From NCBI GenBank assembly GCA_016212665.1, contig JACREZ010000022.1, positions 1 to 40,704 of the forward strand: a DNA stretch of 40,704 nucleotides, given 5' to 3'. Of the stretch, positions 1 to 40,704 are shown piece by piece. Numbering within the stretch: the stretch's first letter is position 1; each line of letters begins with the position of its first letter. The DNA is from Ignavibacteriota bacterium. GTDB taxonomy: Bacteria > Bacteroidota > Ignavibacteria > UBA10030 > SZUA-254. The translations under genes were made by a program, and so were the position numbers. The notes beneath the pieces are model-generated. The model searched no databases. It saw nothing but the letters and a program-made list of their open reading frames with translations, and was not told where the DNA came from.

Positions 1-220
1 CGTTCTTTGATTTCATGTAAATATTCTTGTTTTGCTGCATGAGTCACTACCGAATTCCTTGAAATTGTTGGGTTACCTAACTTATGAGGCAACGACTCCA
101 TTTTCAAACCCTTTCGGTTACATTTTTTATGAGTCAACTCGCCGTGTTTTTTGCCTTTGTTTCTTAGAGGAGCTTTTTCTATTTTATCCCGTCCACAATG
201 TAGAATATCAGGGAATGAAT

Positions 221-1855
221 ATGCAAGACGCATCGCTTATAAATAAAATCAGGTACAACGTTCTGTTCGAATCGGCAAGCGAAGAAATTCTTCAGAAGCT
301 TCTCCCGAATCTGAACGAAATGCAGTTCGCCGCCGGTCAGGTCGTGTTTGAAGACGGAAGCGAAGGGGACTCGATGTATTTAATTCTTTCCGGCAGTGTG
401 AAAATCTGCAAGGTCACAAAGATGAACGAAGAAGTTGTGCTTGGTATTTTGCACGCGGGAGATTTCTTCGGCGAGCTGGAAATGCTTGATACGCGCCCGC
501 GTTCTGCCCGTGTCAGCGTAATGAGCGACTCGAAGATTGCCGTACTCAACAGAAAAGATTTTAACGTTCTTCTTGATACGTGTCCCGCCTTTGCATACAA
601 TCTCCTCCGGATGATGAGTCTTCGCCTGCGGACAAGCAATCAATCGTTCCTGTTACAAGGCGAACATTATTCTCAGGAGACGCTTTACCGTCTCGACAAA
701 ATGCACAAACTCATCGAAGCGTCGAAGATTGTCAACTCATCGCTCGATTTACAAAAACTTCTCTCCAACATTCTTCAAACAGCAACCGGCACAACCGCCG
801 CAGACCGCGGAACGCTTTTCATCATTGATGAAATCAAAAAGGAACTCTGGTCGAAAGTGTTGCAGGGAGAATCAACGGTTGAAATTCGTTTGCCCATCGG
901 AAAAGGAATTGCAGGCTTCGTAGCCGCAACCGGCGAGACAATTAACATTCCCGATGCGTACGCCGACTCGCGCTTCAACCCCGAAGTGGATAAAGCGACC
1001 GGCTACCGAACGAAAACAATCTTATGTATGCCGATGAAAAACAAGGATGGAAAAATCATCGGTGTGTTTCAGTTGCTCAACAAAGCGAATGCAACATTCA
1101 GCAAAGAAGATGAGGAGTTCATTGATGCGCTTTCGATTCACGCCTCGATTGCAATTGAAAACGCACAACTTGCACAGCAAATGGTGCAATCCGAACGGCT
1201 CTCGGCAGTCGGGCAAATGGCAAGCACGATTATCCATGATATCAAAAACCCGATGGGAACGTTGCGTGTCTATGCGCAGGTAATCAAGAAAAAATCCATT
1301 GATGATGAAACCAAGAAGATGGCAGACGAAATGATTTCGCAGGTTGACCGATTTGTGAAAATGACACAGGAAATTCTCGATTTCACACGCGGCGTCAGTT
1401 CGATGAACATTCAGGAGTGCGAGTTCTCCGAAGTGATGGATGCGGTTCTCCTCTTCATTGCAAAAGATTTGACAAAGCGAAATGTTCAACTCGTCCAGAA
1501 CACCGAGTTCAAAGGAATGGTACAAGTTGATCAGGACAAATTGATGCGCGTCTTCTATAACATTGCTGGCAACGCCGCAGACGCAATGCCGAACGGTGGA
1601 ACGCTGACGGTCAACACGTTTGAGAAGAACAAACAAATCGCTATCGAGTTTGTTGATACCGGAACCGGAATGCCTGAAGAAGTAAAAGCAAAAATCTTCG
1701 AGCCGTTCATGACATTCGGCAAGAAGCACGGCACCGGGCTCGGCATGGCAATCGTGAAAAAAATTATTGATGACCACCACGGCAAAATTGAAATTGACAG
1801 CGAGATGGGGAAGGGGACAACGATTCGAATTATGTTGCCAACGGATGCTTCTTAA
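221..1855 (+). CDS. Sensor histidine kinase with cNMP-binding and GAF domains
   Basis: Cytoplasmic sensor kinase of about 544 residues. In order it has an N-terminal cyclic-nucleotide-binding (CAP_ED) fold (about residues 15-125, with FFGELEMLDTRPRSARV typical of the phosphate-binding cassette), a GAF domain (about 165-320), a HisKA dimerisation helix with the phospho-acceptor His in IIHDIKNPMG (about residue 339), and a HATPase_c domain with N box NIAGNAADAM, G1 box DTGTGMP and the GTGLGMAIVKKI loop. No membrane segment or receiver domain is visible, and no response regulator lies next to it. The reading frame stays open upstream to 32, but that extension is not domain-like; ATG 221 has AGGG seven bases upstream (ATG 215 is the alternative). 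The family senses small ligands or redox state; the ligand here is unknown. Confidence 0.9.
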   Translation: MQDASLINKIRYNVLFESASEEILQKLLPNLNEMQFAAGQVVFEDGSEGDSMYLILSGSVKICKVTKMNEEVVLGILHAGDFFGELEMLDTRPRSARVSVMSDSKIAVLNRKDFNVLLDTCPAFAYNLLRMMSLRLRTSNQSFLLQGEHYSQETLYRLDKMHKLIEASKIVNSSLDLQKLLSNILQTATGTTAADRGTLFIIDEIKKELWSKVLQGESTVEIRLPIGKGIAGFVAATGETINIPDAYADSRFNPEVDKATGYRTKTILCMPMKNKDGKIIGVFQLLNKANATFSKEDEEFIDALSIHASIAIENAQLAQQMVQSERLSAVGQMASTIIHDIKNPMGTLRVYAQVIKKKSIDDETKKMADEMISQVDRFVKMTQEILDFTRGVSSMNIQECEFSEVMDAVLLFIAKDLTKRNVQLVQNTEFKGMVQVDQDKLMRVFYNIAGNAADAMPNGGTLTVNTFEKNKQIAIEFVDTGTGMPEEVKAKIFEPFMTFGKKHGTGLGMAIVKKIIDDHHGKIEIDSEMGKGTTIRIMLPTDAS

Positions 1856-1860
1856 ACGCA

Positions 1861-2025
1861 GGTAAAAGGTGAAAGATTTTAGGTGATAGGACAATTGTTC
1901 AAGGTATCTTGGACCGAGAGAATAATTATGAACGGTAAATAGTCAATTGTAAATTGTCAATCATCAATCTATAATCCACAATCTTCTTTTTACCTTTCAC
2001 CTATGACCTAACACCTTTTCATAGA
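1861..2025. repeat. Intergenic inverted-repeat element
   Basis: The stretch between the kinase and the macro-domain gene holds an imperfect inverted repeat. The left arm contains AAAAGGTG and AGGTGATAGG; the right arm contains CCTATGACCT and CACCTTTT. The centre is AT-rich (ATTGTAAATTGTCAATC). It resembles non-coding dispersed repeats. It may serve as a terminator for the kinase gene, but there is no clear stem followed by a U-run. Confidence 0.5.
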
Positions 2026-2037
2026 AAGTTTACACAA

Positions 2038-2580
2038 GTGTCAAAACTAAAAATTAATAAAGGATTTCTGGAGATTGTACAGGGGGACATCGCTGAGCAG
2101 GAGACAGAAGTAATCGTCAACGCGGCGAACAATCATTTGTGGATGGGCGCAGGCGTTGCAGGCGCCATCAAACGAAAAGGAGGACAGAAGATTGAACAGG
2201 AGGCAATCATGCAAGGCCCGGTGGAAATCGGGGAAGCGGTTGCAACATCTGCCGGAACCCTGAAAGCGAAATTTGTTTTTCACGCCGCAGTCATGGGACA
2301 AGATCTACACACCGATGCAGAGAAAATCAAAACTACAACACGAAACACTTTGAAACTTGCCGAGGAAAAGAAAATTTCATCGCTCAGTTTTCCTGCGCTT
2401 GGTACCGGCATCGGCGGTTTCGAGATTCACCATTGTGCAAAGCTGATGCTCACCGAAGCCATTGATTTCTTGCAGAAAACAAAGTACGTCACGCTCATTC
2501 GCTTTGTGTTGTTCGATAAAGAAGCGTTCGAAGCGTTCAACGAAGAACTCCATTTGCAGTTTTCGACAAAGCGGAGATAG
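2038..2580 (+). CDS. Macro domain (ADP-ribose-binding/hydrolase) protein
   Basis: A single macro domain of 180 residues starting at GTG 2038. The ADP-ribose-binding signatures are clear: VNAANNHLWMGAGVAGAIK (adenine and distal-ribose loops, with the catalytic-type Asn pair) and the diphosphate loop ALGTGIGGF. Members of this family bind or hydrolyse ADP-ribose, O-acetyl-ADP-ribose or ADP-ribosylated macromolecules; the substrate cannot be told here. The gene is directly followed by the MNT/HEPN pair. Its last codons (AF..ELHLQFSTKR) recur as an orphaned copy at 3435-3485, on the far side of that pair, so the module appears to have been inserted at this gene's 3' end. Confidence 0.88.
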   Translation: MSKLKINKGFLEIVQGDIAEQETEVIVNAANNHLWMGAGVAGAIKRKGGQKIEQEAIMQGPVEIGEAVATSAGTLKAKFVFHAAVMGQDLHTDAEKIKTTTRNTLKLAEEKKISSLSFPALGTGIGGFEIHHCAKLMLTEAIDFLQKTKYVTLIRFVLFDKEAFEAFNEELHLQFSTKRR

Positions 2581-2627
2581 CTTCGGACTCTTGCCAATAG
2601 TAAAGATAAACTGTAAATTATAGTCGC

Positions 2628-2948
2628 ATGAAAATCATATCAAAAGAATTGCTTGAAGAAATCACTCGGAGACTTGTTGAGGAATTTCAGCCGCATAAGA
2701 TTATCCTGTTTGGCTCGCATGCATGGGGAACGCCGAATGATGATAGCGATGTGGATATCTGTGTCATTGTAGAACAAAGCACTGAAGCGCCTGCACGTCG
2801 TGCCTCACGTGCGTATCGTTGTTTGCGAGGAGTACGGGTTTCAAAAGATATTCTCGTAAAAACACGTTCAGAGTTTGACCGGTATTTCTCGGTCCCCGCT
2901 TCTTTAGAGCGCGCTGTTGCCGAAAAAGGAAAGCTGTTGTATGGTTGA
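2628..2948 (+). CDS. MNT-type nucleotidyltransferase (antitoxin of HEPN/MNT module)
   Basis: Minimal nucleotidyltransferase of 106 residues. The DNA polymerase-beta-like signature is visible as ILFGSHAWGTPNDDSDVDICVI (G-S, then the metal-binding D-x-D), followed by a third acidic position around the SKDILV strand. In HEPN/MNT toxin-antitoxin pairs the MNT enzyme neutralises its HEPN partner, in studied cases by AMPylating it. The stop codon overlaps the start of the downstream HEPN gene by eight bases, which indicates translational coupling. This is the first gene of a cassette lying between two copies of the macro-gene 3' end. Confidence 0.85.
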   Translation: MKIISKELLEEITRRLVEEFQPHKIILFGSHAWGTPNDDSDVDICVIVEQSTEAPARRASRAYRCLRGVRVSKDILVKTRSEFDRYFSVPASLERAVAEKGKLLYG

Positions 2949-3360
2949 CGCAAAACAGGAACTTGTTCGAAACTGGTTGACGAAAGCTTCTCACGATCTT
3001 GAAGCCGCACGCACACTTGCTTTATCGGAACACCCGCTCCTCGATGTAGCAATTTATCATTGCCAACAAGCTGCAGAAAAAGCCGTTAAAGGATTTCTCG
3101 TTTTTCACGACCAACCTTTCGAAAAAACTCATGACATCGAAGAATTACTTTCTGTTGCAGGAGAAGTTGATCAACGTATTTTACAGTGGAACGAAGCGGG
3201 AGAGTATCTCACTCCGTATGTCTCATTGTTCCGTTACCCGGGCACTACATTAGAGCCAACTCAGAGAGAATTTGAACTTGCTCTGACAATGGCTGACGAT
3301 CTTTTTCGAGTGATATGTTCGTTTCTGCCTGAAAACGTACACCCACCGGAAAGAGAGTAA
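2941..3360 (+). CDS. HEPN domain protein (putative toxin of HEPN/MNT module)
   Basis: Helical HEPN-family protein of about 139 residues, started at ATG 2941 inside the end of the MNT gene. The conserved core is NWLTKASHDLEAAR...AIYHCQQAAEKAVKGFL followed by a KTHDIEELL helix, which places it in the PF05168-like HEPN group. HEPN partners of MNT proteins are commonly RNases or regulatory substrates of the transferase; a canonical R-x4-6-H catalytic motif is not obvious here, so nuclease activity is uncertain. The orphaned macro-gene end begins about 75 bases after the stop codon. Confidence 0.83.
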   Translation: MVDAKQELVRNWLTKASHDLEAARTLALSEHPLLDVAIYHCQQAAEKAVKGFLVFHDQPFEKTHDIEELLSVAGEVDQRILQWNEAGEYLTPYVSLFRYPGTTLEPTQREFELALTMADDLFRVICSFLPENVHPPERE

Positions 3361-3434
3361 TCGAATCAGTCATAGTGTTTCAAACCTCCAATCCTGTAAA
3401 CCTCAAGACCACATGTTTGTTAAAGCGATACAGT

Positions 3435-3485
3435 GCTTTTGATAAGGAACTGCATTTGCAGTTTTCGACGAAACGGCATAGTTGA
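3435..3485 (+). pseudogene. Orphaned 3' end of a macro-domain gene
   Basis: Read in frame to the stop at 3483-3485 this segment gives AFDKELHLQFSTKRHS, matching AFNEELHLQFSTKRR, the C-terminus of the macro-domain protein at 2533-2580. Across 14 codons 33 of 42 bases are identical, and five of the seven differing codons are synonymous. No start codon or preceding homologous sequence is attached. The rest of 3361-3604 shows no gene. It is best read as the displaced end of the macro gene left behind when the MNT/HEPN cassette was inserted. Confidence 0.75.
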
Positions 3486-3604
3486 TTGATTCGTTCGTAC
3501 TTCCTTTTTGCTTCTCCCTTCATTTTCCCTTACTTTTAACCGTTCGTTTTCTTCGTTTACGGCATAACACTTTTACTTTTACACTTTTAATTTTTCATTG
3601 ATTC

Positions 3605-3937
3605 ATGACTACGATTGTTCTGCTTCTTGTCTCCAACACCTTCATGACGTTTGCATGGTACGGGCATCTCAAATTCAAAGAGGTCGCGCTGTGGAAAGTC
3701 GTGTTGGCAAGCTGGGGAATTGCGTTTCTTGAATACTGCTTCATGGTTCCGGCAAACCGACTCGGGCACGGACAATTTTCGGCTACCCAACTAAAAATCA
3801 TGCAGGAAGTCATTACGCTTGTTGTCTTCGGTGTGTTTGCTGTTTTCTATTTGAAAGAGCAACTGAAGTGGAACTATATTGTTTCATTTGCGTTAATTAT
3901 CGGTGCTGTCTATTTCGCTTTCAAAGAATGGAACTAA
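3605..3937 (+). CDS. DUF486 small membrane protein (DMT-like)
   Basis: A 110-residue integral membrane protein with four hydrophobic segments (about residues 3-20, 28-48, 64-84 and 88-107). The conserved DUF486 pattern is present: FMTFAWYGHLKF near the N-terminus, then WGIAFLEYCFMVPANRLG and QLKIMQEVITLVVF. The family is related to small drug/metabolite-type transporters, but no substrate is established. ATG 3605 opens directly with the first membrane segment. The stop codon overlaps the first possible start (3928) of the downstream TPR gene. Confidence 0.85.
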   Translation: MTTIVLLLVSNTFMTFAWYGHLKFKEVALWKVVLASWGIAFLEYCFMVPANRLGHGQFSATQLKIMQEVITLVVFGVFAVFYLKEQLKWNYIVSFALIIGAVYFAFKEWN

Positions 3938-5541
3938 ATATTTTTAACCACGAAGGTCACAAAGTGAACACGAAGAATATCTTGGTGAACAACTCTGCGT
4001 TCTGTGAGCCTTCTTCGCGCCCTCTGCGTTTATTTTTTTTCTTGTCCTTCGCACTCTCGCTTCTTTTTCCTCAACTCTCTGTAGCAACAGAAAAAACAAT
4101 CCTTGAACGAATCCACACTCTCACGCTTGAAGGATTAAATCTCGCGTATAACTTCGAGCTCGAACAAGCCAACGCGAAGTTTGAAGAAGCATTACGATTG
4201 GAACCGAATCACCCGCGACCGCATGTCAGCAAGGCAACGATTTTGTTCTGGAGATTTTCTCTCGCCAACGATGACCAACTCTATGACGAACTGATTCCCA
4301 TGTTGGAGAATTCTATCGAAGCGGCGGAAGAATATCAAGATGACAATGAAACGGACGCGGATGCGCTCACCTGCCTCGGCACACTCTACGGCTACAAAGC
4401 ATTCGCCCATGCGCGGCACAAAAGTTATCTCAAAGCCGCCTGGGACGGGAAAAAAAGTCTCGATTATTTCACCGATGCCGTTCAGCAAAATCCGAAGGCA
4501 TACGATGCGTATCTCGGACTTGGAACATTTCACTACTTTGCCGCATTCGCTCCGAAAGCGTTGCAATGGGTGATTTCCATTCTCGGTGTAGATGGCGATG
4601 CAAATCTCGGAGTGAAAGAAATCCGCATCGCGCTGGAGAAGGGAATGTTCACCAACGTCGAAGCACAATATTATCTCGCGCAATTTCTTCCGTGGCAAAG
4701 CGGTAACTTTGTCGCAAGCGAATCGCTCCTTGTCAATTTGAACAAACGCTTTCCGAATAATTCGATTATTTCCTTCACACTCGCTATCTGGGAAATGCGG
4801 CGAAACGATGTCACCTCCGCACGCGAACATTTGCAAAACATTGTCGAATCAGACAAGGGGACCGTACCAGGATTAAAACCGCTTTCCCTCTACAAATTAG
4901 CCGAATGTAATTACCGTTTGAACAATTTTCAGAATGCCATTGATGGGTACAAAGCATTCCTTGCCATTTACCACGATGAGAATTATCAGGCGACAGCGCA
5001 TCATCGCATCGGTGTGAGTTACGAGTTGAGCGGAAGGCGTGAACAGGCGCTCAAACATTACCGTGCATCAATCGCCGCTGAACACAGACACGGCGATGAT
5101 AAATATTCATCAAGAAAATCAGAGGCGTTTTTGAAATCGCCCATCACAGTTGCCGACTCAATTCTTCTGACTGCAAAGAATATTTACAAAGCAGGCAACT
5201 ACGGAAAAGCAAAGGAACTGTACAACACACTTGAAACGCTCGCGGGCGTTTCATTAATACATCGCGCAGAAGCGCACATCGGCATCGGTGAATTATTGAT
5301 GGAACAGGAACTCTATGCCGAAGCGCTTTCACACTTCAATAACGTTCTTGCAATGAATGTCGGCAGTGAACTGTGGCTTCTCCCGTGGTCGCACTATCAA
5401 CTCGGTGTGTGTCACTCGAAATTAGGAAACACCGTCGTTGCAAAAAAAGAATTTGAACGCGTGCTGGAGTTCGAAGAAGAATATGATTTCAAAAACTGGC
5501 TCACGTTCAGGACGGAGAGAGAACTGGAAAAGTTGAAATGA
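3928..5541 (+). CDS. Exported TPR-repeat protein
   Basis: Tetratricopeptide-repeat protein of up to 537 residues, probably secreted or periplasmic. A hydrophobic stretch LRLFFFLSFALSLLF followed by SVATEKT looks like a signal peptide. It is followed by many TPR-like helix pairs, for example ANAKFEEALRLEPNHPRPHVS, YFTDAVQQNPKAYDAYLGLG and AEALSHFNNVLAM. The start is uncertain: ATG 3928 overlaps the DUF486 stop, and GTG 3985 would put the signal peptide nearer the N-terminus. The sequence between these points (3944-4030) is a dispersed intergenic repeat, so the real start could lie further in. The stop codon overlaps the next start (ATGA at 5538), so this protein probably works with the DUF5686 outer-membrane protein. 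Confidence 0.8.
   Translation: MELNIFNHEGHKVNTKNILVNNSAFCEPSSRPLRLFFFLSFALSLLFPQLSVATEKTILERIHTLTLEGLNLAYNFELEQANAKFEEALRLEPNHPRPHVSKATILFWRFSLANDDQLYDELIPMLENSIEAAEEYQDDNETDADALTCLGTLYGYKAFAHARHKSYLKAAWDGKKSLDYFTDAVQQNPKAYDAYLGLGTFHYFAAFAPKALQWVISILGVDGDANLGVKEIRIALEKGMFTNVEAQYYLAQFLPWQSGNFVASESLLVNLNKRFPNNSIISFTLAIWEMRRNDVTSAREHLQNIVESDKGTVPGLKPLSLYKLAECNYRLNNFQNAIDGYKAFLAIYHDENYQATAHHRIGVSYELSGRREQALKHYRASIAAEHRHGDDKYSSRKSEAFLKSPITVADSILLTAKNIYKAGNYGKAKELYNTLETLAGVSLIHRAEAHIGIGELLMEQELYAEALSHFNNVLAMNVGSELWLLPWSHYQLGVCHSKLGNTVVAKKEFERVLEFEEEYDFKNWLTFRTERELEKLK
3944..4030. repeat. Dispersed 'ACGCAGAG/GGGCGCGAAG' type repeat
   Basis: Starts with TTAACCACGAAGGTCAC and ends with CTTCGCGCCCTCTGCGTTT. 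The reverse complement of the end matches the GGGCGCGAAG...ACGCAGAG sequence at 29608-29650, so both belong to one repeat family. Here it lies in the DUF486-TPR junction and supplies the apparent N-terminal codons of the TPR protein. Confidence 0.55.
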
Positions 5542-7871
5542 GGGTTTCTGTTTTGAATTTCGTGTTTTGGGCTTTGATATTCAACACAGCGCTTGCACAA
5601 ACACGATTTACGCTTAGCGGAACGGTGATAGATTCTTCGTCACGTAAAGAACTTGCCTCAGTCAATATTCGTGTTGTCGGAACTTCCTTCGGAACGGTGT
5701 CGAACTCGGTCGGGCAATACACGCTTTCTGTTGAGAAGGGAAACAACACACTTGTTTTCAGTTTGATTGGGTATCAGCCGGAAACATTGCGCGTGAACAT
5801 CGTTTCAAATTTTTCTCATCATGTTCGATTGAAAGAATCGCCCGTTCAAATTCCCGAACTTGTTGTTTCGGCAGAAGACCCCGCCATTGAAATCATCCGG
5901 CAAGCGATTGCCAACAAACGGAAGTGGATGAATAAACTCAAATCATACAGGTTTGAAGCATTCACGCGGCAAACGCTTCGGAGCGATACTTCCATCGCAA
6001 GCATAACGGAAGCCTACTCAACAGGTACCATGCTCGGCGGCGATACGCTTCGGGAAGTCATCAAACAAAAACGGCAGACACAAAATATCCCGCTTGATGA
6101 AAACTTTGCGGCGGTGCGCGGCATTGTCAACTTCAATGAAGATGAAATCGGCTTGTTCAGAATGTCGGTGAACAACAAATCATCCGGTTACCGTTTTGTC
6201 GGACCAACCGCACCCGATGCACTGGAGTATTATGACTACAAACTCATCGGCACCTCAGTCGTCAACGGGGTGGAGGTGTATAAAATCAGGATGACGCCGA
6301 CAACGCGCCTCAAACCGTTATTCGATGGCATCATCACCATTGCGGATGAAACGTTCGCGGTGATGGGTGTAGATGTTGTGCCGAACGAAACGTTCAACAT
6401 TCCGTTCATCAAAGATATCGAACTGCGGTATCGTCAGCAGTTTTCTTTGTACGATTCAATGTTCTGGATGCCGAGCGATATTCGCATCACGGGAAGTCTG
6501 AGCGTCAGCATCATCGGCATTACGATGCCGAAGATTGGCATCGAACAAACATCGGCAATTTATGATTATGCTGTGAACGTTCCGGTTCCCGACAGCGTGA
6601 TGAAGAGGCCGCGCCTTGTTGTTGATTCAGCGGCTACAACATTTGACTCGACATTCTGGAAAGAACATGAAATTCTTCCCCTCACGAGCGAAGAGCAAAC
6701 GGCGTATGCTACGCTCGATAGCACACAAACGCTCGAGAAGCAATTTGAACCGAAAGGTCCGCTTGCTTCGCTTGGCGGAGACGGAACCGGTTCTGTCATC
6801 GAACATCTCGATGCGCGGTTCAACCGCGTGGAAGGATTTTTTCTTGGCGGAAAAATTGAGATGGACACTGTGTTGCCCAAAACTTCCCTTCGCGCTTCCG
6901 CGGGCTACGGATTTTCCGACACAACATTCAAATACAATCTCGGCGCAACATATTTTCTGTCAAACAAAAAGCGTCTTGGCATCGGAGCGGATGTCTATCG
7001 CAAGTTGGACAATATTCCCGACGGCGGTTACTATGGCTCGCTTGCAATTTCTCTCATGTCGTTGATTGACAAGAATGATTACTGCGATTATCTTCTCGCT
7101 ACAGGTTGGCGTGCGTTTACAACATTCAACCCGACGAGACAATTTTCACTTCAACTAGGATTGGTGAGTGAGAACCATACTTCGATGTTCAACAATACCG
7201 ACTTCAGTATTTTTTCAAAAAACAAGGTTTTCAGGCAGAATCTATCAATAAATGAAGGAAAATTGCAGAGCATCAATTTTGATTTTCGGTTCGGTCAGGA
7301 GGAAATTCCGTTGGGATTGGTTTCGCGCGACGCGTTTAACTTTTCGGTCGAACACTCTTCGCCATCGTTCACCGGCGGAGATTTTGATTTCACCCGCTAC
7401 CTTGCTTCTCTCGAATGGAGCGTGCAAACATTTGCCACCGACTTATTGTTTCCTCCCAAGTTCAGCATGAAGTTAAGCGCCGGAACTTCTTCCGGCGTGC
7501 TTCCACTTCAACGAATGTTTGTTCTTGATTCACGCGCAAGCGGCTACGCGCCATTTGGCGTTCTTCGCGGCTCGGCTATCAAAGAATTTTCCGGCAACCG
7601 GTTCGTCATGCTTACCATTGAACATAACTTCCGGAGTGTTCCGTTTCTCGCGCTTGATATTCCCTTTCTCTACAGAAACAATATCGAGTTACTTGTTCAC
7701 GGCTCCTTTGCAAAAACGTGGATGAACGAGTTACCAACATTTGACGGCGTGTATTCAGAAGCGGGAATTGGTATCAACAGAATATTCGATATCATTCGTG
7801 CCGATGTAACATATCGCTTCTTCGAGCCAAGCAGATTTTACTTTACTTTGAGCGTGGCGAATTTGTTTTAA
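5538..7871 (+). CDS. Outer-membrane protein, CarboxypepD_reg-like + DUF5686
   Basis: A 777-residue predicted outer-membrane beta-barrel protein. It opens with a signal peptide (VLNFVFWALIFNTALAQ), then a carboxypeptidase-regulatory-like beta-sandwich (about residues 23-105, with GTVIDSSSRKELASVNIRVV and GQYTLSV), then a DUF5686-type region (IEIIRQAIANKRKWMNKLKSYRFEAFTRQ) and a long C-terminal part rich in alternating aromatic/polar strands, ending LSVANLF with a terminal Phe as in barrel proteins. This domain set is typical of Bacteroidota/Chlorobiota. It is coupled to the upstream TPR gene by an ATGA overlap. The function of the family is not established; a role in surface assembly or transport is inferred only from architecture. 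Confidence 0.87.
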   Translation: MRVSVLNFVFWALIFNTALAQTRFTLSGTVIDSSSRKELASVNIRVVGTSFGTVSNSVGQYTLSVEKGNNTLVFSLIGYQPETLRVNIVSNFSHHVRLKESPVQIPELVVSAEDPAIEIIRQAIANKRKWMNKLKSYRFEAFTRQTLRSDTSIASITEAYSTGTMLGGDTLREVIKQKRQTQNIPLDENFAAVRGIVNFNEDEIGLFRMSVNNKSSGYRFVGPTAPDALEYYDYKLIGTSVVNGVEVYKIRMTPTTRLKPLFDGIITIADETFAVMGVDVVPNETFNIPFIKDIELRYRQQFSLYDSMFWMPSDIRITGSLSVSIIGITMPKIGIEQTSAIYDYAVNVPVPDSVMKRPRLVVDSAATTFDSTFWKEHEILPLTSEEQTAYATLDSTQTLEKQFEPKGPLASLGGDGTGSVIEHLDARFNRVEGFFLGGKIEMDTVLPKTSLRASAGYGFSDTTFKYNLGATYFLSNKKRLGIGADVYRKLDNIPDGGYYGSLAISLMSLIDKNDYCDYLLATGWRAFTTFNPTRQFSLQLGLVSENHTSMFNNTDFSIFSKNKVFRQNLSINEGKLQSINFDFRFGQEEIPLGLVSRDAFNFSVEHSSPSFTGGDFDFTRYLASLEWSVQTFATDLLFPPKFSMKLSAGTSSGVLPLQRMFVLDSRASGYAPFGVLRGSAIKEFSGNRFVMLTIEHNFRSVPFLALDIPFLYRNNIELLVHGSFAKTWMNELPTFDGVYSEAGIGINRIFDIIRADVTYRFFEPSRFYFTLSVANLF

Positions 7872-7911
7872 CCCGCTCTCCTGCATCAGAACAGATTCAC
7901 TCAACACTATT

Positions 7912-9306
7912 ATGGAAATCGAATTTCTCGGCGCCGCGCAAACCGTAACCGGCTCAATGCATCTTCTTCACGTAAACGGAAAACGTATTCTTCTCGACTG
8001 CGGATTATTTCAAGGCAGAAGAGCGGAATCAACAGAACGAAACAGGAAATTTCCCTTTGACCCGGAATCTATTGATGCGGTGATTCTTTCACACGCTCAC
8101 ATTGACCACAGCGGTAACTTGCCGGGACTTGTGAAGCAAGGATACGTGGGACCAATTTTCTGTACAAACGCGACACTTGATTTATGCAGAATTATGCTTG
8201 CCGATAGCGCGCATATTCAGGAGAAAGATGTGGAGTTCATCAACAAGAAACATGCGAAGCGGCATGAACCTCCGGTCGAGCCGTTGTACACACCGGAAGA
8301 TGCGACGCGTGCGTTGGAAAACTTTCAAGGAGTTTCTTATAACAAGGAGTTCGATGTGTTACCGAATGTCCGCGCTAAGTTTGTAGATGCCGGACACATC
8401 CTCGGCTCTGCGTCTATTCATCTCACCATCAAAGAAAACGGAACAACAAAAACGCTCGGATTCACCGGCGACATCGGGCGATGGAATATGCCGATTATCC
8501 GCGACCCGCAGTTCATGGGAAACGTTGATGCACTCATCAGTGAAAGTACGTACGGTGGCATTCTTCACGATTCTCCCGATGATATGGAGAAAAATTTATC
8601 AAGCGTTCTTCACCGGACATTTGAGCGGGGTGGAAAAGTGATTGTGCCGGCGTTCAGCGTCGGGCGTACGCAGGACATCGTGTATGCTCTCCACAAGTTG
8701 AAAGACAGAAATAACTTACCGTCGTTCCCGATTTATATTGATAGTCCACTTGCGATTAATGCGACCGAGATTTTCCGTAAACATCGCGAGTGCTACGACG
8801 AAGAAACGCTCAAACACATTCTCGAACATCACGACCCGCTCGGCTTGAGTCAGTTACACTATGTTCGCACGGCAGAAGAATCAAAACAACTCAACGATAA
8901 GAAAGAACCGTGCATGATTATCTCCGCATCGGGTATGTGCGAAGCCGGGCGCATTGTTCATCATCTTGCAAACAATATTGAAGACGCCCGCAACACGATT
9001 ATGATTGTCGGCTATCAGGCAGAACATACGTTAGGTCGAAAACTTGTGGAGGAATTTCCTGAAGTGAAAATGTTCGGAGAGTTTTTCAAACTGCGAGCGG
9101 AGGTGGCTGTGTTCAACTCGTTCTCCGCACATGCAGACGGAAACGAATTGTTGAAGTACATCACCAAGTTTGACCAAAATCAGTTACAACAGATTTTTCT
9201 TGTACATGGTGAATTGGAGCGACAAGAGAAACTGAGGCGGGGATTGAACGGACTTGGGTTCAATCATGTAGAGATGCCTGTGCGTGGAAAGAAGTTTGAG
9301 TTGTAA
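7912..9306 (+). CDS. Beta-CASP metallo-beta-lactamase-fold hydrolase (RNA-processing type)
   Basis: A 464-residue MBL-fold protein of the beta-CASP group, related to bacterial and archaeal CPSF-73-like nucleases. The metal-binding motif is SHAHIDHSGNLP (HxHxDH), with the later ligands in DAGHILGSAS and GFTGDIG. The beta-CASP part is shown by SESTYGG, IISASGMCEAGR and the terminal FSAHADGNELL histidine. Length and motif order match the family. RNA or nucleic-acid hydrolysis is the expected activity; no partner gene is adjacent. It converges on the Ycf48-like gene across a structured intergenic region. Confidence 0.88.
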   Translation: MEIEFLGAAQTVTGSMHLLHVNGKRILLDCGLFQGRRAESTERNRKFPFDPESIDAVILSHAHIDHSGNLPGLVKQGYVGPIFCTNATLDLCRIMLADSAHIQEKDVEFINKKHAKRHEPPVEPLYTPEDATRALENFQGVSYNKEFDVLPNVRAKFVDAGHILGSASIHLTIKENGTTKTLGFTGDIGRWNMPIIRDPQFMGNVDALISESTYGGILHDSPDDMEKNLSSVLHRTFERGGKVIVPAFSVGRTQDIVYALHKLKDRNNLPSFPIYIDSPLAINATEIFRKHRECYDEETLKHILEHHDPLGLSQLHYVRTAEESKQLNDKKEPCMIISASGMCEAGRIVHHLANNIEDARNTIMIVGYQAEHTLGRKLVEEFPEVKMFGEFFKLRAEVAVFNSFSAHADGNELLKYITKFDQNQLQQIFLVHGELERQEKLRRGLNGLGFNHVEMPVRGKKFEL

Positions 9307-9323
9307 AGTAGTTGAGTAGTCTT

Positions 9324-9418
9324 GCCCGCCGCAGGCGGGTGAAAGTACAAAGTAGTTGAGATAAAATTTCTCAACCACTCATCATCTCATCTACTCATCT
9401 ACTCATTATCTCAACTAC
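9324..9418. terminator. Structured region between convergent genes
   Basis: Three inverted repeats lie between two converging genes: CCCGCC/GGCGGG with a 3-base loop (9325-9339), GTTGAGA/TCTCAAC (9355-9375) and the longer GTAGTTGAGATAA/TTATCTCAACTAC (9352-9364 with 9406-9418), the last two being mutually exclusive. The sequence between is low-complexity CTCATCTA. A bidirectional terminator role is inferred. No strong U-run is present, and the GC hairpin resembles a dispersed palindromic repeat. Confidence 0.5.
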
Positions 9419-9438
9419 TCATATACTTATCATCTCAA

Positions 9439-10986
9439 CTACTGCCCGCCATTATCCGTACGAATGATTAGTCCATCGGCGCCGGCAATGGTTTGTGTGT
9501 TTGCATCTTGAAGATGGAGTCCGTCGAAATGTTTAGTATAGCCCGTCGGACGGGAGATCCAACTTGCACCTCCATCGGTTGTACGATACAGCGCCCCGTC
9601 ATCACCGACGACCATTCCGCGCAACGCATCGGCAAAGGCAACATTTCTGAACGACTTTAAGATCGAAACTACCTGGTCTGTCCACGTTCCGCCGCCATTG
9701 AGCGTTCGCTTAATTGTTCCTTGAATTCCAACAGCCGTTCCGGTATTCACATCAAGAAAATGAACTGCCAGCAATTTACTGTTCATCGTGTCTGATTGGT
9801 TCACCCAAATTTGCCCGCCGTTGGTTGTGTGAAAAATTGCTTCGCCTCCATTCTGGACGTAACCTCCGACCACTGTCCCGATATTCACTCCGGCAAATGA
9901 AACGCTTTCAAAATCGTAGCGTTGTTCTTCGAACGAGCGCGACCAGTTCAGCCCGCCATCTACCGAACGAAGAATAATTCCCCATCGCACATTTGTCGTC
10001 TGCGATGTATAAAACCCAACTGCGTACACGGTGTTCAGTGGCGCGAAATCAACTCCCTTGAAATGATAGTTCGCTCCTCCAAATGTTTGTGCCGACCATG
10101 TTGCGCCGGCATCGGTGGTTCGGAGTATTGTTCCTTGCGCGCCAACGGCAACTCCTGTTGTCGCGTTCGCGAAGGAAACCCCGTACAACACGTTTGCCGT
10201 ATTGCTTGCAACCTGAATCCATTCATCGCCGCCGTTCGTTGTGCGCAAAACTGTCCCGTTTTGTCCGACAGCAATTCCTGTTGTTTGAGTTGCATATGCG
10301 ACACTAAATAACGGCTGGTCTGTTCCGCTCGGCTGTTGAATCCAGCCAATGATTTTTGAAACGATATTCGTTTCGCCGGAAACTCCATCGTTCGTGTACG
10401 CACGAACGCGGTAAAAATATTGCCGGTTCGCGACGAGGTTCATGTCGTTGTGGGTGAGTGAATCAATTCCCGTGCGCGCAAGTTCGCCCCACACTCCGTC
10501 AACGCCTGTTTTCCGCTCGACAATAAACCCCAGTTCGTTATTTGACCGTTGTTGCCATTGCAAACCGATACTTCTGCTGGTAAGAACTGTTGCAACAAGG
10601 TTTCTCGGTCCGGGAAGAATTTCAAACACCTCGAACACGCCGTTGCTTTCATCCCGTATTGAGGGCTCGTTCAAATTTGAAATACGAATCAGTGCTTGCG
10701 TTGAAACCGTTCCGGTTACATACCATCGCTCTTCGCCATCGTTCGGTGTTCCGTTAAATAATTTCGAAAACGACACGCCATCATCGTAGGAGATTTCAAT
10801 TTTCACGTCACCGGAAACATTACTCGACGACCATTGAATCGTCTGCATGGTTCCTATCTGCCATCGTTCTCCGCCGTTCGGTGAACTGAGCGTGAGCGTC
10901 TTTTCCTCATCCGCGGGAACATCATCGCAATGAAATGAAACGAACAAAAACATCAACGCTGTTACGAAAAAGGGAATTAGTTTCAT
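9439..10986 (-). CDS. Secreted Ycf48-like repeat protein with Kre9/KNH-like and FN3 domains
   Basis: A 515-residue exported protein. The signal sequence MKLIPFFVTALMFLFVSFHC ends at Cys20, so it may be a lipoprotein, although FHC is not an ideal lipobox. Next comes a Kre9/KNH-like domain with the 'SPNGGERWQIG...IQWSS' pattern common in Chlorobiota-type secreted proteins (about 32-120). A fibronectin type III domain follows (about 128-215), then at least six BNR/Ycf48-type repeats of the form 'GxxGTILRTTDGGxxW' to the C-terminus, forming a beta-propeller. Photosynthetic Ycf48 helps photosystem II assembly, but bacterial homologues with this layout are generic surface proteins. Role here unknown. 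Confidence 0.85.
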   Translation of the reverse strand: MKLIPFFVTALMFLFVSFHCDDVPADEEKTLTLSSPNGGERWQIGTMQTIQWSSSNVSGDVKIEISYDDGVSFSKLFNGTPNDGEERWYVTGTVSTQALIRISNLNEPSIRDESNGVFEVFEILPGPRNLVATVLTSRSIGLQWQQRSNNELGFIVERKTGVDGVWGELARTGIDSLTHNDMNLVANRQYFYRVRAYTNDGVSGETNIVSKIIGWIQQPSGTDQPLFSVAYATQTTGIAVGQNGTVLRTTNGGDEWIQVASNTANVLYGVSFANATTGVAVGAQGTILRTTDAGATWSAQTFGGANYHFKGVDFAPLNTVYAVGFYTSQTTNVRWGIILRSVDGGLNWSRSFEEQRYDFESVSFAGVNIGTVVGGYVQNGGEAIFHTTNGGQIWVNQSDTMNSKLLAVHFLDVNTGTAVGIQGTIKRTLNGGGTWTDQVVSILKSFRNVAFADALRGMVVGDDGALYRTTDGGASWISRPTGYTKHFDGLHLQDANTQTIAGADGLIIRTDNGGQ

Positions 10987-11060
10987 TGGTTATCCTTGTT
11001 AGCACTTCTAAATAGTTTGCAGAGCAATAGTATTGAGAAAAGAGAAGAAAACCAAGTGAG

Positions 11061-11089
11061 TTGAATTAACAGATTGATTTTTGTATATT
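11061..11089 (+). promoter_or_regulatory. Likely promoter for tRNA-Gly
   Basis: TTGAAT and TATATT are separated by 17 bases and placed so that transcription would begin about 10 bases before the tRNA-Gly gene. The match to the general sigma-70-type -35/-10 consensus is 4/6 and 5/6. It may also drive the downstream tRNA-Val. Confidence 0.5.
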
Positions 11090-11108
11090 GGCAAGCCGTT
11101 GCAGTACT

Positions 11109-11180
11109 GCGGGAGTAATTCAGCGGTAGAATGCAAGCTTCCCAAGCTTGACGTCGCGGGTTCGATCCCCGTCTCCCGCT
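11109..11180 (+). tRNA. tRNA-Gly (anticodon CCC)
   Basis: A 72-base cloverleaf. The acceptor arm GCGGGAG pairs with CTCCCGC, the D-arm contains TTCAGCGGTAGAA, the anticodon stem is CAAGC/GCTTG around loop TTCCCAA (anticodon CCC), and the T-arm GCGGGTTCGATCCCCGT is normal. The 3' CCA is not encoded. The acceptor and T-arm are typical of bacterial tRNA-Gly. Confidence 0.93.
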
Positions 11181-11262
11181 CACCAATGCAAAATGAAAAA
11201 GGAAAAATGCAAAAAGGGTTACCGTCTGTAGATTTTTTTTCATTTTGAATTTTTCATTGATT

Positions 11263-11337
11263 GGACGCTTAGCTCAGCTGGTTCAGAGCGCCGCCCTTAC
11301 AAGGCGGAGGTCGCTGGTTCGATCCCAGCAGCGTCCA
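11263..11337 (+). tRNA. tRNA-Val (anticodon TAC)
   Basis: A 75-base cloverleaf. The acceptor arm GGACGCT pairs with AGCGTCC, the D-arm is AGCTCAGCTGGTTCAGAGC, the anticodon stem CCGCC/GGCGG encloses loop CTTACAA (anticodon TAC), and the T-arm is CGCTGGTTCGATCCCAGCA. The discriminator is A and no CCA is encoded. It lies 82 bases after tRNA-Gly and is probably cotranscribed with it. Confidence 0.94.
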
Positions 11338-11350
11338 CACTTCCATTGTT

Positions 11351-11432
11351 AAGATGGAGCCTACCTTAGCTTATCGAAATTATCAATCCTCAAAATTCTT
11401 TACTTCTTATGAATAAAGGTGGACTCCATCTT
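11351..11432. repeat. 82-bp element with terminal inverted repeats (MITE-like or terminator)
   Basis: The ends AAGATGGAGCCTACCTT and AAGGTGGACTCCATCTT form a 17-bp inverted repeat with two mismatches around an AT-rich 48-base centre, and the right arm continues into TTTTT. It could terminate the tRNA transcript or be a small non-autonomous element. It carries no coding sequence. Confidence 0.5.
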
Positions 11433-11473
11433 TTTATGAGTTTTTCATTATCTTCCCAAATCAATTTGTATTT

Positions 11474-12226
11474 ATGGAACTCACTTTTTCAACAACACTC
11501 ATTGTCTGTTCTGTTTTTTTCATTGTAGCGGCTTTATACTCATCCGTTGGACATGGAGGAGCCTCGGGCTACCTCGCAATACTTTCGATGTTTGCCGTTG
11601 CACATAAAGAAATGTCAACTACCGCGCTTATGCTCAATATTGTCGTAGCGAGTATAGCGTTTGTCTTCTATCTTCGCGCCGGACATTTTTCATGGAAACT
11701 TACGCTTCCTTTTTTTCTCAGTTCAATTCCATTGGCATTTCTCGGAGGGATGCTGGATGTCTCTGCCAAATCATATACAATCTTACTTGCCTTGGCACTC
11801 CTCTTCGCTTCGTACCGGCTCATCATTCATGTCGAAGCAAAAGAAAAAACTTCTCAAACAATTCCTTCTTTGTCAGTTGCTCTTTTAGCAGGCGCAATCA
11901 TCGGATTGGTTTCGGGAATTGTCGGAGTCGGAGGAGGAATTTTTCTTAGCCCGCTAATCTTGTTGATGGGATGGGCGACGGCAAAACAAACGTCAGCAAC
12001 GGCTGCATTATTTATTGTTGTTAATTCGGTTGCGGGATTACTGGGAAGACAGGTGGAAGGAAACTTCGTTGTCGGAAATTTCCTTCCGTTTTTACTTGCG
12101 GCAATTCTTGGTGGCGTAATCGGCTCTCAGTTGGGGGCGACAAAATTTTCGTCACTTTGGTTGAGAAGAATTCTTGGTGTCGTTCTCATCATCGCCGCGT
12201 TGAAGTTGATTTTTACCTCATTGTAA
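11474..12226 (+). CDS. TSUP-family permease (TauE/SafE-like)
   Basis: A 250-residue polytopic membrane protein with about seven to eight hydrophobic helices. It shows the internal duplication typical of the sulfite exporter TauE/SafE family: the first half carries SSVGHGGASGYLAILSMF and the second half GIVGVGGGIFLSPLILLMGW, both with the Gly-rich turn. The family moves small anions, often sulfur compounds or organic acids, across the inner membrane; the substrate cannot be told from context. ATG 11474 starts just before the first helix. It converges on the permease-ABM gene with only 14 bases between the stop codons. Confidence 0.85.
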   Translation: MELTFSTTLIVCSVFFIVAALYSSVGHGGASGYLAILSMFAVAHKEMSTTALMLNIVVASIAFVFYLRAGHFSWKLTLPFFLSSIPLAFLGGMLDVSAKSYTILLALALLFASYRLIIHVEAKEKTSQTIPSLSVALLAGAIIGLVSGIVGVGGGIFLSPLILLMGWATAKQTSATAALFIVVNSVAGLLGRQVEGNFVVGNFLPFLLAAILGGVIGSQLGATKFSSLWLRRILGVVLIIAALKLIFTSL

Positions 12227-12240
12227 TCAATCAAACATAA

Positions 12241-13524
12241 TCAGACAGCGGCATTACAAATACAAACGTTCTGCCCGTATGTTTCGTAGTGCGTGACATT
12301 CGGCTCGAGTTCCAGTAAATACTCTTTGTCTTTCGGATAATACACAGCACACTCGATATTCTCGCCGGAAAATTTCCGAATCGCATCGTACGATTCCCAG
12401 AACGAGAGAAAGAGAAAGTGCGCTTTATCTTCCTGAATATTGTGCATGACAACAACGCCGCGATTTCCTTCTGTCTTCCTGCAATCGTCCTCGCCCGTCT
12501 GACGAAGATACGCGAGATATTCTTCTGCTTTTGAAGCAGGCGTTACTCCATGCCACATTCTTGTTATGAGAGATTGATTTGTTTCCCGGTCTTTGCTCAA
12601 TTGTTCCTTTATGGCTTTTACTTTTTCGGTTGATGAGCGCTTTGTTACAATCAACACAACAGCAACAACGATAATTGCCGCCGCAATGAAGGTTGTCTGC
12701 GTCAGAACTTCACCGGCAAACAACCATCCAACAAACACCGCAACAACCGGATTAACATACGCGTATGTTGCAACGCGTGATGGTGTCGTCGCTCCGAGCA
12801 AAAAGATGTACGCCATAAATCCAATCGAACCGAATGAAATCAAATACAACAGAGAAAGCACAGAAACTGTCGAAACATTTTCCACTGAGTATAATTGATG
12901 TTCTCCGGCAATAAGCGACGCGAGCATCAACATAATTCCTCCCGCCAGCATTTGCATGCTTGAAGTGAGAACAGGAGAGAATGGAAGTTTTGCTTTCTTT
13001 GTATAAAGAGTTCCCCACGCCCACGAGATTGAACCGCCGATAACTGCAATCGCACCGTATAAACTCGAACTTCCGTCAGTGGCAATTGTGTCCGGTCGAA
13101 CTAAAAGAACAATTCCGGCAATTCCCAAACCGATGCCGAGGAACGTTCTGAGATTCAGGGTCGCTTTTTCTCCATACATCGCGCTGAAGAGAACAATCCA
13201 CAGAGGAATGGAAGCAACTAACAACGCGGCTAATCCGGATGAGACATATTGTTCTGCCCATGTGAGCGCGCCGTTTCCTCCAAGGAACAGTAAACCGCCT
13301 CCAATTGCCGCTTGTTTCCATTGGGTTGGAGAGGGCGAACCCATTCCTTTCAATCTTGCATAAAGATAAAAGATAATACCGGCGACGAGGAAGCGAACTC
13401 CTGCCATAAACAATGGCGGAATAGTCTCCACGCCGAATCGAATTGCAAGATACGTCGTTCCCCAGATGATATAAACCGCCGCAAACGCGGCAATGATTTT
13501 TGTCTTGTGTTGTTTTTCATTCAT
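12241..13524 (-). CDS. EamA/DMT permease fused to a C-terminal ABM-like domain
   Basis: A 427-residue protein. Residues about 8-300 form ten transmembrane helices of an EamA/YedA-type drug/metabolite transporter, with two EamA repeats (VYIIWGTTYLAIRFGVETIPP in the first, SWAWGTLYTKKAKL at the start of the second). After a charged linker (KRSSTEKVKAIKEQLSK), residues about 315-425 resemble a soluble antibiotic-biosynthesis-monooxygenase (ABM) ferredoxin-like fold: ITRMWHGVTPASKAEEYLAYL, GVVVMHN, HFLFLSFWESYDAIRKFSG. DMT transporters are normally about 290-300 residues, so the tail is an addition in one uninterrupted frame. The gene starts two bases after the Lrp-type regulator stop, so the two are very probably an operon, with the regulator likely sensing the exported metabolite. 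Confidence 0.85.
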   Translation of the reverse strand: MNEKQHKTKIIAAFAAVYIIWGTTYLAIRFGVETIPPLFMAGVRFLVAGIIFYLYARLKGMGSPSPTQWKQAAIGGGLLFLGGNGALTWAEQYVSSGLAALLVASIPLWIVLFSAMYGEKATLNLRTFLGIGLGIAGIVLLVRPDTIATDGSSSLYGAIAVIGGSISWAWGTLYTKKAKLPFSPVLTSSMQMLAGGIMLMLASLIAGEHQLYSVENVSTVSVLSLLYLISFGSIGFMAYIFLLGATTPSRVATYAYVNPVVAVFVGWLFAGEVLTQTTFIAAAIIVVAVVLIVTKRSSTEKVKAIKEQLSKDRETNQSLITRMWHGVTPASKAEEYLAYLRQTGEDDCRKTEGNRGVVVMHNIQEDKAHFLFLSFWESYDAIRKFSGENIECAVYYPKDKEYLLELEPNVTHYETYGQNVCICNAAV

Positions 13525-13526
13525 AA

Positions 13527-13997
13527 TTATTTCTCCTTTTCGTTGATGTCCAAAAAGAGGGTTGATATTTCTTTGACTGTATCGAGAACAATGGTTGTCC
13601 GCGTAGAGCGCAATGTTTTAATTTTTCCAAATCGCTCACGAAGAATTTCAGAAAGATGGTTTGTATCCTTCGAGCGGACTTTCACGAGAAAGCAATCTTC
13701 ACCTGCAACATGGTGAACTTCCTGAACTTCGGGAATACTTGCCAGGAGTTTTGCTGTTTTTACTTCGCCGATAGAATCATCGGTTTTTACAAACACGAAT
13801 GCGACAAGTCCGTAATCGAGTTGCCGCGAATCGAGCGTTACGGTGTATCCTTTGATGATGCCCTGTGCTTCCATTTTTCGTACACGCTCTAGCACGGCGG
13901 AAGGAGCCATGCCGACTTCCTTGGCAATTTCCGAATTTGCGACACGGGCGTTCGCTTGTAACATTGTCAGTATTGTGCGGTCAATTGAGTCAATCAT
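13527..13997 (-). CDS. Lrp/AsnC-family transcriptional regulator
   Basis: A 156-residue feast/famine regulator started at ATG 13997 (MIDSIDRTILTMLQ). The reading frame is open further upstream but does not look like protein. The N-terminal winged helix is clear (LQANARVANSEIAKEVGMAPSAVLERVRKMEAQGII) and is followed by the RAM/ligand-binding domain (VTLDSRQLDYGLVAFVFVKT...VQEVHHVAGEDCFLVKVRSKD). Such proteins form oligomers that bind amino acids or similar ligands. Its two-base spacing from the permease-ABM gene implies control of, and cotranscription with, that exporter. Confidence 0.9.
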   Translation of the reverse strand: MIDSIDRTILTMLQANARVANSEIAKEVGMAPSAVLERVRKMEAQGIIKGYTVTLDSRQLDYGLVAFVFVKTDDSIGEVKTAKLLASIPEVQEVHHVAGEDCFLVKVRSKDTNHLSEILRERFGKIKTLRSTRTTIVLDTVKEISTLFLDINEKEK

Positions 13998-14130
13998 ACA
14001 GTTTAATAGATAATAATACGAATATTGTTCTGAAAAGATACGTGGTTTCAGAATAATATACAAATGCTGATTTGGTGAAAAACGGAGTGTATTTGAGGGG
14101 TTAGAAAAGCGGGGTGAGAATTATCCTAAG

Positions 14131-14943
14131 TCATACGTACAGCGCGCTTCCGAATTCCCGTCTATGCTTTAGTGTGATTGGATGTTCTTCCCCCAGATAT
14201 TTGAAGATGGCAATACATGCTTTTCTCGAACCGTCATCGTCATAGTAACGGTCGGCGCGAATGACATCTATGAATTGTTCCAACGCAGAATCGAAATCCT
14301 GTGAACGAACGGATTGAATTGCCGCGAGATACTTTGGTTTGATTTCTGCATCGGGAAGAACGCTTGAATCGGATTCAAGTTCGAATATGCGCGAGAAGAT
14401 TTTCATAGTCTCGGTTACTTCGTTGAACTTCGGTTCATCAATTCCTTCAATCAATTTATTGGCTTCTTCCGGGGAGTCAAACAAAAGTGTTTTGGCGAGA
14501 TAAACTTTCGCCTCGATGTTCTCCGGTTCTTCCGCGAGAATGTTTTGCAACAGGAGTTGTGCATCAAACATCTTTCCCTTGTTCAAAAAAGATTTTGCCT
14601 CCTCCAGTTCCTGTTTGATTTTACTCGGAAGGTATTTCTCCAACCACTGAACAACCATGTGTTCCGGCATCGCGCCGGAAAACTCACCGATAACTTGTCC
14701 TTGAGAAATTAACTTCACATTCGGAATGCTTTGAATTCCGTACGCGGCGGAAATATCAGGCAGTTCTTCCGTATTCACTTTTGCGAGTTCCCACTTGCCC
14801 CCGCTTTTCTGTGCAAGCCGTTCCAGAATTGGTCCGAGCAACCGGCAAGGTGCGCACCATTCAGCCCAGAAATCTACGAGAACAGGGATTTGAAAACTTC
14901 GTTCGAGAACTTGTGTGCGGAAATCTGTTACGTCGTGGTTCAT
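14131..14943 (-). CDS. Thioredoxin-domain protein with C-terminal TPR (YbbN/CnoX-like)
   Basis: About 270 residues. The thioredoxin fold (residues about 5-110) has an intact active site, WAEWCAPCRLLGP, and the cis-Pro region GIQSIPNVKLI. The C-terminal half contains TPR-like helices (AKSFLNKGKMFDAQLLLQNIL and PENIEAKVYLAKTLL). This layout matches YbbN/CnoX, a thioredoxin-like chaperone/holdase linked to protein folding under oxidative stress; unlike the E. coli protein it keeps both cysteines (CAPC), so it could be redox-active. ATG 14943 was chosen because the thioredoxin fold begins immediately. It starts four bases after the methyltransferase stop. Confidence 0.87.
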   Translation of the reverse strand: MNHDVTDFRTQVLERSFQIPVLVDFWAEWCAPCRLLGPILERLAQKSGGKWELAKVNTEELPDISAAYGIQSIPNVKLISQGQVIGEFSGAMPEHMVVQWLEKYLPSKIKQELEEAKSFLNKGKMFDAQLLLQNILAEEPENIEAKVYLAKTLLFDSPEEANKLIEGIDEPKFNEVTETMKIFSRIFELESDSSVLPDAEIKPKYLAAIQSVRSQDFDSALEQFIDVIRADRYYDDDGSRKACIAIFKYLGEEHPITLKHRREFGSALYV

Positions 14944-14947
14944 ATTT

Positions 14948-15832
14948 TTATTCTTTTGAAAACATATCACGCTCAGATGCAATTCGCTTTTGAGCAATCT
15001 TCACATACTCTTCATTCAAATCATACCCGACAAAATGTCGTTGCGACTTCAACGCGGCAACGCATGTCGTGCCGCTTCCTGAAAACGGGTCGAGGACAAC
15101 ATCGCCTTCAAATGTATAAAGTTGAATCAACCGGAATGGGAGTTCAACAGGAAACGGAGCAGGGTGCTTCACTCGCTTTGCTGACTCAGCAGGAAACGAC
15201 CAGATACTTTTCGTGTATTCAAGAAATTGGTCGCGGGTGATTGAATTATTCTTCTCTCCTTTTGTAAGCGCAAACGATTCTTTCGAGAAAACAAGAATGT
15301 ACTCATGCACATCGCGTAGCGTCGGATTCGAAGCTGATTTCCAACTTCCCCACGCCGTCGAAGTTCCAGCACTCGCGGATTTGTCCCAGATGATTTCGCC
15401 GCGCATCAAATATCCTATTTTTTCCATTTCATCAATGATAAATTTGTGAACCGGTATGTAAGGTTTCCGTCCTAAGTTCGCCACGTTGATGCAGGCGCGT
15501 CCGCCCGGCACAAGGACACGATACGTTTCTTTGAAAACATCGTGAAGCAACTTTCTGTAATCGTCAAGCGATAAGTCATCATCATACTCTTTTCCGACAT
15601 TGTAGGGGGGCGATGTTACCATCAAATGAACCGAGTTGTCCGGAAGATGAATCATCGTACGGCTATCATGACAGAGCACCGTGTCAAGGACATCTCCGGT
15701 AAGAATATTTTCGGAATCGCTTTTTGATTCCTGCGTCTTGTTTTTTGAATAGAGATTGCGTTTGTAAAACTCATCGGAATTGTAACCGACGCGCGGCGCT
15801 ACACCAAATTCTTTCATTTTTCTTTTTGACAT
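14948..15832 (-). CDS. Site-specific DNA methyltransferase (beta class, SPPY type)
   Basis: A 294-residue amino-methyltransferase. The catalytic motif IV TSPPYNVG (about residues 73-80) precedes the target-recognition segment, and the SAM-binding motif DPFSGSGTTCVAAL lies near the C-terminus (about 250), which is the beta-class order. SPPY is most often associated with N4-cytosine, though N6-adenine enzymes occur. It adds a methyl group to an exocyclic amine of DNA. A possible PD-(D/E)XK nuclease lies two genes upstream on the same strand (16491-17072), so a restriction-modification role is possible, but a solitary regulatory methylase is equally consistent. Confidence 0.88.
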   Translation of the reverse strand: MSKRKMKEFGVAPRVGYNSDEFYKRNLYSKNKTQESKSDSENILTGDVLDTVLCHDSRTMIHLPDNSVHLMVTSPPYNVGKEYDDDLSLDDYRKLLHDVFKETYRVLVPGGRACINVANLGRKPYIPVHKFIIDEMEKIGYLMRGEIIWDKSASAGTSTAWGSWKSASNPTLRDVHEYILVFSKESFALTKGEKNNSITRDQFLEYTKSIWSFPAESAKRVKHPAPFPVELPFRLIQLYTFEGDVVLDPFSGSGTTCVAALKSQRHFVGYDLNEEYVKIAQKRIASERDMFSKE

Positions 15833-15843
15833 ACTTGCTTTAC

Positions 15844-16230
15844 CTATCGAACGGTAACTATTCCTTGCCGTGTGTTGATGGTAAAATCAAACATCGTAAG
15901 AAAATCCATTCCTAAGAGACCATCTATTCTTGCAGACGATGGTAGGTCGTGAGCGAGAACCTTGAATGGTTCGAGTGTGCATCCCAGACAAGAAAATTTT
16001 TGTAGCGAGATTCTGGGAACTGTAAGTTTATCATTCACTGTAACAATAGGATAACGTGTTTTACCCGAATGAATTTCGTATCCCAATTTCTCTAACGCGT
16101 TGCCGGAAAGAAGTGTAAACGAAGCTCCTGTATCCAACAAAAGTGAAAAAATAATTTGCCCCTTCTCGCCTTTTACATACGCTGAAGTTGTGTATAATCT
16201 TCCTGAACGGTTGAGTCTAAACGTCTTCAA
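15844..16230 (-). CDS. Retropepsin-like aspartic protease
   Basis: A single-lobe aspartyl protease of 128 residues. The catalytic motif SLLLDTGASFTLL (Asp33-Thr-Gly) and the later DGLLGMDFL flap/dimer segment match the clan AA retropepsin-like (gag-pol-asp-proteas/Asp_protease_2) group, which works as a homodimer. There is no signal peptide, so a cytoplasmic location is inferred. Its start overlaps the stop of the small upstream gene by four bases. Such paired genes occur in other bacteria; a toxin-antitoxin-like or regulated-protease role is speculative. Confidence 0.83.
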   Translation of the reverse strand: MKTFRLNRSGRLYTTSAYVKGEKGQIIFSLLLDTGASFTLLSGNALEKLGYEIHSGKTRYPIVTVNDKLTVPRISLQKFSCLGCTLEPFKVLAHDLPSSARIDGLLGMDFLTMFDFTINTRQGIVTVR

Positions 16231-16448
16231 AAAATATATGCGATGTCTTTTGGAACGGTGCCGAGGTATTCGATTGCCAAAGTTTTACTTTGGCTCATGA
16301 AAGAAGACATTTTATCTTCTACTGTTTTTTTTCTTTTAGAATGTGCCAGAACTTCTGCTTCGAGAATATTGTAGTCATCCGTCGTTTTGGTACACTCCAG
16401 CAACACCCACTGATTTTTGTATTTTCGTTTGATGGCTGAGTATTTCAT
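16227..16448 (-). CDS. Small partner protein of the retropepsin-like protease
   Basis: A 73-residue hypothetical protein (MKYSAIKRKYKNQWVLLE at the start, TVPKDIAYIF at the end), basic and lysine-rich with a central helical region. It is translationally coupled (four-base overlap) to the aspartic protease. A pattern of W-V-L-L-E / ILEAEVLAHS is reminiscent of small proteins found upstream of such proteases elsewhere. It may be a substrate, inhibitor or antitoxin of the protease. Function not recognised. Confidence 0.7.
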   Translation of the reverse strand: MKYSAIKRKYKNQWVLLECTKTTDDYNILEAEVLAHSKRKKTVEDKMSSFMSQSKTLAIEYLGTVPKDIAYIF

Positions 16449-16490
16449 AGCATTATGAAGTTAGGAAACATCCGGCACAAAATCAAGCAA

Positions 16491-17072
16491 CTACGATTTA
16501 GCATTTTTCAAATCTTCTTCCCAGTGTTTCGGCTTGCGTGGTATTCCTGCCGTTTGAATTTGTTCACCCTCGTACGTTCCCCAGCAATCAATTGCTTCTT
16601 TGAAAATCATGTTGAACTGTTTCGGATAGTTCACCATGTATTTTACAGCGTGTTCCAATGTTTCAAACTTTGCCGCGTGTCTGAAATCAATCAGCCACTT
16701 ACCTTTGAACGTGCGTGTGTTCTTCTCCAACGCACGACGAACACGTTTCTTCGGGATACAAAGCAAATCAATAATTGAATAGACATAAAAGACAGGAGAT
16801 TTGACAGAGTCGCGTATTAACACAAACGAGCGGGGCGCTTTCAATAAAACTTTTCGTGCCGCCAAATCATCAAGAATAAAAAAATGTTCTTCCGGAATGT
16901 CCGTTTCCTTCCAGTTGCTCATGGTGAAATGTTGTTTCTTTTCCTTCACATCGAAATGAACGTTGAAATCCGGCAGGGCAAAGTCGAGTTCCTCCAACGA
17001 GTTAGTCCCGTCAACGAAACGGAGATTGTATTTGGTGAAGAAGTCTTTTATTTCTTGCTCGAAACTTTGCAT
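16491..17072 (-). CDS. Possible PD-(D/E)XK-fold nuclease
   Basis: A 193-residue protein of unassigned family. Near the N-terminus LEELDFALPDFNVHFDVKEKKQ resembles a PD-(D/E)XK core: an acidic residue in PDF, a beta-strand, then D-V-K-E-K. The remainder is mixed alpha/beta with aromatic-rich segments (FYVYSIIDLLCIPKKRVRRALE). The position in a strand-coherent accessory cluster with a DNA methyltransferase and a TA module suits a restriction enzyme or other defence nuclease. This is inference from one motif; the protein could instead be a catalytically dead relative. Confidence 0.55.
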   Translation of the reverse strand: MQSFEQEIKDFFTKYNLRFVDGTNSLEELDFALPDFNVHFDVKEKKQHFTMSNWKETDIPEEHFFILDDLAARKVLLKAPRSFVLIRDSVKSPVFYVYSIIDLLCIPKKRVRRALEKNTRTFKGKWLIDFRHAAKFETLEHAVKYMVNYPKQFNMIFKEAIDCWGTYEGEQIQTAGIPRKPKHWEEDLKNAKS

Positions 17073-17095
17073 AGCATCGTACCAAAGAATAATTG

Positions 17096-17449
17096 CTATT
17101 TCCTGATTCTGACCTTATCGCCGCGGATGACAACCAAAGTTCCCTGAATTTCTTGGATTGTTTTCTTCTCAAGAAATGCAAGAAGAGACGAGTGAACGTT
17201 GTCCTCATTCTCCGGTGTAATTCGGAGTACGATAATTCCCAAATGTTCTTTTGGCGGATACTTTACAATGTCAGCAAAGTCTTTATCGTTGGAAACTAAG
17301 ACAGAATTTGAGGAAGATGCGAGCGAGAGCACTATATCATCGGGGGAGGCGGGGTCGGCAATTTCCTTCAGCCATACTACACGATGTCCTGCGTCCTTCA
17401 AAAGGCGGACAGTTTTCCCGTACACACAATGGTCAGCAAGAATGTTCAC
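17096..17449 (-). CDS. DUF5615 PIN-like toxin
   Basis: A 117-residue PIN-like protein. The conserved acidic positions are visible in MNILADHCVYGKTVRLLKDAGH (Asp6) and VLVSNDKDFADIV, with the strand HLGIIVLRI after them. DUF5615 proteins are usually encoded immediately after a DUF433 protein, as here (five-base gap from the upstream gene), and are regarded as the toxin of a type II module, presumably a metal-dependent RNase. No direct repeats were found flanking this copy, unlike the second DUF433/DUF5615 module at 24367-25028. Confidence 0.85.
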   Translation of the reverse strand: MNILADHCVYGKTVRLLKDAGHRVVWLKEIADPASPDDIVLSLASSSNSVLVSNDKDFADIVKYPPKEHLGIIVLRITPENEDNVHSSLLAFLEKKTIQEIQGTLVVIRGDKVRIRK

Positions 17450-17454
17450 AGCGT

Positions 17455-17682
17455 TTAGACTACGTATTCAACATCTTCATTGACAACCAGTTTGTTTGCA
17501 TACTCTATGCACGCCGTTATGTCTTGCGCCGTCAAATCAGGAAAGTAATCTTCCGAACAAATTTCTCCAAACGATTTACCAGCACTCAAGAGTTCGAGCA
17601 CTTGTGAGACCATGATGCGCGTTCCAACGATATGTGGCTTGCCGTGGCAAATGGTTGGATTTACCGATATTCGATTGTTCAT
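17455..17682 (-). CDS. DUF433 antitoxin
   Basis: A 75-residue DUF433 protein with the signature RISVNPTICHGKPHIVGTRI followed by MVSQVLELLSAGKSFGEI and the helix LTAQDITACIEYA. DUF433 proteins contain a DNA-binding helix-turn-helix-like fold and act as antitoxin/repressor for the DUF5615 partner. It lies 52 bases downstream of the serS stop in the same orientation, so it may be transcribed by read-through from serS or from its own promoter in that gap. Confidence 0.87.
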   Translation of the reverse strand: MNNRISVNPTICHGKPHIVGTRIMVSQVLELLSAGKSFGEICSEDYFPDLTAQDITACIEYANKLVVNEDVEYVV

Positions 17683-17734
17683 AATTCACCTGTTTCTTTC
17701 TAAGGTAACTAAACTTGGCAATAATGAAAATAAA

Positions 17735-19000
17735 TCACCCAATCGCCTCAAACCCCGTGTACTTGTGTAGCGCTTTCGGTACAACAACTTTTCCTTCGGG
17801 TGTTTGATACTGTTCCAATAACGCGGCGACAACGCGAGGTAACGCAAGTCCCGAACCGTTCAATGTATGAATGATTTCCGGTTTTCCGCCGCTTGCTGGT
17901 TTGTATCGAATATTCATACGCCGCGCCTGAAACGATTCAAAGTTGCTGATGGATGAAACTTCAAGCCAACGTTTTTGAGCGGGCGCCCAGACTTCCAAGT
18001 CATATTTTTTTGTTTGAGTGAATCCCATGTCACCGGTACACATCAATAAAACGCGGTAAGGAAGTCCGAGCAGTTGAAGCAATCGCTCTGCATCTTCTCT
18101 CAACGATTCAAGTTCGTCATACGATTTTTCCGGATGAACAAACTTTACAAGTTCAACTTTATCGAACTGATGAAGACGATTCAATCCTCTAACATCTTTC
18201 CCATACGAACCGGCTTCACGCCGGAAACATGGAGTGTACGCACAGAACTTAATCGGCAATTGTTGCTCGGAAAGAATTTCATCGCGGAAAATATTTGTCA
18301 CCGGAACTTCCGCGGTCGGAACCATAAAAAATTCATCACGGGGAATCGTGTACATCAAATCTTCTTTGTCCGGTAGTTGCCCGGTTCCCGTTGCGCTTGC
18401 GGTGTTAATCATCAGGGGCGGTTGGATTTCTTTGTAGCCGCGTGTTGCGGCTTCATCAAGAAAGAAATTAATCAACGCACGTTGTAGTTTCGCTCCTTTA
18501 TCTTTATAGATTGGAAAGCCCGCTCCGGTTATTTTCACGCCGCGCTCGAAATCAATAATGTCGAGTTTCTGAACCAAGTCCCAATGCGGCTTCATCACGA
18601 AATCGTTCTCTGCAATTTGTCCCCAACGCGAAACTTCTTTGTTGTCCTCAGGAGTTTTTCCAACAGGAACATCGGGGTGCGGAATGTTCGGAACTGTGAG
18701 TAACAATTTGTTCAGGTCTGTTTCAATCAGTGCAAGTTCATCATCAAATTGTTTGATTTGATTTTTCACGCTGTCCATCTCTGCCATGACTGCGCTTGCA
18801 TCTTTTCCTTCTCGTTTCAACTTTCCGACTTCCGCCGAAACTGTGTTGCGCCGCCCCTTCAATACTTCTACTTGTTGAATAATTTCCCTTCGTTTCGCAT
18901 CAAGGTTCAGGATTTCATCAACGCGGTCAACATCGCCTTTCTTGGCAATTCCTTCTTTTACTGCTTGTGGATTTTCTCTAATGAATTTTACGTCTAACAT
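17735..19000 (-). CDS. serS: Seryl-tRNA synthetase
   Basis: A 421-residue class II aminoacyl-tRNA synthetase that charges tRNA-Ser (and tRNA-Sec where present). The N-terminal coiled-coil arm that grips the tRNA long variable arm is visible (about residues 30-105). Class II motif 2 is FRREAGSYGKDVRGLNRLHQF and motif 3 includes GSGLALPRVVAALLEQY. TVPNIPHPDVPVGK links arm and core. Length is normal for bacterial SerRS. ATG 19000 gives MLDVKFIRENPQAVKEG, the family's standard beginning. Confidence 0.97.
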   Translation of the reverse strand: MLDVKFIRENPQAVKEGIAKKGDVDRVDEILNLDAKRREIIQQVEVLKGRRNTVSAEVGKLKREGKDASAVMAEMDSVKNQIKQFDDELALIETDLNKLLLTVPNIPHPDVPVGKTPEDNKEVSRWGQIAENDFVMKPHWDLVQKLDIIDFERGVKITGAGFPIYKDKGAKLQRALINFFLDEAATRGYKEIQPPLMINTASATGTGQLPDKEDLMYTIPRDEFFMVPTAEVPVTNIFRDEILSEQQLPIKFCAYTPCFRREAGSYGKDVRGLNRLHQFDKVELVKFVHPEKSYDELESLREDAERLLQLLGLPYRVLLMCTGDMGFTQTKKYDLEVWAPAQKRWLEVSSISNFESFQARRMNIRYKPASGGKPEIIHTLNGSGLALPRVVAALLEQYQTPEGKVVVPKALHKYTGFEAIG

Positions 19001-19093
19001 TTGATTTCAATTTGCAAAATGAACGATTGTATTTTCTAACTTAGGAGTTCAAAATACAAAACAATTTTGATTTTGTGAATTCACTTTCCGGGA

Positions 19094-20014
19094 TTACTCA
19101 CTCTCATCTTCTTCATTGAAGTGTTGAATCTGACTTTTCAATACAAGCAACCCTTGCTCGATGCTTGTCGTCTTCAATCCCAATGTTGTTTCTGCTTTGA
19201 GTGTGATAAATCCCGAACGCAACGGTCGGGCGGCGGGTTGCTTCAACGCGGCAGTCTTCGTCGGTTGAATCAATTTCTTGTCAAAGTCGAATGCCTTGGC
19301 GACTTTCAAAGCGAACTCTGCTTTGCTCATCCATTTCGGTCCGCCGATGTGAAATATTCCTGTAGAATTCATTTCGAGGATTTTTAGTATTCCAAATGCA
19401 ACATCATCAACCAATGTCGGGTTGCTGAATTGGTCATCGGCAACTTTGTACGGTTGTCCGGCGACGAGGGCTTCTAAAATTCTCAACGCAACATTTGCCC
19501 GAGAACGAACTCCGGCTCCATACAAGAACAATGTTCGCACAATGGCAAACGGTACGCCGCTCGAACGGACAATATTTTCTGCCGCAAGTTTTGTCTTGCC
19601 ATAATAGTTGATTGGATTCGGTCGTTCGTATTCATCGTACGGTCCCGTCTTACCGTCAAACACGTAATCGGTAGAAAGTTGAATGAATTTCGCGCCGACA
19701 AGTTTCGAAGCATAGACTAAATTTTCCACACCCGCCGCATTCGATTGCCATGCCTGCGCACGCTCGGTTTCGCACGCATCAACATTCGTCATTGCCGCAG
19801 AGTTAATTATCACTTCCGGTTCGAACTCATCTATCACCGTTCTCACCTCCCGCTTGCTGACAATATCCATTACACGATACTTCAACGAATGTTCATCGAA
19901 CACCGATTGTTCCTGACGCGAAGTTAAGAGGAGTTCATAGTTGCCGCATCGGAACAGCAACTCGACAAGTTTTTGTCCGAGCAAACCATTCGTGCCGGTG
20001 ATGAGAACGCGCAT
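19094..20014 (-). CDS. rfbD: dTDP-4-dehydrorhamnose reductase-like SDR protein
   Basis: A 306-residue extended short-chain dehydrogenase. The NAD(P)-binding motif is VLITGTNGLLGQKLVELL, the active-site pair is in NYYGKTKLAAE (YxxxK), and INSAAMTNVDACE plus STDYVFDGKTGPYDEYE match RmlD/RfbD (dTDP-4-keto-L-rhamnose reduction) and the related MAT2B-like group. No other rhamnose genes are nearby. Instead the gene starts three bases after dapD, so it is in the lysine operon. The RfbD assignment of substrate is therefore moderate. Confidence 0.8.
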   Translation of the reverse strand: MRVLITGTNGLLGQKLVELLFRCGNYELLLTSRQEQSVFDEHSLKYRVMDIVSKREVRTVIDEFEPEVIINSAAMTNVDACETERAQAWQSNAAGVENLVYASKLVGAKFIQLSTDYVFDGKTGPYDEYERPNPINYYGKTKLAAENIVRSSGVPFAIVRTLFLYGAGVRSRANVALRILEALVAGQPYKVADDQFSNPTLVDDVAFGILKILEMNSTGIFHIGGPKWMSKAEFALKVAKAFDFDKKLIQPTKTAALKQPAARPLRSGFITLKAETTLGLKTTSIEQGLLVLKSQIQHFNEEDESE

Positions 20015-20017
20015 GAT

Positions 20018-20851
20018 TTATCTCAGCGAGGTTTCTAACGCCGTTGCCGCGTCGGTTTTCTCGTCTCGATATTTGATAATGACAGGAGTGGAAATGGAAA
20101 GTTTGTGTTCGGTTGCAAACGGTTGTTCAATTGCACGGCTTCCCATGATAACAACTGCGCCTTCAGGAATCGTCAATGGCTCAGTGGCTGTCTTTTTCAA
20201 AATTGTTTGATGAACCAAATCATACACAGCGGACGAACCGGTGAGTATTACTCCCGAGGCAAGTACGGCTCGACGTTTGACGAGCGCACCTTCATACACG
20301 CCGCAGTTACCGCCGACAAATACATCGTCTTCAATAATAACAGGCATCGAACCGATTGGCTCCAGCACACCGCCGATTTGCGCCGCCGCGCTGACGTGAA
20401 CCCGCTTCCCGATTTGTGCACACGAACCGATAAGCGCGTGTGAATCAATCATCGTGTTCTCATCAATGTACGCGCCGATGTTTACGTATGACGGTGGCAT
20501 CATCACAACACCGTGCGCAACGAACGCTCCGTCACGAACAACCGAGCCGCCCGGGACAATTCGTACTCCGTCGCTCAACTCAAAGTGGCGCAACGCCATT
20601 GTGTCTTTATCGAAATACTTGTAACAGGAATCGTTGCAAAATTCTTTCAATGTTCCGAGACGAAACGCAAGAAGGATTCCCTTCTTCACCCACGTATTCA
20701 CCCGCCACGTTCCCGTATGTTTATCGGCAGAACGAACCGCTCCGCCGTTGAGCGCTACTTTCAGTTGATGAACAGCGCGGAGAGCATCATCTTTGTCAAG
20801 TTTTTCCGGTGACTGTTCGTAGAGATGTTCGATGATTTGCTGGAGGATCAT
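20018..20851 (-). CDS. dapD: 2,3,4,5-tetrahydropyridine-2,6-dicarboxylate N-succinyltransferase
   Basis: A 277-residue left-handed beta-helix acyltransferase. The hexapeptide repeats run through [44 protein letters not shown] and [17 protein letters not shown]. The helical N-terminal domain ([20 protein letters not shown]) is typical of DapD. The enzyme succinylates tetrahydrodipicolinate in the succinylase branch to meso-diaminopimelate and lysine. It lies between dapA (one-base gap) and the rfbD-like gene, giving a compact dapB-dapA-dapD operon. Confidence 0.95.
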
Positions 20852-20852
20852 T

Positions 20853-21746
20853 TCAAATCAAATCTAAGTCTTGTAAAATTTTCTTCAACGCCGGGCGATG
20901 TTTCTTACTCATCGGCACTAACGGAAGCCGGTACCGTTCTTCAATCATTCCCATCATCGCAAGCGCGGCTTTAACGGGAATCGGATTCGATTCAACAAAA
21001 TTGAAATTCATCAACGCTAATAATTTGTATTGAAGTTTCTGTGCTTGCTCGAACTTCCCTGCTAAGCATAATCGAACTAAATCGGAAAACATTTTCGGGA
21101 CTTCGTTCGAGACGACAGAGACAACGCCATCCGCGCCAAGAGCAATCATCGGGAGTGTGATAGCATCATCGCCGGACCATACAGCAAAATTTTTCGGGCG
21201 ATTCCTGAGAATTTCCATGATTTGACCGAAATTTCCCGATGCTTCTTTCACGCCAACCGCCTGCTGAATTTCCTCGGCTATGCGTAGCGTGGTCGCCGCT
21301 TCGATGTTGCTCGATGTTCTTCCGGGAACGTTATAGACGATGAATGGAGCGTCAATCGCATCGGCAATTGCCGCGTAATGTTGGAAGAATCCTTCCTGCG
21401 TTGGCTTGTTGTAATACGGCGCGACGATGAGAACGCCATCCGCGCCTGCGGCAAGAACGCGCTTTGAAAGTGTGATTGTTTTCTTGGTTGAGTTGCTTCC
21501 CGCTCCTGCAAATATCTTCACGCGTCCGTTTGCCTGCACAACAACAGTCTCAACGACACGAACGATTTCATCGTCGGTAAGCGTTACGCTCTCCCCGGTC
21601 GTTCCCGCGGGAAGCAACGCTTCGATGTTGTTTTGAATCTGAAACTCGACAAGTTGTTTGAGCGCGCCTTCATCAATCGTATCATTCTTTGTGAATGGAG
21701 TAACAAGAGCGGTTCCTGTTCCGCGAAATGGAATTGTTCTTTTCAT
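20853..21746 (-). CDS. dapA: 4-hydroxy-tetrahydrodipicolinate synthase
   Basis: A 297-residue TIM-barrel lyase that condenses pyruvate with aspartate semialdehyde, the first committed step of DAP/lysine synthesis. It has the N-terminal [28 protein letters not shown], the active-site Tyr in [14 protein letters not shown] and the Schiff-base Lys in [15 protein letters not shown] 21746 was chosen over an upstream in-frame start because it gives the family's normal N-terminus and overlaps the dapB stop as ATGA. Confidence 0.96.
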
Positions 21747-22483
21747 AGCATTGAAGTAATAACATCTTTCATTGTATAAACACCTTTTTTTCCTTTGAGC
21801 CACTGAGCGGCAATGAGCGCTCCGTGAGCAAACCCCGTTCTGTTTTTTGCCGAGTGAACCAGCTCGATGGAGTCGGCTTCAGAATCAAACATGACGCGAT
21901 GATTACCTACCACGCCGCCAAGCCGAATCGAACTCACCTGCAATTGCTCCGGTTTGATTTTTCCTTTCGGCGATTCCTGCAAAATAGATTTCTTGCTTTT
22001 GAATTTCTGCATGACAGTGTGGGCAAGCGCCATTGCCGTCGCACTCGGCGCGTCGAGTTTCTGCGTGTGATGCGTTTCCGAAATCGCAACATCATAAAAA
22101 TGAAATTTGTCGCACAACTCGGAAATGACACTGACGCCGTGATAGAAAATATTCATCCCAAGCGAAAAGTTTGCGGCGTACAGTAATCCGGTTTTCGTTT
22201 TCATCACCAACTTTTTTACGTCGTCCAATTTATCGTACCAACCGGTAGAGCCGACGACAATATTCTTTCCGCACGAAAGCGTTGCTTCGATATTCTGCAC
22301 AACAACATGCGGCGTTGAGAAATCAATACACACATCAACATTCTTCAGCGATTGCTTCGTCAAGCCGGATGCGCCGCTGTTGTTCTCTTCATCAAAAATC
22401 TGCACAATCTTCATCTTGTGTTCCGGCGCGAGCCGTTCAATTTCTCTCCCCGTTTTTCCGTAGCCGATCAATGCAATGTTCAT
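21743..22483 (-). CDS. dapB: 4-hydroxy-tetrahydrodipicolinate reductase
   Basis: A 246-residue NAD(P)H-dependent reductase. The nucleotide-binding start is MNIALIGYGKTGREIERLA and the catalytic signature is ETHHTQKLDAPSATAMAL (usually E-x-H-H-x-x-K-x-D-A-P-S-G-T-A; here Gly is replaced by Ala). CIDFSTPHVV and ANFSLGMNIFYH complete the family pattern. It reduces the DapA product to tetrahydrodipicolinate. First gene of the dapB-dapA-dapD run; preceded by a palindromic repeat. Confidence 0.94.
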   Translation of the reverse strand: MNIALIGYGKTGREIERLAPEHKMKIVQIFDEENNSGASGLTKQSLKNVDVCIDFSTPHVVVQNIEATLSCGKNIVVGSTGWYDKLDDVKKLVMKTKTGLLYAANFSLGMNIFYHGVSVISELCDKFHFYDVAISETHHTQKLDAPSATAMALAHTVMQKFKSKKSILQESPKGKIKPEQLQVSSIRLGGVVGNHRVMFDSEADSIELVHSAKNRTGFAHGALIAAQWLKGKKGVYTMKDVITSML

Positions 22484-22507
22484 ACAACGTCATCCTTGAA
22501 ATTCAGT

Positions 22508-22605
22508 GTCATTGCGATCCCGCTTTAGCGGGAGAAGCAATCTCACAATAGTATATAGAACTGAGTGTGGGATTGCTTCGGTAGCTAAAGCAACCTCGCA
22601 ATGAC
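22508..22605. repeat. Palindromic dispersed repeat ('GTCATTGCGA...GAAGCAATC')
   Basis: The arms GTCATTGCGA and TCGCAATGAC at the ends, and GAAGCAATCTCACA against TGTGGGATTGCTTC inside, form a near-complete long hairpin of about 98 bases. An inner hairpin CCCGCTTTAGCGGG occupies the left half. This resembles REP-like elements scattered in many genomes. It separates the PfkB/HisA-like operon from dapB and could act as an attenuator or terminator. Confidence 0.7.
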
Positions 22606-22629
22606 TCTTTTGTCGAGAGGTAAAAGCAC

Positions 22630-23547
22630 TCATATACTATCCTCCCTAAATTCTTTCAGCATATCAATTTCGAGCGAACCGGGATGCTGTGCTTTCTTTG
22701 CCGCAACTCTGTTGGCAAAGTCAAGAGATTCCTGAATATTTTTTGAAGTCAAATACCTCGCACAGTACGCTGCAGAAAAAACATCACCACAGCCAGTAGA
22801 ATCTTTTGCCAACTCAGGAGCGATGCCTGCACTGTCAACCTGCTTCACATGTTTTCGGTCATCAATAAAAGATGAGAATCCTCGTTCGCCCCGCGTAATG
22901 GTGAGCACTTTTGTATTCAATGCGAGAATTTGTTTGGCAAGTGTCGTCTCATCAAAATTCTCTGAAGTTAATCCCACCGCTTCCTGTTCATTCATCTGCA
23001 CTCCGTGAAGCATGAAGAGCCAACGCCGCCATGCTTCAAGCGGACGGCGTACACGCGTAAAATCTTCTCTGATGCCGAGCGATAAACTATGAACATCCAT
23101 GTAGAGCGGAATGTGGTCGTCGCGCAGTTCCATCCGGATTTCATCCAACGTTTCGAGTGTGACATCAAACCCGGAAACCATGTTGAGCAGGACCATGTCC
23201 ACGGCAAGTTTTGATTTGATTTTCTTCCACGGAATCGGCTCGGAGATATGCTTTGAACATTCCGTTCGCTCATCACCTCCGTTGTAATAGAGATGCACCT
23301 GATTCGTTGGTCCGTTGAACTTGAAAATTCCGGATGTGTCAACATTCGGATATTGTTTCAGCCGCTCGACGAATTCCTCGTACTCTTTATCACCGATGCC
23401 GAACACGGGAAGCACGGTGTCGTTTTCGCTCAGCAAATTCGCAAGCGTGGCAACGGAGAAAAATATTCCGCCGTAACTTTGCGTTTCTGTTTCGTCTGCA
23501 TGATGAATGACATCCATGCACAAATGTCCGATGACAGTAATCTTCAT
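22630..23547 (-). CDS. PfkB-family carbohydrate/nucleoside kinase
   Basis: A 305-residue ribokinase-type kinase. The N-terminal glycine/ligand region is ITVIGHLCMDVIHHADETETQSYGGIFFSVA, and the catalytic PfkB signature is KDSTGCGDVFSAAYCARYL, in which the usual GAGD anion hole reads GCGD and the catalytic Asp is retained. The substrate could be a sugar, nucleoside or sugar phosphate. Its start overlaps the stop of the HisA-like gene by four bases (ATGA), so the two products probably act in one pathway. Confidence 0.85.
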   Translation of the reverse strand: MKITVIGHLCMDVIHHADETETQSYGGIFFSVATLANLLSENDTVLPVFGIGDKEYEEFVERLKQYPNVDTSGIFKFNGPTNQVHLYYNGGDERTECSKHISEPIPWKKIKSKLAVDMVLLNMVSGFDVTLETLDEIRMELRDDHIPLYMDVHSLSLGIREDFTRVRRPLEAWRRWLFMLHGVQMNEQEAVGLTSENFDETTLAKQILALNTKVLTITRGERGFSSFIDDRKHVKQVDSAGIAPELAKDSTGCGDVFSAAYCARYLTSKNIQESLDFANRVAAKKAQHPGSLEIDMLKEFREDSI

Positions 23548-24302
23548 GCGCTCAACCTCGCTGTGTATGGATAATTTTCTGCTTCACACGTCCGCCAGAT
23601 TGCCTGACAGGAAAATCTATTCTCGTACAATGCATGACCGATGATGGCCGAATCCACCCCCAACTTTTCCATTTCCTGCAATTTGAGTAAATCTTCGAGA
23701 TGAGAAACACCGCCCGATGCCGTCACTCTCATGCCGATAGTTTCGGCTAACATTCTGATGCCGGCAAAATTCGGAACGCGTCGTCCGTTGTCGTTTATCA
23801 TATCTTTGTAAATCACTCTTCGAAAACCTAATTGTTTTGCATTTAGCGCAACGCTGACAGCGGTCAATCCGGAGTCAGTTTGCCCGCCATGAATTGTTAC
23901 CTTTCCCTGCGACGCATTGATGCCGATAGAAATTTTACTCGCGGTGTAATGTTCGATTGCCCGCGCCGCGTCTTCCGGTTTTTCGAGCAACATCGTTCCG
24001 ATGGTTACGCGATACACGCCGCTGTTGAATGCTTCGTGAATATCATTTATTGTTCTCATGCCGCCGCCGAGTTCGATGGGAATATCCACCGCTCTCGTCA
24101 GTTCACGAATCAATCGCAAATTCACCGGATAACCTTCACGCGCACCGTCAACATCGGTGATGTGCAGTGATTTGGCGTTTTCTTTCCGCCATAGTTTGAC
24201 CATCTCAACCGGGTCGTCACTGCATACAACGCCGCGGTCATTCTTCGGTGTGAGAACACATTTACCGTCTTTTATTTCAATTGCGGGAATTAGGAGAAGC
24301 AT
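23544..24302 (-). CDS. HisA-like beta-barrel protein with altered catalytic residues
   Basis: A 252-residue (beta/alpha)8 protein clearly homologous to HisA (ProFAR isomerase): LIPAIEIKDGKCV, SLHITDVDGAREG, IPIELGGGMRTINDI, VTIGTMLLEKPEDAARAIE and VTASGGVSHLEDL. In canonical HisA the two catalytic acids are the Asp of 'PAID' and the Asp of 'S/GxD'; here they are Glu (PAIEI) and Asn (GINASQG). No other his gene is present, and the gene is coupled to a PfkB kinase. It may be an active HisA variant, but a different sugar-phosphate isomerisation is at least as likely. Confidence 0.75.
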   Translation of the reverse strand: MLLLIPAIEIKDGKCVLTPKNDRGVVCSDDPVEMVKLWRKENAKSLHITDVDGAREGYPVNLRLIRELTRAVDIPIELGGGMRTINDIHEAFNSGVYRVTIGTMLLEKPEDAARAIEHYTASKISIGINASQGKVTIHGGQTDSGLTAVSVALNAKQLGFRRVIYKDMINDNGRRVPNFAGIRMLAETIGMRVTASGGVSHLEDLLKLQEMEKLGVDSAIIGHALYENRFSCQAIWRTCEAENYPYTARLSA

Positions 24303-24325
24303 GTGAGTTGCTGAATTGCTGATGC

Positions 24326-24355
24326 AAAATGCAAAATAGTTGTGTGAAATTCAAA
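24326..24355. repeat. Left direct repeat flanking the DUF433/DUF5615 module
   Basis: A 30-base sequence (core GCAAAATAGTTGTGTGAAAT) identical, base for base, to 25038-25067. The two copies bracket the second DUF5615/DUF433 pair at a spacing of 712 bases. The similarity weakens immediately outside, apart from a short upstream TGATG. Confidence 0.85.
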
Positions 24356-24366
24356 CACAAAACTTG

Positions 24367-24765
24367 TCAGAGTGTGAGGTTTTCCCACGTGAAATGCTTT
24401 TCGTTTTCTGATTTTACCTCCCAAACACTTCCGCCCGTATGAGAGACACGGATAACTTTCCCCATCCGTTTTGCATTGGTGTTGAACACATCAAGCCGAA
24501 GCAATCGTTGCGCAAACAACGCCGCCTCAGACTGCTCCACCTCAAGAAACACGAGGCAGTACCGGGAATGACAGAGGATTCGTTTGTAAAAATGTCTGTC
24601 AGAAGAGAAGAATGTTGGTTGACGAAGTCGCATCAGAAAGTCCACAATTTCATTATCCTTCATTCCCTTCCTCCCAACCTCATAACCTATTTGACGAAAA
24701 CGTATTCTTCGTTGTTTGAGAAAGAGTCGTTGGCTCTCAAGAATATTTTCGTCAAGGAGAATCAC
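24367..24765 (-). CDS. DUF5615 PIN-like toxin (second module)
   Basis: A 132-residue PIN-like protein with acidic positions in MILLDENILESQRLFLKQ and FFSSDRHFYKR, and a central EVGRKGMKDNEIVDFLMR that is typical of DUF5615. The start overlaps the upstream DUF433 stop by four bases. It is only moderately similar to the first DUF5615 (17096-17449), so the two modules did not arise by a recent duplication within this window. It ends 12 bases from the left direct repeat. Confidence 0.82.
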   Translation of the reverse strand: MILLDENILESQRLFLKQRRIRFRQIGYEVGRKGMKDNEIVDFLMRLRQPTFFSSDRHFYKRILCHSRYCLVFLEVEQSEAALFAQRLLRLDVFNTNAKRMGKVIRVSHTGGSVWEVKSENEKHFTWENLTL

Positions 24766-25028
24766 GCCGCTGTTTGCTTTATGATAAACTCATCAGAGTG
24801 TTTCATAAAAGCTTCGCCGGAAAGTTTGATTGCTTCTGCAATGGCTTCGTTTGTAATGCTGTGGTGACATTCCTCAACTATCGTTTCCCATGCTTTCCCT
24901 TTTGAAAGCATATCGAGAACCTGCCAAACCATGATGCGGGTTCCGCGGAATGTCGGTTGACCATCGCATATACCGGGATCGGTTACAATGTAACGACCTA
25001 AAAGATTTGCTGTATGACTTCGTTTCAT
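24762..25028 (-). CDS. DUF433 antitoxin (second module)
   Basis: An 88-residue DUF433 protein with RYIVTDPGICDGQPTFRGTRI and MVWQVLDMLSKGKAWETIVEE, followed by the helix ITNEAIAEAIKLSGEAF. ATG 25028 is preferred to the in-frame ATG at 25046, because the latter would lie inside the direct repeat. It is divergently arranged with the phosphatase gene, and the 30-bp repeat overlaps its probable promoter region. Confidence 0.85.
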   Translation of the reverse strand: MKRSHTANLLGRYIVTDPGICDGQPTFRGTRIMVWQVLDMLSKGKAWETIVEECHHSITNEAIAEAIKLSGEAFMKHSDEFIIKQTAA

Positions 25029-25037
25029 GTTGATGTA

Positions 25038-25067
25038 AAAATGCAAAATAGTTGTGTGAAATTCAAA
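25038..25067. repeat. Right direct repeat flanking the DUF433/DUF5615 module
   Basis: Exact 30-base copy of 24326-24355. It lies immediately upstream of the DUF433 gene and 82 bases upstream of the phosphatase start. Recombination between the copies would remove the whole module and leave one copy in the hisA-like/phosphatase intergenic region. Confidence 0.85.
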
Positions 25068-25148
25068 AAAATAAATTCCATGAATTCAATTTTCATTCAC
25101 CGGAAATTTCTCTATCTTTGTCCACTCATTTTCAATACTCAATCTCTC

Positions 25149-26819
25149 ATGAAACGCATCTACCTTCTCCTAACTCTCTGCTCTCTGCTCTTCGCTCAGA
25201 GCTCACATCTCCAATCTCAAATCGCAAAACCCGAAACACAAAACACAAACCCAAAACTGTTTGTTCTCATCGTCGTTGACCAACTCCCCTACGAACATCT
25301 CGAACGATTCTCCCCCTACTTCTCCGATAAAGGATTTAACTATTTGATGAAGAACGGAGCGAACTTCATCAACACGAATTACAAGTACGCATACACGAAA
25401 ACAGCGTGCGGTCATGCGGCAATTGCAACCGGAACGAATCCTGACCTAAACGGCATCGTCGGGAACGCGTGGTACGACAGAACAAAAAAGAAAACTGTGA
25501 ACTGTGTCGGTGATGAGAATGAAAAACTTGTAGGAAAAGAAGGCGCCGGAAAATCGCCGCGTACATTGACAACGTACACGCTCGGCGACATGCTGAAACT
25601 CTCTACCAACTTCCGCTCGAAAGTGATTGGCGTTTCCAACAAAGACCGCGCGGCAATTCTGACAGCCGGAAAATTCGGAACTGCGTATTGGAGCGATGGG
25701 TCGGGTTTTGTGAGTTCAACCTATTACACCAAGGAATTACCTTCGTGGGTAACGAAGTTTAACGCGTCGGGATTCATGCAGAAATTTTTCGGAAAGAAGT
25801 GGGAGTTGCTAAAACCGGAACTCGCACAAGCGCTTTGTGATGAAGACTCGAACAAATACGAATCAAGTTATGCGGGAATGGGAACAACGTTTCCACACAT
25901 CGTGAGCGGAGAGGACAGAACAAAACTCACCGACTCGTATTACACCGCGCTCGAAACGTCTCCGTTTCTTACCGAAGCGCTGTTTGAGTTTGCGCGTACG
26001 ACTGTTCTTGCAGAATCGCTCGGCACACGCTGCGTCACCGACATGCTGAGCGTGGGCATTTCGGGAACGGATATTATCGGACATAACTACGGACCGCACA
26101 GCCCGGAAGTGTTTGATAATCTTCTCCGCACCGATGCGTATCTTGCAGAGTTTCTTTCGTTTCTGGATACGCAGTTCGGCTTGTACAATTGTCTGATTGC
26201 ACTTTCTGCCGACCATGGCATCGCCCCGATTCCCGAATATATATTGAAGAAAGATTCCCGCGCCGATGCCGGAAGAATCGGCACCGACAGCGTGAAGAAA
26301 GCGTGTATGAATATTCTCAACAACAAATTCAATGCGGCAGAATCGCTGTGGATTGAAAAAGTGGTGGAGAATAATATTTACATCAACAAGGAATTCATTA
26401 GTAAATACCGTCACACTGACGAAAACTCCATCCTGCAAATATTGAAAGATTCACTGCCGGGAAGATTGCCGGTGTTCGCCTCCTACACGCTCGATGATTT
26501 GGAGAAGAATTCTCTGCCCAACAAACTTCGCGAGCAGGTTCAACTTTCTTGTTATCCTCCCCGATGCGGCGACTTGATGTTTGTCTTCAAACCATATTGG
26601 ATTCTCGACGGCGCGAAAGACGGAACGAACCACGGAATGCCGTGGGAATACGACACGCACGTTCCGCTCATCTTCTTTGGAAATAACATCACTCCCGGTA
26701 CGTTTGCCGACGATGCCTCTCCGATAGATTTAGCGCCGACCGTTGCCGCGTTGTTGGGGATTGAGTTTCCGGCATCGAGCGCGGGAAAAGTTCGCTCAGA
26801 AATAGTTATACAAAAATGA
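25149..26819 (+). CDS. PafA-like alkaline phosphatase / phosphodiesterase-superfamily enzyme
   Basis: A 556-residue exported enzyme of the alkaline phosphatase superfamily. ATG 25149 gives a signal peptide (MKRIYLLLTLCSLLFAQSS). The nucleophile region YTKTACGHAAIATGTNPDLN, preceded by FVLIVVDQLPYEHLERF (metal-binding Asp), resembles PafA, which uses Thr. The zinc ligands follow in GTDIIGHNYGPHS, LSADHGIAPIPEY and NHGMPWEYDTHVPLIFFG. PafA enzymes liberate phosphate from many monoesters in the periplasm. The C-terminal 22 codons (DLAPTVAALLGIEFP...GKV) recur in an orphaned fragment after the downstream MazF module. Confidence 0.9.
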   Translation: MKRIYLLLTLCSLLFAQSSHLQSQIAKPETQNTNPKLFVLIVVDQLPYEHLERFSPYFSDKGFNYLMKNGANFINTNYKYAYTKTACGHAAIATGTNPDLNGIVGNAWYDRTKKKTVNCVGDENEKLVGKEGAGKSPRTLTTYTLGDMLKLSTNFRSKVIGVSNKDRAAILTAGKFGTAYWSDGSGFVSSTYYTKELPSWVTKFNASGFMQKFFGKKWELLKPELAQALCDEDSNKYESSYAGMGTTFPHIVSGEDRTKLTDSYYTALETSPFLTEALFEFARTTVLAESLGTRCVTDMLSVGISGTDIIGHNYGPHSPEVFDNLLRTDAYLAEFLSFLDTQFGLYNCLIALSADHGIAPIPEYILKKDSRADAGRIGTDSVKKACMNILNNKFNAAESLWIEKVVENNIYINKEFISKYRHTDENSILQILKDSLPGRLPVFASYTLDDLEKNSLPNKLREQVQLSCYPPRCGDLMFVFKPYWILDGAKDGTNHGMPWEYDTHVPLIFFGNNITPGTFADDASPIDLAPTVAALLGIEFPASSAGKVRSEIVIQK

Positions 26820-26872
26820 CTTGATTATCTGAAAGGATTTTGTTACACTTAATAGAAAATGTAGGAGAACTT

Positions 26873-27067
26873 ATGACTGTTTATGAATCAACAATTTCGA
26901 ACATCCAACGTTTGCCTGAACCGATGATTCAGGAAGTCAATGACTTTGTTGAATTTTTGATTTCAAAGAGAATGCCGGTTGAAAATATCGAGTCGGATTT
27001 TCCTGACTATCTTCGGAATCTCGAAGAATACGAAAACATCTTAGCCCGCGGGGAAGTTGCGTGGTAG
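26873..27067 (+). CDS. DUF2281-like antitoxin of a MazF module
   Basis: A 64-residue protein starting at ATG 26873, preceded by TAGGAG. The motif ISNIQRLPEPMIQEVNDFVEFLISKR resembles DUF2281/'AbrB-less' antitoxins ('IxxLPxxxxxEVxDFVEFL'). An acidic C-terminus (DFPDYLRNLEEYENILARGEVAW) probably wraps the toxin. The stop codon overlaps the GTG start of the MazF gene by seven bases, as in coupled antitoxin-toxin operons. It lies 53 bases after the phosphatase stop, in the same orientation. Confidence 0.78.
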   Translation: MTVYESTISNIQRLPEPMIQEVNDFVEFLISKRMPVENIESDFPDYLRNLEEYENILARGEVAW

Positions 27068-27405
27068 CCATTCATCGCGGAGATGTTGTGTTATGCGACC
27101 TCAACCCAGTGGTTGGAACCGAGCAGTCTGGCATTCGCCCTGTTATTGTTTTGCAAATTGATAAAGCAAATCTCATCAGCCCTCACACTATCATTGTCCC
27201 GTTGACAACAAAGATTCGAAAAGCACTATTACCATCTCATGTTGTTTTGAATGCGGGCACCGGTGGCATTGCAGAAAACTCCGTCGTATTGTGTGAACAA
27301 ATACGAGTCATTGATAAACGAAGAATTATCAAGACAGTTGGACAACTTGATAGAATTTCCATGCAAGCCATTGCTCATGCGGTGAATATTATTCTTGGGC
27401 TTTGA
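27061..27405 (+). CDS. MazF/PemK-family endoribonuclease toxin
   Basis: A 114-residue MazF-like toxin starting at GTG 27061. The family pattern is plain: IHRGDVVLCDLNPVVGTEQSGIRPVIVLQ, HTIIVPLTTKIRK, VVLCEQIRVIDKRRI and TVGQLDRISM. MazF enzymes cut single-stranded RNA at short motifs and stop growth when free of antitoxin. The conserved Arg of GIRPVIVLQ and the Thr of PLTTK are intact, so it should be functional. Its stop lies nine bases before the orphaned phosphatase 3' end. Confidence 0.9.
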   Translation: MVAIHRGDVVLCDLNPVVGTEQSGIRPVIVLQIDKANLISPHTIIVPLTTKIRKALLPSHVVLNAGTGGIAENSVVLCEQIRVIDKRRIIKTVGQLDRISMQAIAHAVNIILGL

Positions 27406-27413
27406 AAGTAAGG

Positions 27414-27509
27414 GTTGTTGACCTTGCAACAACAGTTGTTTCATTGTTGGGGATTGAGTTTCCGACTTCAAGGGGTGGGAAGGTGTTGAAGAATATCTTT
27501 CTTAAATAA
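27414..27509 (+). pseudogene. Orphaned 3' end of a PafA-like phosphatase gene
   Basis: In frame it reads VVDLATTVVSLLGIEFPTSR then GGKVLKNIFLK and a TAA stop at 27507-27509. The intact phosphatase ends PIDLAPTVAALLGIEFPASS then AGKVRSEIVIQK. Over 22 codons 16 residues match, including a 21-base identical run (26751-26771 and 27444-27464). There is no start and nothing phosphatase-like upstream, because the MazF gene abuts it. It is the second-copy remnant expected after a cassette enters the 3' end of the phosphatase gene. Confidence 0.8.
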
Positions 27510-27593
27510 CCTTGCGAAGGTTTTATTGTACAAAAACAAGCGACCTGAATTCCTGATTTAGAAAGTTCGGCAAGATGAAACCTTCACAGGGTT
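27508..27593. repeat. Pair of AACCTT.. hairpins between two orphaned gene ends
   Basis: AACCTTGCGAAGGTT (27508-27522, perfect 6-bp stem, followed by TT) and AACCTTCACAGGGTT (27579-27593) bound a roughly 55-base AT-rich spacer. The first can act as a terminator for the MazF transcript. The pair also resembles a dispersed repeat. Together with the two remnants, this accounts for the gene-free stretch 27406-27743. Confidence 0.5.
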
Positions 27594-27602
27594 GCCGCTT
27601 GG

Positions 27603-27723
27603 TTACCAAGTCTCAAGCCCCTTCCTCCGATTCCGAATATAATCCACAAAAATAAACTCACCGAAGTTCTGGAGTGTGGAGTAATACGCACGTCCATGAT
27701 TTGCTTTGGTAAGTTCTCTCACT
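27603..27723 (-). pseudogene. Orphaned 3' end of the VWA-domain gene
   Basis: Read on the minus strand it gives [20 protein letters not shown] followed by [17 protein letters not shown] and a TAA stop at 27603-27605. The intact VWA gene (28441-29541) has the same sequence with one change (F to L) and a different last four residues. Over 32 codons 88 of 96 bases match, and seven of the eight differences are synonymous. It lacks any start and lies directly behind the PIN/small-protein cassette, so it is the displaced end of the VWA gene. Confidence 0.87.
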
Positions 27724-27743
27724 GTAAAACAAAAGAACGGCCT

Positions 27744-27956
27744 TCAACCAGGTTTTTTCTTCTGTTTCTTTGCTCGTTTGAAAATCTCTTCTATTGTTTG
27801 ACCATCATAGAGTCGTTTAGAAATTTCAACATAGTCCGTTGGCTCCCGGTGTAGCAGAACGAGAAACCGTAAAGCCGCGGATGGCCCGAGATTTTTATTC
27901 AGTATTTCAATACCCTTAAATTTTATTTCTGTGTCGTTCATTGTTTTGGTTGTCAT
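27744..27956 (-). CDS. Small protein, partner of PIN toxin (putative antitoxin)
   Basis: A 70-residue protein, rich in Lys at the C-terminus (FKRAKKQKKKPG). The segment LGPSAALRFLVLLHREPTDYVEISKRLYD followed by GQTIEEIF resembles a family of short proteins seen beside PIN-domain genes. Here it is second in the operon, its start overlapping the PIN stop by four bases. Antitoxin function is inferred from position. A second possible start is five codons downstream. Confidence 0.72.
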   Translation of the reverse strand: MTTKTMNDTEIKFKGIEILNKNLGPSAALRFLVLLHREPTDYVEISKRLYDGQTIEEIFKRAKKQKKKPG

Positions 27957-28399
27957 AAGGTTGTTCCTTTGCTAACATAATCTAACGGATTCAAAACCGG
28001 AAAATCAAGTTGTAATCTTATTGAGCGAGTAATCAATTCGATGTCGCACGTAAGAAAAACTTTACACTTTGCATATTCCGCACATGCGACATGGATTGCA
28101 TCTTTTGATGATAGATTTCCTTTTTGCTGATAACTCTTTGCTACAAGAAAAATCGTTTCGTTCAAAACGACATTAATATTACAAAGAGATGACAACTGTT
28201 CAACCAGAAGTTTTCTTTCAGGAAACGGACAAAGACTATTCTCGTCTTCATGCATAAATGACCAAATTAATTTTACCTGTTTTTTCTCTGCCCTTCTAAA
28301 GATTTCTTCACAGGCTAACGACTCAAGTTGAATCTTGATTTGTCTCTGGTCATCAAACATCCGTTGAAAGCAATTGTAATCAAGGTAAAGTACGTTCAT
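27953..28399 (-). CDS. PIN-domain ribonuclease (putative toxin)
   Basis: A 148-residue PIN-fold protein. Acidic active-site candidates are Asp7 in VLYLDYNCFQRMF, Glu/Asp in MHEDENS, and Asp in SSKDAIHVACAEYAKCKVFLTCD, which is the strongest family signature. PIN toxins are Mg-dependent RNases that often cut tRNA or rRNA. It begins 42 bases after the VWA stop in the same orientation, and is followed by its small partner and then the orphaned VWA end. Confidence 0.83.
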   Translation of the reverse strand: MNVLYLDYNCFQRMFDDQRQIKIQLESLACEEIFRRAEKKQVKLIWSFMHEDENSLCPFPERKLLVEQLSSLCNINVVLNETIFLVAKSYQQKGNLSSKDAIHVACAEYAKCKVFLTCDIELITRSIRLQLDFPVLNPLDYVSKGTTL

Positions 28400-28440
28400 G
28401 TAGAATGAATGTATAAAATTATTCGCTTATTTGCACAAGA

Positions 28441-29541
28441 CTATGAAATCCCAAACCTCTTCCTCCGGTTCCGTATATAATCCACAAATATAAACTCACC
28501 GAGATTTTGGAGTGTGGAGTAATACGCACGTCCATGATTTGCTTTCGTGAGTTCTTCCACGAAATCAATCAGGTACGGATCGCGGGCGACCATGAATGTG
28601 CTGATGGTGATTTTTTCGCGGCGGCATGTTACCGCTTCATCAAGTGTTTTGTTCACGATGCGCGGGTCAAGTCCGATGGAGTTTTTGAAGAGACGACCGT
28701 TCTCATCGAGGATGGCTGAGGGTTTTCCGTCTGTTATCATGAAGATTTGTTTGTTGGCTTTGCCGCATCGTCTCAGCAACTGCCGCGCAAGTTGCAAGCC
28801 GGCACGCGTGTTTGTGTGGTACGGTCCGACATTGAGAAACGGCAACTCGGCAATGCTCATCAACTTTGCATCATCACCAAACACAACAAGCGCGAGATAA
28901 TCTTTCGGATATTTCTGCATGATGAGTTCGGTCAGCGCCATCGCCACCTGCTTTGCCGGCGTGATGCGGTCTTCACCGTAGAGAATCATTGAGTGGGAAA
29001 TATCGAGCATCAGCACGGTTGCGCACGTGGTTGTGTTTTCGGTTTCATAGACTTCCAAATCTTCCTCTTTCATTTGAAAGTTATCAATTCCATCCCGTTT
29101 AAACATGTTTGTCAGCGTTGAGGTGAGGTCTATGTTCGTGGGTTGGTCGCCGAACGACCATTTTTTTGTCTCGCTCAGGCGGTTCACTCCGTCGCCCGTT
29201 TGCGGCGATTCATGACTTCCGCTCATCCCTTTCTTCAGCGAACTGAAGATTTCATCGAGGGCATCTTTGCGCAGGCGTTGGATGCCGCGCGTGGTGAGTT
29301 GAAGCGAGCCGTCAATCTCTTCGATGAGTCCAAGTTCTTTCAACTTCTCAATCAAATCTTCGAGCGACATGTTCTCATCGAAGATGCCATACTCACGCGC
29401 AATCTGCCGGAGCCAATCAAGCGCTTCTTCGACATCGCCGCTGGTTTTCGTGACCATGTAACTGAAAAGCGAGAGCAGGTTTTGGAGACGTTGCTCGTCG
29501 GTCATTGAGTCGGGTGTCCATTGACTGTATAAGAACTTCAT
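28441..29541 (-). CDS. VWA (CoxE-like/MIDAS) domain protein
   Basis: A 366-residue protein with an N-terminal helical region (about 1-130) and a von Willebrand factor A domain (about 170-345). The MIDAS metal site is [12 protein letters not shown] with the later MITDGKPS. Proteins of this type usually pair with an AAA+ MoxR-like ATPase, which is not present in this window, so they may act with a distant partner. Its 3' end is duplicated at 27603-27723 beyond the PIN module. A GTG/TTG alternative start was not needed: ATG 29541 gives [13 protein letters not shown]. Confidence 0.85.
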
Positions 29542-29590
29542 ATTGATAGAGTGAAAAGTTTAAATGATTTTGTTCTTTTCAAGTGCAGAA

Positions 29591-29650
29591 CAATTTTCAA
29601 AATTGTTTTAACCGCAAAGGGCGCGAAGTAGACGCAGAGTTACGCAGAGT
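29591..29650. repeat. Intergenic hairpin and 'ACGCAGAG' dispersed repeat
   Basis: CAATTTT-C-AAAATTG (29591-29605) is a perfect small hairpin. It is followed by TTAACCGCAAAGGGCGCGAA and two ACGCAGAGT units (29608-29650). The second part matches, in reverse complement, the repeat at 3944-4030. It lies between priA (3' end) and the VWA gene (5' end). Confidence 0.55.
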
Positions 29651-29705
29651 ATGTAGTAAACGTTTCACTTTTAATTTATAACTTATAACTTTTAACTCCG
29701 AAAGG

Positions 29706-32306
29706 CTACATCATTCCCGTCGGGTCAACATCAACAGAAATAATAACTGATTTACTTTTCCCCTGCGATGTGTTCCGGTATTCGTGGAGCGTGCTTGCAA
29801 CTGCGTGGTGAACATCGTGTCCGTTCGGGTCGGTGGATTTGTGCGCTTTCAAAATCAAATGCCAACGGAAATATGATTTCAGTTTCGGCAGCGCGGCAGG
29901 CGAAGGACCGAGCACGGCAAACTTGTGACTGTATTTTTTCAGAATTGCACGGAATGCATCGGCAACATTCATCACCAACTCTTCGTGCTTTCCTTTAAAT
30001 TCAATCAGCATCAACCGGGAGAAGGGCGGGTAGGAAAGTTCTTCGCGCGATTTCAGTTCTTCATCATAGAACGAACGAAAATCATGAAGCAACACATGAC
30101 GCAAACACTCGTGTTCCGGATGCGAAGTTTGAATGACGACTTCGCCTGCAAGAATGCCGCGACCCGAACGTCCGGCAACTTGCGTGAGTAATTGAAACGT
30201 CCGCTCTGCAGAACGGAAATCGGGAAGTAACATTTGTGTGTCGGCGGAAATCACTCCGACGAGCGTAACGCGGGAAAAATCCAAACCTTTGGCGACCATC
30301 TGTGTTCCGAGCAAAATATCCGCTTCACCCTCGCCGAATTTTCTCAGCATCTCTTCGTGCGAACCTCTGCGCGTGGTCGTGTCCAGATCCATGCGGATGA
30401 GTTTTGCTTTTGTAAACAGCGCTTTCAATTCCTGCTCGACCCGCTGAGTGCCAAAGCCGCGGTACGAAATCTCCGTGCTGTCGCATTGCGGACAAACATC
30501 GGGCGGTTGCTCTACCGAACCGCAGTAATGACAGCGCAAATGTTTTTTCGTGATGTGATACGTGAGCGAGATGTTGCAGTTCTTGCAAATCAGAACAAAC
30601 CCGCACTCGGGACATTCGATGTACGGCGCGAAGCCGCGGCGATTTTGCAAAAGAATGACTCCCTCTTTTTTCATCAAGCGGTTCTCAATCTTTTCTTTCA
30701 GAATATCAGAAATCGAATTGCTCTCGAATTTTTTGTTCTCTTCTTTTGCTTTGATTGCATCGGCTTGATACGCGGCTTTGCGTTGCTCACGGAACTCCGA
30801 AAGTTTTCTTTTCCGTTCGATGAGCATGTCAACAAGTTCAATCGGCGGAAGTTTCGCATCGTCAACGCGTTCGGGAAGTTCGAGCAGGGTGTATCTTCCG
30901 TTCAACGCGTTGTTGTACGATTCAAACGAAGGCGTTGCTGAACCAAGCACAACCACCGCGTTGCTGTGCAGAGCACGCATGATGGCGACATCCCGTCCGT
31001 GGTAACGCGGCGTTTTATCATATTGTTTGAATGAGGGTTCGTGCTCTTCATCCACAACTATCAACCCGATATTTTTTAACGGAGCGAATAACGCCGAGCG
31101 TGGTCCGATAACGATGGAATATTTTCCTTCACGCGTCAGCCGCCACGCATCGTACCGTTCACCGTGCGACATTCTGCTGTGCATCGTTGCCACTTTATCT
31201 CCGAAATGAAACCGGAATCGTTGAACGATTTGCGGCGTCAATGCAATTTCCGGTACAAGGACAATCGCTGTTTTGCCGCGACTCAGGACATCACGAATCG
31301 CTTCGATATAGACCTGAGTTTTACCGCTTCCTGTTACGCCGTGCAAGAGAAACGTGTGAAACGCATTCTTTTCAACTTCCGTCCGGATTGCATCGAGCGC
31401 GTGTTGTTGGCGCGGATTCAAAACAACATTCTGCGCGCCGAGTGCAGCTTCATACGATTCAAACTCCAACTTGCGTTCGACTTCGCGCTTAGCGAGCGTG
31501 AGGAGATTTTTCTTTTTCAGCGTAGTAATTGTTGAAGATGAAACCCGTGTGAGTTTTAGAAATTGACTGACCGAAGGTTGCTCATCCGCTTTCCAATCAA
31601 GCAAGGTACGAACGACGGCAACCTGTTTTGCTAATCTCTTTTCTGATTTGTTTGATTCGATTTCGCCGAGCCATGCCTGCCATTGTTGTTTTTCTTCATC
31701 ATTGATTTGGATGAACTGTTCCAACTTCGGTTTCATTTTCACCGTGTGTGTTTCTTCTTCGATGATGATAAAACCTTTCCGTGCAAGTTCGTTCAGTTGC
31801 GGCGAGATGCTTTTCAACTCCAACTTTTTTTCAAGTTGTTGAATCGTTTGCGGAGATTCTTTTGCCAACTCCCGGATGATTGCCGCTTGTTTCGGTGCGG
31901 CAAATAATTCTGAGTAAACAAGTTGAAGATTCACCTGCGCTAGTTTGATACTTCGTTTGCCGACTTTCAACGCGCCCGGAACGAGAACCGTTTTCAATAC
32001 CTCACCCAAAGGAGCGAAGTAATACTCAGCCATCCATCGTGTCAGCATCAACATTTCATCCGAAAGTATGGGCTCCGTATCAAGCACATCAGTTACCGTT
32101 TTCAAATTCGGTACAGGCGGTTGTGAAATCGTCTCGACTACAATGCCGGTGAGTTTCCGTCGCCCGAACGGAACGGTGACGCGCATTCCGCGTCGCACCG
32201 ACGGTTGCAGTTCGGGTGGCACGTAATACGCGAACAGTTTATCCACCGCAACGGGGATTGCCACGTTTACATACGCAGGATATGTTCCGGCTATTTCAAT
32301 TGACAT
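29706..32306 (-). CDS. priA: Primosomal replication-restart helicase PriA
   Basis: An 866-residue DNA helicase. N-terminal 3'-DNA-binding domain (VNVAIPVAVDKLFAYYVP...RRGMRVTVPFGRRKLTGIVV), a winged-helix region with a less conserved insert (about 110-250), then helicase motifs: Walker A FLLHGVTGSGKTQVYIEAI, DEEHE box, GSATPSFE, and zinc-binding CPECGFVLICKNCN/CHYCG/CPQCD. Motifs V/VI are ILLGTQMVAKGLDF and QVAGRSGRG. PriA reloads the replisome at stalled forks. Length is slightly above the usual 730-820, explained by a Glu/Lys-rich insert around REQRKAAYQADAIKAKEENK. Confidence 0.96.
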   Translation of the reverse strand: MSIEIAGTYPAYVNVAIPVAVDKLFAYYVPPELQPSVRRGMRVTVPFGRRKLTGIVVETISQPPVPNLKTVTDVLDTEPILSDEMLMLTRWMAEYYFAPLGEVLKTVLVPGALKVGKRSIKLAQVNLQLVYSELFAAPKQAAIIRELAKESPQTIQQLEKKLELKSISPQLNELARKGFIIIEEETHTVKMKPKLEQFIQINDEEKQQWQAWLGEIESNKSEKRLAKQVAVVRTLLDWKADEQPSVSQFLKLTRVSSSTITTLKKKNLLTLAKREVERKLEFESYEAALGAQNVVLNPRQQHALDAIRTEVEKNAFHTFLLHGVTGSGKTQVYIEAIRDVLSRGKTAIVLVPEIALTPQIVQRFRFHFGDKVATMHSRMSHGERYDAWRLTREGKYSIVIGPRSALFAPLKNIGLIVVDEEHEPSFKQYDKTPRYHGRDVAIMRALHSNAVVVLGSATPSFESYNNALNGRYTLLELPERVDDAKLPPIELVDMLIERKRKLSEFREQRKAAYQADAIKAKEENKKFESNSISDILKEKIENRLMKKEGVILLQNRRGFAPYIECPECGFVLICKNCNISLTYHITKKHLRCHYCGSVEQPPDVCPQCDSTEISYRGFGTQRVEQELKALFTKAKLIRMDLDTTTRRGSHEEMLRKFGEGEADILLGTQMVAKGLDFSRVTLVGVISADTQMLLPDFRSAERTFQLLTQVAGRSGRGILAGEVVIQTSHPEHECLRHVLLHDFRSFYDEELKSREELSYPPFSRLMLIEFKGKHEELVMNVADAFRAILKKYSHKFAVLGPSPAALPKLKSYFRWHLILKAHKSTDPNGHDVHHAVASTLHEYRNTSQGKSKSVIISVDVDPTGMM

Positions 32307-32349
32307 GATGAAAATGTAGCGTAAAAAGGAGGGAGAAGCAAAAACTGTA

Positions 32350-32398
32350 GGACGAAATTTATTTCATCCCAGCGCTAACAGTCGAGATAAATCTCGAC
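32350..32398. repeat. Two adjacent intergenic hairpins
   Basis: GGACGAAATTTATTTCATCC (32350-32369, imperfect) and the perfect palindrome GTCGAGATAAATCTCGAC (32381-32398) lie between DUF1697 and priA, which run in the same direction. The second hairpin ends at the DUF1697 stop codon and so should form in its transcript; the AT-rich sequence is consistent with a dispersed repeat. Terminator function is possible. Confidence 0.55.
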
Positions 32399-32953
32399 CT
32401 ACAATTTAATATCCTCTTGAGCAATTCTCACCAACTCATTCACAGTTTTCCAGTTTCGTGTCGTCGCAGTGAGCTTTAATTTGTTTTCAAAGAAGTTATT
32501 GTTCGTTTTGGCGTTCCCGAAACCGTTGGGACAGTGCAGGTAAACTTCTTTTCCATTGATGATATATCGCTCCGGTGGAAATTGGTATGCTTGAATTTTC
32601 TGTAATGAATCTTTAGCGGGTGTCTCTGCGAGGAAGGTAACGTACATTCGTTCCGTATCAATGTTCTTTTCTTTCAGGAACGGATTATTCTTGATTACTG
32701 ACTGCATTTCTTTCAGCGTCCTAATGATGACAGGAACTTCAAAACCAAAGTGTTTGAAAATCTTCTCTTCAATTTTTTTCGAGAGGATGTTCGAGTCAGA
32801 ACCATCGCTTGAAAACACAACATTCCCGCTCTGAATATATGTCGTAACGTTTTTGAACTTCAACTCTTCGTAAAGTGCTTTCAGTTCGTTCATCGGAACT
32901 TTCTTTTGTCCGCCGACATTTATTCCGCGAAGCATTGAAATAATCACCATCAT
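32399..32953 (-). CDS. DUF1697 protein
   Basis: A 184-residue DUF1697 protein, recognised by MVIISMLRGINVGGQKKVPMNELKALYEELKFKNVTTYIQSGNVVF-type beginning (here shortened; key words are LRGINVGG, KVPM and TYIQSGNVVF) and the closing TTRNWKTVNELVRIA. The family has a two-domain alpha/beta fold without an established biochemical role. Normal length (about 175-185). It is transcribed toward priA and starts 94 bases from the orphaned DUF454 end, and so was probably the natural neighbour of DUF454 before the Fic cassette came in. Confidence 0.86.
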   Translation of the reverse strand: MMVIISMLRGINVGGQKKVPMNELKALYEELKFKNVTTYIQSGNVVFSSDGSDSNILSKKIEEKIFKHFGFEVPVIIRTLKEMQSVIKNNPFLKEKNIDTERMYVTFLAETPAKDSLQKIQAYQFPPERYIINGKEVYLHCPNGFGNAKTNNNFFENKLKLTATTRNWKTVNELVRIAQEDIKL

Positions 32954-33047
32954 AACACCATATTATTCAAATGATTGACTAGACTTTCTACAAAAATTTT
33001 ACTCTCTTGTACTCAAATATATTTACGACCTAATCACCCTATACAAT

Positions 33048-33128
33048 TTACTCTTTCGATTTCATCAACATCAGCCGAAGCGTAATCCCTACTGCAACGA
33101 CAAGCATAATAATTTTTGCCGTGGTATC
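33048..33128 (-). pseudogene. Orphaned 3' end of a DUF454 gene
   Basis: Read on the minus strand the fragment gives AKIIMLVVAVGITLRLMLMK then SKE and a TAA stop (33048-33050), the same 23 residues as the end of the intact DUF454 gene at 34328-34399. Over 72 bases 67 match, and all five differences are synonymous. Similarity stops a few codons further upstream, where the Fic gene's downstream sequence begins. This is the clearest of the four orphaned gene ends. Confidence 0.9.
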
Positions 33129-33153
33129 TTGAGGTAAAGATTCCATAATCATA

Positions 33154-33750
33154 TCACCCTCTTGCAAACTGTATAAGCAATCTATAATCATTGTCATCTG
33201 CTTCTTTCAATGCCTGTAAATATTTCTTTCGTGCTTCGCCTTGTTTGTCAAGACTCCTGCTGCCCCATGAAAAATGCTGTTGACCAAGTCCATGGCTCAC
33301 TAAAATGTCCGCTATCAAACGTGAGTGTCTGCCGTTGCCGTTTGCAAATGGATGAATTCTCACTATCCGGTGACTAAAGCGTACCGCTATCTCGTCCCCG
33401 TGAAACACTGTGTTGGTAATCCAGAACCGACAATCTTCAAGCAATTTTTTTAGTTCTACTCCAATGAGAAACTTATCTACACCGATATTTTTATTTGACG
33501 TTCTGAATTGACCCGCCCACATCCAAACATCGTCAAACATTCTTCGATGTAATTCTTTCACAAACTCCTCGGTTAAAATTTTTTTAACAGAGAATTTTTT
33601 CCTCAAAGACCACTCTATTGCTTTCTCTACATTGAGCTGTTCGAATTCATCAAGTTCGGCGCGTGTTGAAATAGTTTTGATGAGCAATTCTTCTTTCTCA
33701 TCTTCATCTATTGGCGTTTGACCTTCAATGTCAAAAAGATCTAATCCCAT
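33154..33750 (-). CDS. Fic-domain protein, 'mobile mystery protein B' type
   Basis: A 198-residue Fic-fold enzyme. The catalytic motif HPFANGNGRHSR (HPFx(D/E/A)GNGR) is complete apart from an Asn before the second Gly, the usual arrangement in this group; the preceding QLNVEKAIEWSLRKKF and VWMWAGQFRTSNKNIG are typical of the TIGR02613 'mobile mystery protein B' family. Fic proteins transfer AMP or other nucleotide groups to target proteins. The start overlaps the upstream XRE gene by ten bases. The family was named because it is found in mobile contexts. Confidence 0.88.
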   Translation of the reverse strand: MGLDLFDIEGQTPIDEDEKEELLIKTISTRAELDEFEQLNVEKAIEWSLRKKFSVKKILTEEFVKELHRRMFDDVWMWAGQFRTSNKNIGVDKFLIGVELKKLLEDCRFWITNTVFHGDEIAVRFSHRIVRIHPFANGNGRHSRLIADILVSHGLGQQHFSWGSRSLDKQGEARKKYLQALKEADDNDYRLLIQFARG

Positions 33751-34205
33751 AAATACTTAGGCATTTCCTCCTTAATTTCTTCCGCTCGTTGTTGAATGGC
33801 TTTCTCAAGCCGTTCTTTCCTGTTTTCCTGCGCTTCAAGACTCATGGACTGAGATGTTCTTAAAACAATCTCGCGTGCAATTTGATACGCTCGTTTTTCT
33901 ATGATTACTTCGATTGATTTTTCCCGGGGAATAAAACCATAGACAAATTGAAGATTCAGCGCTTCAGCAACTTCCATAAGTTTCTTTATAGTAATGTTTT
34001 TGTTCGCTTCCCGCTCTTCAATCTCTTTTACGCTTTGTGTTGTCTTCCTAAGTTTTTTCGCGAGCTGCGTGAGCGACATATTCAAAGCGGTTCGTATTGA
34101 ATAAATCCAGCCCTTTGTTGGAATCTCAAATTCGCTTAACGCCGTGATTTTTTCAAACTTTCTGTCAAGTTGTCCAATAAGTATTTTTCTGTTTTGATTT
34201 TTCAT
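33741..34205 (-). CDS. XRE-family regulator, 'mobile mystery protein A' type
   Basis: A 154-residue helix-turn-helix protein from ATG 34205 (MKNQNRKILIGQLDRKFEKI); the HTH is at SLTQLAKKLRKTTQSVKEIEEREANKNITIKKLMEVAEALN (about 45-85, quoted here in parts: SLTQLAKKLRKTTQSV and ITIKKLMEVAEAL). It continues with a C-terminal helical region that probably contacts the Fic partner. It matches TIGR02612 in position and layout. Palindromic candidate operators lie immediately upstream (34238-34286), suggesting autorepression of the pair. Confidence 0.87.
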   Translation of the reverse strand: MKNQNRKILIGQLDRKFEKITALSEFEIPTKGWIYSIRTALNMSLTQLAKKLRKTTQSVKEIEEREANKNITIKKLMEVAEALNLQFVYGFIPREKSIEVIIEKRAYQIAREIVLRTSQSMSLEAQENRKERLEKAIQQRAEEIKEEMPKYLWD

Positions 34206-34237
34206 AAGGATAAATCCATAATCTTGCAGACACAAAA

Positions 34238-34286
34238 TAAGGATATAGCCTTAAAAACACAAGTAGTAATTAAGGATATATCCTTA
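34238..34286. promoter_or_regulatory. Tandem palindromic operators of the XRE/Fic pair
   Basis: TAAGGATATAGCCTTA (34238-34253) and the perfect 16-bp palindrome TAAGGATATATCCTTA (34271-34286) are 33 bases apart, centre to centre. A third, degenerate copy, TAAGGATAAATCCATA, begins at 34205 and overlaps the XRE start codon. A repressor dimer binding at spaced palindromes, three helical turns apart, is the expected arrangement for an XRE antitoxin. Confidence 0.7.
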
Positions 34287-34327
34287 GAACCGTTGGTGTA
34301 GAAAATCCTTGCTGATAGTAAGCGTGG

Positions 34328-34690
34328 TTATTCCTTCGATTTCATCAACATCAACCGAAGCGTAATCCCTACCGCAACGACAAGCATAATGATTTTTGCA
34401 GTGATGTCTTCTATAAGAAAAACGACGGACGCACCGATTGTGAGCCAAAGAAACAAAACAGAATACATCCTTATTTTGAAAGGGATCCCTTTTCCTTCCC
34501 GATAATTGGTAAGAATTGTTCCGAGCCATTTGTGATGAATTAACCACAAATAAAATCGTTCCGAACCTTTTGCGTACAGGTACGCGGCGAGCAACAAAAA
34601 CGGAACAGTCGGAAGCAAGGGCACGACTATACCAATCACTCCAAAAAGAACCGAGAGCGAACCCGCTGTAAGGAAAAAAATTTTCTTCAC
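34328..34690 (-). CDS. DUF454 (YbaN-like) inner-membrane protein
   Basis: A 120-residue protein with about four hydrophobic helices: FFLTAGSLSVLFGVIGIVVPLLPTVPFLLLAAY in the N-terminal half (shown by the motif GIVVPLLPTVPFLLLAA), then RMYSVLFLWLTIGASVVFLI and IIMLVVAVGITLRLML. The RFYLWLIHHKWLGTIL region is typical of DUF454. Function of the family is unknown. It lies 11 bases downstream of DUF2461, and its last 23 codons recur as an orphan at 33048. Confidence 0.88.
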   Translation of the reverse strand: MKKIFFLTAGSLSVLFGVIGIVVPLLPTVPFLLLAAYLYAKGSERFYLWLIHHKWLGTILTNYREGKGIPFKIRMYSVLFLWLTIGASVVFLIEDITAKIIMLVVAVGITLRLMLMKSKE

Positions 34691-34701
34691 GCGTTGCGCT
34701 G

Positions 34702-35412
34702 TTACAACTTCCCGAGTGCAGAGTTCATAAATCGAATGAACGGGTACAAATCTTTATACACGTTCATCACCCTCTCCAAAAACTTCGGCGTGAAACACTC
34801 CTTCTCATCCCATTCGATTCCCGTGTAAAACTGTTTGTGCTTCAGCCACTCAATCATCGGGTGGTCAATCGGAAAACCAAGCGGAGCGCGTTGAAGTTTT
34901 TCTCCCTCAATTTTTCCGAAGACCTTTTTGAACTTCGCACTTTCAACTACCGCAAGAAATTCTTTCGGGCGATGAGCAATCACCGCTCGAATTTTCTTAA
35001 GTTGGTCTGCATCGGGCATGTAAATTCCTCCACCGACATAAATATGTCCCGGCTCCACGTGAACATAATATCCCGCGCTACCTTCCCAGTGCCCTTTAAG
35101 ATGAAACACTGCGGCGACGTGTGTTTTGTAGGGTGTCTTGTCTTTGCTGAACCGTGTGTCGCGGTAAATCCTGAAAATGTTTTTCTTAGGATTTACTTCC
35201 ATCTCCGGCGCTAACTTTGACATCGGAGTTTTCAACTCGGCGATGAAACATTGCATCGGTAATTTCACGAGGTTCTCAAACTCCGATTTGTGTTGCGCAA
35301 ACCATTCACGTGTGTTGTTTTTCTTCAATTGCTTGAGAAATGTTAATCCCTCTTTTGGAAATCCTTCAAAGGGTGGGTAGATGTCTGCATCGAGTAATAG
35401 TTCTTTTTTCAT
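34702..35412 (-). CDS. DUF2461 protein
   Basis: A 236-residue protein from ATG 35412. The DUF2461 pattern is visible: FPKEGLTFLKQLKKNNTREWFAQHKSEF at the start (key words FLxxLxxNNxREWFxxHK), NIFRIYRDTRFSKDKTPYKTH in the middle, and SAGYYVHVEPGHIYVGGGIYMPD after it. The family is widespread, cytosolic and of unknown activity. It is followed by DUF454 after 11 bases and is preceded by murQ, so murQ-DUF2461-DUF454 may be one operon. Confidence 0.88.
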   Translation of the reverse strand: MKKELLLDADIYPPFEGFPKEGLTFLKQLKKNNTREWFAQHKSEFENLVKLPMQCFIAELKTPMSKLAPEMEVNPKKNIFRIYRDTRFSKDKTPYKTHVAAVFHLKGHWEGSAGYYVHVEPGHIYVGGGIYMPDADQLKKIRAVIAHRPKEFLAVVESAKFKKVFGKIEGEKLQRAPLGFPIDHPMIEWLKHKQFYTGIEWDEKECFTPKFLERVMNVYKDLYPFIRFMNSALGKL

Positions 35413-35466
35413 GTAAATACTTTGTTTAGATGTTTGAGAATAAATTGATAACGACCGTTCCACATG

Positions 35467-36417
35467 TTAATAAATTGCTCTGCGTACAAAACCGTTGTTT
35501 TTCTTCAACAACTTTTTTGCATCTGTAAGGGAAACCTTTTTCTTGAGCATCACGATTGCCGTTTTCACATGTCCATCCGCTTTTTCTAAAGTCAAGGCGG
35601 CGGTGTCATAATCAACACCGGTTGCAATCATCAACACTCGCTTGGCGCGCTCTTCTAACTTCTTGCTGTTGAGTTTCAAATCAACCATCATGTTTTCATA
35701 CACTTTGCCAATCCGAATCATCGAGGCGGTCGTAAGCATGTTTAATACAAGTTTCTGCGCAGTTCCCGCTTTCATCCGCGTCGAACCCATAATAACTTCC
35801 GGTCCGACCTCCGGACAAATAGCAACATCAAGACTTGAACGAAGTTGGGTGTATTCTTTATTCTTCAGAAGCTTACGCGGGTTTGTGGTAATGTAAATTG
35901 TTTTTGCACCGAGTCGCTTTGCTTCCTGAATCGCCGCAACAACATATGGTGTTCTCATACTCGCCGCGATTCCGCAGACAACATCAATCTTTGTCACGTT
36001 CATTTTTCTGATGTCGCGTATTCCATTCTCCGATTTGTCTTCCGCTCCTTCCTTCGCACGAAACACTGATTCATTTCCGCCGGCAATAAGCCCCTGCACC
36101 ATGGTTGGTTCTGTTCCATACGTCGGCGGACATTCTGACGCATCTAAAATTCCAAGGCGTCCGCTCGTACCCGCACCAACGTAGATTAATCGTCCGCCCA
36201 GTTTGAATGAGCGCACAATCAACTTCACGGCTTTCGCGATAAATGGGAGTTCTGCTTCGACAGCTTTCGGAACGCGTGTATCTTCTTTATTTATAAGGAG
36301 TAACACAGATTCAATATCCAGTGTATCTATGTTCATACTTTTGGGGTTTCGCTGCTCAGTCATCAAACCCGAGAGTTGTGTGAACAATTTTGTGCTATGC
36401 TTCTTGATTGATTTCAT
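35467..36417 (-). CDS. murQ: N-acetylmuramic acid 6-phosphate etherase
   Basis: A 316-residue SIS-domain enzyme that cleaves the lactyl ether of MurNAc-6-phosphate during peptidoglycan recycling. The start TEQRNPKSMNIDTLDIESVL, the sugar-phosphate loop IYVGAGTSGRLGILDASECP, PTYGTEPTMVQGLIAGG and GSTRMKAGTAQKLVLNML are all standard for MurQ. Length is normal. It overlaps the rsmG stop by four bases, which is an unusual partner for this pair. Confidence 0.95.
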   Translation of the reverse strand: MKSIKKHSTKLFTQLSGLMTEQRNPKSMNIDTLDIESVLLLINKEDTRVPKAVEAELPFIAKAVKLIVRSFKLGGRLIYVGAGTSGRLGILDASECPPTYGTEPTMVQGLIAGGNESVFRAKEGAEDKSENGIRDIRKMNVTKIDVVCGIAASMRTPYVVAAIQEAKRLGAKTIYITTNPRKLLKNKEYTQLRSSLDVAICPEVGPEVIMGSTRMKAGTAQKLVLNMLTTASMIRIGKVYENMMVDLKLNSKKLEERAKRVLMIATGVDYDTAALTLEKADGHVKTAIVMLKKKVSLTDAKKLLKKNNGFVRRAIY

Positions 36418-37130
36418 GGACGAACTATAACAAGTTTTTTATCTGTAAAGTCATATGATTCTATTCCGTTCACAACGAGCGGTATTACTTCGATTGACTT
36501 TGGTTTTTGTTTGATTTCTGTCTCCCGAATTTCATCTGAAATATCTCCCCCTTTGAAAATAACAATTGAATTTCTTTTCAGTGTTGTAGTGTTTTTTTGT
36601 CCTTCGTTAATTGTTTCTTGTTGATTCCCTTGCAAGAATTTTTTTGACCATCGAACAATCTCGTTCACGCGGGCAACAGCACGCGAGACAATATAATCAT
36701 ACTGATTTTTATGTTCTTTCGTTTCGCTTAATGTTTCTGCTCTCGAACAAATCGCAGTCACATTTGTCAATCCAAGTTGAGTGACCATGTCATTTACCGC
36801 GTTGATTTTTTTTTGAATTGAATCAACAAGCGTGAAATGATTTTCGGGTAAACAAATTGCAAGAGGAATTCCCGGGAATCCGCCTCCAGTACCAACATCA
36901 ACTATGTTCGTGGCGTATTCAAAATTCATTTTCGAAAGCAACAGAAGCGAGCCGAAAATATGTTTCTCCCAAAGGTTCTCTTCGTCTTTCCGGGAAATTA
37001 AATTCACCTTCTTATTCCATTCCAGAAGATGACCGGCAAACAAGTTCATTACTTCAAACCGTTCATCTGTTACTTGAATGTTGTTTTTTTCGAATATTCT
37101 GGTGAGAGTTGTTTTTTTATCTTTTGTCAA
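36414..37130 (-). CDS. rsmG: 16S rRNA (guanine527-N7)-methyltransferase
   Basis: A 238-residue SAM-dependent methyltransferase (GidB family). The SAM site is NIVDVGTGGGFPGIPLAI, followed by FTLVDSIQKKINAVNDM and DYIVSRAVARVNEIVRW. N-terminal FAGHLLEWNKKVNLISRKDEENLWEKHIF is the family's standard lead-in (key words LLEWNKKVNLIS and EKHIFGSL). The enzyme modifies the 530 loop of 16S rRNA. It sits 40 bases downstream of mnmG in the classical mnmE-mnmG-rsmG arrangement; a gap of 11 to 15 residues in the middle (NQQETINEGQKNTTTLKRNS) is an insert. Confidence 0.95.
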   Translation of the reverse strand: MTKDKKTTLTRIFEKNNIQVTDERFEVMNLFAGHLLEWNKKVNLISRKDEENLWEKHIFGSLLLLSKMNFEYATNIVDVGTGGGFPGIPLAICLPENHFTLVDSIQKKINAVNDMVTQLGLTNVTAICSRAETLSETKEHKNQYDYIVSRAVARVNEIVRWSKKFLQGNQQETINEGQKNTTTLKRNSIVIFKGGDISDEIRETEIKQKPKSIEVIPLVVNGIESYDFTDKKLVIVRP

Positions 37131-37170
37131 ATAATATCAAGTTATTGTAAATTAAGAAAATACGGTGGCA

Positions 37171-39102
37171 TTATCTTCCAAGAAAAACCATCAGAACTGA
37201 AATATCAGATGAAGTTACACCACTAATTCTTGAAGCCTGACCGACTGAAGATGGTTTTATTTTTTTCAGTTTTTCCTTCCCTTCATTCGACAATGCTTTT
37301 ATTTTTCCATAATCAAAATCGTCGGGGATTCTCATTCTTTCGACTTTATCGAATTTTTCTATTTCTGTTTGCTGCCTTGAAATATATCCTTCATACTTTG
37401 TTTCAATTTCAATCTGTTCTATGATTTCTTTTTTCAGTTTATCAGAGGATACTTTATACAACTCAGAAAGAAACAGGTGGCTTAATTCATTTGAAATATG
37501 AAGCAATTCAGCAAGTTGAATTTCGGGTCTTTTCAAAATTCCGAGCATTTTCTCGCTCTGACTTATTTCGCTTGTTCCTTTTTTCTGAAATAGGTCATTT
37601 ATTTTTGCCGGCAATATAGATATCTTTTCAAGAAAGTCTGTTCCCATGGTAATCAACCGCTCTTTTGCATTTAACCTTGACATACTTTCATTACTTATCA
37701 ATCCAAGCTTATACCCATACCGCATTAGTCTTCTATCTGCATTATCTTGGCGGAGAACAAGGCGATATTCTGCTCGCGAAGTAAACATTCTGTATGGTTC
37801 CTCCGTGCTTTTGTTGATCAAGTCATCAATCAGGACGCCAATGTATGCCTCCGACCTTTTCAAAACAAACGGGTCTCTATTTTGAACTTTGAGTGCTGCA
37901 TTAATTCCGGCTATCAAGCCCTGAGCGGCGGCTTCTTCATAACCGGAAGTACCACAGATTTGTCCAGCCAAAAACAATCCATCAACCAGCTTGGCTTCTA
38001 AGGTGTGACTTAATTGGTGTGGGGGAAAATAATCATATTCTACTGCATAACCTGGTCTTAGCATTTTTACTTTCTCTAAACCTGGGATTGTTTTTAATCC
38101 CTCTAACTGAATTTCCTCGGGAAGACTTGTTGAATATCCGTTTACATATACAATATTTGAATTATATCCTTCGGGTTCTAAAAATATTTGATGACGTTCT
38201 CGTTCGGAAAATCTAACTATTTTGTCTTCAATAGATGGACAATACCGTGGTCCGACCCCCGTAATTCTCCCAGTAAACATCGGGGACTCGTCAAAACCCT
38301 TCCGCATTACGTCGTGCGTATTTTGATTTGTATATGTTAAATACATTGGAATGAGTTTATTAACAATCCTCTCATTGCAGAATGAAAACGGTGATGGAAC
38401 TTCATCGCTATGCTGTTCTTCTGTTTCCTGAAAGCTAATGGACTTAATGTCCACGCGCGGGGGTGTGCCGGTTTTCAATCTTCCGTTTTCAAAACCTAAT
38501 TTTAGAAGCGATTCTGTAACGTAGTCAGATGCATTTTCCCCATACCTACCGCCAGCATTACTATTCCTCCCGGTATGCATTAATCCGCGCAGAAATGTTC
38601 CAGCACATAAAATTACTGACTTTGCGCTTATTGATTCTCCCATACGAGTAATCAAGCCACTGATTTTGTGCTTACTTTTCCAAGATTCATTTTCTTTAAC
38701 TAAAAATTCCTTCAAGGAGTCTTCTATCACATATAGATTTTTCTGAGACAATATTACTCGAATCGCCTCCCTTGAATACCACTCTCTGTCATTTTGGCAT
38801 CGTGGCGACCAAACGGCAGGTCCCTTCGATTTATTCAACATCTTAAAATGAATTCCAGTGGCATCAGCAATTTTCCCCAATTCACCACCAAGTGCATCTA
38901 TTTCGCGAACAAGGTGCCCCTTCGCACTACCACCGATTGCGGGATTACAAGACATTCGACCTATCGAATTTACTGACATTGTTAACAATGCCGTCTTGCA
39001 TCCCATGCGCGCTGATGCCAAAGACGCTTCGATGCCGGCATGGCCACCACCAACTACCACTACGTCGAATTTCAATTTTTCTGTTTCACGTGAAACAATC
39101 AT
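37171..39102 (-). CDS. mnmG: tRNA uridine-5-carboxymethylaminomethyl modification enzyme MnmG
   Basis: A 643-residue FAD enzyme (GidA). It has the FAD-binding [58 protein letters not shown] and [20 protein letters not shown], plus C-terminal helices ([24 protein letters not shown]) that contact MnmE. With MnmE it modifies the wobble uridine of certain tRNAs. ATG 39102 was taken because it overlaps the mnmE stop as ATGA and gives MIVSRETEK. The codons for VSRET coincide with a perfect parS site. Confidence 0.96.
39082..39097. promoter_or_regulatory. parS site (ParB/Spo0J binding) inside mnmG
   Basis: TGTTTCACGTGAAACA is a perfect 16-bp palindrome and a full match to the bacterial parS consensus. 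It lies at the start of the mnmG coding region, where it encodes VSRET. parS sites are normally close to the replication origin and nucleate ParB for chromosome segregation. No parAB genes are in the window. Confidence 0.9.
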
Positions 39103-40487
39103 TTTCCAATACAAAATTTTGAAAATATATTATTCAGGATATCCTCGGTTGTTACCTCTCCTGTTATTTCACCAAGCAAACCTAACGCTATTCTTAGGTC
39201 AACCGCAACAAAATCCCCACTCATGTTTTTCATTATACTATCCAATCCTTTCTTTAGGTATTCATTTGCCGACCGAATAAGATTCCTGTGACGTACATTG
39301 GTTATTATCAACTTGTTTTCCTGTAAATGCAATGTGTTCTTTGTTGATAATTTAACGAGGCTTTCTTTCAATTCATTTAATCCAATCCTCGTTTTCGCTG
39401 AAACAAAAACAGTATTATCGCTATTCGAGTCGTTAGTATGAGTATTTTTTTTTAATAAATCAATTTTATTATTAATGACTATAATTTTCTTTGTCTGTTC
39501 TTCCCGTGCAAGCAAGATACTAATTTTTTCCAATGGAAAATCGGAGTCTTCGTTGGAAATATCGCGTACAAAAAGAATAATATCCGCGTCCTGAATCTCT
39601 TTCTCACTTCTTAGAATTCCTTCTTTTTCGACTACATCCTCAGTCTCCCGTAATCCTGCGGTGTCAACTATTCGAAATACGATTCCGTTTAACTTGAACG
39701 ATTCTTCGATTGTGTCTCTCGTTGTTCCGGAAATATGAGTCACTATCGCTCGCTCTTCTTCTAATAGTGCATTAAGTAAACTTGATTTTCCGACGTTTGG
39801 TTCTCCACATATTACAACCTTAACTCCATCTCTGATAATTTTTCCCTGTTCATAAGAATTAATTAGCTCCTCCATTTCTATTATTGTCCGTTTGATGGTC
39901 TCAATTGTCACTGCTCTGTCAAGAAATTGGATGTCTTCTTCAGAAAAATCTAATTCGAGTTCTATTAAACTACAAATATCTAATAATTTATCTCTAAGTA
40001 GGTGTATTTTATTTGATGTGCCGCCTTTAAGTTGTTTGAGAGATGATTTATGTGAAATCTCTGCCCTTGAGTGAATTAAGTCGGCTACTGCTTCTGCCTG
40101 AGTTAAATCCATTTTGCCATTGAGAAATGCACGCTTGGTAAATTCTCCCGGTTCTGCAAATCTCGCTCCTGCCTTAAGTATTGTTTCAAGGATTTTATTT
40201 GTCACAAAAAAAGAGCCATGACAACTAATCTCTGCAACATTCTCTCCCGTGTATGAATTGGGCGATATGAAAACGGTTACCAAAACTTCATCAAGAACAT
40301 CATCATTTTCATCTACGAAGTTACCGAAGTGAACCGTATGTGATTGAGCGTTGCTTAAGTTTATCTTTCCACGAAAAAACTTCTCTGCAATCTTAAACGA
40401 GTCGGTTCCGCTAAGCCGAATAACAGAAATTCCACCTTCACCAATTGGTGTTATTATCGCGGCAATAGTATCGTCTTGGTACTTCAT
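39099..40487 (-). CDS. mnmE: tRNA modification GTPase MnmE
   Basis: A 462-residue GTPase (TrmE). The N-terminal formyl-THF-binding domain begins [22 protein letters not shown]. The G domain has G1 [12 protein letters not shown]2/G3 [11 protein letters not shown] and [10 protein letters not shown], and G4 NNKIDLL. The C-terminal FCIGK supplies the catalytic-type Cys motif (C-x-G-K). It forms a complex with MnmG. The gene is AT-rich compared with genes at the left of the window. It is preceded by an IS end about 85 bases upstream. Confidence 0.96.
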
Positions 40488-40571
40488 GTAGTAAAATTTA
40501 GGGTTTGAAATTTAGAAAAGTTGGGAGTGAAAAACAATAAAAAACCCCGTCCCGAAAATTTTCTGTAATAG

Positions 40572-40704
40572 CACTTTAGAAATGTCAGGGTTTCGCCACT
40601 TTAGAAATGTCAGTATTTCCGACATTGGAGAATTTGCACCAATGAAGGAACATTCACATGAACGGAATTCTGATTATGACTCACAACGAACAAGAACGAT
40701 TGAA
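40572..40704 (+). mobile_element. Left end of an IS element with repeated 17-bp motif
   Basis: CACTTTAGAAATGTCAG occurs twice (40572-40588 and 40597-40613), 25 bases apart, before the transposase start. Repeated transposase-binding sites of this kind at the tip occur in integrase-core IS groups (ISNCY/IS1202-like or IS481-like). The element is cut off by the end of the window, so its right end, length and target duplication are unknown. Confidence 0.7.
40658..40704 (+). CDS. Transposase, N-terminal fragment (window edge)
   Basis: Fifteen codons, MNGILIMTHNEQERL, run off the window end. The MTxxEQxRL beginning resembles integrase-core transposases of the ISNCY type, and the gene lies behind the repeated IS-end motif. 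The frame start could be ATG 40658 or the internal ATG 40676. Family assignment is tentative because almost nothing of the protein is visible. Confidence 0.6.
   Translation, partial: MNGILIMTHNEQERL

Follow-up and report, generated by a model that had tools for sequence, protein, structure and literature searches.

In this study, we describe a pair of XRE and Fic genes that lies between the intact 3' end of a DUF454 gene and an orphan copy of that same gene end, and we find comparable brackets around toxin-antitoxin-type modules of several families in the same genome and around XRE/Fic pairs at many sites in other genomes. The window, that is the whole stretch of 40,704 nucleotides that was analysed, carries on its minus strand, in this order, DUF454, XRE, Fic, the orphan DUF454 end, DUF1697 and a priA-like gene. 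The intact DUF454 gene (34328..34690, minus strand; 120 aa, PF04304 E 4e-33) contains at its 3' end one copy of an 83 nt direct repeat (34328..34410, minus strand). The other copy (33048..33130, minus strand), found as a direct repeat and by alignment, is the orphan, an open frame that ends in the same stop codon as the intact gene; it starts 23 bp behind the Fic stop codon, and beyond it follows the DUF1697 gene (32399..32953, minus strand; PF08002). The two copies form a single direct-repeat pair with 90% identity, and the cargo between them consists of XRE and Fic alone, with no recombinase gene inside; a repeat search at this locus also gave no inverted repeat of at least 16 nt joining the element ends.

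XRE (33741..34205, minus strand), an XRE-type HTH protein with a PF01381 match, scores 131.4 bits against the NCBIfam cut-off of 122.6 bits for mobile mystery protein A (TIGR02612), and the Fic-domain protein (33154..33750, minus strand; PF02661) scores 241 bits against the cut-off of 124.4 bits for mobile mystery protein B (TIGR02613). The two genes overlap and XRE comes first, which is the arrangement of a TIGR02612/TIGR02613 pair. Upstream of XRE lies an operator-like palindrome, AGGnTATwnCCT, at 34273..34284 (minus strand, -79 relative to the XRE start; seen in the comparison across 110 pairs), followed at a spacing of 33 bp by a further one at 34240..34251 (minus strand, -46; repeat search and comparison across pairs) and by a third, degenerate site at 34207..34218 (minus strand, about -13; repeat D2, with the position inferred from relatives). 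At least one such palindrome was present in 33 of the 110 pairs, compared with 2 of 3342 control windows. With its regularly spaced operator-like palindromes and its overlapping genes, the pair looks like an autoregulated toxin-antitoxin operon, in which Fic would be the putative toxin and XRE the putative antitoxin, binding to the upstream palindromes.

The earlier note had claimed that the DUF454 end is repeated around the XRE/Fic pair and that the two copies differ at silent sites only. The repeat is there, and in the last 72 bases, stop codon included, all five differences are synonymous; the further 11 bases of the repeat add three differences, one of which is non-synonymous (codon 96, Ile/Thr), so that the claim of purely silent change stands for the 72 bases and fails over all 83, where silent and changing differences number 7:1. 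The repeat is above chance: when the DUF454 protein was searched against the entire genome, these two places alone gave matches. At the eight differing codons, the orphan keeps the state of the sister species G002 at four, the intact gene at two and neither copy at two, and therefore the orphan is not the faster-evolving copy. When a constrained gene and a neutral orphan were simulated, one amino-acid change or fewer among eight differences arose with P 0.0035. The orphan branch carries only 2-4 changes, and the DUF454 locus on its own is thus suggestive and not decisive; the divergence of its two copies is allele-like to a moderate degree, and with moderate confidence each of the two ends appears to have evolved separately as a working end. 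We also considered whether the orphan has been kept as a small working gene, for which an in-frame ATG was the sole support, and rejected this. Third-position divergence from G002 (with the mnmE row left out) marked neither flank as foreign.

The strongest case of allele-like copies comes from L097, a Flavobacterium locus bracketed in the same way, at which 15 of 18 changes are silent and 3 are changing. Compared with the corresponding gene end in the genomes G731, G757 and G738, the L097 orphan has identities of 88, 85 and 84% and the L097 intact end of 86, 77 and 79%; orphan and intact end are 87% identical to one another. In a tree of 144 bp the orphan grouped with other species and the intact end fell outside this group (local support 0.887), so that at L097 the two ends can firmly be read as having evolved separately. 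A lean towards silent change was also seen at L111 (6:2), L108 (an mnmE-like end, 8:4) and L103 (9:7); the coding repeats other than these, L097 and the window showed none, and neither did the gene-start repeats L057 and L138. When eight of the 13 coding repeats were combined and tested against a mixture model with a constrained copy and a neutral one, in which the mixture fraction of 0.37 is our own estimate, P was 4e-5. Over all 13 coding repeats P was 0.0024; leaving out the window raised it to 0.02, and leaving out L097 raised it to 0.13. Since significance falls away without L097, the silent bias is not general, and separately evolved ends as a general rule of coding repeats are unproven. 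The earlier proposal that both ends had once been working genes in separate lineages is therefore upheld best at L097 and moderately at DUF454, and weakly elsewhere.

Related genomes were searched for the orphan on its own. At 18 DUF454 loci of related genomes in the same order (approximately 1.5 kb on each side, and more in four) no second copy of the gene end was found, and none of these loci adjoins an XRE/Fic pair; in the three genomes with a relative of the Fic gene (G003, G017 and G044), Fic and DUF454 are on different contigs. At the level of the genus, two other genomes were compared. G002 is colinear with the window (83%) as far as the stop codon of DUF454; behind it the sequence differs and a lexA-like gene comes next, and its DUF1697-priA segment lies on another contig beside polB- and imuA-like genes (the lexA-, polB- and imuA-like names were read from translations). 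G001 has a different arrangement around DUF454. Both have one DUF454 copy and downstream sequence unlike that of the window, and thus provide no clean empty site. Two patterns that would speak against the earlier note, an orphan that is a recent local duplicate in relatives and an orphan standing without XRE/Fic, were seen neither in the two other genomes of the genus nor at the 18 DUF454 loci.

The earlier note had also suggested looking for the XRE/Fic pair behind other genes with similar remnants, and such cases proved to be frequent. Pairs came from three sources: a search with the Fic protein in the same order, which gave relatives in 16 of 98 genomes; a TIGR02613 search of 395 genomes of the phylum (34 above the cut-off, of which 30 became loci); and GTDB contigs (the best 80 of 545 relatives). 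From 126 loci with a Fic match, 125 had XRE, 114 were unique pairs and 110 had at least 200 bp on both sides. A pair was counted as bracketed when the 500 bp before XRE and the 500 bp behind Fic shared a direct repeat with a score of at least 50. This was the case for 24 of the 110 pairs, compared with 0 of 2185 mismatched loci, 0 of 110 in inverted orientation and 31 of 1633 when the windows were shifted within the loci; at the threshold used, the remaining 86 pairs had no bracket. The repeats are 35-241 bp long. Several of them, at L098, L142, L160, L120 and L141, were rejected as dispersed or array repeats owing to their many copies or their recurrence in other loci. A filter that admits at most three copies in the locus and none in other loci left 17 of the 24, or 17 of 110 compared with 17 of 1609 in the control, and 11 of these 17 downstream copies start 0-32 bp past the Fic stop codon. 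The repeated targets are varied and include the 3' ends of mnmE-like, phytanoyl-CoA-dioxygenase-like, DUF454 and other genes (several names were read from translations), tRNA-Gln, terminator-like sequences and two gene starts. Neighbouring genes rarely recur between loci (12 small clusters), and many of the insertions therefore look independent. Among the 21 pairs from the class to which the genome of L137, a Methylophilaceae record, belongs, three are bracketed, one of them at the L137 locus itself (mismatched control 0 of 420). In one of the three, L307, the pair has a tRNA-Met on one side, and the 3' part of that tRNA recurs on the opposite side. When the ends of flanking genes were searched for across the element at the protein level, 9 of 174 gave matches, compared with 0 of 522 in the control, and each match lay at a locus that had been identified before. 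No end sequence common to 19 bracketed elements was visible by eye.

The bracket is not a property of the XRE/Fic pair alone. Other Fic genes of the same genomes were bracketed in 5 of 40 cases, at least one of them (L287) at a gene end, and this does not differ significantly from 24 of 110 (P 0.25). For other genes of at least 150 aa in the XRE/Fic loci, brackets were found in 17 of 259, which is below the XRE/Fic rate (P 5e-5); many of these 17 are dispersed repeats or tandem paralogues. Together with the unrelated bracketed modules of the same genome and the 86 unbracketed pairs, the result for other Fic genes gives no support to the idea in the earlier note of a route of movement special to the TIGR02612/TIGR02613 pair, and specificity of the bracket for XRE/Fic was rejected in view of these Fic genes and of four other modules within the window.

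The window contains nine direct-repeat families, four of which are both long (40-115 nt) and close (0.7-1.3 kb), and each of these four surrounds a toxin-antitoxin-type module. Between two copies of a 40-nt repeat, one at 24326..24365 upstream of a hisA-like gene and one at 25038..25077 (90%), both from the repeat search, lies a predicted pair on the minus strand (24367..25028) of a DUF433-type antitoxin (24762-25028; PF04255 E 7e-16) and a DUF5615-like toxin (24367-24765; PF18480 E 0.0027, which is under its cut-off). A phosphodiesterase gene (25014..26819, plus strand, with its start probably near 25140; PF01663) has its 3' end repeated as an orphan with an open frame and stop codon (27411..27509, plus strand; gene-end comparison), and a DUF2281 protein (26873-27067; PF10047) and a MazF/PemK toxin (27061-27405; PF02452) lie between the two (26873..27405, plus strand). 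Likewise, a vWA-domain gene (28441..29541, minus strand; PF13519) and the orphan of its 3' end (27608..27722, minus strand; 115 bp, 88%, repeat search) enclose a PIN toxin (27953-28399; PF01850 E 1.8e-6) and a 70-aa partner without a Pfam match (27744-27956), which together span 27744..28399 on the minus strand. A fifth bracketed module was detected at the protein level: behind a Macro-domain gene (2038..2580, plus strand; PF01661) lies a toxin-antitoxin-type module (2628..3360, plus strand) of a nucleotidyltransferase (2628-2948; PF01909) and a HEPN protein (2917-3360; PF05168), and directly behind HEPN an orphan 3' end of the Macro gene (3363..3476, plus strand; tblastn 42.5% over 40 aa, E 1.5e-6). 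Including XRE/Fic, the window thus holds at least five bracketed toxin-antitoxin-type modules.

A scan for repeated gene 3' ends over 377 kb of the same genome (326 ORFs) gave six non-paralogous orphans with cargo, and the cargo of all six is a module of toxin-antitoxin type; four of them lie in the window, one on contig C25 (UPF0175 with DUF3368/PIN) and one on contig C23 (DUF433 with DUF5615). Two more sets of 350 kb (237 ORFs) and 316 kb (209 ORFs), which bring the scan of this genome to approximately 1.04 Mb, gave no further coding 3'-end orphans with cargo. Three brackets are not at coding 3' ends and are counted outside the six, namely the 24326/25038 repeat of the window, the bracket on C3 that holds a PIN gene and adjoins a doubtful ORF, and one on C16 (316 kb), where two gene-start repeats and no 3'-end orphan were found and one gene-start bracket encloses an NYN gene. 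In the set of 326 ORFs, the control scans gave one match for gene starts, which is the 40-nt repeat, and one for gene middles; in the set of C16 and G009 C1 there were two for gene starts, one for 3' ends (with a gap of 70 bp) and none unflagged for middles. The contig G009 C1 of a relative (172 kb) had no gene-end orphan with cargo. By our own judgement, paralogue-flagged matches and repeats without clear cargo (two on C9 and one each on C12 and C14) were set aside, and a repeat on C25 (33771/38545) was rejected as a bracket on finding that it is a pair of similar permease genes. The orphans of this genome show silent:changing ratios of 7:6 (vWA) and 4:5 (phosphodiesterase), and two are frame-shifted. 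Outside the window we estimate, from Pfam matches of 98 small paired ORFs on C23, C25 and 20 contig starts with the top 25 of 70 families considered, that there are roughly 15-18 toxin-antitoxin-type pairs, about three of them bracketed. Most such modules outside the window are thus unbracketed, yet the brackets that were found hold cargo of this type.

Sites uninterrupted by cargo exist in two genera. Among 38 Aquirufa genomes, the target is contiguous in three (G488, G508 and G501) and interrupted in three, 28 match just from the tRNA rightwards and four have no match. Two of the interrupted sites share an XRE/Fic insertion, and the third holds different cargo next to a related orphan; as one old insertion is common to three species, a donor origin and a local origin are indistinguishable there. 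In Algoriphagus, 1 of 72 genomes (G592) is uninterrupted, and others carry a Fic remnant or a sulfatase-like or kinase-like gene beside orphans of the same gene end. As different cargo is found beside orphans of one gene end, the slot is reused and its cargo turns over. These orphans start within approximately 10 nt of each other with differing cargo, although two of them, G551 and G532 o1, share upstream sequence and probably reflect one event. A recombination breakpoint sought inside the Algoriphagus gene gave no clear signal.

The model that we consider most plausible, at slightly less than an even chance of being correct, is that XRE/Fic is an addiction-type module that entered by recombination anchored in the DUF454 end of another lineage, displaced the resident tail and has been kept by addiction. 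The pair would have arrived beside the 3' end of a DUF454 gene from another lineage, presumably through DNA uptake (e.g. transformation) and recombination. Through this recombination, anchored in DUF454, the resident gene or just its tail would have been replaced by the incoming version, and the pair placed behind it. The far end, at what we infer to be an illegitimate type of second junction, would have joined inside the resident DUF454, and the resident tail, pushed aside in this way, would be the orphan now found at 33048-33130. Such an insertion should do little harm, because DUF454 keeps a full tail. The direct repeat should then permit clean deletion of the cargo, and addictive cargo would harm the cells that delete it; loss punished in this way would explain why it is toxin-antitoxin-type modules that fill the brackets still present here. 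Entry and displacement are suggested because the copies are allele-like, and retention by addiction because of the cargo bias and of the precedent of restriction-modification genes, for which repeat brackets and selection by killing are described in the relevant parts of PMC1643837 and PMC3031569. The recurrence of brackets at many sites and the uninterrupted sites also speak for the model. Several observations count against it: the silent bias is not general and the orphans of this genome are mixed in this respect, most XRE/Fic pairs and most toxin-antitoxin-type pairs outside the window are unbracketed, other Fic genes are not bracketed significantly less often than XRE/Fic, neither flank stands out as foreign, the junctions are tight on both sides of the module, which does not match random illegitimate joining, and some Algoriphagus brackets hold a sulfatase-like or kinase-like gene. 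A wider version, which we regard as unlikely, is that small addiction modules, from many families unrelated to each other, move together with the 3' end of a host gene, that the carried end finds and repairs the same gene in related species and leaves the native end as a footprint while addiction protects the insertion, and that gene-end orphans are a general fossil record of toxin-antitoxin arrival.

Three other explanations have to be weighed against this model. In a strict insertion with long target duplication, some process of unknown kind would duplicate the resident target while the module inserts, the orphan would decay and the silent bias at DUF454 would be luck. We think this rather unlikely. 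In its favour, the structure fits such insertions of restriction-modification genes in Helicobacter pylori as far as PMC1643837 describes them, the one-copy uninterrupted Aquirufa sites fit a duplication of approximately 123-141 bp that includes the whole tRNA-Gln gene, the gene-start repeats L057 and L138 and several orphans of this genome are without silent bias, and the bias over all coding repeats hinges on L097. Against it stand the silent excess at the window and at L097, with the same lean at L108, L111 and L103, and the position of the two L097 copies in different parts of the tree of related genes. Quite unlikely, in our view, is a site-specific recombinase acting in trans, which would place cassettes lacking an integrase of their own into gene 3' ends and tRNAs, with the cassette bringing a replacement end and the native end becoming the orphan. 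Phages that enter gene 3' ends are known to carry a replacement gene end, as in the example of icd, and here the repeats often fall at gene 3' ends, at terminator-like sequences and at tRNAs, including the tRNA-Met of L307 with its 3' part repeated around the pair. The nearly coincident starts of the Algoriphagus orphans with differing cargo would also fit, but the probable single event behind G551 and G532 o1 weakens this point, and the lack of a common end sequence by eye, the few recurring neighbours and the use of gene starts argue against a recombinase.

It is very improbable that the DUF454 end was simply duplicated in tandem on the spot and XRE/Fic captured afterwards in a separate event, or that the assembly is in error. 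The DUF454 locus is indeed present in one genome only and known from the assembly alone, but such an origin is at odds with the recurrence of brackets with the pair between the copies, including those in the class of L137, with the absence of the orphan at the 18 related DUF454 loci, and with the one occupied site that is common to two Aquirufa species.

To our knowledge, it is unclear how toxin-antitoxin modules without an integrase move and persist in chromosomes. Bracketed modules hint at how toxin-antitoxin-type pairs enter genomes and stay there, and from a readable footprint, with the module between an intact and an orphan gene end, one could recognize arrivals, date them and trace them to their donors by sequence; the footprint model also predicts that addiction stabilizes repeat-flanked insertions. 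In the open-licence literature that we consulted, we found neither toxin-antitoxin modules nor mobile mystery proteins described with gene-end brackets. As members of the TIGR02612/TIGR02613 families and as a Fic toxin-antitoxin pair, the two proteins are ordinary, with the same cut-offs and gene order and no difference found.

Several known systems resemble the arrangement in part. Phages and islands that integrate at gene 3' ends and tRNAs, and tycheposons, as far as such elements are described, likewise restore the gene end and leave a displaced fragment on the far side, and our survey includes one case at a tRNA 3' end (L307); unlike these, the XRE/Fic bracket contains no integrase and no common site was seen. 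In the minimal mobile element, as the definition in PMC3082526 has it, differing cassettes lie between the same conserved genes without mobility genes, much as XRE/Fic does here and the lexA-like and polB/imuA-like genes may do in G002; the XRE/Fic locus differs in leaving a gene-end orphan, and the DUF454-DUF1697 slot of G002 is split over two contigs. Homology-facilitated illegitimate recombination, which the part of PMC5361080 concerned proposes for the displacement of T6SS effectors, similarly combines one homologous anchor with one illegitimate junction and leaves the displaced older sequence as orphans. There, by that account, a non-homologous effector part replaces the old one, whereas the replacement here would be another, homologous version of one gene end, and the DUF454/XRE/Fic junctions are unusually tight to the module in comparison.

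The closest likeness is to the insertion with long target duplication (ILTD) that was reportedly described for restriction-modification genes by Nobusato et al. in 2000. In the sections of PMC1643837 and PMC3031569 that treat it, addiction-type genes lie between long direct repeats of a single-copy target, without a transposase or inverted end repeats, and the DUF454 locus, with its cargo between 83 bp repeats of the target at 90% identity, has this structure. It differs in that the cargo here comprises toxin-antitoxin-type modules of several families, and in that the copies at the window and at L097 differ from one another like alleles of separate lineages, unlike a fresh duplication. Gene-end brackets around toxin-antitoxin modules would thus extend to further addiction-type genes an insertion type known for restriction-modification genes, by a molecular step that we infer to be recombination in a gene end from another lineage.

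Besides the XRE/Fic pair, the same 40 kb of the window contains four more toxin-antitoxin-type modules. Three of these four, at 2038-3476, 25014-27509 and 27608-29541, are placed between the intact 3' end of a gene and an orphan, that is a stranded second copy of this end, while the remaining one, at 24326-25077, is flanked by 40-nt repeats. A flippase-like gene, the same one in two genera, has its 3' end turned towards XRE/Fic at loci L053 (genome G014) and L056 (genome G003). The XRE gene of G003 is truncated and two orphans of the flippase end are present; on the flippase side in G014, a methyltransferase-like gene and another ORF are found.

The interval between DUF454 and DUF1697, which holds XRE/Fic in the window, is split over two contigs in G002, another genome of the same genus. 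Its two sides (L022, 7727-8365, and L052, 4384-8257) carry lexA-, imuA- and polB-like genes, named from their translations, which perhaps constitute one SOS mutagenesis cassette. We looked for a match to the lexA-like protein in the window's own genome and in G001, a third genome of the genus, and found none.

The Fic motif of the window protein (33154-33750) and of 12 relatives is H-P/C-F-x-N-G-N-G-R, with an Asn, invariant in all 13 aligned members, at the position where Asp or Glu is usual in Fic enzymes. This substitution may alter the chemistry. Relatives of the Fic protein are present in five contigs classed as viral (L328-L332), and the one in L331 adjoins genes that by our reading are portal-like. 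A plasmid collection yielded 239 records matching the Fic protein, 151 of them from Agrobacterium or Rhizobium; among the 40 matches listed, a DUF3991 gene also lies under the Fic match in many records.

Multi-copy repeats of approximately 120-150 bp surround XRE/Fic and other genes at L098, L142, L160, L140 and L120, and some of them have, as judged by eye, imperfect inverted ends. The repeats at these loci resemble integron attC sites or MITEs.
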